The notes below the pieces were generated by a model. It searched no databases, was not told the DNA's origin, and saw only the letters and a list, made by a program, of their open reading frames with translations. Shown one piece after another: positions 1 through 60,082 of a DNA stretch of 60,082 bases; the first letter of the stretch is position 1; every line of letters starts with the position of its first letter. The position numbers and the translations under genes are program-made. This DNA comes from Alphaproteobacteria bacterium (GTDB lineage: Bacteria; Pseudomonadota; Alphaproteobacteria; Geminicoccales; Geminicoccaceae): positions 1-60,082 of the forward strand of contig JALSGP010000023.1 in assembly GCA_026982705.1 (NCBI GenBank), in the 5' to 3' direction.

Positions 1-32
1 GCCGCGGCCGCGCGACGACGGAGGCCCTTCCC

Positions 33-1910
33 ATGGCGGTGGCCGAGGAGAGCGGACGGACCCGGGAGGCGGGGCGCGAGGTGCGGGAGCTGGAGACGGC
101 GGTGGTGCGCTTCGCCGGCGATTCCGGCGACGGCATCCAGCTGTCCGGCCGGCTCTTCACCCTCTCCACGGCGCTGGCCGGCCACGGGCTCGAGACCTTC
201 CCCGACTTCCCCGCCGAGATCCGGGCCCCGGCCGGCACCACCTACGGCGTCTCCGCCTACCAGATCCACTTCGGCGGCCGGCGCGTCCGCACCGTGGGCG
301 ATCGGCCGGACGTGCTGGTGGCCCTCAATCCGGCGGCGCTGCGGGTCCATCTCGAAGGGCTGGCGCCGGGCACGGTGGTGATCCTCGATTCCGGCAGCTT
401 CACCGAGCGCAACCTGCGCAAGGCCGGCTTCGCCCGCGACCCCCGCACGGACGGCACCCTGGCCTCTTTCCGGGTGATCGGGATCGACATCTCCGATCTC
501 ACGAAGCGCGCCACCGCCCACACCGGCCTCGGCGTGCGCGAGTGCCTGCGCGCCAAGAACTTCTTCGCGCTCGGGCTGGTGTTCTGGATGTTCGACCGCG
601 ACCTCGCGCCCGTCGAGGCGTGGGCGCGGGCCCGCTTCCGCGACCGGCCGGCGGTGCTCGAGGCCAATCTCGCCGCGCTCCGCGCCGGTCACGCCCTCGC
701 CGAGACGACGGAGATCCCGCAGCTGCCGAGCTTCCGCGTCCCCCGGGCCCGCTTCCGCCCCGGCCTCTACCGGGCGCTCACCGGCCACGAGGCCATCGCC
801 TTCGGTCTCGTGGACGGCGCCCGCCGCGCCGGCCTCCCTCTCTTCTACGCCTCCTATCCCATCACCCCGGCCTCGCCCGTCCTCCACCAGCTCGCCCGCA
901 TGCGCGGGCTCGGCGTCACCACCTTCCAGGCCGAGGACGAGATCGCCGCCGTCTCGGCCGCCATCGGCGCCTCCTACGCCGGGGCCATCGGGGTCACCGG
1001 CACCTCCGGGCCCGGCCTCGATCTCAAGCAGGAGGCCATCGGCCTCGCCGTCATGGCGGAGCTGCCGCTGGTGGTGGTGGACATGCAGCGGGCCGGTCCC
1101 TCCACCGGCATGCCCACCAAGACCGAACAGTCCGATCTGCTGGCGGCGCTGTGGGGCCGCCACGGCGACGCGCCGGTGGTGGTGCTGGCCGCCTCGGGTC
1201 CCGCCGATGCCTTCGAACGCGCCCGCGAGGCCGTCCGTCTCGCCGTCCACCACATGGTGCCGGTGATCCTGCTGGCCGACGCCTTCGTCGCCAACGCCGC
1301 CGAACCCTGGCGCATCCCCGATCTCGCACGGGAACCCGACTGGCCCGTGCGGTTTCGCACGGAAAACGGTGACTTCCGCCCCTATGCGCGCGATGACCGG
1401 ATGGTACGCCCCTGGGTGGTACCGGGCACGCCCGGTCTCGCCCACCGCATCGGCGGCCTCGAGAAGGACGAATTCGGCCGGGTCTCCTACGATCCCGACA
1501 ATCACGAGCGCATGGGTCGCGCCCGCTGGAAGAAGGTGCTGCGGGTCGCGGAGGACCTCCCGCCGGCCGAGCTCGAGCAGGGCGAGCCCGGAGACTGCGT
1601 GTGCGTGGTGGGCTGGGGCGGCACCTGGGGTCCCATCAGCCGCGCCGTCACCACCCGTCGCCGCCGCGGCGAGCGGGTGGCCCACCTCCACCTCCGCCAT
1701 CTGTGGCCGCTGCCGCGCGGGCTCGGCGAGCTGCTGCGGAGCTTCGACCACCTGCTGGTGGTGGAGATGAACCGCGGTCAGCTGGTGCGGCTCCTGCGCG
1801 GGGAGTATCTGGTGGACGCCCGTTCCCACCTCGCCACCCGCGGCCGGCCCTTCGCGGTGGACGAGATCGAACGCGCCATCGACGCGATGGTGGAGGAGCA
1901 CTGCCGATGA
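33..1910 (+). CDS. korA: 2-oxoacid:ferredoxin oxidoreductase, alpha subunit (gamma-alpha fusion)
   Basis: Oxidises 2-oxoacids, probably 2-oxoglutarate, to acyl-CoA with ferredoxin as acceptor, together with the beta subunit encoded next. The 625-residue protein starts with the gamma-type domain (GDSGDGIQLSGRLF near residue 30). The pyrimidine-binding domain follows (YASYPITPASPVLHQLARM, about residues 270-290, and GTSGPGLDLKQE), then the transketolase C-terminal domain. This fused order and length are typical of the two-subunit KorAB type. The ATG lies 10 bases after an AGG-containing stretch. Its stop overlaps the korB start (ATGA). Substrate specificity (2-oxoglutarate, pyruvate or other) cannot be read from sequence alone. 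Confidence 0.9.
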   Translation: MAVAEESGRTREAGREVRELETAVVRFAGDSGDGIQLSGRLFTLSTALAGHGLETFPDFPAEIRAPAGTTYGVSAYQIHFGGRRVRTVGDRPDVLVALNPAALRVHLEGLAPGTVVILDSGSFTERNLRKAGFARDPRTDGTLASFRVIGIDISDLTKRATAHTGLGVRECLRAKNFFALGLVFWMFDRDLAPVEAWARARFRDRPAVLEANLAALRAGHALAETTEIPQLPSFRVPRARFRPGLYRALTGHEAIAFGLVDGARRAGLPLFYASYPITPASPVLHQLARMRGLGVTTFQAEDEIAAVSAAIGASYAGAIGVTGTSGPGLDLKQEAIGLAVMAELPLVVVDMQRAGPSTGMPTKTEQSDLLAALWGRHGDAPVVVLAASGPADAFERAREAVRLAVHHMVPVILLADAFVANAAEPWRIPDLAREPDWPVRFRTENGDFRPYARDDRMVRPWVVPGTPGLAHRIGGLEKDEFGRVSYDPDNHERMGRARWKKVLRVAEDLPPAELEQGEPGDCVCVVGWGGTWGPISRAVTTRRRRGERVAHLHLRHLWPLPRGLGELLRSFDHLLVVEMNRGQLVRLLRGEYLVDARSHLATRGRPFAVDEIERAIDAMVEEHCR

Positions 1911-2908
1911 CCGCCCCACGTCTCCACCCGCGGGACTATCGCTCGGACCAGGAGGTGCGCTGGTGCCCCGGCTGCGGCGACTACGCCATCCTGCGGGCGG
2001 TGGAGAAGGCGCTGGCCGCCGTCGGCGCCGATCCCGACCGCACCGTCTTCGTCTCCGGCATCGGCTGCGCCGCCCGCTTTCCCTATTATCTCGCCACCTA
2101 CGGGTTCCACGGCATCCACGGGCGAGCGCCGGCCATCGCCACCGGCGTCAAGATCGCCCGCCCGGAGCTGGACGTGTGGGTGGTGGGCGGCGACGGCGAC
2201 ATGCTCTCCATCGGCACCAACCATCTGATCCACGCCGTCCGCCGCGATCTCGACATGGTGATCCTGATCCTCGACAACGAGGTGTACGGACTCACCAAGG
2301 GACAGATCTCCCCCACCTCGCCCGTGGGCACGCGCACGCCGAGCACGCCGCTCGGTTCGGTGGAACGGCCGCTCTCCGCCCTGCGCGTGGCGCTGGCCGC
2401 CGGCGCCCGCTTCGTCGCCCGCGCCGCCGACACCGACCGCGACCTGCCGGACATCCTGGTGCGCGCGCACGAGCATCCGGGGACCGCGGTGGTGGAGATC
2501 CTGCAGAACTGCGTCGTGTACAACGACGGGGCGTTCGCGCACGTCACCGGGCGCGAGGTGGCGGCCGAGGCCCAGGTCCGGCCGGTGCCGGGCGAACCGC
2601 TCGTATTCGGTGCCGCCCGGGACAAGGCGCTGCGTGTGCGCCCCGAAGGCGGGCTCAAGATGGTGCGGCTCGAGGAGGTGGATCCGGCCGATCTGCCGCG
2701 CTTCGATCCCACCGAGCGCGAACTCGCGGTGATGCTCGCCGCACTCGAACCGCCCATGCCGGTGGCCATGGGCGTGCTGCTGGAGGACCCGGCCGCCGAG
2801 CCCTACGAGCGCGCCCTGCGCCGGCGGGAAGAGGAAGCGGCGGCCGCCGGTCCCACCGATCTCGGCGAACTCCTGCGCACCGGCCCCGTCTGGGTGGTGC
2901 CGGGGTGA
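1907..2908 (+). CDS. korB: 2-oxoacid:ferredoxin oxidoreductase, beta subunit
   Basis: Catalytic beta subunit (333 aa) that binds thiamine diphosphate and one [4Fe-4S] cluster. Visible motifs are WCPGCGDYAIL near the N-terminus, GIGC about 35 residues later and QNCVVYN near residue 200; together these give the four cluster cysteines of the family. The ThDP/Mg motif GGDGDMLSIGTNH is followed by ILDNEVYGLTKGQ. The start is fixed by the 4-base ATGA overlap with korA. Longer upstream extension of the frame is antisense-like filler. No delta (ferredoxin-like) subunit is present, as expected for KorAB. Confidence 0.92.
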   Translation: MTAPRLHPRDYRSDQEVRWCPGCGDYAILRAVEKALAAVGADPDRTVFVSGIGCAARFPYYLATYGFHGIHGRAPAIATGVKIARPELDVWVVGGDGDMLSIGTNHLIHAVRRDLDMVILILDNEVYGLTKGQISPTSPVGTRTPSTPLGSVERPLSALRVALAAGARFVARAADTDRDLPDILVRAHEHPGTAVVEILQNCVVYNDGAFAHVTGREVAAEAQVRPVPGEPLVFGAARDKALRVRPEGGLKMVRLEEVDPADLPRFDPTERELAVMLAALEPPMPVAMGVLLEDPAAEPYERALRRREEEAAAAGPTDLGELLRTGPVWVVPG

Positions 2909-2922
2909 GCGGCCGCCACCGA

Positions 2923-2938
2923 CCGCGATCCGTCGCGG
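2923..2938. terminator. Hairpin between convergent korB and lyase genes
   Basis: Perfect 6-bp inverted repeat CCGCGA-TCCG-TCGCGG with a tetraloop, in the 64-base gap between two converging genes. It has no T-run, so it may be a weak or factor-assisted bidirectional terminator. Called from symmetry and position only. Confidence 0.35.
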
Positions 2939-2972
2939 ACGGACGTCCGAACGCGTCGGGGGCGCTCGCGGC

Positions 2973-3854
2973 TCACCCGCCTTCCCGGCCCACCGCGTAG
3001 CGGGCCGCCTCGCGGTCGTAGTCGGGAAAGCCGAGCCGCCGCTGCAGGCCGGAGAAGGGCAGCAGCAGCGGCCAGGGCGTGCGCCCGCGTGCCAGCGCAT
3101 CCAGTGCCGCCTCCATGGCCCGCACCGCCGCCGACAGCAGGGTCAGCGGATAGGCGACGATGCGATAGCCGATGGCCTCCAGCTCCGCCGGCGGCAGCAG
3201 CGGCGTGTCGCCGCCCTCCACCATGTTGGCGAGGGTCGGCCTGGCCGTCGCCCGGCAGAAGGCCTCCATCTCCGCGATGTCGCACGGCCCCTCCAGGAAC
3301 AGGATGTCGGCGCCGGCCTCGTCGAAGGCCCGAATGCGCCGCAGTGCCTCCTCGAGGCCGTGGGTGGCGCGGGCGTCGGTGCGCGCCAGGATCAGGATGT
3401 CGGCCCCCTCGTCGCGGGCGTCGCAGGCGGCGCGGACGCGCGCCACCGCCTCCTCGAAGGCCACCACCTGCTTGCCGCGGGTGTGGCCGCAGCGCTTGGG
3501 CCAGACCTGGTCCTCGATCATGACCGCCGCCGCGCCGGCCCGGGCGTATTCCCGCACCGTGCGCTTGACGTTGACGGCATTGCCGTAGCCGGTGTCGCCG
3601 TCGGCCAGCACCGGGATGGAGACGGCGGCGGCGATGTCGCGGAGCTGATCGCGCATCTCGCCGAAGGAGGCGAGGCCCACGTCCGGCAGCGCCAGACGGG
3701 CGGCCGAGACGGCGAAGCCGGACATGAAGGTGAGGGCGAAGCCAGCCCGCTCGATGAGTCGCGCCGACAGGGCGTCGAAGCAGCAGGGCATCACGTGGAG
3801 ACCGGGCCGGTCCAGGAGCGCGCGCAGACGAGCGGCGGGCGTCACGGTGTCCAC
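2973..3854 (-). CDS. Isocitrate lyase/PEP mutase superfamily enzyme
   Basis: A 293-residue alpha/beta-barrel C-C lyase of the isocitrate lyase/phosphoenolpyruvate mutase superfamily. It carries the Mg-binding DGDTGYGNAVNV stretch (about residue 88), IEDQ, and the signature KRCGH with GKQVV after it. The length fits short members such as oxaloacetate decarboxylase or 2,3-dimethylmalate/methylisocitrate-type lyases rather than full isocitrate lyase (over 420 aa). GTG start; its GAGGTGA ribosome site overlaps the dctM stop, so it is translated with the TRAP genes. The context suggests it cleaves or processes the dicarboxylate-like substrate imported by that transporter. The exact substrate is unknown. 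Confidence 0.8.
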   Translation of the reverse strand: MDTVTPAARLRALLDRPGLHVMPCCFDALSARLIERAGFALTFMSGFAVSAARLALPDVGLASFGEMRDQLRDIAAAVSIPVLADGDTGYGNAVNVKRTVREYARAGAAAVMIEDQVWPKRCGHTRGKQVVAFEEAVARVRAACDARDEGADILILARTDARATHGLEEALRRIRAFDEAGADILFLEGPCDIAEMEAFCRATARPTLANMVEGGDTPLLPPAELEAIGYRIVAYPLTLLSAAVRAMEAALDALARGRTPWPLLLPFSGLQRRLGFPDYDREAARYAVGREGG

Positions 3855-3858
3855 GGTG

Positions 3859-5136
3859 TCACCTCGCGAGACGGAAGGGGACGTAGAGGGCGAGATCCGG
3901 CACCAGGAACAGCAGCAGCACCGTGGCCAGCATGATGAGGACGAAGGGCCACACCCCGAGGGCCACCTCGCGGATGCTGGTCCGGGCCACCGCCTGGATC
4001 ACGAAGAGATTGAGGCCGACGGGCGGGGTGATGAGGGCGCATTCCACGAGGATCACGAAGTAGATGCCGAACCAGATGGGATCGATGCCGAGGGGCATCA
4101 GCGCCGGATGGAGGATCGGCATCATCAGCACCAGCATGGACAGCGCCTCGAGGAAGCAGCCCATCACCAGCAGCACCACCGTCACCGCCGCCAGGAAGGC
4201 GCCGGCGGTGTCGAAGGTGGCGATGAGCACCTCGGACAGTTCCTGGGGGATGCGGTAGAGGGTGATGGCCTTGGCGAAGATCTTGGCCCCGGCGAGGACC
4301 AGGAAGATGGTGACGGTGGTGGCCATGGCGTCGCGGACCGCCGCCACCAGCGTGGGCCAGTCCAGCCGCCGCATCGCCAGCGCCAGCAGCAGCGCGCCGG
4401 CGAAGCCCACGGCCGAGGCCTCGGTGGGGGTGAAGGCACCGGCATAGATGCCGCCCACCACCATCGTCGCCAGCAGGAGGACCGGCAGCGCCCGCACGCC
4501 CGCCCGCAGGCGGGTGGCGAGATCGACCCTGGGGCTCGGCACATGGCCGCCGAGGAGGGCGGCGCGCAGCACCGCGAAGCCCGTGAACAGCCCGGCCAGG
4601 ACGATCCCCGGCACGATCCCGGCGAGGAACAGATCGACGATGCTCTCCTCCGTCACCACGCCGTAGACGATCATGGGAATGGAGGGCGGGATCAGGATCC
4701 CGAGGGTGCCGCCGGCGGCCAGCAGCCCCAGTACGTAGCGCCGCTCGTAGCCGCGCCGCAGCATCTCGGGGATGGCGACGGTGCCGATGGTGGCGGCGGT
4801 GGCGACGGAACTGCCGGAGATGGCGGCGAAGAGGGCACAGGAGACGATGGTGGCGACCGCCAGCCCGCCCGGCAGATGGCCCACCCACGCCTGCACCGCG
4901 TCGAAGAGATCGCGGCCGATCCCCGCCCGCAGCAGGATGTTGCCCATGAGCAGGAACAGCGGGACCGCCACCAGCACGAAATTGTCGAAGACCGAGTGGA
5001 AGGCCTGCGGTACCATCAGCGGCGAGAAGCCGCCCAGCACCAGGAGGCCGAGGCCGAGCCCGGCCAGCGCGAAGGCGACCGGGACCCCCAGCACCAGCAG
5101 CAGGAGCAGCGCGACGAGGATGGCGACGGTGGTCAC
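3859..5136 (-). CDS. dctM: TRAP transporter large permease (DctM)
   Basis: A 425-residue, very hydrophobic protein with about 12 membrane spans and the DctM family pattern (VPLFLLMGNIL, GSSVATAATIGTVAIPEM, GGTLGILIPPSIPMIVYG). It forms the Na+-driven transport channel of a tripartite ATP-independent periplasmic transporter. The GTG start follows the dctQ TAG stop directly, and the downstream lyase gene begins 4 bases after its end, so dctP-dctQ-dctM-lyase reads as one operon on the minus strand. Confidence 0.93.
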   Translation of the reverse strand: MTTVAILVALLLLLVLGVPVAFALAGLGLGLLVLGGFSPLMVPQAFHSVFDNFVLVAVPLFLLMGNILLRAGIGRDLFDAVQAWVGHLPGGLAVATIVSCALFAAISGSSVATAATIGTVAIPEMLRRGYERRYVLGLLAAGGTLGILIPPSIPMIVYGVVTEESIVDLFLAGIVPGIVLAGLFTGFAVLRAALLGGHVPSPRVDLATRLRAGVRALPVLLLATMVVGGIYAGAFTPTEASAVGFAGALLLALAMRRLDWPTLVAAVRDAMATTVTIFLVLAGAKIFAKAITLYRIPQELSEVLIATFDTAGAFLAAVTVVLLVMGCFLEALSMLVLMMPILHPALMPLGIDPIWFGIYFVILVECALITPPVGLNLFVIQAVARTSIREVALGVWPFVLIMLATVLLLFLVPDLALYVPFRLAR

Positions 5137-5670
5137 CTAGTCGGCGTCCCTGGCGAAGCGCAGGCGATGGTCGGGATCGCGCGCCAGCCGGACCGCCTCC
5201 ACCGCCACCTGCAGGAGGAGCAGCAGACAGCCCGCCGGCACGGCGATCTCCGTGGCCCACAGCGGCAGATCGAGCATGGTCGCCGTCTTGCGGCCGAAGC
5301 GGAGGGATTCGGCCACGATCTCGAGCCCCCACACGAGCCCGGTGCCGGCCACCAGGGCGATCACGGCGAGGGTGACGGCGGCCGCCGCCCGCTCCGCCCG
5401 GGGCCCCAGCCGGCCGTAGAGCAGGCCCACGGCGATGAGCTGGCGCGAGCGCAGGAGATGGGCGGCGGCGAGCCAGGTGGCCCAGATCTGCACCAGCCGC
5501 GACAGATCGAAGGCCCAGATGGTGGGGGCGTTGAAGACGTAGCGCGCCACCACCTCGTAGGTGATCATGACGCCGATGGCGAAGAACAGCCAGGCCGCGA
5601 GCCGGGCCAGCCGGTCGACCAGACGCTCGAACCGGGCGATCACGGGACGGTGCGGGGCACCCGCGGGCAC
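5137..5670 (-). CDS. dctQ: TRAP transporter small permease (DctQ)
   Basis: A 177-residue membrane protein with four hydrophobic segments and the DctQ-like motif MITYEVVARYVFNAPTIWAF. It bridges the large permease in the inner membrane. The GTG start at 5670 has GGAGGAGG just upstream; an internal GTG (MIARFERL, 5643) is a weaker alternative. It sits between dctP and dctM in the usual gene order. Confidence 0.88.
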   Translation of the reverse strand: MPAGAPHRPVIARFERLVDRLARLAAWLFFAIGVMITYEVVARYVFNAPTIWAFDLSRLVQIWATWLAAAHLLRSRQLIAVGLLYGRLGPRAERAAAAVTLAVIALVAGTGLVWGLEIVAESLRFGRKTATMLDLPLWATEIAVPAGCLLLLLQVAVEAVRLARDPDHRLRFARDAD

Positions 5671-5692
5671 CCCGCCTCCTCCGCGGCCGCGA

Positions 5693-6700
5693 TCACTTGC
5701 CCATGGCCTCGCGCATGCGGCGCGCCTCCTCCACCAGCCGGCGGCCGAGCTCGCCCGCGTTCTCGGCGAACCAGGCGAACATGGGCTCCGAGGCCTCGCG
5801 CCAGCGCGCCAGCTCCTCCGCCGTGGGCTCGTGGACGATCATGCCCTTGCTCCTGGCGTAGTCCTCGGCCTCCTTCTCCATGACGGCGATCTTGGCGCGC
5901 ACGTCCTTCTCGGCGGCGGCCGCGGCCTCGGCGAGGACGCGCCGCTGCTCCTCGGTGAGGCCCTGCCACACCTTCTCGTTGATCACCACCACGAACTCGA
6001 TGTCGGCGATGGGCACCTTGGTCACGGCGTCCATCACCTGATCCAGCTTGCGGGCGGGGATGGTGACCATGCCGGTCATGCCGATGTCGACGGTGCCGCG
6101 CTGGTAGGCGAGGAACTGTTCGGAGCCGGAGGTGAGCACCGGCTTGCCGCCGACGATCTCCACCCACTTGCCCAGCGTCTTGCCGAAGACGCGCACCTTC
6201 TTGTCGCGGACGTCCTCGGGCCCGCGCACCGGCTCCTCCTTGGAGAGCAGGATGGTGGATCCGTAGGGCTGCCACCACAGCACGCGGGCGCCGGTCTCCA
6301 GGATCTTCTCCTCCAGCGGTGCGCGGATGGGCGATCCGGGAGCGATGGCCGCCTGCACCAGCTCCGGGGAATCGAACAGGAACGGCACGTAGAACACGTC
6401 CACGGCGGGAATGGTGCCCGCGAAGCGGGTGAGCGAGGCCACGCCCATCTCGATGGCGCCGGAGGAGACCGCCTGCGGCACCTCCTTGTCCTTGTAGAGC
6501 TGGGCGGAGGGATAGATCTCGATCTGGATGTCGCCGCCCGAGGCCTCCTCCACCTTCTTCTCGAACAGCAGCAGGTTCTGGCCGAGATGGCTCTTGAGCG
6601 GCAACTGCAGGGTGATGCGGAGCGTGGTGGCGGCCTGTGCCGTGCCCGCCGCCAAGAGACCGCCGGCCACGAGGGCCGCCGCGAGTTTCCGCAGGCTCAT
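5693..6700 (-). CDS. dctP: TRAP transporter periplasmic substrate-binding protein (DctP)
   Basis: A 335-residue periplasmic protein with a classical signal peptide (cleavage near GTAQA-A, residue 23). The DctP fold follows (KSHLGQNLLLFEKKVEEASG, then KVRVFGKTLGKWVEIVGG and GMTGMVTIPARKLDQV). The family arginine that clamps a substrate carboxylate is expected in the KVRVFG region. First gene of the minus-strand operon. A 150-base divergent gap separates it from a response-regulator gene. The ligand is not predictable, but a carboxylate is likely given the lyase in the operon. Confidence 0.92.
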   Translation of the reverse strand: MSLRKLAAALVAGGLLAAGTAQAATTLRITLQLPLKSHLGQNLLLFEKKVEEASGGDIQIEIYPSAQLYKDKEVPQAVSSGAIEMGVASLTRFAGTIPAVDVFYVPFLFDSPELVQAAIAPGSPIRAPLEEKILETGARVLWWQPYGSTILLSKEEPVRGPEDVRDKKVRVFGKTLGKWVEIVGGKPVLTSGSEQFLAYQRGTVDIGMTGMVTIPARKLDQVMDAVTKVPIADIEFVVVINEKVWQGLTEEQRRVLAEAAAAAEKDVRAKIAVMEKEAEDYARSKGMIVHEPTAEELARWREASEPMFAWFAENAGELGRRLVEEARRMREAMGK

Positions 6701-6790
6701 CGTGCTCCTCCCTCTCTTCGTCCCGACCGTGGTCGCGCCGCGACGTTAGAGCCCCGCGCCGCCGCCCGCAAGCCGCTCCGCCGGCCGCCG

Positions 6791-6807
6791 TTAACGGAGT
6801 CTCAACC
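6791..6807 (+). promoter_or_regulatory. CtrA-like box upstream of response-regulator gene
   Basis: TTAA-CGGAGTC-TCAACC: half-sites separated by exactly 7 bases, one mismatch to the TTAA-N7-TTAAC consensus of the alphaproteobacterial cell-cycle regulator CtrA. It lies 44 bases before the GTG start of the regulator gene, where a CtrA-activated promoter would sit. Functional assignment is inference. Confidence 0.5.
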
Positions 6808-6851
6808 ATCTCGCCCCATGCTGGACCCGGCAGCCCAGGGGAGCATCCGCC

Positions 6852-7790
6852 GTGTCCGCGCTCCGTGCCCTGCTGGTGGAGGACGATCCCGAGGATGCCG
6901 CCCGCATCGCCCGCGCCGTGCGGGCGAGCGGCGCCGTGGCGCGGCTGGTCCACGTGCCCGACCGGGCCGAGGCCATGCGGGCGCTCGCCCGCGAGCCCTT
7001 CGACGTGGTGCTGGTGGACCTGAACCTCCCCGACACCCAGGGGCTCGCGACGGTGGACGCCTTCGTGCGGGCGCGCCCCGAACTGCCGCTGGTGGTGGTG
7101 AGCGCCTTCGGCACGGGGGATCTGGTGGTGGCGGCGGAGAGTCTGCGCCGCGGTGCCCAGGATTTCCTGCCCAAGGACCGGCTCGACGGTCTCGACCTCG
7201 CCCGTCCCTTGGTGCTGGCCCGCGCCCGCAAGCGCGGCGAGCGGGAGCGCCTCGCCGCCCGGGGCCGCGATCCCCTCACCGGCCTGCCCGACTTCGCCGC
7301 CTTCCGCTGCGGCCTCGAGCGGGCGCGGCTGCGGGCCCTGCGCCACGGCGCCGGCCTCGGCCTCGGTCTCCTCGGCATCCGGGGCTACTGGTGCCGTCTG
7401 CGCGACTGGGGGGAGGAGTGGGCCTGCATGCTGGAGCGGGCCCTGGCCGCCGCCCTTCACCGCACCATGCGACGGACGGACGACCTCGCCCGCGTCGCCC
7501 CCGGCCGCTTCGCCCTGCTGCTGGAGGAGGTGCGCGACGGCGAGGCGGTGACGCGGGCCCTCGACCGCATCCGGCGCGAGGCCGGGGCGGAGCTGGCCCG
7601 CCGGGCCGGTGAGCGGCTGCCCCTCGCCGTGGCCGGCTGCTGGCTGGGACCGCACGAGCCGGTGGTGCCGGAACTGCTGCTGGCTCAGCTCCGCGGCGCC
7701 CTGGAGGCGGACGGGGACGACGCCCCGGTGCTGCCGGCCCCCGTGCCGGAAGCCGGCGGCGTGGCGTCGCCGGCCGCCTGCGGACGATAG
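6852..7790 (+). CDS. Response regulator with degenerate GGDEF domain
   Basis: 312 residues. An N-terminal receiver domain has the acidic pocket (VEDDPEDA), the phospho-acceptor Asp in VVLVDLNLP (about residue 55) and the conserved Lys in LPKDRLD. A GGDEF-like domain follows, recognisable by DPLTGLPD (about residue 137). The catalytic signature is replaced by VAPGRF, where active enzymes have GGDEF. The metal-binding DxDxFKxxND stretch is also missing, so it cannot be an ordinary diguanylate cyclase. It may act by protein contacts or GTP binding. GTG start with GGGGAG 8 bases upstream. A CtrA-like box precedes it. Its 3' end overlaps convergent rlmE by 106 bases. Confidence 0.82.
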   Translation: MSALRALLVEDDPEDAARIARAVRASGAVARLVHVPDRAEAMRALAREPFDVVLVDLNLPDTQGLATVDAFVRARPELPLVVVSAFGTGDLVVAAESLRRGAQDFLPKDRLDGLDLARPLVLARARKRGERERLAARGRDPLTGLPDFAAFRCGLERARLRALRHGAGLGLGLLGIRGYWCRLRDWGEEWACMLERALAAALHRTMRRTDDLARVAPGRFALLLEEVRDGEAVTRALDRIRREAGAELARRAGERLPLAVAGCWLGPHEPVVPELLLAQLRGALEADGDDAPVLPAPVPEAGGVASPAACGR

Positions 7791-8392
7791 TCCTCGCACA
7801 CCAGATAGAGTTCGGAGGACTCGGCGCGGGTGGCCCGGGGACGGACGAAGCGCACCCGCGCGAAGCGGGCGGCGGCGAGGGGGCGGATCGCCGCCTCGGC
7901 CCCCGCCACCAGCTTGAGCACCAGCAGTCCGCCCGGTGCCAGCACCTCCGGCAGCAGCGCCAGGATCTCCTCCGCCACCGCCTCCGCCCGCAGCCGGTCG
8001 GTGACGCGATCGCCGATGGCGTCGGGAGCGAGATCGCTCAGCACCACCTCCGCCGGGCCGCCCAGCTCGGCCCGCAGCCGCCGCCACAGCGCCGGATCGC
8101 GCACGTCGCCGCGCACGAAGCGGACGCCCTCGACGGGCGCCATCTCCAGCCGGTCCACCGCCACCACCCGGCAGCCGCGGCGGGCGGCGTACTGGCTCCA
8201 GCTCCCGGGTGCCGCACCGATGTCCAGCACCCGGGCTCCCCGCCGCAACAGCCGGAAGCGCCGGTCCATCTCCTCCAGCTTGTAGACGGAGCGGGCCCGA
8301 AAGCCCTCGGCCCTGGCCCGCCGTACCCAGGGATCGCGCGCCTGCCGTTCCAGCCAGCGCCGGGAGGAGGCGGAGCGGCGTCGGCGGCTCAT
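7685..8392 (-). CDS. rlmE: 23S rRNA 2'-O-methyltransferase RlmE (FtsJ/RrmJ family)
   Basis: A 235-residue S-adenosylmethionine-dependent methyltransferase; in the family it modifies U2552 of 23S rRNA. The K-D-K-E catalytic tetrad is visible in order: RSVYKL, LSDLAPD, LVLKL, SSELYL. The SAM loop is VLDIGAAPGSWSQY. The conserved domain ends at CEDYRP; the last 33 or so residues (Ala/Ser/Gly-rich) are an unusual tail read antisense through the end of the neighbouring regulator gene. The start overlaps the ppx stop (ATGA), so the two are co-transcribed. Confidence 0.92.
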   Translation of the reverse strand: MSRRRRSASSRRWLERQARDPWVRRARAEGFRARSVYKLEEMDRRFRLLRRGARVLDIGAAPGSWSQYAARRGCRVVAVDRLEMAPVEGVRFVRGDVRDPALWRRLRAELGGPAEVVLSDLAPDAIGDRVTDRLRAEAVAEEILALLPEVLAPGGLLVLKLVAGAEAAIRPLAAARFARVRFVRPRATRAESSELYLVCEDYRPQAAGDATPPASGTGAGSTGASSPSASRAPRS

Positions 8393-9363
8393 GCGACGGC
8401 CTCCGCCACCACGGTGAGATGCAGCGACGGCGCCGTCTCGCCGCAGGCCTCCCGCACCAGTCCCTCGAGGGGCCCCCGGTCGGCGGCGACGAAGCGGGTG
8501 CAGCCGAACCAGTCCATGACCGTCTCCAGGATGGCGGCGCCGGTGGCGAGCACGTCGGCCCGCCGCGGTCCCACCAGCGGATGGGCGCACCGCCGTTCCG
8601 GCGACCAGGCGACGAACGTCTCCCGCGCCCGCACCAGTGCCGCCGGCGCCAGCACCGCCCCGTCGATCCGCGCCCGGTCCGGCTCCGCCAGTCCGAGGGC
8701 GAGGCCGGCCAGCACCGTGGCGGTGCCGGAGGTGCCGATCAGCGTGGCGCCGGGCTCCGGCGCCAGGGCGGGAAGGCCGCTCCGCGCCAGCGCCGCCCGC
8801 ACGGTGGCGGCGACGGCGGCGAAGACCGCCGGATCGGCGCCATCGCCCAGCCGCTCGCGCAGCACCACCGCCCCCAGCGGCAGCGAGACGCCCACCCACG
8901 CCGCCCCCGGCCGGTGGAGCAGGATCTCGCTGCTGCCACCGCCGATGTCGGCGATCACCGTCCGCGGGGCCGCGGGATCCACGAGTGGCCGGCAGGCCAG
9001 CAGCGCGAGGCGCGCCTCCCGCTCGGCGCTCGCGATCTCGAGCGGCCAGCCCAGGGCGCGCGCCCGGTCGAGGAAATCGCGGCCGTCGGCGGCCCGCCGC
9101 GCCACCTCCGTCACCACCCCGCGACGCTCCGTCGCACCCTCCGCCCGGGCGAGGCGGTCGTAGTCGGCGAGGACCGCCAGCGTGCGCGCCACCGCCGCCG
9201 GCGCCAGCCGGCCGCCGCGCGCCAGCCCCTCGCCCAGCCGCACCAGCCGCTGGACGCCGCGGAGCGGCCGGAAGCCCCCGGGCCCCACCTCGGCGATCAG
9301 GAGCCGGCAGTTGTTGGTGCCGAGATCGAGGGCGGCCACCCGCCGCCGTCCGCCTGCCCTCAC
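8389..9363 (-). CDS. ppx: Ppx/GppA family phosphatase
   Basis: 324-residue exopolyphosphatase/guanosine pentaphosphatase family protein. The ASKHA-type phosphate-binding loops are visible: AALDLGTNNCRLLIAEV at the N-terminus, TEVARRAADGRDF, and VIADIGGGSSEILL. The length matches the short single-module alphaproteobacterial form, which often lies next to rlmE, as here (4-base overlap). Substrate (polyphosphate or pppGpp) is not decided by sequence. Confidence 0.9.
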   Translation of the reverse strand: MRAGGRRRVAALDLGTNNCRLLIAEVGPGGFRPLRGVQRLVRLGEGLARGGRLAPAAVARTLAVLADYDRLARAEGATERRGVVTEVARRAADGRDFLDRARALGWPLEIASAEREARLALLACRPLVDPAAPRTVIADIGGGSSEILLHRPGAAWVGVSLPLGAVVLRERLGDGADPAVFAAVAATVRAALARSGLPALAPEPGATLIGTSGTATVLAGLALGLAEPDRARIDGAVLAPAALVRARETFVAWSPERRCAHPLVGPRRADVLATGAAILETVMDWFGCTRFVAADRGPLEGLVREACGETAPSLHLTVVAEAVA

Positions 9364-9430
9364 GATCCGCCCCGTCGCCGTTCCCGCCCCGCAGGTAGGC
9401 GGTGCACCGGGACCGGCAAGCGGCGCGTCG

Positions 9431-9447
9431 TTAACCGGGCGTTAACC
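9431..9447 (+). promoter_or_regulatory. Perfect CtrA-like box
   Basis: TTAACCGGGCGTTAACC: a full TTAA-N7-TTAACC match, 50 bases before the start of the response regulator that heads the glycosyltransferase operon. The position fits a CtrA site over a -35 region. The match is seen directly; regulation is inferred. Confidence 0.65.
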
Positions 9448-9497
9448 ACGGCGTGGTGGACTCGGCGGCGAACCGAGGCTGCTCCCGGAGATCCGCC

Positions 9498-9875
9498 ATG
9501 GCCCGCGTGCTGCTGATCGACGACGACGATCTTCTGGTGGAACTCGTCCGCTACACGCTGGAGGCCCACGGCCACGAGGTGCTCACCGCCCCCGACGGCA
9601 CCCGCGGCCTCGCCCTGCTGGACCGGGAGGGCGTGGACGTGATCGTGCTCGACGGCATCCTCCCCGGCCTCGACGGGCTCGAGGTGCTCAAGCGCCTGCG
9701 GAGCGAGCCGCGGACGGCGGGCATCCCCGTCCTCATGCTCTCGGCCCGCCGCGAGGATCGCGACGTGCTGGGCGGTCTCTCCATGGGTGCCGACGACTAT
9801 CTCACCAAGCCCTTCATCCCCGAGGAACTCGCCATCCGCGTGGACCGCATGCTGGCCCGCCAGCCGAGCGCCTGA
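9498..9875 (+). CDS. Single-domain response regulator
   Basis: A 125-residue CheY-like receiver with nothing after it. The acidic cluster IDDDD is at residues 6-10, the phospho-Asp in VIVLDGILPGLDGLEVL (about 53), Ser in LMLSARRE and Lys in YLTKPFIPEEL (about 105). ATG 9498 is chosen because GGAG lies 7 bases upstream; a longer frame from 9453 lacks such a site. It is the first gene of an apparent four-gene operon (beta-barrel protein, HEAT protein, glycosyltransferase), which suggests phosphorylation-dependent control of polysaccharide production. Confidence 0.9.
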   Translation: MARVLLIDDDDLLVELVRYTLEAHGHEVLTAPDGTRGLALLDREGVDVIVLDGILPGLDGLEVLKRLRSEPRTAGIPVLMLSARREDRDVLGGLSMGADDYLTKPFIPEELAIRVDRMLARQPSA

Positions 9876-9878
9876 ACC

Positions 9879-11162
9879 GTGATCCGCACGACCGCCCTCG
9901 CCGCCGTCCTGCTCGCGCTCCTGCTGGCGGCCACCCGGGCGCTCCACGCCGGGGAGACGGCGCACCTCTTCGCCCTCTACCGCGCCGGCGACCTCGACCG
10001 GCTGGAGCGGGCGCTGGCGGCGGCCCGCCGCGAACGTCCAGGGGACGTGGACCTGAGGCTGCTGGCGGGACTGCTGGCGCTGCGGCGGGGACGGACGGAC
10101 GAGGCGGAACGCCACCTCAGGGCGGTGCTGCGGCGGGCGCCGGACTATCGCGACGCGCGCCTCGCCCTCGCCCGTCTGCGCCACTGGCGGGGCGATCCCG
10201 AGGAGGCCCGGGCCCTGCTGGCGCCCCTCGCCTCCGAAGCCGCCGAGGATCCCGAGGTGCTGGCGCTGTTCGTGGATCTGGCGCTGGCGGGCGGCGCGCC
10301 GGCGGAGGCCCGCGCCCGGCTCGCCGAGGCCCGTCGCCGGGGCCGCATTCCCGCCTCCCGACTCGGGTGGATCGCCCGCCGCATCGCCGCCGCCGAGCGG
10401 CGCGTACGGGCGGCCGCCTTCCGGGGCGACGCGCCGGCCCCGCCCGCCCGCCGTCTCCGCGGGCCGGCCGGGGGTCTCCGGCTCCTGGCCTACGCCCGCC
10501 GCGCCCGCTGGTCGGACGGTCGGGCGCCCTGGAGCGAGGGGCGACTCGCACTGCTGTGGCGGCCGGACGCGGTCACCGCCGTCGAACTCGGCGGCACGCT
10601 GCGCCGCCGTTTCGGCACCACCGACCTCCTCCTCGACCTCGCCCTCGTCCGTCGCGAGGCGGACGGATCCGCCTGGCGCCTCGCCCTCGGCCTCGGCCCC
10701 GGGGCCGGTTTCTCGCCGCGGATCGGCATCGAGGGCGAGCTGGAGCACCCCTTCCGCCCGGGAGAGCCGCACGTCCCCCGGCTGCTCGCCCGCCTGCGCC
10801 TTTCCCGCTATCGCGAGGGGACGGCCCTCCTCGGGGGTCTCGGCCTGCGCCTCGCGCCCACCGGCGCGACCGGCCTCGCCCTGCGGGCCGATCTCGCCCG
10901 CGACGCCGGCGGCCGGCTCGACGTGGGCGGCAGCCTGCGACTCGATCTCGATCTCGGCCGCGCGCGCCTCTTCGGCGGCCTCGGCCTGTTGCTGGACGAC
11001 GAGCGCGGGCGCGTGACGGAACGGACCCTCTTCGCCGGCTTCCACCTCCCCCTGCGCGAGGGGGTGCGGCTGTTCTGCGACCTGGATCTGGTGCGTCGGG
11101 ACGCCGTGCGGGTCGGCGCCGGCTGCGGCCTCGCCCTCGATCTCGGGAGGAGCCGGCGATGA
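9879..11162 (+). CDS. TPR protein with C-terminal outer-membrane beta-barrel (YaiO-like)
   Basis: 427 residues. A signal peptide (LAAVLLALLLAATRALHAG) is followed by TPR-like helical repeats up to about residue 180 (ALYRAGDLDRLERAL, RRGRTDEAERHLRAVL). The C-terminal half is made of alternating amphipathic strands (GGTLRRRFGTTDLLLDLALV, GGSLRLDLDLGRARLFGGLG) and ends like a small beta-barrel. This build matches YaiO-type proteins found with polysaccharide synthases. GTG start 3 bases after the regulator stop. A role as an outer-membrane export or assembly part is inferred from context. Confidence 0.7.
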   Translation: MIRTTALAAVLLALLLAATRALHAGETAHLFALYRAGDLDRLERALAAARRERPGDVDLRLLAGLLALRRGRTDEAERHLRAVLRRAPDYRDARLALARLRHWRGDPEEARALLAPLASEAAEDPEVLALFVDLALAGGAPAEARARLAEARRRGRIPASRLGWIARRIAAAERRVRAAAFRGDAPAPPARRLRGPAGGLRLLAYARRARWSDGRAPWSEGRLALLWRPDAVTAVELGGTLRRRFGTTDLLLDLALVRREADGSAWRLALGLGPGAGFSPRIGIEGELEHPFRPGEPHVPRLLARLRLSRYREGTALLGGLGLRLAPTGATGLALRADLARDAGGRLDVGGSLRLDLDLGRARLFGGLGLLLDDERGRVTERTLFAGFHLPLREGVRLFCDLDLVRRDAVRVGAGCGLALDLGRSRR

Positions 11163-12148
11163 TCCCCGAGGCCGTCGCTCCCCTGCTCCGTTTCGCCTGG
11201 ACGGCGACGCTGCTGTTCCTGCTGCTGGCGCTGTCGATCACGCTGGTGCTGGTGCTGCGCCGTCTGGTCGGGGAGCTGGCGGCGCCGCGCCGGGCACGGG
11301 CGCTCGCGGCGGTGCACCGCCATCTGCTGGAGGCCGCCCTCGGCCGACGGGATCCCGCGGCCGTGCCGCCGGGGCCGTACCCTCCGCGGGAGGCGGTGGC
11401 GGAACTGGTGGTGGAGCTCGCCGCCATGGGCCGTGGCGAGATGCGCCGGCGGCTGGCGGCGGCGGCCAAGGCCCTCGGCGTGCTCGACCACCTCCTCGCC
11501 CGCAGCCGGTCGCGGCGGGCGGCGTTGCGGGCGCGGGCCGCCCGCCGTCTCGGACTCTTCGCGCCGGTGGCCCCGCGGGCGGTGCGGGCGGCGCTGGCCC
11601 GCCTGCTGGACGATCCCGCGGGGGAGGTGCGGGTGGCGGCGGCGGAGACGGCGGCGGGACTGGACGGCGAGGCCCGCCGGGCGGTGGCGGATCGCATCCG
11701 CCGCGATCCCGTCTTCACCCGACGTCTCGCCCTCCCCTGCCTCGAGCGGCTGGGAGGGGCCGATCCCGCCCTCCTCGACTCCCTCGCCGAGGGGGCCGAC
11801 GCCGCCCGTCTCGCCCGCCTGCTGGAGGCGGCCGGCCGCGCCCGGCTGCTGCCGCTGGCCCCCCGGGCCCTCGCCGCGCTCCGCCATCCCGCGGTGGCGG
11901 TGCGTCTCGCCGCCGCGCGGGCGCTGGTGGAGATGGAACATCCCCGGGCCGCCGCCGCCCTCGCGGAACTCGCGGCCGACGCCGATCCGGCCCTCCGTCT
12001 CGAGGCCCTGCTGCTGATGGCCGAACGTCCCCGCGCGCCCTATCTGCGGATCCTTCGCGCCCGTCTCGACGATCCCGACCCCGGCGTGGCCTTCCGCGCC
12101 CGCCACCTCCTCGCCCGCCTGGCGCCGGCGGCGGAGGTGCCGGCATGA
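11159..12148 (+). CDS. Membrane-anchored HEAT-repeat protein
   Basis: 329 residues. One N-terminal transmembrane helix (about residues 12-34, [19 protein letters not shown]) is followed by a cytoplasmic alpha-solenoid rich in Ala, Leu and Arg. HEAT-like units are seen, such as [39 protein letters not shown] and [16 protein letters not shown]. Such proteins act as scaffolds. ATGA overlap with the beta-barrel gene and a 4-base overlap with the glycosyltransferase gene imply coupled translation and a shared complex. No catalytic motif is seen. Confidence 0.75.
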
Positions 12149-13581
12149 CCATGACCTCCCTCCTCCTCGCCCTCGGCGGGCTCGTGGCCCTGACCCTCTT
12201 CGCCGTCCTCCTCTTCCAGCAGCTCTTCTACCTGCTGCTGCTGACGGTGGCGCTGGCGGCCCTGCTGCTGCGGCCACCCCGGCGCGAGACCCGCACCCTC
12301 TGGAGCGAACTCGTGGACGTGGCGCCCTCCCTCACCATCCTCGTACCCGCCCACGACGAGGAGGCCACCATCGTCGATTCCGTGCGGGCGCTGCTGGCGC
12401 TGCAGTATCCCCGCTTCGAGGTGGTGGTCGTCGACGACGGCTCGAGGGATGCCACCCTCGCCCGCCTGCGGGAGGCCTTCGCCCTGGAGCCGGTGGCGGG
12501 ACCGCCGCCGCAGCGGCTGGTGCGGGCGCCGGTGCGGGGCGTCTGGCGCGCCCGCGATCTGCCGCGCCTCACCGTGGTGGCCAAGGAGAACGGCGGCAAG
12601 AGCGACGCCCTCAACGCCGGTCTCGAACTCGCCACGGGGGAGCTGGTCTGTTCGGTGGACGCCGACAGTCTGCTGGAGAGCGACAGCCTGCTGCGGGCGG
12701 TGGAGCCCTTCGTCCTCGACGAGACCACCGTGGCCGTGGGCGGCACGGTGCGGGTGGCCAACGGCTGCCGCGTGGAGCGCGGGCGGGTGGTGGCGGCGGA
12801 GCTGCCCCGCCGCTGGCTGCCGCGTCTGCAGGCGATGGAATACATCCGGGCCTTCGTCATGGCCCGCCTCGCCTTCGCCCGCCTCGGCGCGCTGACCATC
12901 GTCTCCGGCGCCTTCGGTCTGTTCCGGCGCGATCTGGTGCTGGAGCTGGGCGGCTATCGCCGCGACACCGTGGGCGAGGACTTCGAGCTGGTGATGCGAA
13001 TCCACCGTCACTGCCGCGAACGCGGCCGTCCCTATGCCGTCCACTTCGTCCCCGAACCCGTCTGCTGGACCCAGGCGCCGGAGCGCTGGCGCGACCTCGC
13101 CCGCCAGCGCATCCGCTGGCACCGCGGCGCCCTCGAGACCTTCTTCGCCCACGCCGACATGCTGACGCGCCCCCGGCGCTACGGCGCCCCGGCCCTGCTC
13201 GGGCTCGGCACCCTCTTCCTGGTGGACGTCCTGGCGCCGGCGGCGGAACTGCTGGGCTGGCTGCTGCTGCCGGTGCTGGGCCTCACGGGCGGTCCCGTCC
13301 TCGATCTCGCCCTCGCCTGGCTGGCGCTGGCGGTGGGCGGCGGCATCGCCCTCTCCTGCGGGGCGCTGATCCTGGAGGAACTGGAGCTGGCCCGCGTGCC
13401 CCGAGCCGGCGACCTGCTGCGGCTCGCCCTCGCCGCCGTGGTGGAGAATCTGGGCTATCGCCAGTTCGTGAACGTCTGCCGCATGATCGGCCATCTGCAG
13501 TGGCTGCGCGGCGCCACCGGCTGGGGGCGGATCGCCCGCCGCGGCTTCGCCCGGCCCACTTCCGGCGAGGCGTCGTCGTGA
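12145..13581 (+). CDS. Processive family 2 glycosyltransferase (membrane)
   Basis: A 478-residue inner-membrane GT2. N-terminal membrane helices lead to the cytosolic GT-A domain with [17 protein letters not shown], the metal-binding VDADS, the acceptor-binding GED and the RQRIRW (QxxRW-type) motif of processive synthases. C-terminal helices follow. The arrangement resembles PgaC/BcsA-like synthases that make and extrude beta-linked polysaccharide. It is shorter than BcsA and has no PilZ domain, so direct c-di-GMP control is not visible. Last gene of the operon starting at 9498. The polymer is unknown. Confidence 0.85.
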
Positions 13582-13712
13582 GCGCCCTCCGGCACCCGTG
13601 GCCGCGGCCGCCCTCGCCCGTCGCGCGCGGCCGCCTCCGCGCGCCTCGCCCCGCCCTTGCCTCCGCCGCCGTTCTGGTGTCCACAGCCCACGGTCCCGCG
13701 AGGAGCCCGCCC

Positions 13713-14522
13713 ATGGACGACCGCTACGCCCGCTATCGCCGGCTCGCCCTCGACCGGCCGGACGAGGGGATCCTGCGCATCACCTTCGACCGTCCCGAGC
13801 GCTACAATGCCATCGACCGCGAGACCCACACCGAGCTCACCTCCATCTGGCGCGACATCGACGCCGATCCCGAGGTGGCGGCGGTGGTGGTGACCGGCCG
13901 CGGGCGCGTGTTCTCGGCCGGCGGCGACTTCGACTTCGTGGAGGAGATCGCCGACGATCCCGAGGTGCGGCTGCGGGCCTGGAAGGAGGCCCGCGATCTC
14001 GTCTACCACATGGTCGACTGCGACAAGCCCGTCGTCTCCGCCATCAACGGGCCCGCCGCCGGCGCCGGTCTCGTGGTGGGCCTGCTCGCCGACGTGTCGG
14101 TGGCGGCGCGCTCGGCCAAGATCGTCGACGGCCACACCCGTCTCGGCCTGGCCGCCGGCGACGTGGCGGTGATGCTGTGGCCGCTGCTGTGCGGGCTGGC
14201 CAAGGCCAAGTACCATCTGCTGCTGTGCGAGCCGCTCACCGGCGAGGAGGCGGAGCGGATCGGCCTCGTGAGCCTGTGCGTCGACGACGCCCGCGTCCAG
14301 GACGTGGCCCTGGACATCGCCCGACGGCTGCGGGACGGCGCCCCCTGCGCCATCCGCTGGACCAAATACGCCCTCAACAACTGGCTGCGCAGCGCCGGTC
14401 CCCTGTTCGACGTCTCCACCGCCCTCGAGATCCTCGGCTTCACCACCCCCGAGGTGCGCGAGGGCCTCGCCGCCTGGCGCGAGAAGCGCCCGCCGCGCTT
14501 TTCCCGCCGCTGTCCCATCTGA
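13713..14522 (+). CDS. Enoyl-CoA hydratase/isomerase family protein
   Basis: 269-residue crotonase-fold protein. Oxyanion-hole segments are visible (SAGGDFDF near residue 70 and [12 protein letters not shown] near 112). In the region that normally carries the two catalytic glutamates the sequence reads [18 protein letters not shown], so this is a non-classical crotonase and hydration of enoyl-CoA should not be assumed. ATG 13713 has AGGAG 7 bases upstream; longer in-frame extension is not supported. It precedes pqiABC by 5 bases but has no obvious functional tie to it. Confidence 0.85.
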
Positions 14523-14527
14523 ACGCC

Positions 14528-15793
14528 GTGTCGACGCCGCTCCCGATCCTCCTCTGCCCCTTCTGCGACGCCGCCCACGTGCTGCGGCCGCTGCCGCCGG
14601 GCGCGCGCGCCCGCTGCCGGCGCTGCGGCAGTCCCCTCTATGCCCGTCGTCGCGGCACCGTGGCGGCCGCGGCGCGGCTCCACCTGGCCGCCGTGCCCCT
14701 GTTCGCCGCCGCCCATCTCCTCCCCTTCGTCGGCCTGGAGCTGGGCGGCCGCGAGCAGACCACCACCGTGCTCTCCGCCGCCCTCGCCCTCTGGCGCCAC
14801 GGCATCTGGTGGCTGGCGGCGCTGGTCTTCACCCTCATGTTCCTGGTCCCCCTCGCCCGCCTGCTGGCGGCCCTCCATCTGCTACGGCCCCTCGCCCGCG
14901 GCCGGCTGCCGTCCCGCGCCGCCACGACCTTCCGCATCCTCGAGCGCTTCCGCCCCTGGGCCATGACCGACGTCTATCTGATGGCGCTGGTGGTGGCCTG
15001 GGCCAAGCTGCGGGATCTCGGCCTGCTGGAGCCGGGACCGGCGCTGTTCGCCTTCGTCGCCATGCTGGCGCTGCTGCTGGGGGCGGAGGCGGTGCTGGAG
15101 CCGCTCGAGGTCTGGGAGCGCATCGCGCCCCAGACCCGGCTCACCCCCGCCGCCCTCGCGACGGGCCGCTGGATCGCCTGTCCCCACTGCCGCCAGACCC
15201 TTCCCGCCGACCGCGAGGGCCGGCCCTGTCCCCGCTGCGGCGGGCGCGTCCACGCCCGCACGCCCGGATCCCTCGCCCGCACCACCGCCTGGCTGCTCGC
15301 CGCCACCTTCGCCTATGTGCCGGCCAATCTGCTGCCGGTGATGACGGTGGTGTGGCTGGGGCGGGGGGAGCCCGACACCATCCTGAGCGGCGTCGCGGCC
15401 CTCTACGGGGCCGGTCTCTGGCCGGTGGCCACCGTCATCTTCCTCGCCAGCATCGTGGTGCCCGTGGCCAAGATCCTGGTGCTGGCCGGGCTGCTCGCGG
15501 GGATCCGCACCGGCCGCATCGCCCATCCCCGTCTCGCCACCGCCCTCTACCGGGCGGTGGACGCCGTCGGCCGCTGGTCCATGATCGACGTCTTCGTGGT
15601 CGGCATCCTGACGGCGCTGGTGAGCGCGGGTCGTCTCGCCACGGTGGAGCCGGGTCCCGGCATCTCCGCCTTCGCCGCCACCGTCGTCTTCACCATGATC
15701 GCCGCCCACGTCCTCGATCCGCGTCTGCTCTGGGATCGTGCGGGAGCCCGCCATGTCCGAGTCCCCCTCCGTCCCGCCGCCGCTGGAGCCTGA
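14528..15793 (+). CDS. pqiA: Paraquat-inducible protein A (two-domain PqiA)
   Basis: A 421-residue inner-membrane protein made of two PqiA repeats. Each begins with paired cysteines like a zinc ribbon (CPFC...CRRC and CPHC...CPRC) and carries four hydrophobic helices, with the family motif [10 protein letters not shown] in the second. It is the membrane partner of the MCE protein PqiB in intermembrane lipid transport. GTG start 5 bases after the crotonase stop. Its end overlaps the pqiB start region by 41 bases. Confidence 0.88.
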
Positions 15794-17441
15794 GGTCCGC
15801 ACCCGTCGCCTGCGGCTGCCGCCGCTCTTGTGGCTGCTGCCGGCGCTGACGGCGGCGGTGGCCGGCTGGCTGGTCTGGGACACCCTCGCCCGCCGCGGTC
15901 CCGAGATCACCGTCACCTTCCGCAGCGCCGAGGGGATCGAGCCCGGCAAGACCCGGGTCAAGTACCGCGACGTGGAGGTGGGGACCGTCACCCGCGTGCG
16001 GATCTCCGCCGATCTTCGCCGGGTGGTGGTGACGGCGCGGCTGGTGGCCGGGGCGGAGCGGCTGCTGGCGCCCGACACCCGCTTCTGGGTGGTGCGCCCG
16101 CGGATCGGCATCGGCGGCGTCAGCGGCCTCACCACCCTGGTCTCCGGCGCCTACATCGAGGTGGACCCGGGCCGCGGGGAGCCGGTCTACCGCTTCGAGG
16201 GGCTGGAGGAGCCGCCGTTGATCCGCTCCGACGAGCCCGGCACCCGCTTCGTGCTGGAGGCGCGGGCCCTCTCCGGCATCGACCGCGGCTCGCCCGTCTA
16301 CTATCGCGGCATCGAGGTGGGGCAGGTGCTGGGCTACGACCTCGACCCCGGGGGTGGCCGGGTGCGTCTCCACGTCTTCGTGCGCAGCCCCTACGACCGC
16401 TTCGTGCGGACCACCAGCCGCTTCTGGAACGCCAGCGGCCTCGCCCTCGGCACCGGCCCCGAGGGCTTCTTCCTGCGCCTGCAGTCGGTGCAGGCCCTGC
16501 TGCTGGGCGGCATCGCCTTCGATACGCCGGAGGGCCCCACCACCGGCGAACCGGCCGCGCCGGGCAGCCGCTTCGTCCTCTTCGAGGACGAGGATGCGGC
16601 CCGCGAGAGCCGCTACACCGAGGTGGCGCGGGTGCGGGTGGAGTTCGCGAGCTCCGTGCGTGGACTGGCGCCGGGCGCGCCGGTGGAGTTCCGCGGCATC
16701 CGCATCGGCCGGGTGGCGGAGGTGCGCCTCCTCTTCGATCCGGAGCGGGCCCGCTTCCGCGTGCCCGTCACCCTCGAGATCCAGCCGCGGCGCTTCCTGG
16801 GTGGGAGTGCCCCGGCCGACGGCGCCCCGCGCCTCGACATCGACCTCCTGCGCCAACTGGTGCGCCGGGGGCTCCGCGCGCGGCTGCGCACCGCCAATCT
16901 CCTCACCGGCGAGGCGCTGGTGGAGTTCGACCTGCTGCCGGACACCCCGCCGGCGGAACTGCGGCTCGACGGCGAGGTGCCGGTGATCCCGAGCGCGCCC
17001 ACCGAGTTCGAGGCCATCACCGGATCCCTGCAGGAGGTGCTGCGCAAGCTCGCCGACCTGCCGCTGGAGGCCATGATCGAGGAGGTGCGCGCCGCCGCCC
17101 GGGAGGTGGGAACCCTCGCCCGCAGTCCGGAGCTCGCCGCGGCCCTCGCCGCCGCCCGCCGGGCAGCCGAGGACGTGGCCGCCACCGCCCGCGACGTGCG
17201 CGGCGACGCGGGTCCGCTCCTGGCCGCGCTGCGCCGGGCCGCCGACCGCACCGGCCGGGCGGCGGATGCCGCCGAACGGGCCTTCCGCGGCTTCGCCGAT
17301 CTGGTGGGGCCCGGTTCGCGCACCCGCGACGACGTGATAGAACTGGTGCGCGAGCTCAGGGCGGCGGCCCGGGCCATCCGACTGTTCGCCGAGTATCTGG
17401 AGCGCAACCCCCAGGCCCTGATCCGCGGCAAGGGACCGTGA
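15753..17441 (+). CDS. pqiB: Intermembrane transport protein PqiB (MCE protein)
   Basis: 562 residues, with one N-terminal transmembrane helix and three MCE/MlaD domains. Each domain is marked by a similar strand: GIEPGKTRVKYRDVEVG, GIDRGSPVYYRGIEVG and GLAPGAPVEFRGIRIG. A long alpha-helical region from about residue 430 probably forms the needle-like tunnel toward the outer membrane, as in the PqiB family. ATG 15753 is preferred (GGAG 6 bases upstream) over GTG 15738. Works with PqiA and PqiC to carry phospholipid across the periplasm. Confidence 0.92.
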   Translation: MSESPSVPPPLEPEVRTRRLRLPPLLWLLPALTAAVAGWLVWDTLARRGPEITVTFRSAEGIEPGKTRVKYRDVEVGTVTRVRISADLRRVVVTARLVAGAERLLAPDTRFWVVRPRIGIGGVSGLTTLVSGAYIEVDPGRGEPVYRFEGLEEPPLIRSDEPGTRFVLEARALSGIDRGSPVYYRGIEVGQVLGYDLDPGGGRVRLHVFVRSPYDRFVRTTSRFWNASGLALGTGPEGFFLRLQSVQALLLGGIAFDTPEGPTTGEPAAPGSRFVLFEDEDAARESRYTEVARVRVEFASSVRGLAPGAPVEFRGIRIGRVAEVRLLFDPERARFRVPVTLEIQPRRFLGGSAPADGAPRLDIDLLRQLVRRGLRARLRTANLLTGEALVEFDLLPDTPPAELRLDGEVPVIPSAPTEFEAITGSLQEVLRKLADLPLEAMIEEVRAAAREVGTLARSPELAAALAAARRAAEDVAATARDVRGDAGPLLAALRRAADRTGRAADAAERAFRGFADLVGPGSRTRDDVIELVRELRAAARAIRLFAEYLERNPQALIRGKGP

Positions 17442-17445
17442 GGCC

Positions 17446-18114
17446 ATGCGACGGCGTCTCCTTCTCCTCGCCCTCCCGCTGCTGCCGGCCGGCTGCGTGC
17501 TGCCGCCCGGTGGCGGCGCCCCGGTGCGCGTCTATGGTCTGGTGCCGCGCATCGCACCGGCATCGCCCCGGCGCGAGCTCGTCCTCGTGGTGCGCCGCGT
17601 CACCATTCCGCCCTATCTCGACCGTCAGCAGATGGTCACCCGCACGGCCGGGCCCCGCCTTGCCCTCGCCGAGACCCACAACTGGCTGGAGCCGCTGCCC
17701 TCGGCCATCGCCCGCGTGTTCGCCGCCGATCTCGCCGCCCTCCTCGGCACCGAGCTGGTCTTCCTGCCGGAACAGGATCCGCCGGCGCGCGCCGATCTGG
17801 AGCTCACCCTCGACGTCTTCGCCTTCGAGGCGGTGGCGGACCGCAGGGTGGTGCTGGATGCCCGGGTGCGGGCGCGGAAGGGGGACGAGGAGCGCGTCCA
17901 CCGCGCCCGGATCACCGTCCCCCTCGCCCGCGCTGGCGACCATGCCGCCATCGCCGAGGCCATGAGCGAGGCGCTGGCCGAGCTCGCCCGCCGCACCGCG
18001 GCGCTGCTGGAGGACTCCGGAAGCCCCGGACATCGGCCCGCCGCGACGGAAGCCGCGGCGGCGGGGGATCACCCGCCCTCCAGCTCCTCGAACGGGTCCT
18101 CGTCGAGCCGGTAG
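17446..18114 (+). CDS. pqiC: PqiC-like outer-membrane lipoprotein
   Basis: 222-residue lipoprotein: signal peptide with lipobox LPAGC (Cys at about residue 17), then the ABC-type transport auxiliary lipoprotein (PqiC/YmbA) fold with IPPYLDRQQMVTR and the ELTLDVFAFE strand. It docks PqiB to the outer membrane. The last 15 residues (Ser/Asn-rich) are encoded over the end of the antisense mrr remnant and are probably not conserved. It starts 4 bases after pqiB. Confidence 0.87.
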   Translation: MRRRLLLLALPLLPAGCVLPPGGGAPVRVYGLVPRIAPASPRRELVLVVRRVTIPPYLDRQQMVTRTAGPRLALAETHNWLEPLPSAIARVFAADLAALLGTELVFLPEQDPPARADLELTLDVFAFEAVADRRVVLDARVRARKGDEERVHRARITVPLARAGDHAAIAEAMSEALAELARRTAALLEDSGSPGHRPAATEAAAAGDHPPSSSSNGSSSSR

Positions 18115-18866
18115 AGGGTGCGCGTGCGCTCCGGCCGCGCGCCCATCTCGTGGCGCAGCGGCAGCCGGGCGAGGCGCGCGCCGTCCACCAGCGCCACCTT
18201 GCGGTCGGCGCGCTGCGCCTCCGCCCGCGCTCGAGGCGTGAAGACGGCGGTGGTGACGAAGGCCCCCGCGCTCGCCTGGTGGGCGGCGGGACCGTGAGAA
18301 ACTCGCGCATCCCGGCCGAGCCGACGTTCTGACCGGTGGTGTCGCGCCTGAGCTGGCAGAGACCCGGTCGCGGCCGAGGGCGTCCTCGGCGATCTCCACG
18401 TCCACGCCGCCGTCGCCGCGCCGCCGACATGGATGTGCTCGCCGCGGGCCCCGTGACCCATCGCCGTCATCGGCCGCGGGACGAGGCCCGCGACGGCGCC
18501 GGGCGAGAGACGCCGGAGGCGGTCGAGGAGCGTCGTCGCGCGTTCCGTCCCGAGCTCGGCGAGGGCGCGGTCGACGCGTTCCGTGGGCGGCGCCGACTCC
18601 CGCGCCGCCGGATCGCCGTCCTGTGCCGGAGCTCCCGCATCGGCCGCTTCCGAAGGTGCATTTTCCCGCTCTCACCCGCCGGCGAGCGAGGCCCGGAAGA
18701 CGGGATGGCGCGCGGCGAGGACGGACCGCGACAGGGCCGCCGGGGCCAGGACCCGCGGCCGTCGCCCCTCCGCGAGCTCACGGCGACGGCACGGCCCCCG
18801 CTCGCCCACCGTGCGCAGGACCGGCAGCACGAGCTCTTCCCGGGTCGGCAGCGCCGTCGTCCGCAA
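18069..18866 (-). pseudogene. mrr-type restriction endonuclease, broken by several frameshifts
   Basis: Fragments of one Mrr protein lie in order but in different frames. The N-terminal winged-helix domain (TREELVLPVLRTVGERG, RHPVFRASLA) is at 18866-18672. A helical linker (ERVDRALAELGTERATTLLD, then MTAMGHGARGEHIHVGG) follows at about 18580-18420. The nuclease core GDGGVDVEIAEDALGRDRV is at 18417-18361. A degraded QxK region (CQLRRDTTGQNVGSAG) is at about 18357-18305. The C-terminal half (HQASAGAFVTTAVFTPRARA to the stop) spans about 18290-18069. At least three frame changes are needed. The catalytic QAK is now QLR, so it is dead even if the frames were restored. In the family it cuts modified DNA. 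The 3' end overlaps pqiC. Confidence 0.8.
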
Positions 18867-18878
18867 GCTCCGACGTCC

Positions 18879-19814
18879 CTAGTCCAGTCGCGCCAGTCGC
18901 GCGCACAGGAGATCGAAGAAGCCGTCCGCGTCCGCCTCCAGCATCACCTCGGCGTTGGCGGGGCGGCCGGTGACCCCGTGCAGGTCCACGTAGGTGCGCC
19001 CCAGTCCCAGCGCGCTCTCGCACTCCACCTCCACCCGGCAGGAACGACCGCGGAAGAGCTCGGAACGCAGCAGCCAGGCCACGGTGCAGGGATCGTGGAG
19101 CGGCCCGTCGGCGGCACCGCCGGTGCGACCACGGGTGCGGTAGAAGGCGAGCATGCCGGCCACCGCCCGGGCCGCGCGGGTGCCCACGGCGCGGATGCGG
19201 GCGAGGCGCGCTTCCGTCACCAGCACCCGGTGGGTGACGTCGAGGGGGAACATCGTCACCGGCACCCCCGCCTCGAACACCATGCGGGCGGCGTGGGGAT
19301 CCACGTACATGTTGAACTCCGCCGCCGGCGTCACATTGCCGGGCCCCACCGCACCTCCCATCAGCACGATGCCCTCGAGGCGCCGGGCGAGCTCCGGGTG
19401 GAGGGCCAGCGCCAACGCCACGTTGGTGAGGGGGCCCGTCGCCACCAGCGTCGGCCGTACCGCCGTCGGATCCAGCAGATGGCGGGCGATGGCCAGCGCC
19501 GCGTGCGCCGGCTCGGGACGACGCCGCGCCGGCGGCAGCTCCGCCCCGTCGATGCCGCTTTCGCCGTGCACGTGTTCGGCGGTGACCAGCGGCCGCAGCA
19601 GCGGCCGGGCGGCCCCGGCGTGGACCGGCACCCGTGCCCCCGCGAGTTCCACGAGCCGCAGCGCGTTGTCGACGGTGCGCACCAGCGGGACATTGCCGGC
19701 GACGGTGGTGACGGCGCGCACCTCCAGCTCCTCCGGCGAGGCCAGGGCCAGCAGGATGGCGACGGCGTCGTCCTGGCCGGGATCGCAGTCGAGGACGATG
19801 GTGCGGCGGGACAC
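18879..19814 (-). CDS. iunH: Inosine-uridine type nucleoside hydrolase
   Basis: 311 residues. The family metal-binding motif DCDPGQDDA is at residue 9. GPLTNVALALALHPEL, the loop VLMGGAVGPGNVTPAAEFN and the catalytic HDPC follow. It hydrolyses the N-glycosidic bond of ribonucleosides to base plus ribose for salvage. It stands alone, 65 bases from the small upstream ORF and 12 bases before the mrr remnant on the same strand. Base preference is not predictable. Confidence 0.9.
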   Translation of the reverse strand: MSRRTIVLDCDPGQDDAVAILLALASPEELEVRAVTTVAGNVPLVRTVDNALRLVELAGARVPVHAGAARPLLRPLVTAEHVHGESGIDGAELPPARRRPEPAHAALAIARHLLDPTAVRPTLVATGPLTNVALALALHPELARRLEGIVLMGGAVGPGNVTPAAEFNMYVDPHAARMVFEAGVPVTMFPLDVTHRVLVTEARLARIRAVGTRAARAVAGMLAFYRTRGRTGGAADGPLHDPCTVAWLLRSELFRGRSCRVEVECESALGLGRTYVDLHGVTGRPANAEVMLEADADGFFDLLCARLARLD

Positions 19815-19866
19815 GGGCGGCGCTCCCGGGACGGTCTCCCCGCCTCCTTCTCCCGTCGCCGACCGC

Positions 19867-19989
19867 TCATGGCAAGAGGCGCGATCCCGCCTCCGCCAGC
19901 ATCCGCCAGTCCGGCCCGGTCCCCGTCTTCGCCAGCAACAGCAGGGCGAGCTGCGCCAGCACCAGCACCCGCGCCCACAGGGCCCACAT
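19867..19989 (-). CDS. Possible 40-residue single-span membrane peptide
   Basis: Short ORF beginning MWALWARVLVLAQLALLLLA, which is one clear transmembrane helix, then a short polar tail ending SRLLP. A good ribosome site (GGAG, 7 bases from ATG) precedes it on the minus strand, and it lies upstream of the nucleoside hydrolase in the same direction. No family is recognised. The hydrophobic run and ribosome site support translation, but the length makes chance possible. Confidence 0.4.
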   Translation of the reverse strand: MWALWARVLVLAQLALLLLAKTGTGPDWRMLAEAGSRLLP

Positions 19990-20064
19990 GCCGTCGCTCC
20001 GTGGCTTCGGCACGATACTGGCGGAAAGGGGTTGAGATCCGGTGAATCCGGGGGGCGGCTTCGC

Positions 20065-20093
20065 TTGAAGCGGCCCGGGCCGGCGACTAGTGT
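20065..20093 (+). promoter_or_regulatory. sigma-70 type promoter of tRNA-Val
   Basis: TTGAAG, 17-base spacer, TAGTGT, ending 11 bases before the tRNA 5' end. The same TTGnnn-N17 layout is found before the other three tRNA genes in the window. Confidence 0.55.
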
Positions 20094-20104
20094 TGCTCCG
20101 GCCT

Positions 20105-20179
20105 GCGGGCGTAGCTCAGAGGGAGAGCACGGCGCTTACACCGCCGCGGTCGGAGGTTCGAGTCCTCCCGCCCGCACCA
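20105..20179 (+). tRNA. tRNA-Val (anticodon TAC)
   Basis: A complete cloverleaf: acceptor GCGGGCG paired with CGCCCGC, D-arm GCTC..GAGC, anticodon stem CGGCG/CGCCG with loop CTTACAC (anticodon TAC), T-arm GGAGG-TTCGAGT-CCTCC, discriminator A and encoded CCA. A short GCCCG/CGGGC hairpin follows at 20180-20195 and may end transcription. Confidence 0.95.
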
Positions 20180-20244
20180 GCCCGGGCCGTCGGGCGCGCC
20201 AGCCTGCGGTGTCGCGTCGTGGCGCGAACAGGGGGAGAGCAGTC

Positions 20245-21726
20245 ATGGCCACCGCGCTCCAGGACATCCGTCACCGGCTCCGCGATCCCTCGCTCTTCCG
20301 CGAGCAGTGCTATGTGGACGGCACATGGGTGGAGGCGGCCGACGGTGCCCGCACCACCGTCGTCGATCCCGCCACCGGCGAGGTCCTGGGCAGCGTGCCG
20401 GCGATGGGCCGCGAGGACGTGCGCCGGGCCATCGACGCCGCCCATCGCGCCTTCCGCGACTGGCGGGCGCGCACCGGCAAGGAGCGGGCGGCGCTGCTGC
20501 GGCGCTGGTACGAGCTGGTGATGGAGAACGCCGACGACCTCGCCTACATCATGACCCGCGAGCAGGGCAAGCCGCTGGCCGAGGCCCGCGGCGAGATCGT
20601 CTACGGCGCCGCCTTCATCGAGTGGTTCGCCGAGGAGGCCAAGCGCGTCTACGGCGACGTCGTCCCCACCCCCCAGCGCGGCCGCCGCATCCTCGTCCTC
20701 AAGCAGCCGGTGGGTGTCGCCGCCGCCATCACCCCGTGGAACTTCCCCAACGCCATGATCACCCGCAAGTGCGCGCCGGGGCTGGCGGTGGGCTGCACCA
20801 TCGTCGCCCGGCCGGCCAGCGCCACCCCCTTCTCGGCGCTGGCGCTGGCGGTGCTGGCGGAGCGCGCCGGCCTGCCGCCGGGCGTGTTCAACGTGGTCAC
20901 CGGTCCCGCCGGCCCCATCGGCGACGAGCTGTGCGAGAACGAGAAGGTCCGCAAGCTCTCCTTCACCGGCTCCACCGAGGTGGGCAAGCTGCTGCTGAAG
21001 AAGTGCGCCGACACCGTCAAGCGGGTGTCCATGGAGCTCGGCGGCCACGCGCCCTTCATCGTCTTCGACGACGCCGATCTGGACGCGGCGGTGCAGGGGG
21101 CGCTGGCCTGCAAGTTCCGCAACGCCGGCCAGACCTGCGTGTGCGCCAACCGCATCTACGTCCAGGCCGGCGTCTTCGACGCCTTCGCCGAGAAGTTCGC
21201 GGCGGCGGTGGCGCGCCTGAAGGTGGGTGCGGGCACCGAGCCCGACGTCCAGATCGGCCCCCTCATCGACGAACGGGCGCTGGAGAAGGTGGAGGCCCAC
21301 GTGCGCGACGCCGTGGAGAAGGGCGCGCGGGTGATCACCGGCGGCCGCCGTCATCCCCGCGGCGGGCTCTTCTACGAGCCGACGGTGGTGGGCCCGTGCA
21401 CCCGCGAGATGCGCATCACCACCGAGGAGACCTTCGGCCCCGTCGCCCCCCTCTACCGCTTCGAGACGGAGGAGGAGGCGGTGGCGCTGGCCAACGACAG
21501 CCCTTACGGTCTCGCCGGCTATTTCTACGCCCGCGACCTCGGCCGGGTGATGCGGGTGGCGGAGGCGCTGGAGGTGGGGATCGTCGGCGTGAACACCGGC
21601 ATCATCTCCACCGAGGTGGCGCCCTTCGGCGGCGTCAAGCAGAGCGGGCTCGGCCGCGAGGGATCGAAGTACGGCATCGACGAATATCTGGAGATCAAGT
21701 ACGTGGCCCTCGACGGGATCGAGTGA
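20245..21726 (+). CDS. gabD: NAD(P)-dependent succinate-semialdehyde dehydrogenase
   Basis: 493-residue aldehyde dehydrogenase. The catalytic Cys is in FRNAGQTCVCANRIYVQ, the general-base Glu in MELGGHAPFIVF, and the cofactor loop is FTGSTEVGK. TPWNFPNAMITRKCAPGLA and the C-terminal GREGSKYGIDEYLEIKY are typical of GabD, which oxidises succinic semialdehyde to succinate. Odd point: the cofactor-binding KPA of the family reads ARPAS here (Lys to Arg). ATG 20245 follows GGGGGAG. The gor start lies 1 base past its stop. Confidence 0.88.
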   Translation: MATALQDIRHRLRDPSLFREQCYVDGTWVEAADGARTTVVDPATGEVLGSVPAMGREDVRRAIDAAHRAFRDWRARTGKERAALLRRWYELVMENADDLAYIMTREQGKPLAEARGEIVYGAAFIEWFAEEAKRVYGDVVPTPQRGRRILVLKQPVGVAAAITPWNFPNAMITRKCAPGLAVGCTIVARPASATPFSALALAVLAERAGLPPGVFNVVTGPAGPIGDELCENEKVRKLSFTGSTEVGKLLLKKCADTVKRVSMELGGHAPFIVFDDADLDAAVQGALACKFRNAGQTCVCANRIYVQAGVFDAFAEKFAAAVARLKVGAGTEPDVQIGPLIDERALEKVEAHVRDAVEKGARVITGGRRHPRGGLFYEPTVVGPCTREMRITTEETFGPVAPLYRFETEEEAVALANDSPYGLAGYFYARDLGRVMRVAEALEVGIVGVNTGIISTEVAPFGGVKQSGLGREGSKYGIDEYLEIKYVALDGIE

Positions 21727-21727
21727 G

Positions 21728-23119
21728 GTGGCGCACTTCGACCTGTTCGTGATCGGCGGCGGGTCCGGCGGCATCGCCTGTGCCCGCCGCGCCGCGTCCT
21801 ACGGGGCGCGGGTGGCGCTGGCCGAGGCCGGCCGGCTCGGCGGCACCTGCGTGATCCGCGGCTGCGTGCCCAAGAAGCTCATGAGCTACGCCGCCCGCTT
21901 CGCCGACCGCATGACGGCGCTGCCCGCCTACGGCTTCGACCTCGCGCCGCCGCCCCTCGACTTCCGGCGGCTTCTGGAGAACCGCAACCGCGAGGTGGCG
22001 CGGCTCGAGGGCGTCTATCTCTCGCTGCTGGAGAACGCGGGGGTGCGGCTGCTGCGGGCCCGCGCCCGCCTCGACTCCGACGGCCGTCCGCCCCACGGCG
22101 TGGTGGTGGACGGGGAACGCCACACCGCCGACCGGGTGGTGGTGGCGGTGGGCGCCCGGCCCGTGCTGCCCGACATCCCGGGCATGGAACACGCCGTCAC
22201 CTCCGACGTCCTGCTGGAGGAGGTCTACGACCTGCCGCCGCGGCTGGTGGTGATCGGCGCCGGCTACATCGGCGTCGAGCTCGCCAGCATCCTCCGCGCG
22301 CTGGGCAGCCGCGTGTGGCTGGTGATGCGGCGCGAGCTGCCGCTCAGGGGCTTCGACGAGGAGCTGCGCCTCGCCGTCGCCGAGGGACTGGTGGAGCTCG
22401 GCGTCGAACTGGTGCCGGAGGCGCGCGTGATGCGCATCCAGCGGAGCGGCGATCTCCGGCTCGTGGAGACCGACCGCGGCATCCTCGAGGCGGAGATGGT
22501 GCTGGTGGCCGCCGGACGTCGGCCCGTGCCCAACACCCGCGGCCTCGGCCTCGAGGAGGCGGGCGTGCGCCTCACCCTCGACGGCGTGGTGCGGGTGGAT
22601 GTCGGCTACGAGACCAACGTGCCCGGCATCCACGCCATCGGCGACTGCGCCGATCACGCCGGCCACGGTCTCGACGCCCACCAGCACGACCTCACGCCGG
22701 TGGCCATCGCCGAGGGGCGGGCGCTGGCGGAGCGCTTCTTCCACGACAATCCGGAAGTGGTGAACTACGAGACCGTCCCCACCGCCGTCTTCGCCATCCC
22801 CGAGGCGGCGGCGGTGGGGCTCACCGAGGAACGGGCCCGCGCCCTGGGCCATCGGCTGCGCCTTTACCGCACCCGATTCCGTCCCATGCTCTATACGCTG
22901 CCGCAGATGGAGCGCCGCACGACCATGAAGCTGGTGGTGGACGCCGACAGCGACCGGGTGCTGGGCTGCCACCTGGTGGGGGACGACGCCGCCGAGATCG
23001 TCCAGGGGGTGGCCATCGCCCTCACCGCCGGCGCCACCAAGCGGCAGTTCGACGAGACGGTGGGCCTCCATCCCACCGCCGCCGAGGAACTCGTGACCCT
23101 CTACCGACCCACCCGATAG
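21728..23119 (+). CDS. gor: Glutathione-disulfide reductase
   Basis: 463-residue FAD-dependent disulfide reductase. FAD loop [13 protein letters not shown], redox-active disulfide [14 protein letters not shown], second dinucleotide loop [13 protein letters not shown] followed by [15 protein letters not shown] (basic residues that select NADPH), and C-terminal [14 protein letters not shown] with the His-Glu pair. Reduces GSSG with NADPH. GTG start one base after gabD. The NADPH need links it to the transhydrogenase genes downstream on the same strand. Confidence 0.93.
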
Positions 23120-23130
23120 CGAGACCCGCC

Positions 23131-24513
23131 ATGGCCACGACCCGCGCGCGCGACTGGCGGCCGGACAGCTGGCGACGCAAGCCGGCCCGGCAGATGCCCG
23201 AGTACGACGATCCCGGGCGGCTGCGCGAGGTGGAGCGGCGGCTCTCCGGCTTTCCACCGCTGGTGTTCGCCGGGGAGTGCCGGGAGCTCGAGCGGCGGCT
23301 CGCGGAGGTGGCGGCGGGTCGCGCCTTCCTGCTGCAGGGCGGCGACTGCGCCGAGGCCTTCGCCCAGTTCGACGCCAACAAGATCCGCGACACTCTGCGG
23401 GTGCTGCTGCAGATGGCGGTGGTGCTCACCTACGGCGCCGGCATGCCGGTGGTGAAGGTGGGGCGCATGGCCGGCCAGTTCGCCAAGCCTCGCAGCCAGC
23501 CCACCGAGGTGCGGGACGGCCGCGAACTGCCCGCCTATCGCGGCGACATCGTCAACGACATCTCCTTCGACGCCGCGGCGCGCCGGCCCGATCCGGAACG
23601 CATGATCCAGGCGTACATGCAGGCGGCCGCCACCCTCAATCTGCTGCGCGCTTTCACCGAGGGCGGCTACGCCTCCCTCACCCGCGTCCACCAGTGGAAC
23701 CTGGGCTTCGTGGAGCGCTCGCCGCAGGGCGCCCGCTATCGGGATCTCGCCGACCGCATCGGCGAGGCCCTCGCCTTCATGCACGCCTGCGGCATCACCG
23801 ATCTCAACACGCCGGCCGTCCGCCGCACCACCTTCTACACCTCCCACGAGTGCCTGCTGCTCCCCTTCGAGGAGGCCTTCGTGCGGGTCGATTCCACCAC
23901 CGGCCTCTGGTACGACACCTCGGCCCACTTCCTGTGGATCGGCGACCGCACCCGCCAGCTCGACGGGGCCCACGTGGAGTTCTGCCGCGGCATCGAGAAT
24001 CCCATCGGCATCAAGGCCGGACCGAGCATGACCCCGGACGAGCTGCTCAGGCTCCTGGACGTGCTGGATCCCGACAACCGACCCGGCCGCATCACCGTCA
24101 TCACCCGCCTCGGCGCCGACCGGGTGGGCGAGCTGCTGCCGCCCCTGATCCGGGCGGTGCGGCGCGAGGGTCGGGTGGTGGTATGGTCGTGCGATCCCAT
24201 GCACGGCAACACCGTGCGGACGGCGGGCGGCCTCAAGACCCGGCCCTTCGAGCGGGTGCTGCAGGAGGTGCGGACCTTCTTCGAGGTCCACCGGGCCGAG
24301 GGGACCCATGCCGGCGGCATCCATCTGGAGATGACCGGCGAGGACGTCACCGAGTGTCTCGGCGGTGCCCAGGCCATCTCCGAATCGGATCTCGCCGACC
24401 GCTACCACACCCACTGCGATCCCCGCCTCAACGCCCAGCAGAGCCTGGAGCTGGCCTTCCTGATGGCGGAGGCCCTCAAGGCCGAACGGGCGGCGCTGCG
24501 CCGAGCCTCCTGA
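23131..24513 (+). CDS. aroG: Class II 3-deoxy-7-phosphoheptulonate (DAHP) synthase
   Basis: 460 residues, the size of plant/bacterial type II DAHP synthases. It condenses PEP and erythrose 4-phosphate at the start of the shikimate pathway. Characteristic stretches are [15 protein letters not shown] near residue 65, [38 protein letters not shown] and [21 protein letters not shown] 23131 comes 11 bases after gor. Its symbol in alphaproteobacteria varies (aroG, aroF or aroA-II). Confidence 0.93.
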
Positions 24514-24524
24514 CGGATCCGACC

Positions 24525-25736
24525 ATGGACGCCTTCACGCCCCACCTCTTCCCGCCGGAAGAGCTGGTGTCGCGCTTCACCGACAAGTACTTCCACCGGA
24601 CCCGCGCCATCGTCGAGCGCTTCGGCGACTGCCGGGTGACCTACGCCTTCTTCATGCGGCGGCCGGTGATCTCGGCCCCGCGCCTCGCCCTCGACTGGCT
24701 GGCGCGGATCGCCCGGGCGCGGCGGCTCGAGATCGAGGTGGAGCTGCTCTATCCCGAGGGCGAATGGGTGGGCGCGGGCGAGCCCATCTTCTACCTCACC
24801 GGCCCCTTCGCCGGCCTCGTGGACCTGGAGACCATCCTCCTCCAGAAGCTGGGGCCGGCCTGCGTCGCCGCCTTCAACGCCTACACCATGTGCACGGATC
24901 TCCCGCGCACCGCCTTCCTCGCCATGGACGCCCGCCACTGTGCCGGGGCGGAGATGGCGGAGCTCATGGCCTATGCGGCGAGCGTCGGCTCCGCCCGGGC
25001 GCGGCGCGAGAGCGGAGCGGTGGGCTTCGTGGGCAACGCCAACGACGCCACCGCCCACTATTTCGGCCGCGAGCGCGGCCTCGGCACCATGCCCCACGCG
25101 CTGGTGGGCTACGCCGGGAGCACCGTGCGGGCGGCGGAGATGTTCCACGAGACCTTCCCGGACGAACCGCTCTACGTGCTGGTGGACTATTTCGGCCGCG
25201 AGATCACCGACGCGCTGGCGGTGTGCGAACGCTTCCCCGACCTCGCCCGCACGGGTCGGCTCGGCGTGCGGCTGGACACCCACGGCGGCCGCTTCGTGGA
25301 GGGGCTGGACGTGGCCCGCTCCTACGAGGTGCTGGAACGCCACGCCCCCGAGGCCATCCGCACCTACCGCACCGAGGAGGAACTGCGCTGGCTCACCGGC
25401 ACCGGCGTGACGGCGGCGGCCCTGTTCTGGATGCGGGAGCATCTCGACCGGGCCGGCTTTCCGGAGGTCCGGATCATCGCGAGCTCCGGCTTCTCGCCGC
25501 GCAAATGCAAGCTCATGGCCAGCGTCGGTGCGCCCGTCGACATCGTCGGCACCGGCAGCTATCTGCCCGAGCGCTGGAGCGAGACCTACGCCACCGCCGA
25601 CGTGGTGGCCTACGACGGCGAACGGCGGGTCAAGGTGGGACGCGAGTTCCTCTTCCCGGAACACGCCCGGGCGCGGCGAGCGACGGTGCGGGCGCGCGCC
25701 GGCGACGGCGTCGGCACCGGCACCCCGTCGCATTGA
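24525..25736 (+). CDS. pncB: Nicotinate phosphoribosyltransferase
   Basis: 403 residues of the NAPRTase/NAMPT fold. Visible: FMRRPVISAP and GEPIFYLTGPFAGLVDLETILLQKL near residue 100, then FGRERGLGTMPHAL, LVDYFGREITDAL, RLDTHGGRF and ASSGFSPRKC. It makes nicotinate mononucleotide from nicotinate and PRPP in the Preiss-Handler NAD salvage route. It lies between DAHP synthase and the transhydrogenase genes, fitting a nicotinamide-cofactor theme. The start is 11 bases after the aroG stop. Confidence 0.87.
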   Translation: MDAFTPHLFPPEELVSRFTDKYFHRTRAIVERFGDCRVTYAFFMRRPVISAPRLALDWLARIARARRLEIEVELLYPEGEWVGAGEPIFYLTGPFAGLVDLETILLQKLGPACVAAFNAYTMCTDLPRTAFLAMDARHCAGAEMAELMAYAASVGSARARRESGAVGFVGNANDATAHYFGRERGLGTMPHALVGYAGSTVRAAEMFHETFPDEPLYVLVDYFGREITDALAVCERFPDLARTGRLGVRLDTHGGRFVEGLDVARSYEVLERHAPEAIRTYRTEEELRWLTGTGVTAAALFWMREHLDRAGFPEVRIIASSGFSPRKCKLMASVGAPVDIVGTGSYLPERWSETYATADVVAYDGERRVKVGREFLFPEHARARRATVRARAGDGVGTGTPSH

Positions 25737-25821
25737 AGGACCGATCGGAATCCTCTAATGAAGCGCGGCCGTGCCGGGGCCGCCCCGGGCGTCCGTCGCC
25801 ATCGGAGGAGAAGGCGGGACC

Positions 25822-26943
25822 ATGATCATCGGTGTGCCCAAGGAGCGCCGCGAGGCCGAAGCGCGGGTCGCGGCCACGCCCGATACCGTGCAGCGCTACG
25901 TGAAGGAGGGGCACCGGGTGCTGGTGGAGCGCGGTGCCGGCGTCGGCGCCGCCATCCCCGACGCCGAGTTCGAGGCCGCCGGCGCCCGGCTGGTGGACGG
26001 CGGCGAGGCCCTCTACGGCGAGGCGGAGGTGGTGCTCAAGGTCCAGCGCCCGGTCGAGGAGGAGTTGGCGTGGCTGCGCGAGGGCCAGCTGCTCGTGGGC
26101 ATGCTGGATCCCCACATGCACCGCGAGCAGCTGGAGGCCTACGTGGCCCGCCGGGTGACCGCCTTCGCCCTGGAGCTGCTGCCGCGCACGACCCGCGCCC
26201 AGGCCATGGACGTCCTCTCCAGTCAGGCCAATGTGGCCGGCTATCGGGCCATGCTGGAGGCCATGACCGCCTACAGGCGGGTGGTGCCGATGATGATGAC
26301 CGCGGCCGGCACCATCGCCGCCGCCAAGGTGTTCGTCGTCGGTGCCGGCGTGGCGGGGTTGCAGGCCATCGCCACCGCCCGCCGCATGGGGGCGGTGGTG
26401 ACCGCCACCGACGTGCGGCCGGCGGCGAAGCAGGAGATCGAGTCGCTGGGCGCCCGCTTCGTGGGGTTCATCCCGGAGGATGCCGCCACCGCCGGCGGCT
26501 ACGCCCGTCCCCTCACGCCCGAGGAGCAGCGGAAGCAGCGCGAGATCCTCGCCGACCACATCCGCGGCCAGGACATCGTCGTCACCACCGCCCAGGTGCC
26601 GGGGCGCCGGGCGCCGCGCATCGTCACCGCCGAGATGGTGCGCGGCATGAGGCCGGGGGCGGTGATCCTCGACATGGCGGTGGAGACGGGCGGCAACGTG
26701 GAGGGCAGCCGTCCCGGCGAGACGGTGGAGGTGGAGGGGGTCACCATCCTCGGCCCCCGCAATCTGCCGTCGCGGGTGGCGCCGACGGCGAGCCGCCTCT
26801 ACGCCCGCAACCTCTACAATTTCCTCCAGCTGGTGGTGAAGAGGGACGCCGAGGCGGTCTCGATCGACACCGCCGACGAACTCGTCGCCGCCACGCTGCT
26901 GACCCGCGACGGCGCCGTCGTGCACGAGAACTTCAAGAGCTGA
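25822..26943 (+). CDS. pntAA: NAD(P) transhydrogenase subunit alpha part 1 (domain I)
   Basis: A 373-residue soluble NAD(H)-binding subunit of the membrane transhydrogenase. It starts [20 protein letters not shown], with the dinucleotide fold [24 protein letters not shown] and later [14 protein letters not shown]. The enzyme uses the proton gradient to make NADPH from NADH. ATG 25822 follows a GGAGGAG stretch. A separate PntAA of this size, with PntAB encoded next, is the alphaproteobacterial arrangement. Confidence 0.95.
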
Positions 26944-26960
26944 GCCGCGGAGCAGGAACG

Positions 26961-27254
26961 ATGGAAGCGGTCGATCCCGGCATCGTCAATCTCATCGTCT
27001 TCGTCCTGGCCATCTTCGTGGGGTATTACGTGGTGTGGTCGGTGACGCCGGCCCTCCACACGCCGCTCATGTCCGTCACCAACGCCATCTCCAGCGTCAT
27101 CATCGTGGGCGGCCTCATCGCCACCGGCGCCGGCTCCGGTTCGGCCCTCGCCACCCTCTTCGGGCTGCTCGCGGTGATCCTCGCCAGCGTCAACATCTTC
27201 GGCGGCTTCCGGGTGACCGCCCGCATGCTCGCCATGTTCCGCAAGCGCAGTTGA
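26961..27254 (+). CDS. pntAB: NAD(P) transhydrogenase subunit alpha part 2 (membrane)
   Basis: A 97-residue membrane protein with three hydrophobic helices ([49 protein letters not shown]) and the family C-terminus [17 protein letters not shown]. It forms part of the proton channel domain II. 17 bases separate it from pntAA and 13 from pntB. Confidence 0.94.
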
Positions 27255-27267
27255 GGGAGAGCACGCC

Positions 27268-28728
27268 ATGAGCGCCAACCTCGCCGCGCTGGGCTATCTC
27301 GTCGCCGCCGTCTGCTTCATCTTGGCGCTGCGCGGCCTCTCCCACCCGCGCACGGCCCGGCCCGGCAACATCATCGGCATGGCGGGCATGGCGCTGGCCA
27401 TCCTGGTCACGCTCCTCTCCCTGCCGCGGCCCGGCGCGCTCGCCTATCTGCTGATCCTCGCCGGTATCGCCGCGGGCGGCGGCATCGGCTACTTGGTGGC
27501 CCAGCGCATCCAGATGACGGCGATGCCCCAGCTGGTGGCGGCCTTCCACTCGCTGGTGGGCCTCGCCGCCGTCTTCGTGGCCGCCGCCGCCCTGCTGAGC
27601 CCGGCCGACTTCCACATCCTGCGTCCCGACGGCGCCATCAAGACCGCCTCGCTGCTGGAGATGGGCCTCGGCACCATCATCGGCGCCATCACCTTCACCG
27701 GCTCGGTGATCGCCTGGGGCAAGCTGCAGGCGCGCTTTCCCCGTCACATCGAGGAACGCATCCCGGAGCCGGTGCTGCGGGTGTTCCGCCTGTTCATGCG
27801 CTCGGCCCCCATCCTGCTGCCGGGCCGCCACGCCCTCAACGCCGGGATCGCCGCCGCCATCCTGGTGCTGCTGGGCGTGTTCATGGCCAGCGAGAGCGGC
27901 TGGGTGTTCACGTTGATGACGCTCCTCGCCTTCGCCCTCGGTGTGCTGCTGATCATCCCCATCGGCGGCGCCGACATGCCGGTGGTGATCTCCATGCTCA
28001 ACAGCTACTCGGGCTGGGCCGCCTCCGGCATCGGCTTCACCCTCAACAACCCCATGCTCATCATCACCGGCGCGCTGGTGGGATCCTCCGGCGCCATCCT
28101 CTCCTACATCATGTGCCGCGCCATGAACCGCTCCTTCGTCTCGGTGATCCTGGGCGGCTTCGGCGAGACGGCGGCGGCCGCGGCCGAGGAGGGCGAGAAG
28201 ACGGTGAAACAGGGCTCGCCGGAGGATGCCGCCTTCCTCATGGAGAACGCCCAGAAGGTGATCGTGGTGCCGGGCTACGGCATGGCGGTGGCCCAGGCGC
28301 AGCACGCGGTGCGGGAGCTGTTCGACACCCTCACCAAGAAGGGCGTGGAGGTGAAGTTCGCCATCCATCCCGTGGCCGGCCGCATGCCCGGCCACATGAA
28401 CGTGCTGCTGGCCGAGGCCAACATCCCCTACGACGTCGTCCACGAGCTGGAGGAGATCAACAACGAATTCCAGACCGCCGACGTGGCCTACGTCATCGGC
28501 GCCAACGACATCACCAATCCCGCCGCCAAGGAGGACGCCAATTCGCCCATCTACGGCATGCCGGTCCTCGACGTGGAGAAGGCCAAGGCGGTGATCTTCG
28601 TCAAGCGCTCGCTGGCACCCGGCTATGCCGGCATCGACAATCCGCTGTTCTACCGGCCCAACACCATGATGGTCTTCGGCGACGCCAAGAAGGTCACCGA
28701 GGAGATCGTACGCGGTCTCGATCCGTGA
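27268..28728 (+). CDS. pntB: NAD(P) transhydrogenase subunit beta
   Basis: 486 residues. The N-terminal half has about nine membrane helices of the proton channel. The C-terminal NADP(H)-binding domain III has VIVVPGYGMAVAQAQHAVRE, HPVAGRMPGHMNVLLAEA, GANDITNPAAKEDANSPIYG and KRSLAPGYAGIDN. Completes the PntAA-AB-B complex. Confidence 0.95.
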   Translation: MSANLAALGYLVAAVCFILALRGLSHPRTARPGNIIGMAGMALAILVTLLSLPRPGALAYLLILAGIAAGGGIGYLVAQRIQMTAMPQLVAAFHSLVGLAAVFVAAAALLSPADFHILRPDGAIKTASLLEMGLGTIIGAITFTGSVIAWGKLQARFPRHIEERIPEPVLRVFRLFMRSAPILLPGRHALNAGIAAAILVLLGVFMASESGWVFTLMTLLAFALGVLLIIPIGGADMPVVISMLNSYSGWAASGIGFTLNNPMLIITGALVGSSGAILSYIMCRAMNRSFVSVILGGFGETAAAAAEEGEKTVKQGSPEDAAFLMENAQKVIVVPGYGMAVAQAQHAVRELFDTLTKKGVEVKFAIHPVAGRMPGHMNVLLAEANIPYDVVHELEEINNEFQTADVAYVIGANDITNPAAKEDANSPIYGMPVLDVEKAKAVIFVKRSLAPGYAGIDNPLFYRPNTMMVFGDAKKVTEEIVRGLDP

Positions 28729-28738
28729 GGAGGCGGCC

Positions 28739-29278
28739 ATGAGCGGACGTCGCATCCTCGCCCTTTCCGGCAGCCTGCGCCGGGATTCCTACAACACCGC
28801 CCTGCTGCGGGCGGCGACGGAGCTGGCACCGGCCGGCTGGGCCGTGGAGGTGCGCACCCTCCACCACATCCCCCTCTACGACGAGGACGTGCGGGCCCGG
28901 GGCTTCCCGCCGGCGGTGGCGGGGTTGCGGGATGCGGTGCGGGCCGCCGACGCCCTGCTGATCGCCACGCCGGAATACAACTACAGCTTCTCCGGCGTGC
29001 TCAAGAACGCGGTGGACTGGATCTCGCGCCCGCCGGAGCAGCCCCTCGCCGGTAAGCCGGTGGCGGTGGTGAGCGCCAGTCCCGGGATCACCGGCGGCGT
29101 CCGCGCCCAGTGGGCCCTCAAGCCGGTGTTGGCGGCGCTGGGGGCGCGGGTGCTGTTCCGGCCGGAGATGGCGGTGGGGGGCGCGCGGGAGAAGTTCGAC
29201 GAGGCCGGTCGTCTCGTGGACGAGGAGACCCGCCGCCGTCTCGCGGCCCTGCTGGAGGCGCTGACGGCCCCGCTCTAG
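28739..29278 (+). CDS. NADPH-dependent FMN reductase family protein
   Basis: A 179-residue flavodoxin-like reductase (ChrR/azoreductase type). The FMN phosphate loop GSLRRDSYNTALL is at residue 11, TPEYNYSFSGVLKNAVDW near 80, and SASPGITGGVRAQ near 117. It reduces quinones or metals using NADPH; the true substrate is unknown. ATG lies 10 bases after pntB, so it probably shares the transhydrogenase transcript. Confidence 0.88.
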   Translation: MSGRRILALSGSLRRDSYNTALLRAATELAPAGWAVEVRTLHHIPLYDEDVRARGFPPAVAGLRDAVRAADALLIATPEYNYSFSGVLKNAVDWISRPPEQPLAGKPVAVVSASPGITGGVRAQWALKPVLAALGARVLFRPEMAVGGAREKFDEAGRLVDEETRRRLAALLEALTAPL

Positions 29279-29292
29279 ACGGCGGCCGGCCC

Positions 29293-29321
29293 TTGCCCGG
29301 CCGGCCCCCGCCGGCCATATT
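29293..29321 (+). promoter_or_regulatory. sigma-70 type promoter of tRNA-Thr
   Basis: TTGCCC, 17-base spacer, CATATT, ending 11 bases before tRNA-Thr; same layout as the other tRNA promoters here. Confidence 0.45.
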
Positions 29322-29332
29322 GGCGCCGCGGA

Positions 29333-29408
29333 GCCGCGGTAGCTCAGTCGGTAGAGCAGCGCATTCGTAATGCGCGGGTCGGGGGTTCGAGTCCCTCCCG
29401 CGGCACCA
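29333..29408 (+). tRNA. tRNA-Thr (anticodon CGT)
   Basis: Acceptor GCCGCGG/CCGCGGC, D-arm GCTC..GAGC, anticodon stem GCGCA/TGCGC with loop TTCGTAA (anticodon CGT), T-loop TTCGAGT, discriminator A, encoded CCA. Confidence 0.95.
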
Positions 29409-29672
29409 GGACGGAGGAGGCGGTGGGCCGAGCCGTGGCCTGCGCCTCGATTGTCCATCCCACGCTCTCACGGCTTCGCGGTGGGAAGCTTCTCCTTCCT
29501 CGTTCCCAGCGGGCGGATCCCGCCCTTCGTGCGTCCGCCCCGGCGCGATCCGTTCGTGCCGAGGGACGCCCCGATCCGTGACGCGCTGCCGGCGTTCCTG
29601 CCGGAACGGGCCGCGGGCTGTGCCCCGTTTCGACCCGGGCCGCGGATGCGGCACCCCGCCCCGTGCCCCGGC

Positions 29673-32423
29673 TCACTCCCGCCCCGCCGCCCGCGCCGCG
29701 TCGCCGCCCCGGCCGTCGGCGCGTTCGCCCTTCTCGTCCCTCTCCTCCTTCTTCCGTTTTGCCGGCACCAGCATCCGCGCGATCACCACCGGTTCCACCG
29801 CACGGCGCGCCACGACCACCCCCGCGAGCACCGGCGCCGGTCCCGCGCCGGGCCGACCCGGCCGTGCTCCGGCAGACGGGCTCCCGGTCCCGCCGCGCCC
29901 GGCCACCGTGCCCACGGCGGGCGCGGATCCCGGCGTGCCGAGGGTCCGGAGCGGATTCGGGAGGAGCCCGCCGGGCCCGGGTGCGGACGCCCGGCCTCCG
30001 CCGCCGGGTGCGGGCGGCGGTGAGGCCGGGGTCGGGCCCGCGGGACCGCCGGGCGCCGGGGCACCGCCGGCGCCCCCGGTCGAGGCCCCCTCGTCTCCGA
30101 GATCGGCTCCGTCCAGGGCGGAGCCCAGATCCCACTCCGTCGGCCCGCCGTCCCCGCCGGAGGCGGTCCCCCCGGTCGGGGCACCGCCGGCGGGAGCAGG
30201 GGCGGCACCGCCGCCGCCGAAAAGACCGCCCAGCAGGCCCGACACGAAGCCGCCGAGGGCCGCCTTCCCCAATTCTCCTTCCAGCATTTCGTGTCCCGGC
30301 GCGACGCCGGGCGTGGGGAACAGATAGAGAGTGAGGAGGATGGTCACGCTCTGGATCAGGAAGCATTCGAGGGCGTCGGTATAGCCGTAGTCCTGCCCGC
30401 GGATCAGCTGGAGGCCGGCCGCCACCGTGCAGGCGGCGCCGCCGGCGATGACGGCGAGGGAGGCCCGGATCACGAAGACCTCGACGGTGGTGTATTCCGC
30501 CGTTTCCTGACCGTAGCCGTGACGCCCCACCGACTGGGCGAGCCCGTGCGGACCCGCGAAGCGCCAGTAGCCGAAGGTGCGGTCGCCCGCCGCGGTCGGC
30601 ACCAGGAGACGGGCCCCCGCCGCCAGATCCGCCTCGGCGAACCGGCGGAGCTCCGGCGGGATCGCGGCGATCTCCGCCAGCGCCTCCGGCCGCGTCACCA
30701 GACGGAAGGAGCCGGGATCGTCCGCGAGCCGTCGCAGCCACCGCAGACCGCTCTCCGTCACCCTCCCGGCCAGGTGATGTTCCAGCAGATCGTCCAGCAG
30801 CGACAGCAGCCGCCCGGCCCGGACGGCCTCGGCGTCCTCCGCGGGGGCGACGACCCGCTCGCGCGCCCGGATCACGTCCAGGTCCACGCGGAGCCGGCCT
30901 TCGGCCTCGGAACGGAGATGACGGGCCAGCACCAGCGGCCCGTCGGGCACCGCCAGGGTGCCCGGAAAGGCCCGCGCGAGGAGCGCGTCGGCGAGACGCC
31001 CCCGCCAGGCGACCAGGGCGGCGAGGACCGGTGCCCGCAGCGGGACCCGCAGGGCCCCCTCCCGCGCCCGCCCGTCGTCGGCACCGCCGGCCGCGAGGGC
31101 GGCCAGCGCCACGAACCGCTCGGCCGTCCGGTCGAGAAGCCAGGCGCGCGGCAGACGGCTCGCCGTCACCAGCAGTTCGCTGGCCACGATCCAGCGCCGG
31201 GAGACCTCGGTCGACCCCGGCGGTACCAGCCAGCGCTCGGCCCGCCAGCCGCCCCTGTCGGCCCCGCGATAGTCCACCCGCAGGAGGAGGCCCGCGGAAG
31301 GCGGGGACGCATCCCCACCCGTCCCCTCCAGGGCCTCCGAGAGGGCCCCCAGCGCGCCCCCGAAGAGATCGCCCACGGGCGACGGGGAGACGGGCGTGCC
31401 GGCCGGGGTGAAGGCGTCCCCGCTCCACAGCCGGTCCCGGTGCCGGAGGACCACCGTCAGGGTGCGTCCGTCGCGGCCGCGGGGCTGCACCGCGAGGGTG
31501 AGGGTCTCGATGGCACGGGCGAGACGGATCTCGTATCGCAGGACGGTCTCCTCACGGACCTCCGGTCGCTCCCGCACCAGCCGCACCTCGAGGCCGAGGC
31601 GCGGGGCGAGATCCGCGAGATCGCCGCCGGTTCGATCCGGCGCCACCGCCCGTTCGCCGGGCGCCGCCACCAGCGGCGTCGGATCGAGATCGATCCAGTC
31701 CCCGCCGTCCCGCATCTGCACCCAGCAGTGGTCGGCGAAGACCGCGGCATCCGGCCCCGCCGTCGCCGCCACCGGTTCCCGCCAGATGCCCGCTCGACGG
31801 AACAGGGCCTCGGCGGCCAGCAGATCGGTCACCACCGATTCCACCAGCGCGCCGGCGCGCGCCGCCTGTGCCGCCAGGACGCGGGGGACGTCCACCGGCA
31901 GGCCGGCCTCGGCGAGGCGGGCGAGGAGGCGGCGATCGGCGATCGCCGGCACGACATCGGGCGCAAGGGCCGGCGGACGGACCGAGGAGGCGAGGAGCTG
32001 CGTCCGCTCCCCGTCGAGTCGTGCCCGCGCGAAGCGCACCTCCCGTCCCTGCGCCCGCAGCAGTTCCGCCAGCAGCAGCGCCCGGTCGCAGACGGTGCCG
32101 GCGCGCGAGGCCAGGGCGCCCGCGGCGAAGCGCAGGAGGCCCGCCACCGGCAGCAGGGCGATCTCCTCCCGCACGAAGCGCCAGGCCGCCCGCCAGTCTC
32201 CCAGCCGCTCACCGAGGGCGCGCGGATCGAAGCCGGTGCGGTCGAGATCGGCACGGAACGCCCGCAGGGCCTCGCCGAGGCGTGCCAGTTCCTCCGTCGC
32301 GATGGTCCCTCCGCGGGCCGTGGCCGGTGCCTGGGCCCGGGCCCCCGGCACGAGGACCAGGGTCTGGCTCCACACCAGCGCCGCCGCCGACAGCACCGCC
32401 ACCCCTCGCCGCAGCACGCCCAT
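29673..32423 (-). CDS. Large secreted transglutaminase-like protein with Gly/Pro-rich tail
   Basis: 916 residues. A signal peptide (VLSAAALVWSQTLVLVPGARA) precedes a transglutaminase-like cysteine-protease fold with Cys112 (SRAGTVCDRALLLAELLRAQ), His232 (FADHCWVQM) and Asp245/247 (DWIDLDPTP). A long middle region has no recognised domain. It ends with WRFAGPHGLAQSVGRHGYGQ, two hydrophobic helices at about 649-673 and 685-702, a Gly/Ala/Pro-rich low-complexity stretch (about 725-880) and a basic tail with PAKRKKEERDEK. The start at 32423 has GGGGAG 7 bases upstream; longer frames lack one. No operon partner. It may process or cross-link envelope proteins or peptidoglycan, but this is only inferred from the fold. 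Confidence 0.75.
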   Translation of the reverse strand: MGVLRRGVAVLSAAALVWSQTLVLVPGARAQAPATARGGTIATEELARLGEALRAFRADLDRTGFDPRALGERLGDWRAAWRFVREEIALLPVAGLLRFAAGALASRAGTVCDRALLLAELLRAQGREVRFARARLDGERTQLLASSVRPPALAPDVVPAIADRRLLARLAEAGLPVDVPRVLAAQAARAGALVESVVTDLLAAEALFRRAGIWREPVAATAGPDAAVFADHCWVQMRDGGDWIDLDPTPLVAAPGERAVAPDRTGGDLADLAPRLGLEVRLVRERPEVREETVLRYEIRLARAIETLTLAVQPRGRDGRTLTVVLRHRDRLWSGDAFTPAGTPVSPSPVGDLFGGALGALSEALEGTGGDASPPSAGLLLRVDYRGADRGGWRAERWLVPPGSTEVSRRWIVASELLVTASRLPRAWLLDRTAERFVALAALAAGGADDGRAREGALRVPLRAPVLAALVAWRGRLADALLARAFPGTLAVPDGPLVLARHLRSEAEGRLRVDLDVIRARERVVAPAEDAEAVRAGRLLSLLDDLLEHHLAGRVTESGLRWLRRLADDPGSFRLVTRPEALAEIAAIPPELRRFAEADLAAGARLLVPTAAGDRTFGYWRFAGPHGLAQSVGRHGYGQETAEYTTVEVFVIRASLAVIAGGAACTVAAGLQLIRGQDYGYTDALECFLIQSVTILLTLYLFPTPGVAPGHEMLEGELGKAALGGFVSGLLGGLFGGGGAAPAPAGGAPTGGTASGGDGGPTEWDLGSALDGADLGDEGASTGGAGGAPAPGGPAGPTPASPPPAPGGGGRASAPGPGGLLPNPLRTLGTPGSAPAVGTVAGRGGTGSPSAGARPGRPGAGPAPVLAGVVVARRAVEPVVIARMLVPAKRKKEERDEKGERADGRGGDAARAAGRE

Positions 32424-32773
32424 GACCGCTCTCCCCGGCACGATGGTCGCGATGCGGGCCGCCCGCCACCCTCCGGCACCGCATCCGCTCTCGCGGCCCG
32501 CGGACGACCCGGAACGGCGGCATCCTACCACGCGAGGCCCCTCCACGGAATTCGCTGCCGGCGCGCGCCGGCGACCCGCGGGCCGGACGCGCATCGCGCG
32601 GGATCCCCGCCACCCTCGCGGACCGGCCTCGCCGACACGGCCGATCGCCGCTTGTCCGTCCCGGTGGCCCCCGCTATGGAGCGCCGGGGCGTCCGGCCTT
32701 CCGCGAGGTCTCGTCCGCGCTCCTTCCGGATTCCCGCACCCGTTCACCGCACGGACTCCACGGAGGGGCCGCC
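32424..32773. other. Divergent intergenic region, transglutaminase-like gene / clc
   Basis: 350 bases between two divergent starts. No ORF looks real. A weak sigma-70-like pair TTGTCC (32652) - 17 bases - TATGGA (32675) points toward the chloride channel gene. No palindromic operator was noticed. Confidence 0.4.
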
Positions 32774-34564
32774 GTGCACCTTCGCCCGGGACCCGACATG
32801 CCGAGATTGGTCGCGCGCAACCCGCTCCTGTGGCTGAGCCTGTTCGCCGTGGTGGTGGGGATCGTCACCGGCCTCGGCGCCGCCCTCTTCCGCCTGCTGG
32901 TGGCCCTGGTCCACAATCTCGCCTTCTACGGCGAGTTCTCCTGGTTCTACGACGCCAATCTCTTCGGCCCGCCCAGCCCCTGGGGGCCCTTCGTGATCCT
33001 GGCGCCGGTGCTGGCCGGCCTCGTGGTGGTGTGGATCGTCGAGACCTTCGCCCCCGAGGCACGTGGCCACGGCGTGCCGGAGGTGATGTACGCCATCTAC
33101 TATCGGGAGGGGCTGATCCGGCCGGTGGTGGCGGTGGCCAAGACCCTCGCCTCCGCCCTTTCCATCGGCAGCGGCGCGTCGGTGGGACGCGAGGGCCCCA
33201 TCATCCAGATCGGCTCCGCCTTCGGTTCCACCTTCGCCCAGTGGCTGCGGCTCGAGCCCTGGCAGCGCATCACCATGATCTGCGCCGGTGCCGGCGCCGG
33301 CATCGCCGCCACCTTCAACACCCCGCTGGGGGGCGTGCTGTTCGCCGTCGAGCTGCTGATGCCGGAGATCTCCGCCCGCACCTTCCTGCCGGTGGTGATC
33401 GCCACCGGCACCGCCACCTATGTCGGACGGTTGTTCTTCGGCTCCGCGCCCGCCTTCCACCTCGACCGTGCCGGCGTCGGCACCGTCGAGGACGTGGCGC
33501 TGCCCACCCTCGTCCTCCTCGCGCTCCTGGGCGTCCTCTGCGGCCTCGCCGCCTTCGCCTTCATCCGTACCCTCACCTTCCTGGAGCTGCGCTTCGAACG
33601 CTGGCGGGCGAGCCCCTATCTCAAGAACCTCGCGGGCATGACGGTGATCGGGGCGGTGATGTACGCCCTCTTCCTCTACGACGGCCACTATCACACCGCC
33701 GGTGTGGGCTATGCCACCATCCAGGCGGTGCTCGACCACCGCATCACCCTGGCCTGGTTCCTGGCCCTTCTGTTCGTGCTCAAGCTCCTCGCCACCTCCC
33801 TCAGCCTCGCCGCCGGCGCCTCGGGCGGCGTGTTCGCGCCGTCGCTGTTCATGGGCGCCACGCTGGGCGGCGCCTTCGGGGCGCTGGTGGTGCCGCTGTT
33901 CGGCATCGACGACTTCACCGTGGGCGAATTCGCCATCGTCGGCATGGCCAGCACCGTCGCCGGTGGGACCGGCGCCGCGCTCATGTCGATCGTGATGATC
34001 TTCGAGATGACCCGCGACTTCCACATTCTGTTTCCGTCGATCCTCGCCTGCGGGCTGGCCGTCGGCGTCCGCCGCCTCCTCTCCGACGAGAACATCTACA
34101 CCATCAAGCTGCTCTGGCGCGGCGTGCGCATCCCCAAGGAACGCCACAGCAACATGTTCCTGGTCCGGCACGCGCACGAGGTCATGAGCACCGACTGCTT
34201 CGTCATGGACGCCGACCTCGCGGTGCAGGAGGCGCTGCGCCGGCTGCCGGAAAAGCCGGACTCCGAGTACATCGTCGTCGCCGACCGCGACCGGGTGGTG
34301 GGCGTGATCCTCGTCCCGCCGAGCCTCCACGGTCTCCGCGCCCTGGCCGGTCACGTCACGCTGCGGGACATCGCCGACCGGCGCTGGATCGTCGCCCTGC
34401 CCGGGCAGACCATGTTCGAGATCTTCCGCCGCATGGCCCGCCACGACGCCCTCTACGTGCTGGTGGTGGATCCGGTGCGGGTGCCCCACGCCCACGACGT
34501 CCTGGGCGTGATCGCCCGCGCCCAGATCACCCGGGCGGTGATCGAAAACTTCGGCCGCACATAG
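32774..34564 (+). CDS. ClC-family chloride channel/antiporter with C-terminal CBS pair
   Basis: 596 residues. The ClC membrane domain has the anion-selectivity segments GSGASVGREGP (gating Glu present; the usual GSGIP reads GSGAS), GAGAGIAATFNTPLGG and GASGGVFAPSLFMG. A cytoplasmic CBS pair follows from about residue 455 (HEVMSTDCFVMDADLAVQEA; MARHDALYVLVVDP). GTG 32774 is preferred because GGAGG lies 7 bases upstream; ATG 32798 is the alternative. It moves chloride or related anions across the inner membrane. Channel or exchanger mode is not certain. Confidence 0.9.
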   Translation: MHLRPGPDMPRLVARNPLLWLSLFAVVVGIVTGLGAALFRLLVALVHNLAFYGEFSWFYDANLFGPPSPWGPFVILAPVLAGLVVVWIVETFAPEARGHGVPEVMYAIYYREGLIRPVVAVAKTLASALSIGSGASVGREGPIIQIGSAFGSTFAQWLRLEPWQRITMICAGAGAGIAATFNTPLGGVLFAVELLMPEISARTFLPVVIATGTATYVGRLFFGSAPAFHLDRAGVGTVEDVALPTLVLLALLGVLCGLAAFAFIRTLTFLELRFERWRASPYLKNLAGMTVIGAVMYALFLYDGHYHTAGVGYATIQAVLDHRITLAWFLALLFVLKLLATSLSLAAGASGGVFAPSLFMGATLGGAFGALVVPLFGIDDFTVGEFAIVGMASTVAGGTGAALMSIVMIFEMTRDFHILFPSILACGLAVGVRRLLSDENIYTIKLLWRGVRIPKERHSNMFLVRHAHEVMSTDCFVMDADLAVQEALRRLPEKPDSEYIVVADRDRVVGVILVPPSLHGLRALAGHVTLRDIADRRWIVALPGQTMFEIFRRMARHDALYVLVVDPVRVPHAHDVLGVIARAQITRAVIENFGRT

Positions 34565-34616
34565 CGGTCGACGCGCCCGCGCGCTACATCCGCCGGGGGT
34601 ACGGAGCGGAGGGACG

Positions 34617-36860
34617 GTGTTCGAGGATCCGGTGCGGTTCCCCGTCGCCGCGGACGCCCATCTCGCGGGTCTCAATCCGGAGCAGCGCGAGGCGGTGACC
34701 GCGCCGGACGGACCGCTGCTGGTGCTGGCCGGCGCCGGCACCGGCAAGACGCGGGTGCTCACCACCCGCCTCGCCCACGTCCTCCTCACCGGCCGCGCCC
34801 GCCCCGCCGAGGTGCTGGCCGTCACCTTCACCAACAAGGCGGCGCGGGAGATGATCCAGCGGGTGGAAACCCTCATCGGCCGCGGCTGCGAGGGGCTGTG
34901 GCTCGGCACCTTCCACGCCCTCGGCCTGCGCATCCTGCGCCGCCACGCCGAACTCGCGGGTCTCCGCCCCGACTTCACCGTGCTGGATGCCGACGACCAG
35001 CTCCGCCTCTGCCGGCAGGTGCTGGAGGCGGCCGATCTCGACGTGCGCCGCTGGCCGCCCAGGGTGCTGCTGGCACTGATCCAGCGCTTCAAGGACCGCG
35101 GCTGGACGCCGGAGCGGGTGCCGGAGCGGGAGGTGGGGGACTTCGCCCTCGGGCGGCTGGTGGAGCTCTACGCCGCCTACCAGCGGCGGCTCGAGGAACT
35201 CAACGCCTGCGACTTCGGCGATCTGCTGCTGCGCGGGCTGGAGCTGTTCCTCCGCCACGAGGACGTGCTGGCCCGCTATCAGCGGCGCTTCCGCATCATC
35301 CTGGTGGACGAGTACCAGGACACCAACGTGGCCCAGTACCTGTGGCTGCGCCTCTTGGCCCACGCCCACCACAACATCACCTGCGTGGGCGACGACGATC
35401 AGTCCATCTATTCCTGGCGCGGGGCGGAGGTGGGCAACATCCTCCGCTTCGAACAGGACTTCCCCGACGCCCGCATCGTCCGCCTCGAGCGCAACTACCG
35501 CTCCACCGGCCACATCCTCGCCGCCGCCTCCGCCCTCGTCGCCCACAACCGCCACCGCCATCCCAAGACCCTGCGCGCCACCGGCGAGGCGGGCGAGCCG
35601 GTGCGGGTGGCGGCGCTGTGGGACGAACAGGAGGAGGCCCGCTTCGTGGCCGACGAGATCGAGGCCCACCGGCGCGCCGGCGGCCGCCTCGGCGACTGCG
35701 CCATCCTGGTGCGGGCCGGCTTCCAGACCCGCGCCTTCGAGGAGCGCTTCATCCAGACGGGCCTGCCCTATCGCGTGGTGGGCGGCCTCCGCTTCTACGA
35801 GCGCCAGGAGATCCGCGACGCGGTGGCCTATCTGCGGCTGGTGCACCGCCCGGACGACGACCTCGCCTTCGAGCGGGTGGTCAACACGCCCCGCCGCGGC
35901 ATCGGGGAGACGGCGCTGCGGCGTCTCAGGGAGACGGCGCGACGGGCCGGCACCAGCCTCTTCGGCGCCGCCCGCCTGCTGTGCGACACCGACGAGCTGG
36001 CCCCCCGCACCCGCGGCGCCCTCGCCCGCTTCCTCCACGCGGTGGAGCACTGGCGGATCCTCGCCCGCGAGCTGGAGCCGCGGCGGCTGGCGGAGACGGT
36101 GCTGGAGGATTCGGGCTATGTGGAGATGTGGCAGCGGGCGTCCACGCCCGACGCGCCGGGCCGGCTCGAGAACCTCAAGGAATTCGTGCAGGCACTGGAG
36201 GAGTTCGAGACCCTCGCCGGCTTCCTCGAGCACGTGGCGCTGGTCACCGAGCATCTCGAGGACCCGGGCGGCGACTTGGTGCAGGTGATGACCCTCCATG
36301 CCGCCAAGGGGCTGGAGTTCGACGTGGTGTTCCTGTGCGGCTGGGAGGAGGGGATCTTCCCCAACCAGCGGGCCGTGGACGAGGGCGGCGAGCGGGCGCT
36401 GGAGGAGGAACGGCGTCTCGCCTATGTGGGCATGACCCGCGCCCGCCGGCGTCTCACCATCACCTTCGCCGCCAACCGCCGCATCCACGGCCAGTGGCTG
36501 AACGCCCCGCCCTCCCGCTTCCTCGACGAGCTGCCGGCCGACCATGTGCGGGTGCTGCACCGCGACCCGCGCGGCCGGCCCGACTTCGACCCGGCCTTCG
36601 ACGACGCCCCCTTCGCCCCACGGGTGATGCGCCACCGCAGCCGCCGCGCCGCCCTCGCCGGCGTGCTGGAGGCGACGGCGCGGGAGACGCGGGTGGTGCG
36701 CCGGCCCGAGCCACGCCACGCCTTCCGCACCGGCGATCGGGTCTTCCACGAGAAGTTCGGCTACGGCCGCGTGGAGGCGGTGGACGGCGACAAGCTGGAG
36801 ATCCGGTTCGAGAGGGCCGGTCGCAAGAAGGTGGTGGACCGCTTCGTGGAACCCGCCTGA
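34617..36860 (+). CDS. uvrD: UvrD/PcrA-type ATP-dependent 3'-5' DNA helicase
   Basis: 747-residue superfamily 1A helicase. Walker A AGAGTGKTRVL near residue 40, motif Ia TFTNKAAREM, Walker B LVDEYQDTN, motif III GDDDQSIYSWRGAE, motif V MTLHAAKGLEFDVVF, motif VI YVGMTRARRRL. The C-terminal Tudor-like segment (GDRVFHEKFGYGRVEAV) is typical of PcrA/UvrD. Acts in nucleotide excision and mismatch repair and removes blocks at forks. GTG start after a GGAGCGGAGGG stretch, 52 bases from the channel gene. Confidence 0.95.
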   Translation: MFEDPVRFPVAADAHLAGLNPEQREAVTAPDGPLLVLAGAGTGKTRVLTTRLAHVLLTGRARPAEVLAVTFTNKAAREMIQRVETLIGRGCEGLWLGTFHALGLRILRRHAELAGLRPDFTVLDADDQLRLCRQVLEAADLDVRRWPPRVLLALIQRFKDRGWTPERVPEREVGDFALGRLVELYAAYQRRLEELNACDFGDLLLRGLELFLRHEDVLARYQRRFRIILVDEYQDTNVAQYLWLRLLAHAHHNITCVGDDDQSIYSWRGAEVGNILRFEQDFPDARIVRLERNYRSTGHILAAASALVAHNRHRHPKTLRATGEAGEPVRVAALWDEQEEARFVADEIEAHRRAGGRLGDCAILVRAGFQTRAFEERFIQTGLPYRVVGGLRFYERQEIRDAVAYLRLVHRPDDDLAFERVVNTPRRGIGETALRRLRETARRAGTSLFGAARLLCDTDELAPRTRGALARFLHAVEHWRILARELEPRRLAETVLEDSGYVEMWQRASTPDAPGRLENLKEFVQALEEFETLAGFLEHVALVTEHLEDPGGDLVQVMTLHAAKGLEFDVVFLCGWEEGIFPNQRAVDEGGERALEEERRLAYVGMTRARRRLTITFAANRRIHGQWLNAPPSRFLDELPADHVRVLHRDPRGRPDFDPAFDDAPFAPRVMRHRSRRAALAGVLEATARETRVVRRPEPRHAFRTGDRVFHEKFGYGRVEAVDGDKLEIRFERAGRKKVVDRFVEPA

Positions 36861-36878
36861 GTCCGTCCGGGAGCGACG

Positions 36879-37829
36879 ATGATCCGCGTGTGGCGTCTCG
36901 CCTTCGTCCTGCCGGCCCCGCTGCCGCCGCTGCTGGTGGAGGAACTGGAGACGCTGGCGGAGGCCGTCGCCGTCTACGTGCAGGAGGAGGATGCCGCGAC
37001 GGGCGCGCCGCGCGTCCTGCGGGTGGAACTGCTGGTGGACGCGGCCCGTGATCCCCTGGCGCTGCGTGACGTGCTGGCCGGACACCTCGCCCGTTCCGGC
37101 CTCGCCCTCGACCATCTCGCCACCACCCTGCTGGCCGAGCGGGACTGGGTGCGCCACGCCACCGCCCTGCGCGGTCCCCTCGCCATCGGTCGCTTCTTCG
37201 TCCACGGTCCCGCCGACCGCGACCGGATCCCGCCCGGTTCGGTGCCGCTGGAACTGGAGGCCGGTCTCGCCTTCGGCTCCGGCGAGCACGAGACCACCCG
37301 CGGCTGCCTCCTCGCCCTCGACCGGCTGGCCGGCCGCATCCTGCCCGAACGGGTGCTGGACCTCGGCACCGGCTCGGGCATCCTCGCCATCGCCGCCGCG
37401 CGGCTGTGGCCCCGGGCGCGGGTGCTGGCGGTGGACCACGACCCGCGGGCGGTGGCGGTGGCGCGCGAGAACGTCCTCCGCAACGGCGTGGCGGGGCGGG
37501 TGGAGGTGCGCCGTGGCGAGGGTCACCGCAACGTCCACGTGCGCCGGCGCCGCCCCTTCGATCTCGTCCTCGCCAATCTCTTCGCCGAACCGCTGGTGGC
37601 CATGGCCCGCGACCTCGCCCGTACGCTGGCGCCGGGCGGGCGGGCGGTGCTGGCCGGTCTGCTCGCCCGCCAGGCCGGGGCGGTGCTGGATGCCCACCGC
37701 CGCGCCGGACTGCGCCCTCTCGCCCGCTTCGACCAGGGGAATTGGCCGGTGCTGGTGCTGCGGCGGCCGCGCAACCGGCCCCACCGGCGCCGTCACCCCC
37801 TGCCGGTACCAGTATCGGAGTATGGCTGA
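36879..37829 (+). CDS. prmA: Ribosomal protein L11 methyltransferase
   Basis: 316 residues. The N-terminal substrate-recognition domain is followed by the family motif LAFGSGEHETTRGCLLAL (usually FGTGxHxTT), the SAM loop VLDLGTGSGILAIAAA, and LVLANLFAEPLVAMARDLA. Trimethylates L11. The C-terminus ends in a basic tail. 18 bases after uvrD. Confidence 0.87.
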   Translation: MIRVWRLAFVLPAPLPPLLVEELETLAEAVAVYVQEEDAATGAPRVLRVELLVDAARDPLALRDVLAGHLARSGLALDHLATTLLAERDWVRHATALRGPLAIGRFFVHGPADRDRIPPGSVPLELEAGLAFGSGEHETTRGCLLALDRLAGRILPERVLDLGTGSGILAIAAARLWPRARVLAVDHDPRAVAVARENVLRNGVAGRVEVRRGEGHRNVHVRRRRPFDLVLANLFAEPLVAMARDLARTLAPGGRAVLAGLLARQAGAVLDAHRRAGLRPLARFDQGNWPVLVLRRPRNRPHRRRHPLPVPVSEYG

Positions 37830-37909
37830 CGTGCGGCGATGTCGAAACCCGTGGTGACACGATTCCCGGTTATGGTATCGTCCGGCGTGATCCCGGACGG
37901 TTGCATGCG

Positions 37910-38962
37910 ATGGTCGCCGTCGGCGTCGATGCGGATCTGGTGCGCGCCCTCGAGAACGAGCGGGCCCTCAACGCCATCCTCCGCTCGGTGGTGCGGGAAG
38001 GGGAGCTGGAGACCCTCCTCGAAGAGTGCCTCGACATCCTGCTGTCGGTGAGCTGGCTGTCCATCCTGCCCAAGGGCGGCATCTTCCTCGCCGACGAGGG
38101 CCAGCGGGAACTGCGGCTGGTGGCCCAGCGCGATCTCGCTCCGCCTCTGCTGACCCTGTGCGCCCGCGTCCCCTTCGGTCACTGTCTGTGCGGGCGCGCC
38201 GCCCAGGAGCGGCGCATCCAGCACGCCGCCTGTGTCGACCACCGCCACGAGATCCGCTACCCGGGCATCCGTCCCCACGGCCACTACAACGTCCCCATCC
38301 GCGACGGCGACCGGGTGCTGGGAGTCATCGTCCTCTATCTGCCCGACGGCCATCCCTCCCATCCCGCCGAACTCGCCTTCCTGGAGAGCGTCGCCGACAT
38401 CCTCTCGCTGGTGATCCGCCACCGACGTGCGGTGGACGAGCTGGAGCGGGTGTGCCGCGAGCTGGCGGTGCTGGCCTGTACCGATCCCCTCACCGGTCTC
38501 TACAACCGCCGCCATTTCTTCGAGCGGCTGCAGGCGGCCTGGGCGGAGGCGGAACGCCACGATCGCCCCCTCGCCGTGGCACTCTTCGACCTCGACCATT
38601 TCAAGCGCATCAACGACACCTGGGGTCACGCCGCCGGCGATCGGGTGCTGGAGACGGTGGCACGGGTGGTGCGGCGCGAGTCCCGTCACTACGACGTGGC
38701 GGCGCGCCTTGGCGGCGAGGAGTTCGCGCTCCTGCTGCCGGGCGCCGGGGCGCGGGAGGCCGCGGCCGTGTGCGAGCGGCTGCGTCGGCGTTTGGCCGCC
38801 ACCACCGTGCCCGTCGAGGGAGAAGACGGGATCCGATTCACCGCCAGCTTCGGCGTCGCCTGCCGGCGCCGGGCGGTCGACGTCCACGATCTGATGCGTC
38901 GCTGCGACCGCGCCCTCTACCGGGCCAAGGCCGAGGGCCGCGACCGGGTGGCGACGGCCTGA
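37910..38962 (+). CDS. GAF-GGDEF diguanylate cyclase
   Basis: 350 residues. A GAF-type sensor domain (about 20-185) has FGHCLCGRAAQERRIQHAACVD and GHYNVPIRDGDRVLG, a Cys/His-rich pocket that could bind a metal, heme or redox signal. A complete GGDEF domain follows: DPLTGLYNRRHF, ALFDLDHFKRINDTWGH, active-site GGEEF, and an intact inhibitory RHYD I-site upstream of it. Makes c-di-GMP with product feedback. ATG 37910 is chosen where the GAF helix begins. Soluble, without a membrane anchor. Confidence 0.88.
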   Translation: MVAVGVDADLVRALENERALNAILRSVVREGELETLLEECLDILLSVSWLSILPKGGIFLADEGQRELRLVAQRDLAPPLLTLCARVPFGHCLCGRAAQERRIQHAACVDHRHEIRYPGIRPHGHYNVPIRDGDRVLGVIVLYLPDGHPSHPAELAFLESVADILSLVIRHRRAVDELERVCRELAVLACTDPLTGLYNRRHFFERLQAAWAEAERHDRPLAVALFDLDHFKRINDTWGHAAGDRVLETVARVVRRESRHYDVAARLGGEEFALLLPGAGAREAAAVCERLRRRLAATTVPVEGEDGIRFTASFGVACRRRAVDVHDLMRRCDRALYRAKAEGRDRVATA

Positions 38963-38983
38963 GGATCACCGTCACCGATCCTC
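38961..38983 (+). terminator. Hairpin after the diguanylate cyclase gene
   Basis: Perfect 7-bp inverted repeat GAGGATC / GATCCTC with a 9-base loop, overlapping the stop codon. No T-run. A plausible terminator or mRNA 3' stabiliser. Confidence 0.4.
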
Positions 38984-39012
38984 GCCGCGTCCCACTCCCC
39001 CGTCGTCGGCGG

Positions 39013-39040
39013 TTGACTCGACCGACCGGCCCGATAGGCT
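39013..39040 (+). promoter_or_regulatory. Possible sigma-70 promoter of the liv operon
   Basis: TTGACT, 16-base spacer, TAGGCT, 37 bases before the livK start. A strong -35 and a moderate -10. Confidence 0.4.
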
Positions 39041-39077
39041 GTGATGTCGTGCATCGCAGACGGGGGAGGCTACCGCC

Positions 39078-40250
39078 ATGGGCGGAAGAGGGGTTCGCGT
39101 CCGCATTCTCGGCGTCGCCGTCACGTTCCTGCTGATCGCCGGCAGTGCCGCCGCCAAGGAGACGGTCTACGTCGCCTTCCTGGGTCCGCTCACCGGCGGC
39201 GTGTCGGCCAATGGCATCGGCGGCCGCAATTCCGCCGATCTCGCGGTACGGCTGCGCAATGCCGATCCGAACGCCCGTTATCGCTACGAACTGATCTCTT
39301 ACGACACCGAGTGCAAGCCCAGCACCGGCGTGCAGGTAGCGACGCGGGCGGCTGCCGATCGCCGCGTGGTGGCGGCGGTGGCCCATTATTGTTCGGTGGT
39401 GGCGCTGGCCACGGTCCACGTCTACCATCGGTTCGGACTGCCCATCGTGGTGTGGGGGGCCGTTCATCCGGACATTACCTACGGCAACGACTATCGGGAG
39501 ATCCACCGGATCAACGGTACCATGATCAATCAGAACGAGGTCGCGTCCAAGTTCATGCGCAGCCTCGGCTATGAGACTTGGGCGATCCTCTACGATACCA
39601 CGGATTACGGTAAGGGGCACAAGAAGTACTTCACCAAATATCTGCAGGAGAACGGCGGCAAGGTGCTGGCCAGCTTCGGCGTCACACCCGACCAGCAGGA
39701 CTTCACCGCCGAACTCACGGAGATCAAGGCTCTCGATCCTCAGGTCGTTTACTTCGGCGGTCTCACTCCCCTCGGCGTTCGCATCCGCGCCCAGATGGAG
39801 CGCATTGGTCTCACCTCGCAGTTCGAGGGCACTTCGGGCATCATGTCCGACGCCTACATCGAGGCCTTGGGGCCGCTGGCCGAAGGCACTCTCGCCTTCC
39901 GCGAGGGTGCGCCGGTGGACAAGCTTCCCGGCGGCCGGTTTTTCGTCGAGAAGTACCGCGAGCAGGGCTACAAGGAGCCGCCAGAAGCATACGGCCCCTT
40001 CGCCTTCGCCGCCATGAACCTGGTCCTGGACATCATCGAGCGGGTGGGACCGGACCGTGAGAAGGTGCGCGATGCTCTCAACGCGGTGAAGGACTACGAC
40101 ACCATCGTCGGACCCGTCACCTTCGACGCCAACGGTCAGAACGTCGTCCCGCTCATCACCAAGTACGTGGTCCAGGACGGCCGCTGGACCGTCTGGGAGG
40201 ACAGCGCCTACGCCCGCGGTGAGCGCCGGCTACGTCGCCTCGGCGAGTGA
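39078..40250 (+). CDS. livK: Branched-chain amino acid type ABC transporter, periplasmic binding protein
   Basis: 390 residues. A signal peptide (GVAVTFLLIAGSAAA) precedes a type I periplasmic binding fold (VYVAFLGPLTGGVSANG; SYDTECKPSTGVQVA; YDTTDYGKGHKKYFTKYL). GGGGAGG lies 8 bases before ATG. First gene of livKHMGF. Ligand could be a branched-chain amino acid, an amide or another small organic compound. The DNA is noticeably richer in A/T than its neighbours, especially 39430-39780. Confidence 0.88.
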   Translation: MGGRGVRVRILGVAVTFLLIAGSAAAKETVYVAFLGPLTGGVSANGIGGRNSADLAVRLRNADPNARYRYELISYDTECKPSTGVQVATRAAADRRVVAAVAHYCSVVALATVHVYHRFGLPIVVWGAVHPDITYGNDYREIHRINGTMINQNEVASKFMRSLGYETWAILYDTTDYGKGHKKYFTKYLQENGGKVLASFGVTPDQQDFTAELTEIKALDPQVVYFGGLTPLGVRIRAQMERIGLTSQFEGTSGIMSDAYIEALGPLAEGTLAFREGAPVDKLPGGRFFVEKYREQGYKEPPEAYGPFAFAAMNLVLDIIERVGPDREKVRDALNAVKDYDTIVGPVTFDANGQNVVPLITKYVVQDGRWTVWEDSAYARGERRLRRLGE

Positions 40251-40295
40251 GTCCGGACGGTCCGACGGCGATCCTCGGGCAGCGAGGGAGGTCTC

Positions 40296-41219
40296 GTGGT
40301 GGATGCGGCGCTCTTGGCCCAGCACGCGGTCAACGCGCTCATGCTGGGCATCATGTACGCGCTCGTGGCGGTCGGGTTCACGCTGTTCTTCGGCGTCCTC
40401 GACGTCATCAAGTTCTCCCACGGCGACGTGCTGACGGTGGGGGCCTTCACCGGCCTCACCGTGTGGCTCGCGCTGGTGGCGGTCGACCTCGCCACGCCGT
40501 GGCTGGCGGTGGCCCTCCTGGTGCTGGTGCCGGCGCTGGCCACGGCGCTGCTGGGGGCGCTGATCGGCCGTTTCGTGGTGCTGCCCCTCAAGGGTGCCCC
40601 GCCGCTCAACGTGCTCCTGGCGACCCTCATGTGCGGCACCATCCTCCGCGAAGCCATCCGCCTGTTCTATCCCGGCGGGGCCAATCCCAAGCCGTTCCCG
40701 GCCCTGCTGCCCACCACCGCCTACCAGCTGGGCAATCTCAATCTCCGGCTGGACAGCGTGCTGCTGTTCCTCACCGGGGTGGCCATCGTGGTGGCCCTCC
40801 ACCTGGTCATCAACCGCACGCGGCTGGGTCTCGCCATCCGCGCCGTCGCCCAGGACGCCGAGATCGCCCGGGTGATGGGGATCGATCACGTGCGCACGGT
40901 TCTGATCACCTTCGCCATCGGCTCGGCACTGGCGGCGGTGGCGGGCATCATGCACGGGCTCTACTACAACGAGATCAACTTCTCCATGGGACTGCTGCTC
41001 GGTGTCATCGGCTTCTCCTCGGCGGTGGTGGGTGGTCTCGGCAATGTCTACGGCGCCATCCTCGGCGGTTTCCTCTTCGCCTTTCTCCAGACCCTGGGCG
41101 CCATGGCCATGCCCTTCGCCAGCGCCTACCGTGACGTGTTCGCCTTCGCCGTGGTGATCGCCATCATGGCCGTTCGGCCCACCGGCCTCATCGCCGAACG
41201 CGGAGTCGAGCGGGCATGA
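40296..41219 (+). CDS. livH: Branched-chain amino acid type ABC transporter permease (LivH)
   Basis: 307 residues, about eight membrane helices, with the LivH pattern YALVAVGFTLFFGVLDVIKF at the N-terminus and the cytoplasmic loop AIRAVAQDAEIARVMGI that contacts the ATPase. GTG start after GAGGGAG. Overlaps livM by 4 bases. Confidence 0.92.
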   Translation: MVDAALLAQHAVNALMLGIMYALVAVGFTLFFGVLDVIKFSHGDVLTVGAFTGLTVWLALVAVDLATPWLAVALLVLVPALATALLGALIGRFVVLPLKGAPPLNVLLATLMCGTILREAIRLFYPGGANPKPFPALLPTTAYQLGNLNLRLDSVLLFLTGVAIVVALHLVINRTRLGLAIRAVAQDAEIARVMGIDHVRTVLITFAIGSALAAVAGIMHGLYYNEINFSMGLLLGVIGFSSAVVGGLGNVYGAILGGFLFAFLQTLGAMAMPFASAYRDVFAFAVVIAIMAVRPTGLIAERGVERA

Positions 41220-42400
41220 TGGACGCCACCGTCCGCACCGGTCGGCCACCACGGCTTCCGGTGCTGGCCCACGGCATCGCGGCGACGGTGCTGGTCGGGC
41301 TCTATGTGACCCTGTTCCTGGAGGCGGAGAGTCAGTCCGCGGTACTGGGTCTATTGGCAGTCGGCGCCGCCGCCGCGGTGGTGGCGGCCCGCAGCGGCGT
41401 CGGCACGCGAGTGATCGAGGTTCTCGAGCATCATCCGGTGGCGATGGGACTGCTCGCCGCCGTCCTGGTGCTGATGGAAACCTGGCTCTTCGCCGAGCGC
41501 CACTTCGTGCTGCTGATGATCACCACCTACCTCCTCTACGTCACCGTCGGTCTCGGCCTCACCATCCAGTTCGGCTACGCCGGCACGCTCAACTTCGCCG
41601 GGGCCTCTTTCTACGGTGTCGGCAGCTACACCGCCGCCGTCCTCACCGCCGTACCGGGCTTCCCGCCGCTGCTGGCGATTCCGGCGGGCGGTCTCGTCGC
41701 CGCTGTCTGCGGCTCACTGCTGGTGGCGCCGGTGCTGCGCACGCGGGGCCACTACGCGGCGGTGGTGAGCATCGCCTTCGCACTGCTGTTCAAAACCTTC
41801 CTCGAGGTCAACGAGGTACTGGGCGGGCCCCAGGGGCTGCTGGTGGGGAGTCTGTCGGTGGCCGGCTATGACTTCGCCGCCCCGCTGCGACCATGGCCCG
41901 GCACCGAGTGGTCCTTCTACGTGCACCATGTCCTGGCCGCCTTGCTTCTGGCCCTGTTCGCCTATGCCGTGGCGCGGCGTATCGAGCACTCCTGGCTCGG
42001 TCTCGCCATGGATGCGGTGCGCATGGACGAGATCGCCGCCGCCTGTTTCGGCGTCGGCATCGAGCGCACCAAGGTGGTGGCCTTCGTCTGGGGCAACATG
42101 CTGATCGGCATGGCCGGCGCCCTTTATGCCACCATGGTGGGTTTCATCGCTCCCAACAACTTCACCTTCGCCGACAGCCTCATCTTCCTCTCCATCCTGT
42201 TGCTGGGCGGTCTCGGGAGCCGGCCGGGACTGCTGGTGGCGGCGGCAGTGGTGGTGTTCCTGCCAGAAAAGCTGCAGCTTATCCAAGAGTACCGTTTCCT
42301 GCTGTTCTCGGCGCTGGTGCTGGTGATGCTCATGTTCCGACCGGAGGGACTGGTGCCGCGTCCGCCTCGCGGCTACCCTGGCGGGGGTGGTGGGCCATGA
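41216..42400 (+). CDS. livM: Branched-chain amino acid type ABC transporter permease (LivM)
   Basis: 394 residues with an extra N-terminal hydrophobic region, then the LivM core (TVGLGLTIQFGYAGTLNFAG and the coupling loop AMDAVRMDEIAAACFGVGIE). Partner permease of LivH. The ATG overlaps the livH stop and its TGA overlaps the livG ATG. Confidence 0.92.
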   Translation: MMDATVRTGRPPRLPVLAHGIAATVLVGLYVTLFLEAESQSAVLGLLAVGAAAAVVAARSGVGTRVIEVLEHHPVAMGLLAAVLVLMETWLFAERHFVLLMITTYLLYVTVGLGLTIQFGYAGTLNFAGASFYGVGSYTAAVLTAVPGFPPLLAIPAGGLVAAVCGSLLVAPVLRTRGHYAAVVSIAFALLFKTFLEVNEVLGGPQGLLVGSLSVAGYDFAAPLRPWPGTEWSFYVHHVLAALLLALFAYAVARRIEHSWLGLAMDAVRMDEIAAACFGVGIERTKVVAFVWGNMLIGMAGALYATMVGFIAPNNFTFADSLIFLSILLLGGLGSRPGLLVAAAVVVFLPEKLQLIQEYRFLLFSALVLVMLMFRPEGLVPRPPRGYPGGGGGP

Positions 42401-43176
42401 TCGCTCCCTTGCTGGACGTGCGTGGTCTCACCGTCCGCTTCGGCGGTGTCGTGGCCCTCGACGGGCTCGAACTTGACGTACGTCCGCGCGAGATCCTCGG
42501 CCTCATCGGTCCCAACGGCTCCGGCAAGACCACCTGCTTCAACGTGATCACCGGGTTGCTGCGGCCGGACGCCGGTCGGGTGATCTTCGCCGGCGACGAC
42601 ATCACCGGCAGCACTCCACAGGAGATCTACCGCCGCGGCATCGCCCGTACCTTCCAGCGCTCACGTCTCTACCTGGAACTCTCCGTCTTCGACAATGTCG
42701 CGCTGGGCAATGGGAAGCGGCTTGACGCCGGCTTTCTCACCACCCTGCTGCGACGGCGGCGCCTCGCCCGCCAGTTCGCCGCGACGCTGGCGGAGACGCG
42801 GGCGCTGCTGGACGTCTTCGCCCCGGCGCTGATCGACCGGCTGTGGGAGCCGGTGGCGCGCCTGCCCATGATCGACCGGCGCCGCATCGAGATCTGCCGG
42901 GCGCTGGTGGGCCGGCCGCGACTGCTGCTGCTGGACGAGCCGTCGGCCGGCATGACCGAGGAAGAGATGCGGGAGCTGATGGACGACCTGCTGGTGGTGC
43001 GCGAGCGATACGGCAATCTCGCCATCGTCCTCATCGAGCACGAGATGGGCGTGATTGAGCGGGTCACCGACCGCTGCGTGGTGCTCAACTACGGGCGCAA
43101 GATCGCCGAGGGGGACTACCGAAGCGTCGCCCGCGATCCCGAGGTACGCTCGGCCTATTTGGGAACCGACGCATGA
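42397..43176 (+). CDS. livG: Branched-chain amino acid type ABC transporter ATPase (LivG) with altered signature motif
   Basis: 259-residue ATPase. Walker A GPNGSGKTTCFN, Q-loop ARTFQRSRLY, Walker B RLLLLDEPSAGM, and switch His in IEHEMG. The ABC signature, normally LSYGQ or LSGGQ, reads LPMID before RRRIEICRALV, so the conserved Gly is missing. The partner LivF keeps LSGGE, so at least one composite site could be normal. Overlaps livM and livF by 4 bases each. Confidence 0.9.
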   Translation: MIAPLLDVRGLTVRFGGVVALDGLELDVRPREILGLIGPNGSGKTTCFNVITGLLRPDAGRVIFAGDDITGSTPQEIYRRGIARTFQRSRLYLELSVFDNVALGNGKRLDAGFLTTLLRRRRLARQFAATLAETRALLDVFAPALIDRLWEPVARLPMIDRRRIEICRALVGRPRLLLLDEPSAGMTEEEMRELMDDLLVVRERYGNLAIVLIEHEMGVIERVTDRCVVLNYGRKIAEGDYRSVARDPEVRSAYLGTDA

Positions 43177-43895
43177 GCGCGCTGCTGCGACTCGAGGGGG
43201 TGCGCGCCGCATACGGTCATGCCGACGTGCTGGTGGACGTGTCGCTCACGGTGGAGGAGGGGCGCATCGTCTGCCTGCTGGGCGCCAACGGCGCCGGCAA
43301 GACGACGCTGATCCGCTGCGTGCTTGGTCTCACGCTCCTACGGGGCGGACGCATCTTTTATGCCGACCACGAGATCACCCATCTGCCGACCCACCGCCGC
43401 GTCGCCCTCGGCATCGGCTGCATCCCCGAGGGACGGCGAGTCTTCCCGAAGTTGACGGTGGAGGAGAACCTGCTGGCCGGCGCCTATCAGGAACGGTCGT
43501 GGACCCGGATCCGGGAACAGCTGGAGCGGGTGTACACCGTCTTTCCACGCCTCGCCGAACGGCGCGGCCAGCTCGCCGGCACGCTTTCCGGTGGCGAGCA
43601 GGCCATGCTCTCCATCGGCCGCGGCCTCATGCGCCGACCACGGCTGCTGCTGGTGGACGAGCCCTCTCTCGGCCTGTCCCCGCTGCTGGTGCGGGAGAAC
43701 TTCCGGGTGCTGGAGGAGATCCACGGAAGCGGGGTCACCATCTTCCTGGTGGAGCAGAACGTCCGCCAGACCCTGCGCATCGCCCATTACGGCTACGTGC
43801 TGGCCGGCGGTCGTCTGGTGGCGTCCGGCACGCCCGAGGTGTTGCGCGCCGACCCCGCGCTCCAAGCCGCCTATTTCGGATCGGCGACGGCCTGA
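43173..43895 (+). CDS. livF: Branched-chain amino acid type ABC transporter ATPase (LivF)
   Basis: 240 residues. Walker A GANGAGKTTLIR, signature TLSGGEQAMLSIGRGL, Walker B LLLVDEPSLGLSPLL, switch His region VEQNVRQTL. Last gene of livKHMGF. The 240 bases after it up to ruvX show no gene. Confidence 0.93.
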   Translation: MSALLRLEGVRAAYGHADVLVDVSLTVEEGRIVCLLGANGAGKTTLIRCVLGLTLLRGGRIFYADHEITHLPTHRRVALGIGCIPEGRRVFPKLTVEENLLAGAYQERSWTRIREQLERVYTVFPRLAERRGQLAGTLSGGEQAMLSIGRGLMRRPRLLLVDEPSLGLSPLLVRENFRVLEEIHGSGVTIFLVEQNVRQTLRIAHYGYVLAGGRLVASGTPEVLRADPALQAAYFGSATA

Positions 43896-44135
43896 GGACG
43901 GCCCTGCGGGGGCTTGCGCGACCGCCCCGGCGGCGGCAGAATGGGGGCGGAAACGAGAACGACGTCGGCCAGGGGCGGAAGCAGCCCCACGAGATGACGA
44001 GTCGCATCCTCCGCGGGCGCGGATCCGTGGCGGGTTCCGTGCGTGGAGGATCACCGGGTCGGGCGCACCGCCTCCCCCGGCGCCCGAGGGGTCCCCGCCG
44101 CGTGCGGGGACCTCTGGTTTCGGGGCGGCGACCTT

Positions 44136-44693
44136 CTATGCCGGGAATTCCCCGCCCCGGGCCCCGCCGGCGCCCGGAACGCGTCCACCGCCGGCGTGTC
44201 GGGCGAGGGCGGTGAGCGCATCCTCCAGGATCACCGCCGCCGCATAGTGGTCGAGGGGGCCGCCCCGCTCCCGCCGGCGGAGCCGGAGACGCCCCTCCCG
44301 CAGCGCCGCCTCCACGGCGAAGGTGGACAGACGTTCGTCCTGCAGCAGCACCGGCCGTGCCAGTGCCGCCGCGAGATCGGCGGCGAGGCGCTCGGCCGCC
44401 TCGGCGGCGGGGCCGATGCGCCCATCCATGCTCACGGGATGGCCCACCACCAGCCCCACCACGCCGCGCGCCCGGACGAGGGCGCGGAGGCGTTCGCGGA
44501 GACGGGCCTCGTCCCGCCGGCGCAGGGTCTCCAGCGGTGTCACCAGCCGTCGCCCGGGATCGGTGACGGCCACCCCCACGCGCTTGGGGCCCGGATCCAC
44601 ACCGAGCAGCGCTCCCCGCTCGGGCAGGCTCGTGCCGAACCGCGCCGGATCGCGCGTGACGAAGGCGGTGGCTCCCTTCCGATCCACGCTCAT
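44136..44693 (-). CDS. ruvX: Putative pre-16S rRNA nuclease / Holliday junction resolvase-like RuvX (YqgF)
   Basis: 185 residues from this start. The RNase H-like core begins at LGVDPGPKRVGVAVTDP (catalytic Asp), with GLVVGHPVSMDGRIGPAAE, VLLQDERLSTFAVEAAL (Glu) and DHYAAAVIL (final Asp region). Trims the 5' end of 16S rRNA in the family. Starts at 44714 and 44765 are possible, but none has a clear ribosome site. The C-terminus has a Gly-rich tail. Divergent from the aminotransferase gene. Confidence 0.85.
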   Translation of the reverse strand: MSVDRKGATAFVTRDPARFGTSLPERGALLGVDPGPKRVGVAVTDPGRRLVTPLETLRRRDEARLRERLRALVRARGVVGLVVGHPVSMDGRIGPAAEAAERLAADLAAALARPVLLQDERLSTFAVEAALREGRLRLRRRERGGPLDHYAAAVILEDALTALARHAGGGRVPGAGGARGGEFPA

Positions 44694-44797
44694 GGCCGCG
44701 AGATCGGCCGCCATGCCACCACCGGCAAGGAGCGGCTTGCCGCGGCGGCTCCGTGCCTCCACCATCCCGGCGCACCGCCGCGGAAGGAGGTCCCGTC

Positions 44798-45973
<1,176 letters not shown>

Positions 45974-46225
45974 TTCGCCGGCGGCGGGTGCCGATCGGCG
46001 GTGACGGAGCGACCTCGGGCGCCCTCGCGCAGCGGCGCCGCCGTGGCCTCAAGCCGCACGATCCGCTCCTCGACGCGCGGCCTCTCCTTCTCGAGGTGCC
46101 CGAGGCGGATGCGGTCCCGCAGCGGCCGCCGCAGCTCCTCTTCCTCGATCGGCGCCTCGCGATGGCGGCGCTCGGCGCGGAGCGATTCGCGCAGCGCATC
46201 GAGGCTCATGGCCGGAGCCCTCCCC

Positions 46226-47233
46226 TCACGGATGCGACGGGGAGTCCACCCCGTCGCGACCGCCGGCGCCAGCGTCCACCACGACGCCGGCCACGGCCTC
46301 GGCACGGGCGAAATCGTAGCGGGAGGCCCCGAGGAGACCGGTGTCGGTCCGGCGCACCCGGTGGACCGGCACGCCGGCGAGCCATGTGGAGAGCCGTCCC
46401 TTGCCCTCGAAACGACGGCGGAAGAGGACGGGGTCGAAGAGTTCACCCAGCGCCGCCAGCAGTCCGCCCACCAGATGGACGCCGCCGCGGGCGCCGTGGG
46501 CGAGGGCGAGATCGCCGGCATAGGCACCGAGGAGAGCGATGAACAGGTCGACGGCCTCGCGGCACAGAGGGTCGCCGGCCCGCGCCCCGGCCACCACCGC
46601 CGGCGGATCGGCGGCGGGCACCGCCACGCCCTCCAGCGCCGCCAGCGCCTCCACCAGCGTCACCAGCCCCGGTCCCGAGACCACCCGCTCGCGGGAGACG
46701 TGATCCCGACGGGCGGCGAGGTGGTCGAGGATCGCGCGCTCGCGCGCCGTTTCGGGGGCGAGGGACATGTGGCCGGCCTCGGTGGGAAGGGGGCGATCGA
46801 AGTCCCCGCAGGGGACCAGCACGGCGGTGCCGAGGCCGGTGCCGGGACCCAGCACCAGCCGGGGACGGCGTGGATCCGGCACCCCGCCGCCCAGCGGCTC
46901 CAGATCCTCCGCCCCCAATGCGGGAAGCGCCAGGGCGTGGGCGGTGAAGTCGTTGACGACGGCGAGCCGCCGCATCCCCAGGGCGGCGGCCAGGGCCGAG
47001 GCGCGGAAGCGCCAGGGCGCGTTGGTGAAGGCGATCTCGTCCTCCTCCACCGGCGTGGCCACCGCCAGCACCACCTCCGCCGGCATCGCCGCGCCCCCGA
47101 GATAGGCGCGGATCGCCGCCTCCGGCCCCGGGAAGTCGGCCACGGCGAGGGTGCGGACCCGCACGAGATGCCCCGGTACCGGCGCGAGGGCGAAGCGGGC
47201 GCGGGTGCCGCCGATGTCGCCCACGAGACGCAT
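46226..47233 (-). CDS. glk: Glucokinase
   Basis: 335 residues of the bacterial Glk/ROK-like ASKHA fold. N-terminal phosphate loop RLVGDIGGTRARFALA, sugar-binding NDFTAHALALP, LGPGTGLGTAVLV and TEAGHMSLAPE, HLVGGLLAALGELF near the C-terminus. Phosphorylates glucose. Its ATG shares one base with the pfk stop (TGATG), so the two glycolytic kinases form one operon. Confidence 0.92.
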   Translation of the reverse strand: MRLVGDIGGTRARFALAPVPGHLVRVRTLAVADFPGPEAAIRAYLGGAAMPAEVVLAVATPVEEDEIAFTNAPWRFRASALAAALGMRRLAVVNDFTAHALALPALGAEDLEPLGGGVPDPRRPRLVLGPGTGLGTAVLVPCGDFDRPLPTEAGHMSLAPETARERAILDHLAARRDHVSRERVVSGPGLVTLVEALAALEGVAVPAADPPAVVAGARAGDPLCREAVDLFIALLGAYAGDLALAHGARGGVHLVGGLLAALGELFDPVLFRRRFEGKGRLSTWLAGVPVHRVRRTDTGLLGASRYDFARAEAVAGVVVDAGAGGRDGVDSPSHP

Positions 47234-48306
47234 CAGGCGTCCCCGAAGGAGATGCCGAGACCGCGGGCGGTGTGGACCAGCGGGTCGTCGGGATCGACCC
47301 TGCGGTAGCCGGCGATGGCCTCCTCCAGCGGGACGTCCACCACCCGCCGGTTGCGCCAGGCCACCATGCGATCGAAACGCCCCTGCGCCACCAGATCCAC
47401 CGCGTGCACGCCGAAGGCGGCGCCCAGGACACGGTCCAGCGGCACCGGGGAGCCGCCGCGCTGGACGTGGCCCAGCACCGTCACCCGCGTCTCGGCACCG
47501 GTCCGCCAGGCGATCTCGTCGGCGATCACCTGGCCGATGCCGCGATAGCGGATCTGGCCGTGGGGATCCCGGTAGGTGGAGATCTCGCCGGTGGGCGTCT
47601 TCACCGACTCCGCCACCACCACCAGCGAGAAGTTGATGCCGCTCCGCCGCCGTTCCTCGATGCGGGCGCACACCTTCTCGATGTCGTAGGGAATCTCGGG
47701 AACGAGGATGACGTCGGCGCCGCCGGCGAGGCCGGCGGTGAGCGCGATGTGGCCGGCATCGCGGCCCATCACCTCCAGCACCATCACCCGGTTGTGACTG
47801 GCGGCGGTGAAGTGGAGCCGGTCCAGCGCCTCCGTCGCCACCGCCACCGCCGTGTGGAAGCCGATGGCGCTCTCGGTGTGGCCGAGGTCGTTGTCGATGG
47901 TCTTGGGGATGCCCACCAGCTTCCAGCCGCCGCGACGGGCGAGACGGCGGAGGATGGCGAGGCTGCCATCGCCGCCGATGCCCACGAGGGCATCCAGCCC
48001 CAGTTGCCGGTACCCCTCGATCACCTCGTCGGCACGGTCCAGCACCCGCCCGTCCGGCATGGGATAGGCGAAGGGATTGCCGCGGTTGGTGGTGCGCAGG
48101 ATGGTCCCGCCCTGCAGATAGATCCCCATCACGTCGCGCGGCTCGAGGCGGGTGAAGGCCACCGGTCGCTTGAGCAGGCCCTCGGTGGCCTCGTGGATGC
48201 CGTAGACCTCGAAGCCGTAGCCGCGCACCGCCCGCAACACCACCGCGCGGATCACGGCGTTGAGACCGGCGCAGTCGCCACCGCTGGTGAGCACGCCGAT
48301 GCGCAT
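47233..48306 (-). CDS. pfkA: 6-phosphofructokinase (group III type)
   Basis: 357 residues. GVLTSGGDCAGLNAVIR, GIGGDGSLAILRRL, PKTIDNDLGHTESAIGF and VLGHVQRGGSP are visible. The first nucleotide-site motif (GGDGS) is of ATP type, while PKTIDND has the Lys found in pyrophosphate-type enzymes. This mixed pattern occurs in group III enzymes, some of which use ATP, so the donor is not settled. Start at MRIGVLTSGG. Followed directly by glk. Confidence 0.9.
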   Translation of the reverse strand: MRIGVLTSGGDCAGLNAVIRAVVLRAVRGYGFEVYGIHEATEGLLKRPVAFTRLEPRDVMGIYLQGGTILRTTNRGNPFAYPMPDGRVLDRADEVIEGYRQLGLDALVGIGGDGSLAILRRLARRGGWKLVGIPKTIDNDLGHTESAIGFHTAVAVATEALDRLHFTAASHNRVMVLEVMGRDAGHIALTAGLAGGADVILVPEIPYDIEKVCARIEERRRSGINFSLVVVAESVKTPTGEISTYRDPHGQIRYRGIGQVIADEIAWRTGAETRVTVLGHVQRGGSPVPLDRVLGAAFGVHAVDLVAQGRFDRMVAWRNRRVVDVPLEEAIAGYRRVDPDDPLVHTARGLGISFGDA

Positions 48307-48426
48307 GGTCCCGTCCCGCTTCCCTCCGTGGTGCGTCGCCGTCCGTCTTGCCCGCACGGGCCGATTCGGCCACAACGGGAGTACCGGACGATGCCGGACC
48401 GGTCCTTATCACGGAGGTCGAGGTCC

Positions 48427-48633
48427 ATGAAAGAGCGCCTGACGAGAGAGGACATCGAACGCCGGCTCGCCGCCCTGCGCGAGGCCCACGAGGCGTTGGA
48501 CGAGCAGGTGGACCGGCTGGAGTGGGAAGGCGGCGCCGACGACCTCGAGCTCAGGCGGCTCAAGAAGCAGAAACTCGCCATCAGGGACCGGATCGCGCTG
48601 CTCGAGCGGATGCTGCAGAGCCTGCCGGCCTGA
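48427..48633 (+). CDS. DUF465/YdcH-like small protein
   Basis: 68 residues, all helical and highly charged, with the family-like C-terminal half LELRRLKKQKLAIRDRIALL. GGAGG lies 10 bases before ATG. Function of the family is unknown. It lies divergently from pfk and converges on purK, 1 base apart. Confidence 0.75.
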   Translation: MKERLTREDIERRLAALREAHEALDEQVDRLEWEGGADDLELRRLKKQKLAIRDRIALLERMLQSLPA

Positions 48634-48634
48634 C

Positions 48635-49720
48635 TCAGCGGCCGCCGAGCGGGCGCAGCAGCGTCACGTGGCCCATCTTGCGGCCCGGCCGCATCTCCCG
48701 CTTGCCGTAGAGGTGCAGCCGGGCCCCCGGTTCCTCCAGCCAGCGGCGCCAGTCCGCCGCCTCCTCCCCCAGCAGGTTGATCATGGTGGCGTCGAACAGG
48801 CGGGCGGGACTGCCCAGCGGCAGACCGCAGACGGCGCGCACGTGCTGCTCGAACTGGGAGGTGAGGCAGGCGTCGAGGGTCCAGTGGCCGGAGTTGTGGG
48901 GCCGCGGCGCCAGTTCGTTGACCAGGATCGCGCCCTCGCGGGTCACGAACATCTCCACCGCCAGCAGGCCCACCACGCCGAGCCGCGCCGCCACCCGCTC
49001 GGCCACGGCCACCGCCCGCGCCGCCAGATCCGGCGGAATCGGCGCCGGGGCGTAGGTGCGGCGCAGGATGCCGCCCTCGTGGACGTTGTGGACGGGATCG
49101 AAGCTGGCGCGCGCGCCGTCCGGCCCCCGCGCCGTCACCACCGAGATCTCGAGGCGGAAGTCCACCCACGCCTCGGCGATGGCCGGACGGCCGGCGAGGG
49201 CGTCCGCCACCCGGGCGAGATCGGAGGCGGCGTCCACGCGCCACTGCCCCCTGCCGTCGTAGCCGAAGCGGCGGGTCTTGACCAGGAAGGGGACGCCGAG
49301 GGTGCGGGCGGCGCGCTCCAGATCCTCCGGCCCGTCCACCGGCAGGAAGCGGGCCACCGGCACGCCGAGCTCGTCCAGGGCCGCCTTCTCCTCGAGACGG
49401 TCACGGGTGGTGCGCAGCACCGCCGCCCCCGGCCGGGTGGGGACGAAGCGGGCGAGGAAGTCCACCGTCTCCGGCGGCACGTTCTCCCATTCCAGCGTCA
49501 CCACGTCGACGCGCGCGGCGAAGGCGGCGAGGGCCTCCTCGTCGTCCCAGGCGGCGCGGCTGTGGGCGGCCGCCACCTCGGCGGCCGGCGCCTCCGCCTC
49601 CGGTGCGTAGACGTGACACCGATAGCCCAGGCGGGCGGCCGCCATGGCGGTCATGCGGCCGAGCTGGCCGCCGCCGAGGATGCCGATGGTGGCCCCGGGG
49701 GCGAGGGAATCCCCGCTCAT
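48635..49720 (-). CDS. purK: N5-carboxyaminoimidazole ribonucleotide synthase
   Basis: 361-residue ATP-grasp enzyme of purine synthesis. [20 protein letters not shown] at the N-terminus, [51 protein letters not shown]. Converts AIR, bicarbonate and ATP to N5-CAIR for PurE. Overlaps purE by 4 bases. Confidence 0.95.
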
Positions 49721-50241
49721 CGCATCCCCTCCCCGCCGGCTTCCGGACTCTCGGGCACCGCCGCCGTCTGGCGGGCGCGGAAGGCGCGATAGCGCTCGGC
49801 CACCTCCGGATCCCCGAGGCCCACGATGGCGGTGGCCAGCAGGGCCGCGTTGACGGCGCCGGCGCGGCCGATGGCGAGGGTGCCCACCGGCACGCCGCCC
49901 GGCATCTGGACGATGGAGAGGAGACTGTCCAGGCCCTTGAGGCTGCGGCTCTCCACCGGCACGCCGAGGACCGGCAGATCGGTGAGGGCGGCGATCATCC
50001 CCGGCAGATGGGCGGCGCCGCCGGCGCCCGCCACGATCACCCCGAGCCCCGCCGCCCGGGCCCCGCGAGCGAAGGCGTAGAGCCGCTCCGGCGTGCGGTG
50101 GGCGGAGATCACCCGCACCAGATGCGGGACCTCCAGCTCACGCAGCACCGCCACCGCGTGGCGCATGGTCTCCCAGTCGGAAGTACTCCCCATCACCACC
50201 GCCACCCGCGGCGGGCGGTCCCTCCCCGTGCCCTCCGTCAT
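49717..50241 (-). CDS. purE: N5-carboxyaminoimidazole ribonucleotide mutase
   Basis: 174 residues. [18 protein letters not shown], the catalytic [13 protein letters not shown], and [16 protein letters not shown] are visible. Turns N5-CAIR into CAIR. The first about 34 codons overlap the 3' end of csrA in another frame. Confidence 0.94.
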
Positions 50242-50461
50242 CCGCTTCTCCCTCGGCTGCAGGCGCCAGCGCCCGGGCCCGGGCGGCGGCGTCCCGGTTG
50301 GCCTCCGCCACCTGGCGGTAGACCTCCTCCCGCAGCACCGTCGAGGTGGGCGGGAAGCGGAAGCCCAGCTTGACCGTACGCCCCCGCACCGCCACCACCC
50401 GCACCTCGACGGCGTTGTCGACGATCACCGCCTGGCCGGGCTTGCGCGAGATGTAGAGCAT
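50138..50461 (-). CDS. csrA: Carbon storage regulator CsrA with extended C-terminus
   Basis: 107 residues; the first 60 or so match CsrA ([42 protein letters not shown]). This RNA-binding translational repressor controls motility and carbon flow. The remaining 45 residues are Gly/Glu-rich and are encoded over the purE start, beyond the usual 60-70 aa size. Divergent from flgB, with a CtrA-like box 45 bases upstream of its start. The link to flagella matches the known CsrA role in repressing flagellin in other bacteria. Confidence 0.85.
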
Positions 50462-50506
50462 GGAGGGCCCTCCGTCGCGTCCGCGCGCGAATCTGACACG
50501 GGGATC

Positions 50507-50523
50507 TTAAGGGGCTGTTAACC
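50507..50523 (+). promoter_or_regulatory. Perfect CtrA-like box between csrA and flgB
   Basis: TTAAGGGGCTGTTAACC: TTAA-N7-TTAACC. It lies 40 bases before the flgB GTG and 45 bases before the csrA start on the other strand, and reads as TTAA-N7-TTAAG in that direction. Could serve both genes. Confidence 0.65.
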
Positions 50524-50563
50524 GAGACGTGGCAGGATGGCGCCGGTTGCGGGAGTGACGGTC

Positions 50564-50971
50564 GTGATCGGCACCTCCTTCTTCACCCTGCTGCAGGCCC
50601 GCGAGCGCTGGCTCGGCGCCCGCTTCACGGTGCTGGCCCAGAACGTGGCCAACGCCGACACGCCGGGCTATCGCGCCCGCGATCTCGACCCCGGCGCCTT
50701 CGCCCGCACCGTCGAGGACCTCGCCACGCCCGGCCGCGGCCCGGTGCTGGTGCGGACCCATCCCCGACATCTGCCGACGGGCGGTGCCCTCGAGCTGGCG
50801 CTGCGGCCGCGGGCCGCGGCGCCGGTGGAGGAGACCGTCTCCGGCAACACCGTCGTGCTGCCGGAGGAGGTCCGCAAGCTCGCCGAGGTGGAGGAACAGT
50901 ATCGCCTGGCCCTGCGCCTCTTCGGCAAGTACCGCGACATGTTCCGTACCGCCGTGCGCCTGCAGGTCTGA
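50564..50971 (+). CDS. flgB: Flagellar basal-body rod protein FlgB
   Basis: 135 residues. LGARFTVLAQNVANADTPGYRARDLD is the conserved N-terminal ND0-type motif; the C-terminal helix ends KYRDMFRTAVRLQV. Forms the proximal rod. GTG 50564 (GGGAG 9 bases upstream) is chosen over ATG 50537 because the CtrA-like box ends only 13 bases before the ATG, leaving no room for a transcript start. First gene of flgB-flgC-fliE...fliQ-fliR-flhB. Confidence 0.87.
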   Translation: MIGTSFFTLLQARERWLGARFTVLAQNVANADTPGYRARDLDPGAFARTVEDLATPGRGPVLVRTHPRHLPTGGALELALRPRAAAPVEETVSGNTVVLPEEVRKLAEVEEQYRLALRLFGKYRDMFRTAVRLQV

Positions 50972-50986
50972 ACCGGAGGATCGCCC

Positions 50987-51394
50987 ATGCGGCTCGAGGC
51001 CAGCTTCGCCGTCGCCGCCTCCGGCATGCGCGCCCAGAGCGCGCGCCTGCGGGTGGTGGCCGAGAACATCGCCAATGCCGACAGCACCGCCGCCACGCCC
51101 GGCGGCGATCCCTACCGGCGGCGGGTGGTGGTCTTCCGTCCGGAGCCGGACCGGACGCTCGGCGTCGCCCGGGTGGCGGTGGACCGCATCGCCGTCGACC
51201 GATCCCCCTTCCAGCTCCGCTACGAACCCTGGCACCCGGCCGCCGACGAACGCGGCTACGTCAAGTATCCCAACGTGGAGCCGGTGGTGGAGCTGGTGGA
51301 CATGCGGGAGGCCCAGCGGGCCTACGAGGCGAGTCTCCAGACCCTCGCCACCGCCCGCGGTCTCCTCCTCGAGACCATCGATCTCCTGCGCTGA
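50987..51394 (+). CDS. flgC: Flagellar basal-body rod protein FlgC
   Basis: 135 residues. N-terminal SFAVAASGMRAQSARLRVVAENIANAD and C-terminal VELVDMREAQRAYEASLQTL are the conserved rod helices. GGAGG precedes ATG. Confidence 0.94.
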   Translation: MRLEASFAVAASGMRAQSARLRVVAENIANADSTAATPGGDPYRRRVVVFRPEPDRTLGVARVAVDRIAVDRSPFQLRYEPWHPAADERGYVKYPNVEPVVELVDMREAQRAYEASLQTLATARGLLLETIDLLR

Positions 51395-51405
51395 CGGAGG
51401 TGCCC

Positions 51406-51705
51406 ATGAGTCCCCTGGAAGCGGCACGTCTCTACGGAACGGTGGCGGCGCGCACCGGTGCCGCCGCGAGCGGGACGACCGACGCCGCCCCGGCCTTCGC
51501 CGAGGTGCTGAGGCAGGAGCTGGAAGGCGCGGCGGCGGCCCTGCGCCACGGCGAGGCGGTGGCGCGGGCGGGCCTCCTGGGCCGTGCCAGCGTGCAGGAG
51601 GTGGTGGAGGCGGTCACCGCCGCGGAACTGGCGCTGGAACGGGTGACGGCGGTTCGCGACCGCGTCGTCGCCGCCTATCAGGAGATCCTGAGAATGCCCA
51701 TCTGA
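51406..51705 (+). CDS. fliE: Flagellar hook-basal body complex protein FliE
   Basis: 99 residues. Family pattern FAEVLRQELEGAAAALRHGE, then VQEVVEAVTAAELALERVTAVRDRVVAAYQEILRMPI at the C-terminus, which matches FliE. It links the MS ring to the rod. ATG 51406 has CGGAGG 5 bases upstream; GTG 51400 is inside that site. Confidence 0.9.
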   Translation: MSPLEAARLYGTVAARTGAAASGTTDAAPAFAEVLRQELEGAAAALRHGEAVARAGLLGRASVQEVVEAVTAAELALERVTAVRDRVVAAYQEILRMPI

Positions 51706-52820
51706 GCGGCATCGCCGTGGTGTGCGCCTCCGCGGCCGCCGCATGCCGGAGACGGCGCCGGCGGGTGACGGTTCGGGGACCGGCCCGGCCGGGCGCCCGT
51801 CCCGCGGGCGGATGGCCCGCGCGGTCCGAGGTCGGCAACCGACCGGCACCGGCGCGGCGTCCGGGACCCGGTGGTGCGGCCGGGGCGGGGTACCCTCCCA
51901 TAGCCGGCGGTGTGGGGATGGGGAATGCGCGCACCCGCTTCGGACCCGGGGCGTCCTCCGGCGCCCCGCGCGAGGCGCCATCGGCCGCGAACCGGGCGGT
52001 GCCGGGGGAGCTCCTGCGCCGGGGGCGGTCCCGGCGGCGACGGCCGCCGCGGGAGGAGCCGGACATGGCGACGCTGCGGGACCTGGACGCGGAACATCGC
52101 CGCCGGGCCGAGACGGGCGGACTCCCCGCATCGCCCTGGGCCGTGCGCCCGTCTTCGCGAGGGTGCCGATGGCAGGCCGGCGGCGCGCCCGGCGCGAGGT
52201 CCGCGCTCCGGACCCGGATCGGAGTCGCCTCGCCTCCGGCATCGGACCGCGCATGCCGACACCGGAACCGTGCGCATGGGCGCATGTCCCCAAAACGGCT
52301 CCCGGGCCGGTGCCGACCACCCTCTCTCCCGCCCCGATCGGCTCCGGGCGGGCGGAAGCGACCCAGCCGGCTCCGATCCGGATCGCCGAGCGACGGGGCG
52401 GTGGCCGGCCCGCGATGCCGCCAAAAGGGCGGGGGGCCGGGCCCTGCACCATGGACCCGTGTCGCCGTCGAACGGCCCGGCCATGGCCGCCCGATGCCGG
52501 GGAAGGTCCCGATGCCGGACCGGTGGAGCCGCGGTGGCCATGGTGGGACGCCCCGCGGACGGGGCGCGGCAACGCGCGGCCGGCGGACGGCCCGCGGGCC
52601 TGGCCGGAGAGATGCTCCTGCGGGCGTATGGATGCCGGGCCCGGCCCGATTCCGCCGGCGCGAGGCCCGACGCGGACCGGACGGCGGTGTGCCGGCGGCG
52701 TGGACGGGGCGTGGCCGAAGGGCGGGGCCGCGACGGGAATCGACGCCGCGTGGCGGCGGGAATCCGCGCGGTGGCGGAGCTCCCGACCGTGGACGGTCGA
52801 GCGGGGAGGCCATGGGTGAG
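51706..52820. other. 1.1-kb region between fliE and fliQ with no recognisable gene; stop-free on both strands
   Basis: No reading frame gives a protein-like sequence: all six are rich in Arg, Gly, Pro and Ala, without hydrophobic rhythm. From 51904 to 52816 there is no TAA, TAG or TGA in any frame of either strand. One frame runs open into fliQ, with ATG 52064 behind GGGAGGAG, but its product looks random. No tRNA, repeat array or insertion sequence was found. fliE and fliQ are normally adjacent in related genomes. Confidence 0.6.
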
Positions 52821-53093
52821 ATGAGTCCGGAACTGGTGTTCGATCTGGTGCGGGCGGCGCTGTGGACGGCCATGCAGGTGGCGGCGCCCGGCCTCGTGGC
52901 CATGCTGGTGGTGGCCCTCGTGGTCTCGCTCCTCCAGGCGGTGACCCAGATCCAGGAGATGACGCTGACGCTGCTGCCCAAGCTGCTGGCGCTGGCCGCC
53001 ACCCTCGCCCTCGCCATGCCCTTCATGTGGGCGGTCATGCGCGCCTTCGGCGAGCGCATGTTCGTCCAGATCGCCCGTCTCGGCGGAGGATGA
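52821..53093 (+). CDS. fliQ: Flagellar export protein FliQ
   Basis: 90 residues with two membrane helices (APGLVAMLVVALVVSLLQAV; LAATLALAMPFMWAV) and the family motif TQIQEMTLTLLPKLLAL. Part of the flagellar type III export gate. ATG 52821 gives the usual length; ATG 52812, 9 bases earlier, is closer to GGGAGG but would sit only 2 bases from it. Confidence 0.93.
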   Translation: MSPELVFDLVRAALWTAMQVAAPGLVAMLVVALVVSLLQAVTQIQEMTLTLLPKLLALAATLALAMPFMWAVMRAFGERMFVQIARLGGG

Positions 53094-53094
53094 G

Positions 53095-53850
53095 GTGACG
53101 CCGTCCCCTCTCCTCGCCGGCGAGGTGACCGTCTTCTTCCTCGTGTTCGCACGGCTGGGCAGCGCCGTGATGCTGCTGCCGGGCTGGGGCGAGGGAGGCG
53201 TGCCGGTGCGGGTGCGGCTCCTGTTCGCGCTGGTCCTCACCGTCCTGCTGGAGCCGGTGGTGGCGGCCCGTTACGGGGCCCCTCGGGATGACGCCGCCGT
53301 TCTCGGCCTGCTGTTCGGAGAGATCCTGATCGGCACCCTCGTCGGTTTCGCCGTCCGGCTGCTGTGGAGCGGCTTGCAGATCGCCGGCGGTTTCGTGGCC
53401 CTTCACACGGGCCTCGCCGCCGCCAGTCTGTTCGACCCCCGTCAGGGCACCCAGGACACCGTCTTCGGCAGCTTCCTCACCACCACCGGCATCGCCGCCC
53501 TCTTCGCCGCCGGCGGTGATCGCTACGTGCTGGCGCTGCTCGCGGAGAGCTGGCGACTGCTGCCCCCCGGCGGCTTCGATGCCGCCTCCGCCCTGCTGTT
53601 GCTGGACCGCCTCGCCGCCGTCGCCTGGCGGACCGCCCTCGCCCTCGCCGCGCCCATCGTCGCCGTGGCCCTGGTCACCCAGCTCGCCATGGGCCTGCTG
53701 GGCCGGCTGGTGCCGGGCATCCAGGTGCTGTTCGTGGCCCTGCCGCTGCAGCTCCTGGTGGCCCTGGGGGTGCTGGCCCTCACCCTCGGTGTGGGTCTCG
53801 CCGCCTTCCTGCGGCGGTTCCACGAGGCCCTCGATCTCTTCGTCTCGTGA
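53095..53850 (+). CDS. fliR: Flagellar export protein FliR
   Basis: 251 residues, about six membrane helices. FLVFARLGSAVMLLPGWGE near the start, GEILIGTLVGFAVRLLWSGLQ, QIAGGFVALHTGLA, and LPLQLLVALGVLAL are typical of FliR. GTG start one base after the fliQ stop. Confidence 0.92.
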   Translation: MTPSPLLAGEVTVFFLVFARLGSAVMLLPGWGEGGVPVRVRLLFALVLTVLLEPVVAARYGAPRDDAAVLGLLFGEILIGTLVGFAVRLLWSGLQIAGGFVALHTGLAAASLFDPRQGTQDTVFGSFLTTTGIAALFAAGGDRYVLALLAESWRLLPPGGFDAASALLLLDRLAAVAWRTALALAAPIVAVALVTQLAMGLLGRLVPGIQVLFVALPLQLLVALGVLALTLGVGLAAFLRRFHEALDLFVS

Positions 53851-53862
53851 GGGACGCGGGGG

Positions 53863-54930
53863 ATGGCGGAGCCGCGCGGCGACGACCGCGACGACAAGAC
53901 CGAGGAGCCGACCCCACGGCGGCTGGAGAAGGCGCGCGAGGAAGGCCGCGTGCCGGTCTCCCGCGAGGTGGCCTCCCTCTTCGTGTTGCTGACGGCGACG
54001 GTGGGCTTCTGGGCGGCGGGACCATGGGTGGCCCGTGGCGGCGCCGAGGTGCTGGCCCGCTGGCTCGCCCTCGCCCCGCCGGCCGGAGCCGGCGCCCTCG
54101 CGGAGGCCCTGCGCGACGTCCTGCTGTTCGCCGTCCCCGTCCTGCTGATCCTCGCCGCCGCGGGGGTGGCCGCCGCCGCGGTCCAGAAGGCCGTCGTCTG
54201 GAAGCGCGACGCCCTCAAACCCGACCCCTCGCGCATCTCGCCCCTCAAGGGATTCCGACGCATCTTCTCGGCACGGGGACTGGCGGAACTGATCAAGGGG
54301 ATCGCCAAGCTCGTGGTCGCCGGGGTCGTCCTCTGGTTCGCCCTGGTGCCGGATCTGGAGACCCTCCCGACCCTGCCGGCGGCCGGGCCCGAGGTCCTGG
54401 TCCCGGGCCTCCGGGCGGCGGTGGGGCGGCTGCTGGTGGCGGCCTCGGCGGTGCTCGCCGTGCTGGCGATGCTGGACTATGCCTGGCAGCGTCACGTGTG
54501 GATGCGCGACATGCGGATGTCGCGGCGCGAACTCCGCGACGAGTATCGCGAGACGGAGGGCGATCCCCAGATCAAGCAGCGGCTCAGGGCCCTGCGCCAG
54601 GAGCGGGCGCGCCGGCGGATGATGGCGGAGGTGCCGAAGGCCACCGTGGTGGTCACCAACCCCACCCACGTCTCGGTGGCACTGCGCTACGTGCCCGGGG
54701 AGACGCCGGCGCCGCGGGTGGTGGCGAAGGGCCTCGACCGCATCGCCCTCGAGATCCGCCGCATCGCCCGCGAACACGGCATCCCGCTGGTGGAACGCCC
54801 CGAGCTGGCCCGCACCCTCCACCGTTCGGTGGAGGTGGGCCAGGAGATCCCGCCCGAGCTCTACCGCGCCGTGGCCGAGATCGTGGCGCGGGTGCTGCGG
54901 TTGGGCGAACCCGGCGCCGCCGGATCGTGA
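53863..54930 (+). CDS. flhB: Flagellar export switch protein FlhB
   Basis: 355 residues. The N-terminal DDKTEEPTPRRLEKAREEG, four membrane helices, and the cytoplasmic domain with the self-cleaving VVTNPTHVSVALRY (N-P-T-H) that switches export specificity. Last flagellar gene here, with 12 bases after fliR. Confidence 0.95.
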   Translation: MAEPRGDDRDDKTEEPTPRRLEKAREEGRVPVSREVASLFVLLTATVGFWAAGPWVARGGAEVLARWLALAPPAGAGALAEALRDVLLFAVPVLLILAAAGVAAAAVQKAVVWKRDALKPDPSRISPLKGFRRIFSARGLAELIKGIAKLVVAGVVLWFALVPDLETLPTLPAAGPEVLVPGLRAAVGRLLVAASAVLAVLAMLDYAWQRHVWMRDMRMSRRELRDEYRETEGDPQIKQRLRALRQERARRRMMAEVPKATVVVTNPTHVSVALRYVPGETPAPRVVAKGLDRIALEIRRIAREHGIPLVERPELARTLHRSVEVGQEIPPELYRAVAEIVARVLRLGEPGAAGS

Positions 54931-55089
54931 CCGGTGGCCGCACCGTCCGCGCCCCGCCCCCGGCTCCCCGAGGCGGAGGCGGGACGTGTGCCCGACGCCC
55001 CGGCGCGAACGGAGGGCCCGCGCCGCGCGCGTCGACGGTGCGGGGCCCACCTCCGTCGCGGCGACCGTGGAGCTGCCGATGTCCGCCCC

Positions 55090-55836
55090 TCAGGCCAGCC
55101 CCACACCGGTGACGAGGAGGAGCTCGTCCACGAAGGCGGGGACGATCTCGCCGGCCCGGCCGAAACGGTGGAGGTGGAAGAGATCGCTCACCGCGCTGCG
55201 CTCCAGATTGAGCTCCACGGTGAGGGCGCCGTGCCGGCGCGCCACCTCCACGAAGCCGGCGGCGGGGTACACCTGGCCGCTGGTACCCACCGCCACGAAC
55301 AGCCGGCATCGTTCGAGGGCGGCGTGGATGACCTCCAGATGGTAGGGCATCTCGCCGAACCACACCACGTCCGGCCGCAGGGTGCCGCGGCGTCCGCAGG
55401 CGGGACAGACCGTCTCCACCCCGAGATCCCCACGCCATTCGCGACGTTCGCCGCAGGCGGTGCAGAGGGCCTTGAGCAGCTCGCCGTGCATGTGGAGGAG
55501 TCGACGGCTGCCCGCGCGCTCGTGAAGGTCGTCGATGTTCTGGGTGACCAGCAGGAAGGGGCCGGGCCAGCGCCGCTCCAGCATCGCCAGCGCCTCGTGG
55601 GCGGGATTGGGACGGACGGCGGGATCCAGGAGCGCCCGGCGCCGAGCGTCGTAGAAGGCGTGGACGCGTCCGGGATCGCGGGCGAAGGCCTCGGGCGTGG
55701 CCACGTCCTCGAGACGCACCCGCGCCCAGATGCCGTCGGGATCGCGGAAGGTGGGGATGCCGGACTCCGCCGAGATTCCCGCCCCCGTCAGCACCACCAG
55801 CGGGGCATCCGCCGGCAGATCGCGCAGCGCCTCCAT
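55090..55836 (-). CDS. cobB: NAD-dependent protein deacylase (Sir2 family, CobB type)
   Basis: 248 residues. VVLTGAGISAESGIPTFRDP, TQNIDDLHERAG, catalytic His in LHMHGELL, and the zinc cysteines CTAC and CPAC. FYDARRRAL carries the Tyr-x-x-Arg pair found in class III sirtuins, which suggests desuccinylase as well as deacetylase activity. It converges on flhB. Confidence 0.92.
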   Translation of the reverse strand: MEALRDLPADAPLVVLTGAGISAESGIPTFRDPDGIWARVRLEDVATPEAFARDPGRVHAFYDARRRALLDPAVRPNPAHEALAMLERRWPGPFLLVTQNIDDLHERAGSRRLLHMHGELLKALCTACGERREWRGDLGVETVCPACGRRGTLRPDVVWFGEMPYHLEVIHAALERCRLFVAVGTSGQVYPAAGFVEVARRHGALTVELNLERSAVSDLFHLHRFGRAGEIVPAFVDELLLVTGVGLA

Positions 55837-55983
55837 GCCCCTCCTCCACCACGGCCGTCCCCGCTCCGCTCCATGCCAGCTCGCGGGGCGGGCGTAAACC
55901 GGCGTGCCGTCACCACCGCCGGGGCCCGGGACGACGGAGGGGCGCCCCCGCGGGACGCCCCGGGCCGAATCGGGACCCGCGCC

Positions 55984-56514
55984 TCAGACCCTGCCGACGA
56001 TGGCGGCGCTGGAGCAATGATAGACCATGTTGGGCGCCCCGAAGCACCAGACAATGTCGTTGTTGAGCTGCGGCCGGTAGACCGGCATTTCGCCCTCGAG
56101 GGCGAGACAGGCGCACTGACCGCAGGAGTCCTTGCCGCAGCAGTCGCGATAGGCGATGAGATAGGCCTGCCCGTCGTCGGGATTGATGCAGGTCCCCACC
56201 CAGGAGCTGGGCGAGGGGTAGGTGCCGGGTGGACAGGTGGCGGGCCCGCCGCCGCAACAGCTGCACATGTAGCCGTCGATGGCGCAATAGCGCCAGTAGT
56301 TGCACTGGGTGGGATCCGTGGTCTGCGCCGTCTTCGCGAAGGCCTCGGCCCGCGCCCGGGAGACGGCGCCGCGGCGGTCCACCGGCAGGATCGGCACCAG
56401 CGCGGCGCCGGCCAGCACGGTGCCGAGGCGGGCGAGCAGGCTGCGGCGCGACGTCTTCTGGGCGATGCGCCGGGCCGCCTTCTCGACCAGATCGTCCAGT
56501 CTCACGGAAGCCAT
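55984..56514 (-). CDS. mauA: Methylamine/aromatic amine dehydrogenase light chain (TTQ subunit)
   Basis: 176 residues: a twin-arginine leader (TSRRSLLARLG, then GTVLAGAALVPILP) and the Cys-rich light chain. Cys spacing (CNYWRYC, MCSCC, TC, WVGTC, DCC, CGQCAC, VWC) lines up with the methylamine dehydrogenase light chain. The two tryptophans that form tryptophan tryptophylquinone are present (SSW, equivalent to Trp57, and DIVW, equivalent to Trp108), as is the Asp before CC (Asp76). There are 14 cysteines rather than the 12 I recall. The residue after the last Cys is Ser where the family has Thr. Periplasmic; oxidises a primary amine to aldehyde. Confidence 0.88.
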   Translation of the reverse strand: MASVRLDDLVEKAARRIAQKTSRRSLLARLGTVLAGAALVPILPVDRRGAVSRARAEAFAKTAQTTDPTQCNYWRYCAIDGYMCSCCGGGPATCPPGTYPSPSSWVGTCINPDDGQAYLIAYRDCCGKDSCGQCACLALEGEMPVYRPQLNNDIVWCFGAPNMVYHCSSAAIVGRV

Positions 56515-56530
56515 GACGGGAACCTCCCCC

Positions 56531-57721
56531 TCATTCGCCGATCACGTAGGTGAGGAAGGGCGAATCGCCGATCCCCTCCACCACGCCCCGCACCTCGTAG
56601 GTGGTGGCGTCGATGACGGTGACCGACGCCTCCTCGCTGAGGGCGAACAGCAGCGGCGCCTCGTCCTGGCTCACGCTGAGGGTGATGGCGTGGTGTTCGA
56701 GGGGAATGCGGGCGATGCGCCGGCGGGCGTTCGCGTCGAACACCCACACCTCCTCGCCGGCCTGCTTGTGGGTCCAGCGGCCGCCCCGGTGCACGAGCAC
56801 GAACAGCCGGTCGGTGGGGGCGTGATAGGCGAGGAGCTGCCAGCCGCCGGGCCGCCAGGACTCGGCACGGTCCGCCCGGCCGAGGAGCGACCACTCGCCC
56901 ACCACCCGCATGCGGCCGTCCTCCGGACGGGCCTCGTAGACCTTTCCCTCGTAGGTGACGAAGAAGGCGCGGCCGTCGGCGGTGGAGACCACGCCGTGCT
57001 CGAAGACGGGATCCGCCTCGGAGTCGAAGAAGGGCTCCTGATCGCGGACGGTGGCCCGGCCGTCGGGCTCGAAGGCCACGTCCACGAAGGAGCCGTCGGG
57101 GCACAGCATGGAGAAACTGCGCGGTCCCGTGGGGAAGACGAGGCTGCAGCCCGGCACCTCGATGTCGGTGACGTAGCGGAGCTCCCGCACGTCGACGACG
57201 CTCACGGTGGTGGCGGGATCCATGTTGAAGGACAGCAGATAGCGCCCGTCGGTGGTGAGCGCGAGATTGGGCTTCTTGGGCACCACCAGGAAACGGCCGC
57301 GCGGCAGCACCGTCTCCCCCACCGGCTCCAGCGTACGCCCGTCGTAGTAGGTGATCACGTCCACCCGCTCGCCGCGCGTTCCCCGGGACCAGTAGGTCTC
57401 GGCGACGTAGATGGCGCCGCCGTCGGCCGAGAGGGCCATGTTGGGAACGTAGCCCGTATTGAGCATGCCGAGGATGCGGCGACTGTCACCGTCGACGACG
57501 TAGACCTTGGAGGCGATCAGATGGGGGAAGACGGGATCCAGCACGTAGAGCCAGTGCGGACTGGCCTCGCCCAGCACGGCCGTGGTGTGTTCCTCCTCCA
57601 CCTCCAGCACCGCCTCCCCGGGCAGCCCTTCGATCCCCCGCTCCTGGGCCTCGAGGGGACCGGCCAGGAGGGCCACGAGTACGGCGGCACCGACCGCCTC
57701 TGCCGCGATGCGCACGGACAT
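56531..57721 (-). CDS. mauB: Methylamine/aromatic amine dehydrogenase heavy chain (beta-propeller)
   Basis: 396 residues: a signal peptide (VGAAVLVALLAGPLEAQ) and a seven-bladed propeller with HWLYVLDPVFPHLIASKVYVVD, MALSADGGAIYVAETYWSRG and ALTTDGRYLLSFNMDPAT, as in the amine dehydrogenase large subunit. It docks the TTQ light chain encoded 16 bases downstream. ATG 57721 follows AGGGAGGGGAGG. No mauE, mauD or mauG lies on either side. Confidence 0.88.
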   Translation of the reverse strand: MSVRIAAEAVGAAVLVALLAGPLEAQERGIEGLPGEAVLEVEEEHTTAVLGEASPHWLYVLDPVFPHLIASKVYVVDGDSRRILGMLNTGYVPNMALSADGGAIYVAETYWSRGTRGERVDVITYYDGRTLEPVGETVLPRGRFLVVPKKPNLALTTDGRYLLSFNMDPATTVSVVDVRELRYVTDIEVPGCSLVFPTGPRSFSMLCPDGSFVDVAFEPDGRATVRDQEPFFDSEADPVFEHGVVSTADGRAFFVTYEGKVYEARPEDGRMRVVGEWSLLGRADRAESWRPGGWQLLAYHAPTDRLFVLVHRGGRWTHKQAGEEVWVFDANARRRIARIPLEHHAITLSVSQDEAPLLFALSEEASVTVIDATTYEVRGVVEGIGDSPFLTYVIGE

Positions 57722-58056
57722 GTCGATCGCCTCCCCTCCCTCGGCTCCACCGATCGGGAGCCTCCTTCACCATTGAAACGTTCTCCCGTCTAACGGAAGA
57801 CGGGGCCGACCGCAAGAGCCGGCGGCCGGAAGGGATGGACCGCACCCGTGTCGCCGACCGTCCGTGGCCCCGCGGTCACGCCTCGGCTCCGCTTCGACGC
57901 CGCCACGCCCGTCCGTCTCCTTCACCTCCGTCGCCGGATGGCGGCCTCCGGCCGGGACGGACCGCGCTCGATCACGGATCCGACCGTCGCGCCCACCGCC
58001 CCCGGAAGGGGAGCGGTCCGGAGAGAGCGGGTCGGTCTCGTGGCGGCCACGGGCCC
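57722..58056. other. Intergenic region upstream of mauB
   Basis: 335 bases without a credible gene between the HNH gene end and the mauB start, both on the minus strand. The part nearest mauB is less GC-rich and holds an inverted repeat at 57786-57803. Confidence 0.5.
57786..57803 (-). promoter_or_regulatory. Inverted repeat upstream of mauB
   Basis: CCGTCT-AACGGA-AGACGG, a perfect 6-bp dyad with a 6-base centre, 65 bases before the mauB ATG. Could be an operator for amine-responsive control, or a terminator of the upstream gene. Confidence 0.4.
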
Positions 58057-58967
58057 TCAACCGAGGAACAGGTGCTCGCGATGGTACGCCAGGGACCGCG
58101 GATGGGGACGGGCGGCCGGCCGTTCGGGCAAATGGATGCGTCGTCCCGGCCGCAGCAGGGCCTTCGTCGCCGCGGGCACCGTCGCGTGCCGCGAGAGGAC
58201 GAGGCGATGGTCCTCGTCGAGGGTGAAGAGACCGCAGTCGAACATCCAGTGGACCGTACCGCTCGAGGCGAGCCCGTTGCAGACACTGTCGGGCCCACCC
58301 CGGGCCACCGGCCGGATGTGAGCCGCCTGCCTCTCGGGTCGCCCTCGCCCGTTGCGGAGGAGCAGACCCGTCACGGCACAGCGCTCGCCGTAGGCGGCCA
58401 GGACACGACGCGCGAAGGCCCGGTCCCGGAGGGGCCGCCGGACGAGGGTCTCGATCACGGACCGGTGGAAGGGCGCGAGGGGCTCCGCCAGACCGGGCCC
58501 GGCGGAGGGTCCCGATCCCGCCGCGACCGTTTCCTCCCACACCTCCCCCAGACCGAGACGGACGATGAGCTCGTATTCGTCCTCCTCGAGGAGGCGGACG
58601 GCCCGGCCGAAGAGGCCGCGATTGGTCGATCCGTCCGCTTTCCGGAGGCGCCGTTCAAGATGACCACAGTCGCCGCGGAAGGGCACGGGCCGGGGGAACT
58701 CGAGACAGGTGACGGGATCGATCCTGGCATAGTAGTGCCCCGGACGTCGTGGATCCTCTTCGATCCCCTCGACCCTGGCCGTTGCGAAATAGACCTGGCG
58801 ACCACCTCGCCGTTCGCCCTCTCCCGAGCGACTCGGTTCGTAATAGATGACGAAATCCCCGACGACCCGCTCGACGGTACGCAGATAGGTGCGCGGAAAT
58901 GGTACTGGATCTCGGGAATGTCGTCATAGCGGGACGATGGCTTGCAGGTGAACACGCCCTTCGCCAT
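58057..58967 (-). pseudogene. HNH endonuclease gene with a single frameshift
   Basis: Reading starts MAKGVFTCKPSSRYDDIPEI at 58967, reaches IQYHF, then one base is missing near 58895-58900. The next frame continues smoothly with PRTYLRTVERVVGDFVIYYE and on to the stop. The C-terminal HNH domain is intact: YGERCAVTGLLL, ERQAAHIRPVARGGPDSVCN, GTVHWMFDCGLFTLDEDHR. The N-terminal half resembles a DNA-recognition domain. Restored length is about 300 residues. It is either a young pseudogene or a base-calling error. It resembles stand-alone restriction-type HNH proteins. Confidence 0.75.
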
Positions 58968-59428
58968 CGCTGCGATCCGACGTGCCGCCCGTCCCCATTC
59001 CACGCGTCGCGCCCACCGTCGTCCAGGGGTGGCGGACGCGGCGGAGACGGGACGCCGGATCGTCACGGGACCCGACTGTCGGGCCATGAGCGCCCATCGC
59101 CGCCCGGCACGAGGGGTCCGGGATGGGGCCCGGCTCCGTGCCGACGGGTCGCGGCTGGGGCGCTGCGCCCTACCGCGCCACGGAGCCGGACCGCTGCGGT
59201 GGGGCGTGCGCCACATGTCCGCGAGCCGATCGCGACGGTGCGGTGGGCGGCCCATGCCTTCCGGACGCGCGACGACCGTCTGCCGGCGGTGGACCCGAAG
59301 CGGCCGTGGGAAGAATGGAGGAGGTCCTGGCCCGGCCGTCCGGGCGCCGTTCGCGACGCGGCTGTTGGATAGGCGCCGGACGGTTGCCGAGCCTGCTCGC
59401 CGGATCGCGGCCAAGTCCCCGGAATTCC
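58968..59428. other. Intergenic region, HNH gene to tRNA-Gly
   Basis: 461 bases with no protein-like frame and no repeat seen. It contains only the upstream side of the HNH gene, and ends at the tRNA-Gly 3' end. Confidence 0.5.
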
Positions 59429-59503
59429 TGGAGCGGGAGACGGGATTCGAACCCGCGACCCCAACCTTGGCAAGGTTGTGCTCTACCCCTGAGCTACTCC
59501 CGC
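59429..59503 (-). tRNA. tRNA-Gly (anticodon GCC)
   Basis: On the minus strand: acceptor GCGGGAG/CTCCCGC, D-arm GCTC..GAGC, anticodon stem CAACC/GGTTG with loop TTGCCAA (anticodon GCC), T-loop TTCGAAT, discriminator T, encoded CCA. Confidence 0.95.
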
Positions 59504-59526
59504 ACCGTCCGGCCGACGGCGCGCCT

Positions 59527-59555
59527 CATTTAGGACGGGGTGGACGCGGACGCAA
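59527..59555 (-). promoter_or_regulatory. sigma-70 type promoter of tRNA-Gly
   Basis: On the minus strand: TTGCGT, 17-base spacer, TAAATG. The -10 ends 23 bases before the tRNA. Confidence 0.5.
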
Positions 59556-59749
59556 GCCCCGCGGGCGCCCGGCCGGTGTGTCGATGACCTGGCCGTGGCG
59601 TGACCTCCCGCGGGCAGGCTCCCGGAGCGTGGGAGGCTCCCCCCGAGGCTTTTCGCCCGCCTCGATGGATGTGGCCGGCGCCCGGCGGTGCGCCCGAGGC
59701 GGGGACGGGTCGGCCACCGCGGGCGCGGCGTCGTCCTCCGCGCCCGCCC

Positions 59750-59778
59750 TTGACGGCTCCGCCCCCTCTCTCTACATG
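59750..59778 (+). promoter_or_regulatory. sigma-70 type promoter of tRNA-Lys
   Basis: TTGACG, 17-base spacer, TACATG, 9 bases before the tRNA. The best promoter match in the window. Confidence 0.6.
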
Positions 59779-59787
59779 GCGGCCGCG

Positions 59788-59863
<76 letters not shown>

Positions 59864-59886
59864 GTTTCAAGGACTTAGCCGGATCG

Positions 59887-59915
59887 TTTCAAACCGTTCA
59901 AACCGCGGTTCAAAC
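59887..59915. repeat. Three close copies of a TTCAAAC motif next to tRNA-Lys
   Basis: TTTCAAACC (59887-59895), GTTCAAACC (59896-59904) and GGTTCAAAC (59907-59915) in tandem, the last two around the palindrome AACCGCGGTT. They lie between the tRNA and the integrase stop, where arm-type integrase or excisionase sites are often found. Confidence 0.5.
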
Positions 59916-59917
59916 TC

Positions 59918-60082
59918 TCAACGCCTGCGCGTACCGGTTTCGTTCCGAACCAGCTTGGCGAGGGCGCTCTCGGCCAGGCGGCGGGTGCGTGGCAGGTAAA
60001 CCTCCAGGATGCGCTGGCAGTAGTCGATCTGGTGGCCGCTGATGGCGGCGATTTCGGGCACCGTGCAGCCGGCCTCGGCGAG
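59918..60082 (-). CDS. Tyrosine recombinase/integrase, C-terminal part (runs off window)
   Basis: The last 54 codons of an integrase facing the tRNA: LAEAGCTVPEIAAISGHQID holds the conserved GH of the catalytic domain, and RILEVYLPRTRRLAESA the nucleophilic Tyr. The rest of the gene lies beyond the window. An integrase ending about 55 bases from a tRNA 3' end is the standard layout of an integrated genomic island or prophage. Too short to be picked as an ORF on its own, but the match to the family C-terminus is clear. Confidence 0.82.
   Translation of the reverse strand, partial: LAEAGCTVPEIAAISGHQIDYCQRILEVYLPRTRRLAESALAKLVRNETGTRRR

Follow-up and report, generated by a model that had tools for sequence, protein, structure and literature searches.

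A duplicated TTQ amine dehydrogenase gene pair in a genome without CCP_MauG matches, with a loop-deleted cytochrome as candidate maturase

MauG is a well-studied case of remote tryptophan oxidation in the building of protein-derived cofactors. The TTQ amine dehydrogenase family and the aau-type gene cluster are both known already, as is one mauG-free cluster of Alcaligenes faecalis, the original aau report being said to describe a cluster without that gene. How the cofactor is completed in aau-type enzymes with MauG-free clusters is, to our knowledge, an open question. Passages of PMC6405878 and PMC7876137 describe how MauG, after its reaction with peroxide, takes electrons from two precursor tryptophans over a long distance. 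Here we compare with these systems a pair of TTQ amine dehydrogenase genes that stands apart from any maturation gene.

The gene pair in the window

The window, by which we mean the whole stretch of 60,082 bases that was analysed, is contig C23 of a draft genome (G000; 2,655,386 bases, 48 contigs, 99.66% complete). Two adjacent genes on its minus strand, with PF02975 and PF06433 domains, are predicted to encode a TTQ amine dehydrogenase with both its subunits, the second such enzyme of the genome and a product of duplication, and the reality of the pair is confirmed far beyond chance. The light (beta) chain gene (55984..56514, minus strand; 176 amino acids) is mauA/aauA-like, belongs to the ED-less clade described below and passes the cut-offs of PF02975 (174.9 bits) and of the NCBIfam equivalog TIGR02659 (240.7 bits, cut-off 196.85). 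The heavy (alpha) chain gene (56531..57721, minus strand; 396 amino acids) codes for a mauB/aauB-like beta-propeller which passes PF06433 with 253.7 bits and remains under the cut-off of TIGR02658 (256.4 versus 454.45 bits), and hence outside the amicyanin-type methylamine dehydrogenase equivalog. Its N-terminus looks, by eye, like a Sec-type signal peptide.

The first-pass annotation of this DNA had placed the two genes 16 bases apart in the order B-A, with no maturation genes nearby, and both observations hold. The spacer occupies 56515..56530, and profiles for MauE, MauD, MauG, MauF, MauJ and the partner cytochrome find nothing but A and B in the 60,082 bases at E<1. The pair is neither a mau cluster, the window containing no MauG or MauF profile match and the genome no PF03150 match, nor an aau-type cluster (B-E-D-A plus cytochrome, MauG-free), since it has no E, D or cytochrome. 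A gene of the Sir2 family (55090-55836) follows the pair in the window, and the sister genome G003 has a related gene after its own pair.

Alignment of the light chain with 3c75_L brings W105, W156, D80, D124 and the SRR of the leader into register, W105 (codon 56200..56202, minus strand) and W156 (codon 56047..56049, minus strand) falling on the TTQ tryptophans of that structure. We take W105 and W156 to be Trp57 and Trp108 of methylamine dehydrogenase, and D80 and D124 to be D32 and D76, presumably with the same roles in TTQ. Both cofactor tryptophans are kept in 116 of 116 distinct light-chain rows. The leader covers approximately residues 1-57 (56344..56514, minus strand; end judged by eye) and carries at residues 22-24 the twin-arginine-like motif SRR, kept in nine of nine aligned members, which suggests export of the light chain through a Tat-like leader. 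When compared with the sister-genome copy (L052, G003), the light chain shows dN of about 0.063 and dS of about 0.408 (dN/dS about 0.15) and the heavy chain dN of about 0.154 and dS of about 0.522 (dN/dS about 0.30); these low ratios indicate purifying selection and therefore that both genes are kept. The best solved relatives of both chains are methylamine and aromatic amine dehydrogenases.

The C4 operon and the ED-less pairs

The first-pass annotation had reasoned that the maturase genes lie elsewhere or that another route builds the cofactor, and had proposed a search of the whole genome for them. That search divides the question. For mauE and mauD, "elsewhere" proved right: PF07291 (MauE) has a single match in the genome, at 109.3 bits on contig C4, within a run of mauB (395 amino acids), mauE (176 amino acids), mauD, mauA (177 amino acids) and, last, the gene for a small single-CxxCH protein, hereafter cyt2; the mauD of this operon scores 227.4 bits with TIGR02661, over its cut-off. 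For MauG, another route is favoured, PF03150 (CCP_MauG) giving zero matches over the whole genome, so that no complete mauEDG set was found elsewhere in it. The C4 operon itself is of the aau type, B-E-D-A plus cytochrome with no adjoining MauG. In this it resembles the aau-type plasmid clusters, none of which (0 of 7) has MauG within about 5 kb on either side of the light chain, contrary to the earlier premise that MauG lies near aau clusters.

The window and C4 paralogues share 69% identity in the light chain and 51% in the heavy chain. Since mauE and mauD are both on C4, the disulfide genes are present and could serve the window pair in trans; a genome devoid of disulfide genes, which had been considered, is ruled out. 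A sensor kinase gene and a response regulator gene lie upstream of the C4 operon (L002) in the same orientation (7138-9308), and a kinase gene related to that of L002 is also found upstream of the cluster in L057.

The light chain is present in 17 of the 145 relatives searched, G000 included. Pairs in which neither E nor D stands between the two genes or next to them, here called ED-less, occur in G000 (the window), G003, G016 and G024, those of G003 and G024 being seen on short contigs only (4,164 and 6,871 bases). In the light-chain tree these pairs group into one clade (bootstrap 91, SH-aLRT 85). A B-E-D-A-cytochrome cluster is additionally present in G003 and G016; the second copy of G024 runs off its contig, leaving only A and the cytochrome visible.

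As to the substrate, the heavy chains of the window and of C4 score 190.7 and 191.0 bits respectively against aromatic amine dehydrogenase structures, versus 219.6 and 199.8 bits against methylamine dehydrogenase structures. In G016 some 1.7 kb separate the ED-less pair from phenylacetate genes of the paaA/paaC type (L053, G016:C4, 4324-6462 and 8190-9905 for the two together), which may be a hint at phenylethylamine as substrate; such genes were seen beside this ED-less pair only and beside none of the others.

Cluster types and MauG across loci and genomes

A scan of species genomes confirmed at least 576 relatives. The best 80 entered the analysis, and these loci consequently lean towards close kin of the window. 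Together with the loci of the relatives, of plasmid records and of a phylum sample, they make up 123 light-chain loci, reducing to 116 distinct light chains. cyt2 was sought within 1.8 kb and MauG within 9.5 kb where the stretch reaches that far, several being shorter. The profiles, including A2, built from 36 cyt2 sequences, derive in part from loci that were later classified; the phylum sample is independent, G000 apart.

Among the 123 loci (best 80 of at least 576 included), 95 carry cyt2 and 22 carry MauG/MauF, the stretches examined never showing the two together; the remaining six have neither. Five of the six are ED-less records (the window, G003, G024 and, under the two handles L053 and L072, G016 twice), and the sixth is L090, in which the reading frame of cyt2 is interrupted. 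Of the 101 loci that have no MauG/MauF, in other words, 95 carry cyt2. In Paracoccus denitrificans PD1222, the MauF, MauJ and MauG profiles match the genes so annotated, and cyt2 has no match in the stretch. A tree of the 116 distinct light chains places the 20 MauG-type rows on one side of a single branch (SH-aLRT 100), and a single change of cluster type suffices to explain it. Both types, MauG-type and cyt2-type, coexist in five genomes of one genus (g6). In the MauG-type cluster of that genus, the gene after mauG (L069, 9498-11072) combines a cytochrome b-type membrane domain with several CxxCH motifs further on, as judged by eye.

The neighbouring genes of 22 loci were clustered without preselection, and the remaining loci were searched with profiles made from those clusters. 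The widely recurring families at the 22 loci were B, E, D, A and cyt2, the next family having five members. In the aau-type plasmid clusters of Pseudomonas, Paracoccus, Chimaeribacter and Cupriavidus, mauA is followed by two cytochrome genes, and the same holds, by profile only, for the aau-type cluster of Burkholderia; in Haematobacter the second annotated cytochrome gene begins past the heme motif, and in Novosphingobium aromaticivorans cyt2 alone follows mauA. An extra cysteine pair in the light chain was considered as a marker of the cyt2 type and rejected, since each cysteine is found not only in 85 of 91 distinct cyt2-type light chains but in 6 of 20 distinct MauG-type ones as well.

Other neighbours were observed locally. 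A multicopper oxidase gene (L055 1388-2797, checked with Pfam) stands beside the cyt2-type clusters of five relatives, where it forms one blast cluster (L055, L056, L059, L062 and L064), and a multicopper oxidase is also annotated alongside the cluster of Chimaeribacter arupi (L166 6421-7944). On the Sphaerotilus plasmid NZ_CP035710.1, a partial light-chain match (90470-90760, H30) lies beneath a gene annotated as cytochrome c.

MauG was then considered at the scale of whole genomes. TIGR03791 (TTQ_mauG), which has zero matches in G000, was dropped as a test because it scores the MauG adjoining mauA in Paracoccus denitrificans (L138, 10892-12058) at 96.8 bits, far below its cut-off of 443.85; annotation relying on it would miss this MauG, and PF03150 was used instead. 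As a positive control, PF03150 matches in 18 of 18 genomes with MauG/MauF-type loci and finds, in Paracoccus denitrificans G219, one protein whose coordinates agree with those of the L138 mauG. Among genomes with a kept cyt2-type locus, 27 of 60 (23 of 49 plus 4 of 11) are without any PF03150 match, the 60 including one genome through its second locus (L084) and leaving out that of L074. Some PF03150 protein is held by the other 33, and in at least one of these, the genome of L073 (apparently G030), it is the MauG beside a second, mau-type cluster.

PF03150 is absent from 7 of the 17 light-chain genomes among the relatives, including G016 (100% complete, 8 contigs) and the single-contig G039, together with less complete genomes such as G014 (70%) and G002 (89%). 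In the phylum sample it is likewise absent from 3 of the 11 additional genomes whose light-chain match is strong, two of the three being single-contig (G273 and G363). The sister genome G003 (74% complete) has one PF03150 protein, with 218.2 bits for the MbnH-type and 210.6 for the TTQ_mauG model, both below cut-off. MauG independence is well supported.

The presence of cyt2 follows that of the light chain closely. In the A2 runs the best 27 (relatives) or 10 (phylum) first-look candidates per genome were scored, and G000 counts in both samples. Over the 145 relatives, 23 genomes match at E 1e-5; the 17 strong ones (E 1e-32 or better) are exactly the 17 light-chain genomes, and the other six give weak partial matches. 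In the 396 phylum genomes the light-chain family is matched in 14, strongly in 12 (the two weak ones being G411 and G435), and these 12, and no others, also give a strong cyt2 match (E 1e-24 or better); 17 other genomes match cyt2 weakly, at best 3e-12. All 13 further strong light-chain loci of the phylum sample are cyt2-type, which means that no MauG-type cluster occurred in this small sample.

cyt2 and the candidate maturation route

cyt2 is a protein of about 140 residues with a single CxGCH heme motif, the histidine of which is its only fully conserved histidine. NCBIfam gave no match for the four members tested, and the Pfam cytochrome c cut-off (21.3) was passed weakly by two of five (23.5 and 25.3 bits). 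The closest solved relatives are entries of Thermus thermophilus c552 (hmmsearch, 87 bits). A confident model of the sister-genome cyt2 (mean pLDDT 93.3) matches c552 with a Foldseek E of 3.8e-4 and a VIA-align Z of 11.0 (rmsd 2.4 over 107 residues); the matches listed by Foldseek and VIA-align for this model include no peroxidase, which is no evidence against that function.

The c552 fold is present in cyt2, and the loop with the axial methionine is not. The alignment of cyt2 with 2fwl skips chain residues between 50 and 74, and Met69, given as the axial ligand of c552 in a passage of PMC10635480, falls inside the skipped stretch. The segment between two conserved residues measures 25-26 residues in 73 of 73 cyt2 rows. 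In all 14 rows of "cyt1", the other cytochrome of the same operons at some loci, it measures 43-44 residues and contains a G-x-M motif. The 73 cyt2 and 14 cyt1 rows were separated by eye from the alignment before segment lengths were counted, and the 73 include some same-locus duplicates; one cyt1 of L061, the L063 member (late-called start) and L090_10035 (no in-frame heme motif) were left out. An earlier impression that cyt1 also lacks the methionine was an artefact of a column-filtered alignment, the full segments showing Met in 14 of 14. Within the stretch examined, 42 of the 73 cyt2 rows have no Met and the others have one in varying position, some of which may thus possess a different sixth ligand. 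By eye, c552 shares several of the residues that are invariant in cyt2 beyond the deleted loop. In Ferruginivarius sediminum a single frame of 321 residues (L074 9453-10415) has two heme motifs in place of cyt1 and cyt2, its second part being counted among the 73; it is perhaps a cyt1/cyt2 fusion.

Because the axial-methionine loop is missing, the heme of cyt2 should have an open sixth site. Taken with the position of the gene beside that of the light chain and its absence at MauG-type loci, this makes cyt2 the best candidate oxidant. A precedent for such a heme exists in the C14A/M69A double mutant of c552, described as five-coordinate in a passage of PMC10635480, which also cites artificial peroxidases obtained by axial-ligand exchange, c552 appearing in the cited titles.

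We propose that the duplicated pair is matured without MauG, with MauE and MauD of C4 acting in trans and cyt2 as the TTQ maturase, a reading to which we assign a probability of roughly 0.55. The light chain would be exported by its Tat-like leader and would receive its disulfides from the C4 MauE and MauD, after which its tryptophans would be cross-linked and oxidised to TTQ in a MauG-free reaction. The catalyst would most likely be cyt2, encoded directly after the C4 mauA, whose open heme site would react with peroxide or oxygen and would draw electrons from both tryptophans, as methylamine dehydrogenase is matured by diheme MauG. Once complete, the enzyme would work in the periplasm, oxidising a primary amine and handing the electrons to some carrier. 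The role of cyt2 as TTQ maturase is inferred from genome sequences; that it acts on the light chain, uses peroxide and serves the ED-less pair is likewise putative, trans action being assumed because no cyt2 lies beside that pair.

The main rival takes cyt2 for a mere electron acceptor, a counterpart of amicyanin, and leaves the completion of TTQ to an unlinked enzyme. Small c-type cytochromes next to dehydrogenases often act as acceptors, a general habit which speaks for this explanation, as does the mau cluster of PD1222, where amicyanin directly follows mauA. Moreover, the co-occurrence of cyt2 with the light chain and its exclusivity with MauG would equally suit an acceptor. However, a cytochrome deprived of its axial-methionine loop should carry electrons poorly, and the two-cytochrome loci already possess the Met-bearing cyt1, yet cyt2 occurs in 95 of the 101 loci free of MauG/MauF. 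An acceptor would also leave TTQ maturation unexplained in genomes without PF03150. Weakened by the lost ligand and by cyt1, this explanation appears rather unlikely to us.

Non-MauG systems might also use a different route altogether, either a cytoplasmic flavoprotein acting before Tat export, in the manner of QhpG, LodB or GoxB, or autocatalysis. A flavoprotein has a precedent, CTQ being built by such enzymes according to a passage of PMC7876137, and the Tat-like leader of the light chain would permit modification before export. Against it, the 22 loci whose neighbours were clustered without preselection show no widely recurring family beyond B, E, D, A and cyt2, an argument that concerns linked genes; we consider this route improbable. 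An ordinary mau system split over contigs, its MauG missed through assembly gaps or divergence, could be imagined from the 48-contig draft and the PF03150 protein of G003, but it is already disfavoured and very improbable given that G000 at 99.66% completeness is PF03150-free, that G016 and the single-contig G039, G273 and G363 are too, and that PF03150 does detect MauG in Paracoccus denitrificans (G219).

Maturation of the pair by cyt2, if correct, invites a broader and more tentative generalisation, which we place just short of even odds: many TTQ amine dehydrogenases in Pseudomonadota, and conceivably the majority, may be matured without diheme MauG by a dedicated, c552-like monoheme cytochrome whose axial-methionine loop was lost so as to open the heme, and one such maturase may also serve ED-less pairs. 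Proteins of the MauG family are missing from entire genomes that retain the enzyme, the two cluster types are mutually exclusive (123 loci, including the best 80 of at least 576), and there is one small conserved candidate gene. Should cyt2 be the maturase, nature would have made in c552 the axial-ligand change that engineers used for artificial peroxidases, as cited in PMC10635480. Among the matches listed from open-licence PubMed Central, no title describes MauG-free TTQ genomes or a TTQ-maturing role of cyt2; within the same literature, the lack of MauG throughout the genomes of many TTQ organisms, the mutual exclusivity of MauG and the ligand-loop-deleted cytochrome, and ED-less duplicate pairs all appear to be new.

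Set against the known proteins, cyt2 shares with Thermus thermophilus c552 the fold and the C-terminal part, whereas it misses about 18 residues which in c552 include the axial methionine. With MauG it shares the proposed role only: it is about 140 residues long with one heme motif, and the relative found by its profile is c552 and no diheme peroxidase. The window pair resembles methylamine dehydrogenase (mauFBEDACJG) in its two-subunit build and in a light chain over the TIGR02659 cut-off, but MauF, MauJ and MauG are absent beside it, its heavy chain is below the TIGR02658 cut-off and its light chain falls outside the MauG-type group of the tree. Aromatic amine dehydrogenase structures fit both heavy chains of G000 no better than methylamine dehydrogenase ones. 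The aau clusters differ from the window pair, which is without E, D and cytochrome, while the C4 operon resembles them in its TTQ residues, in MauG not adjoining and in its order, B-E-D-A-cytochrome, which is that of annotated aau-type clusters.
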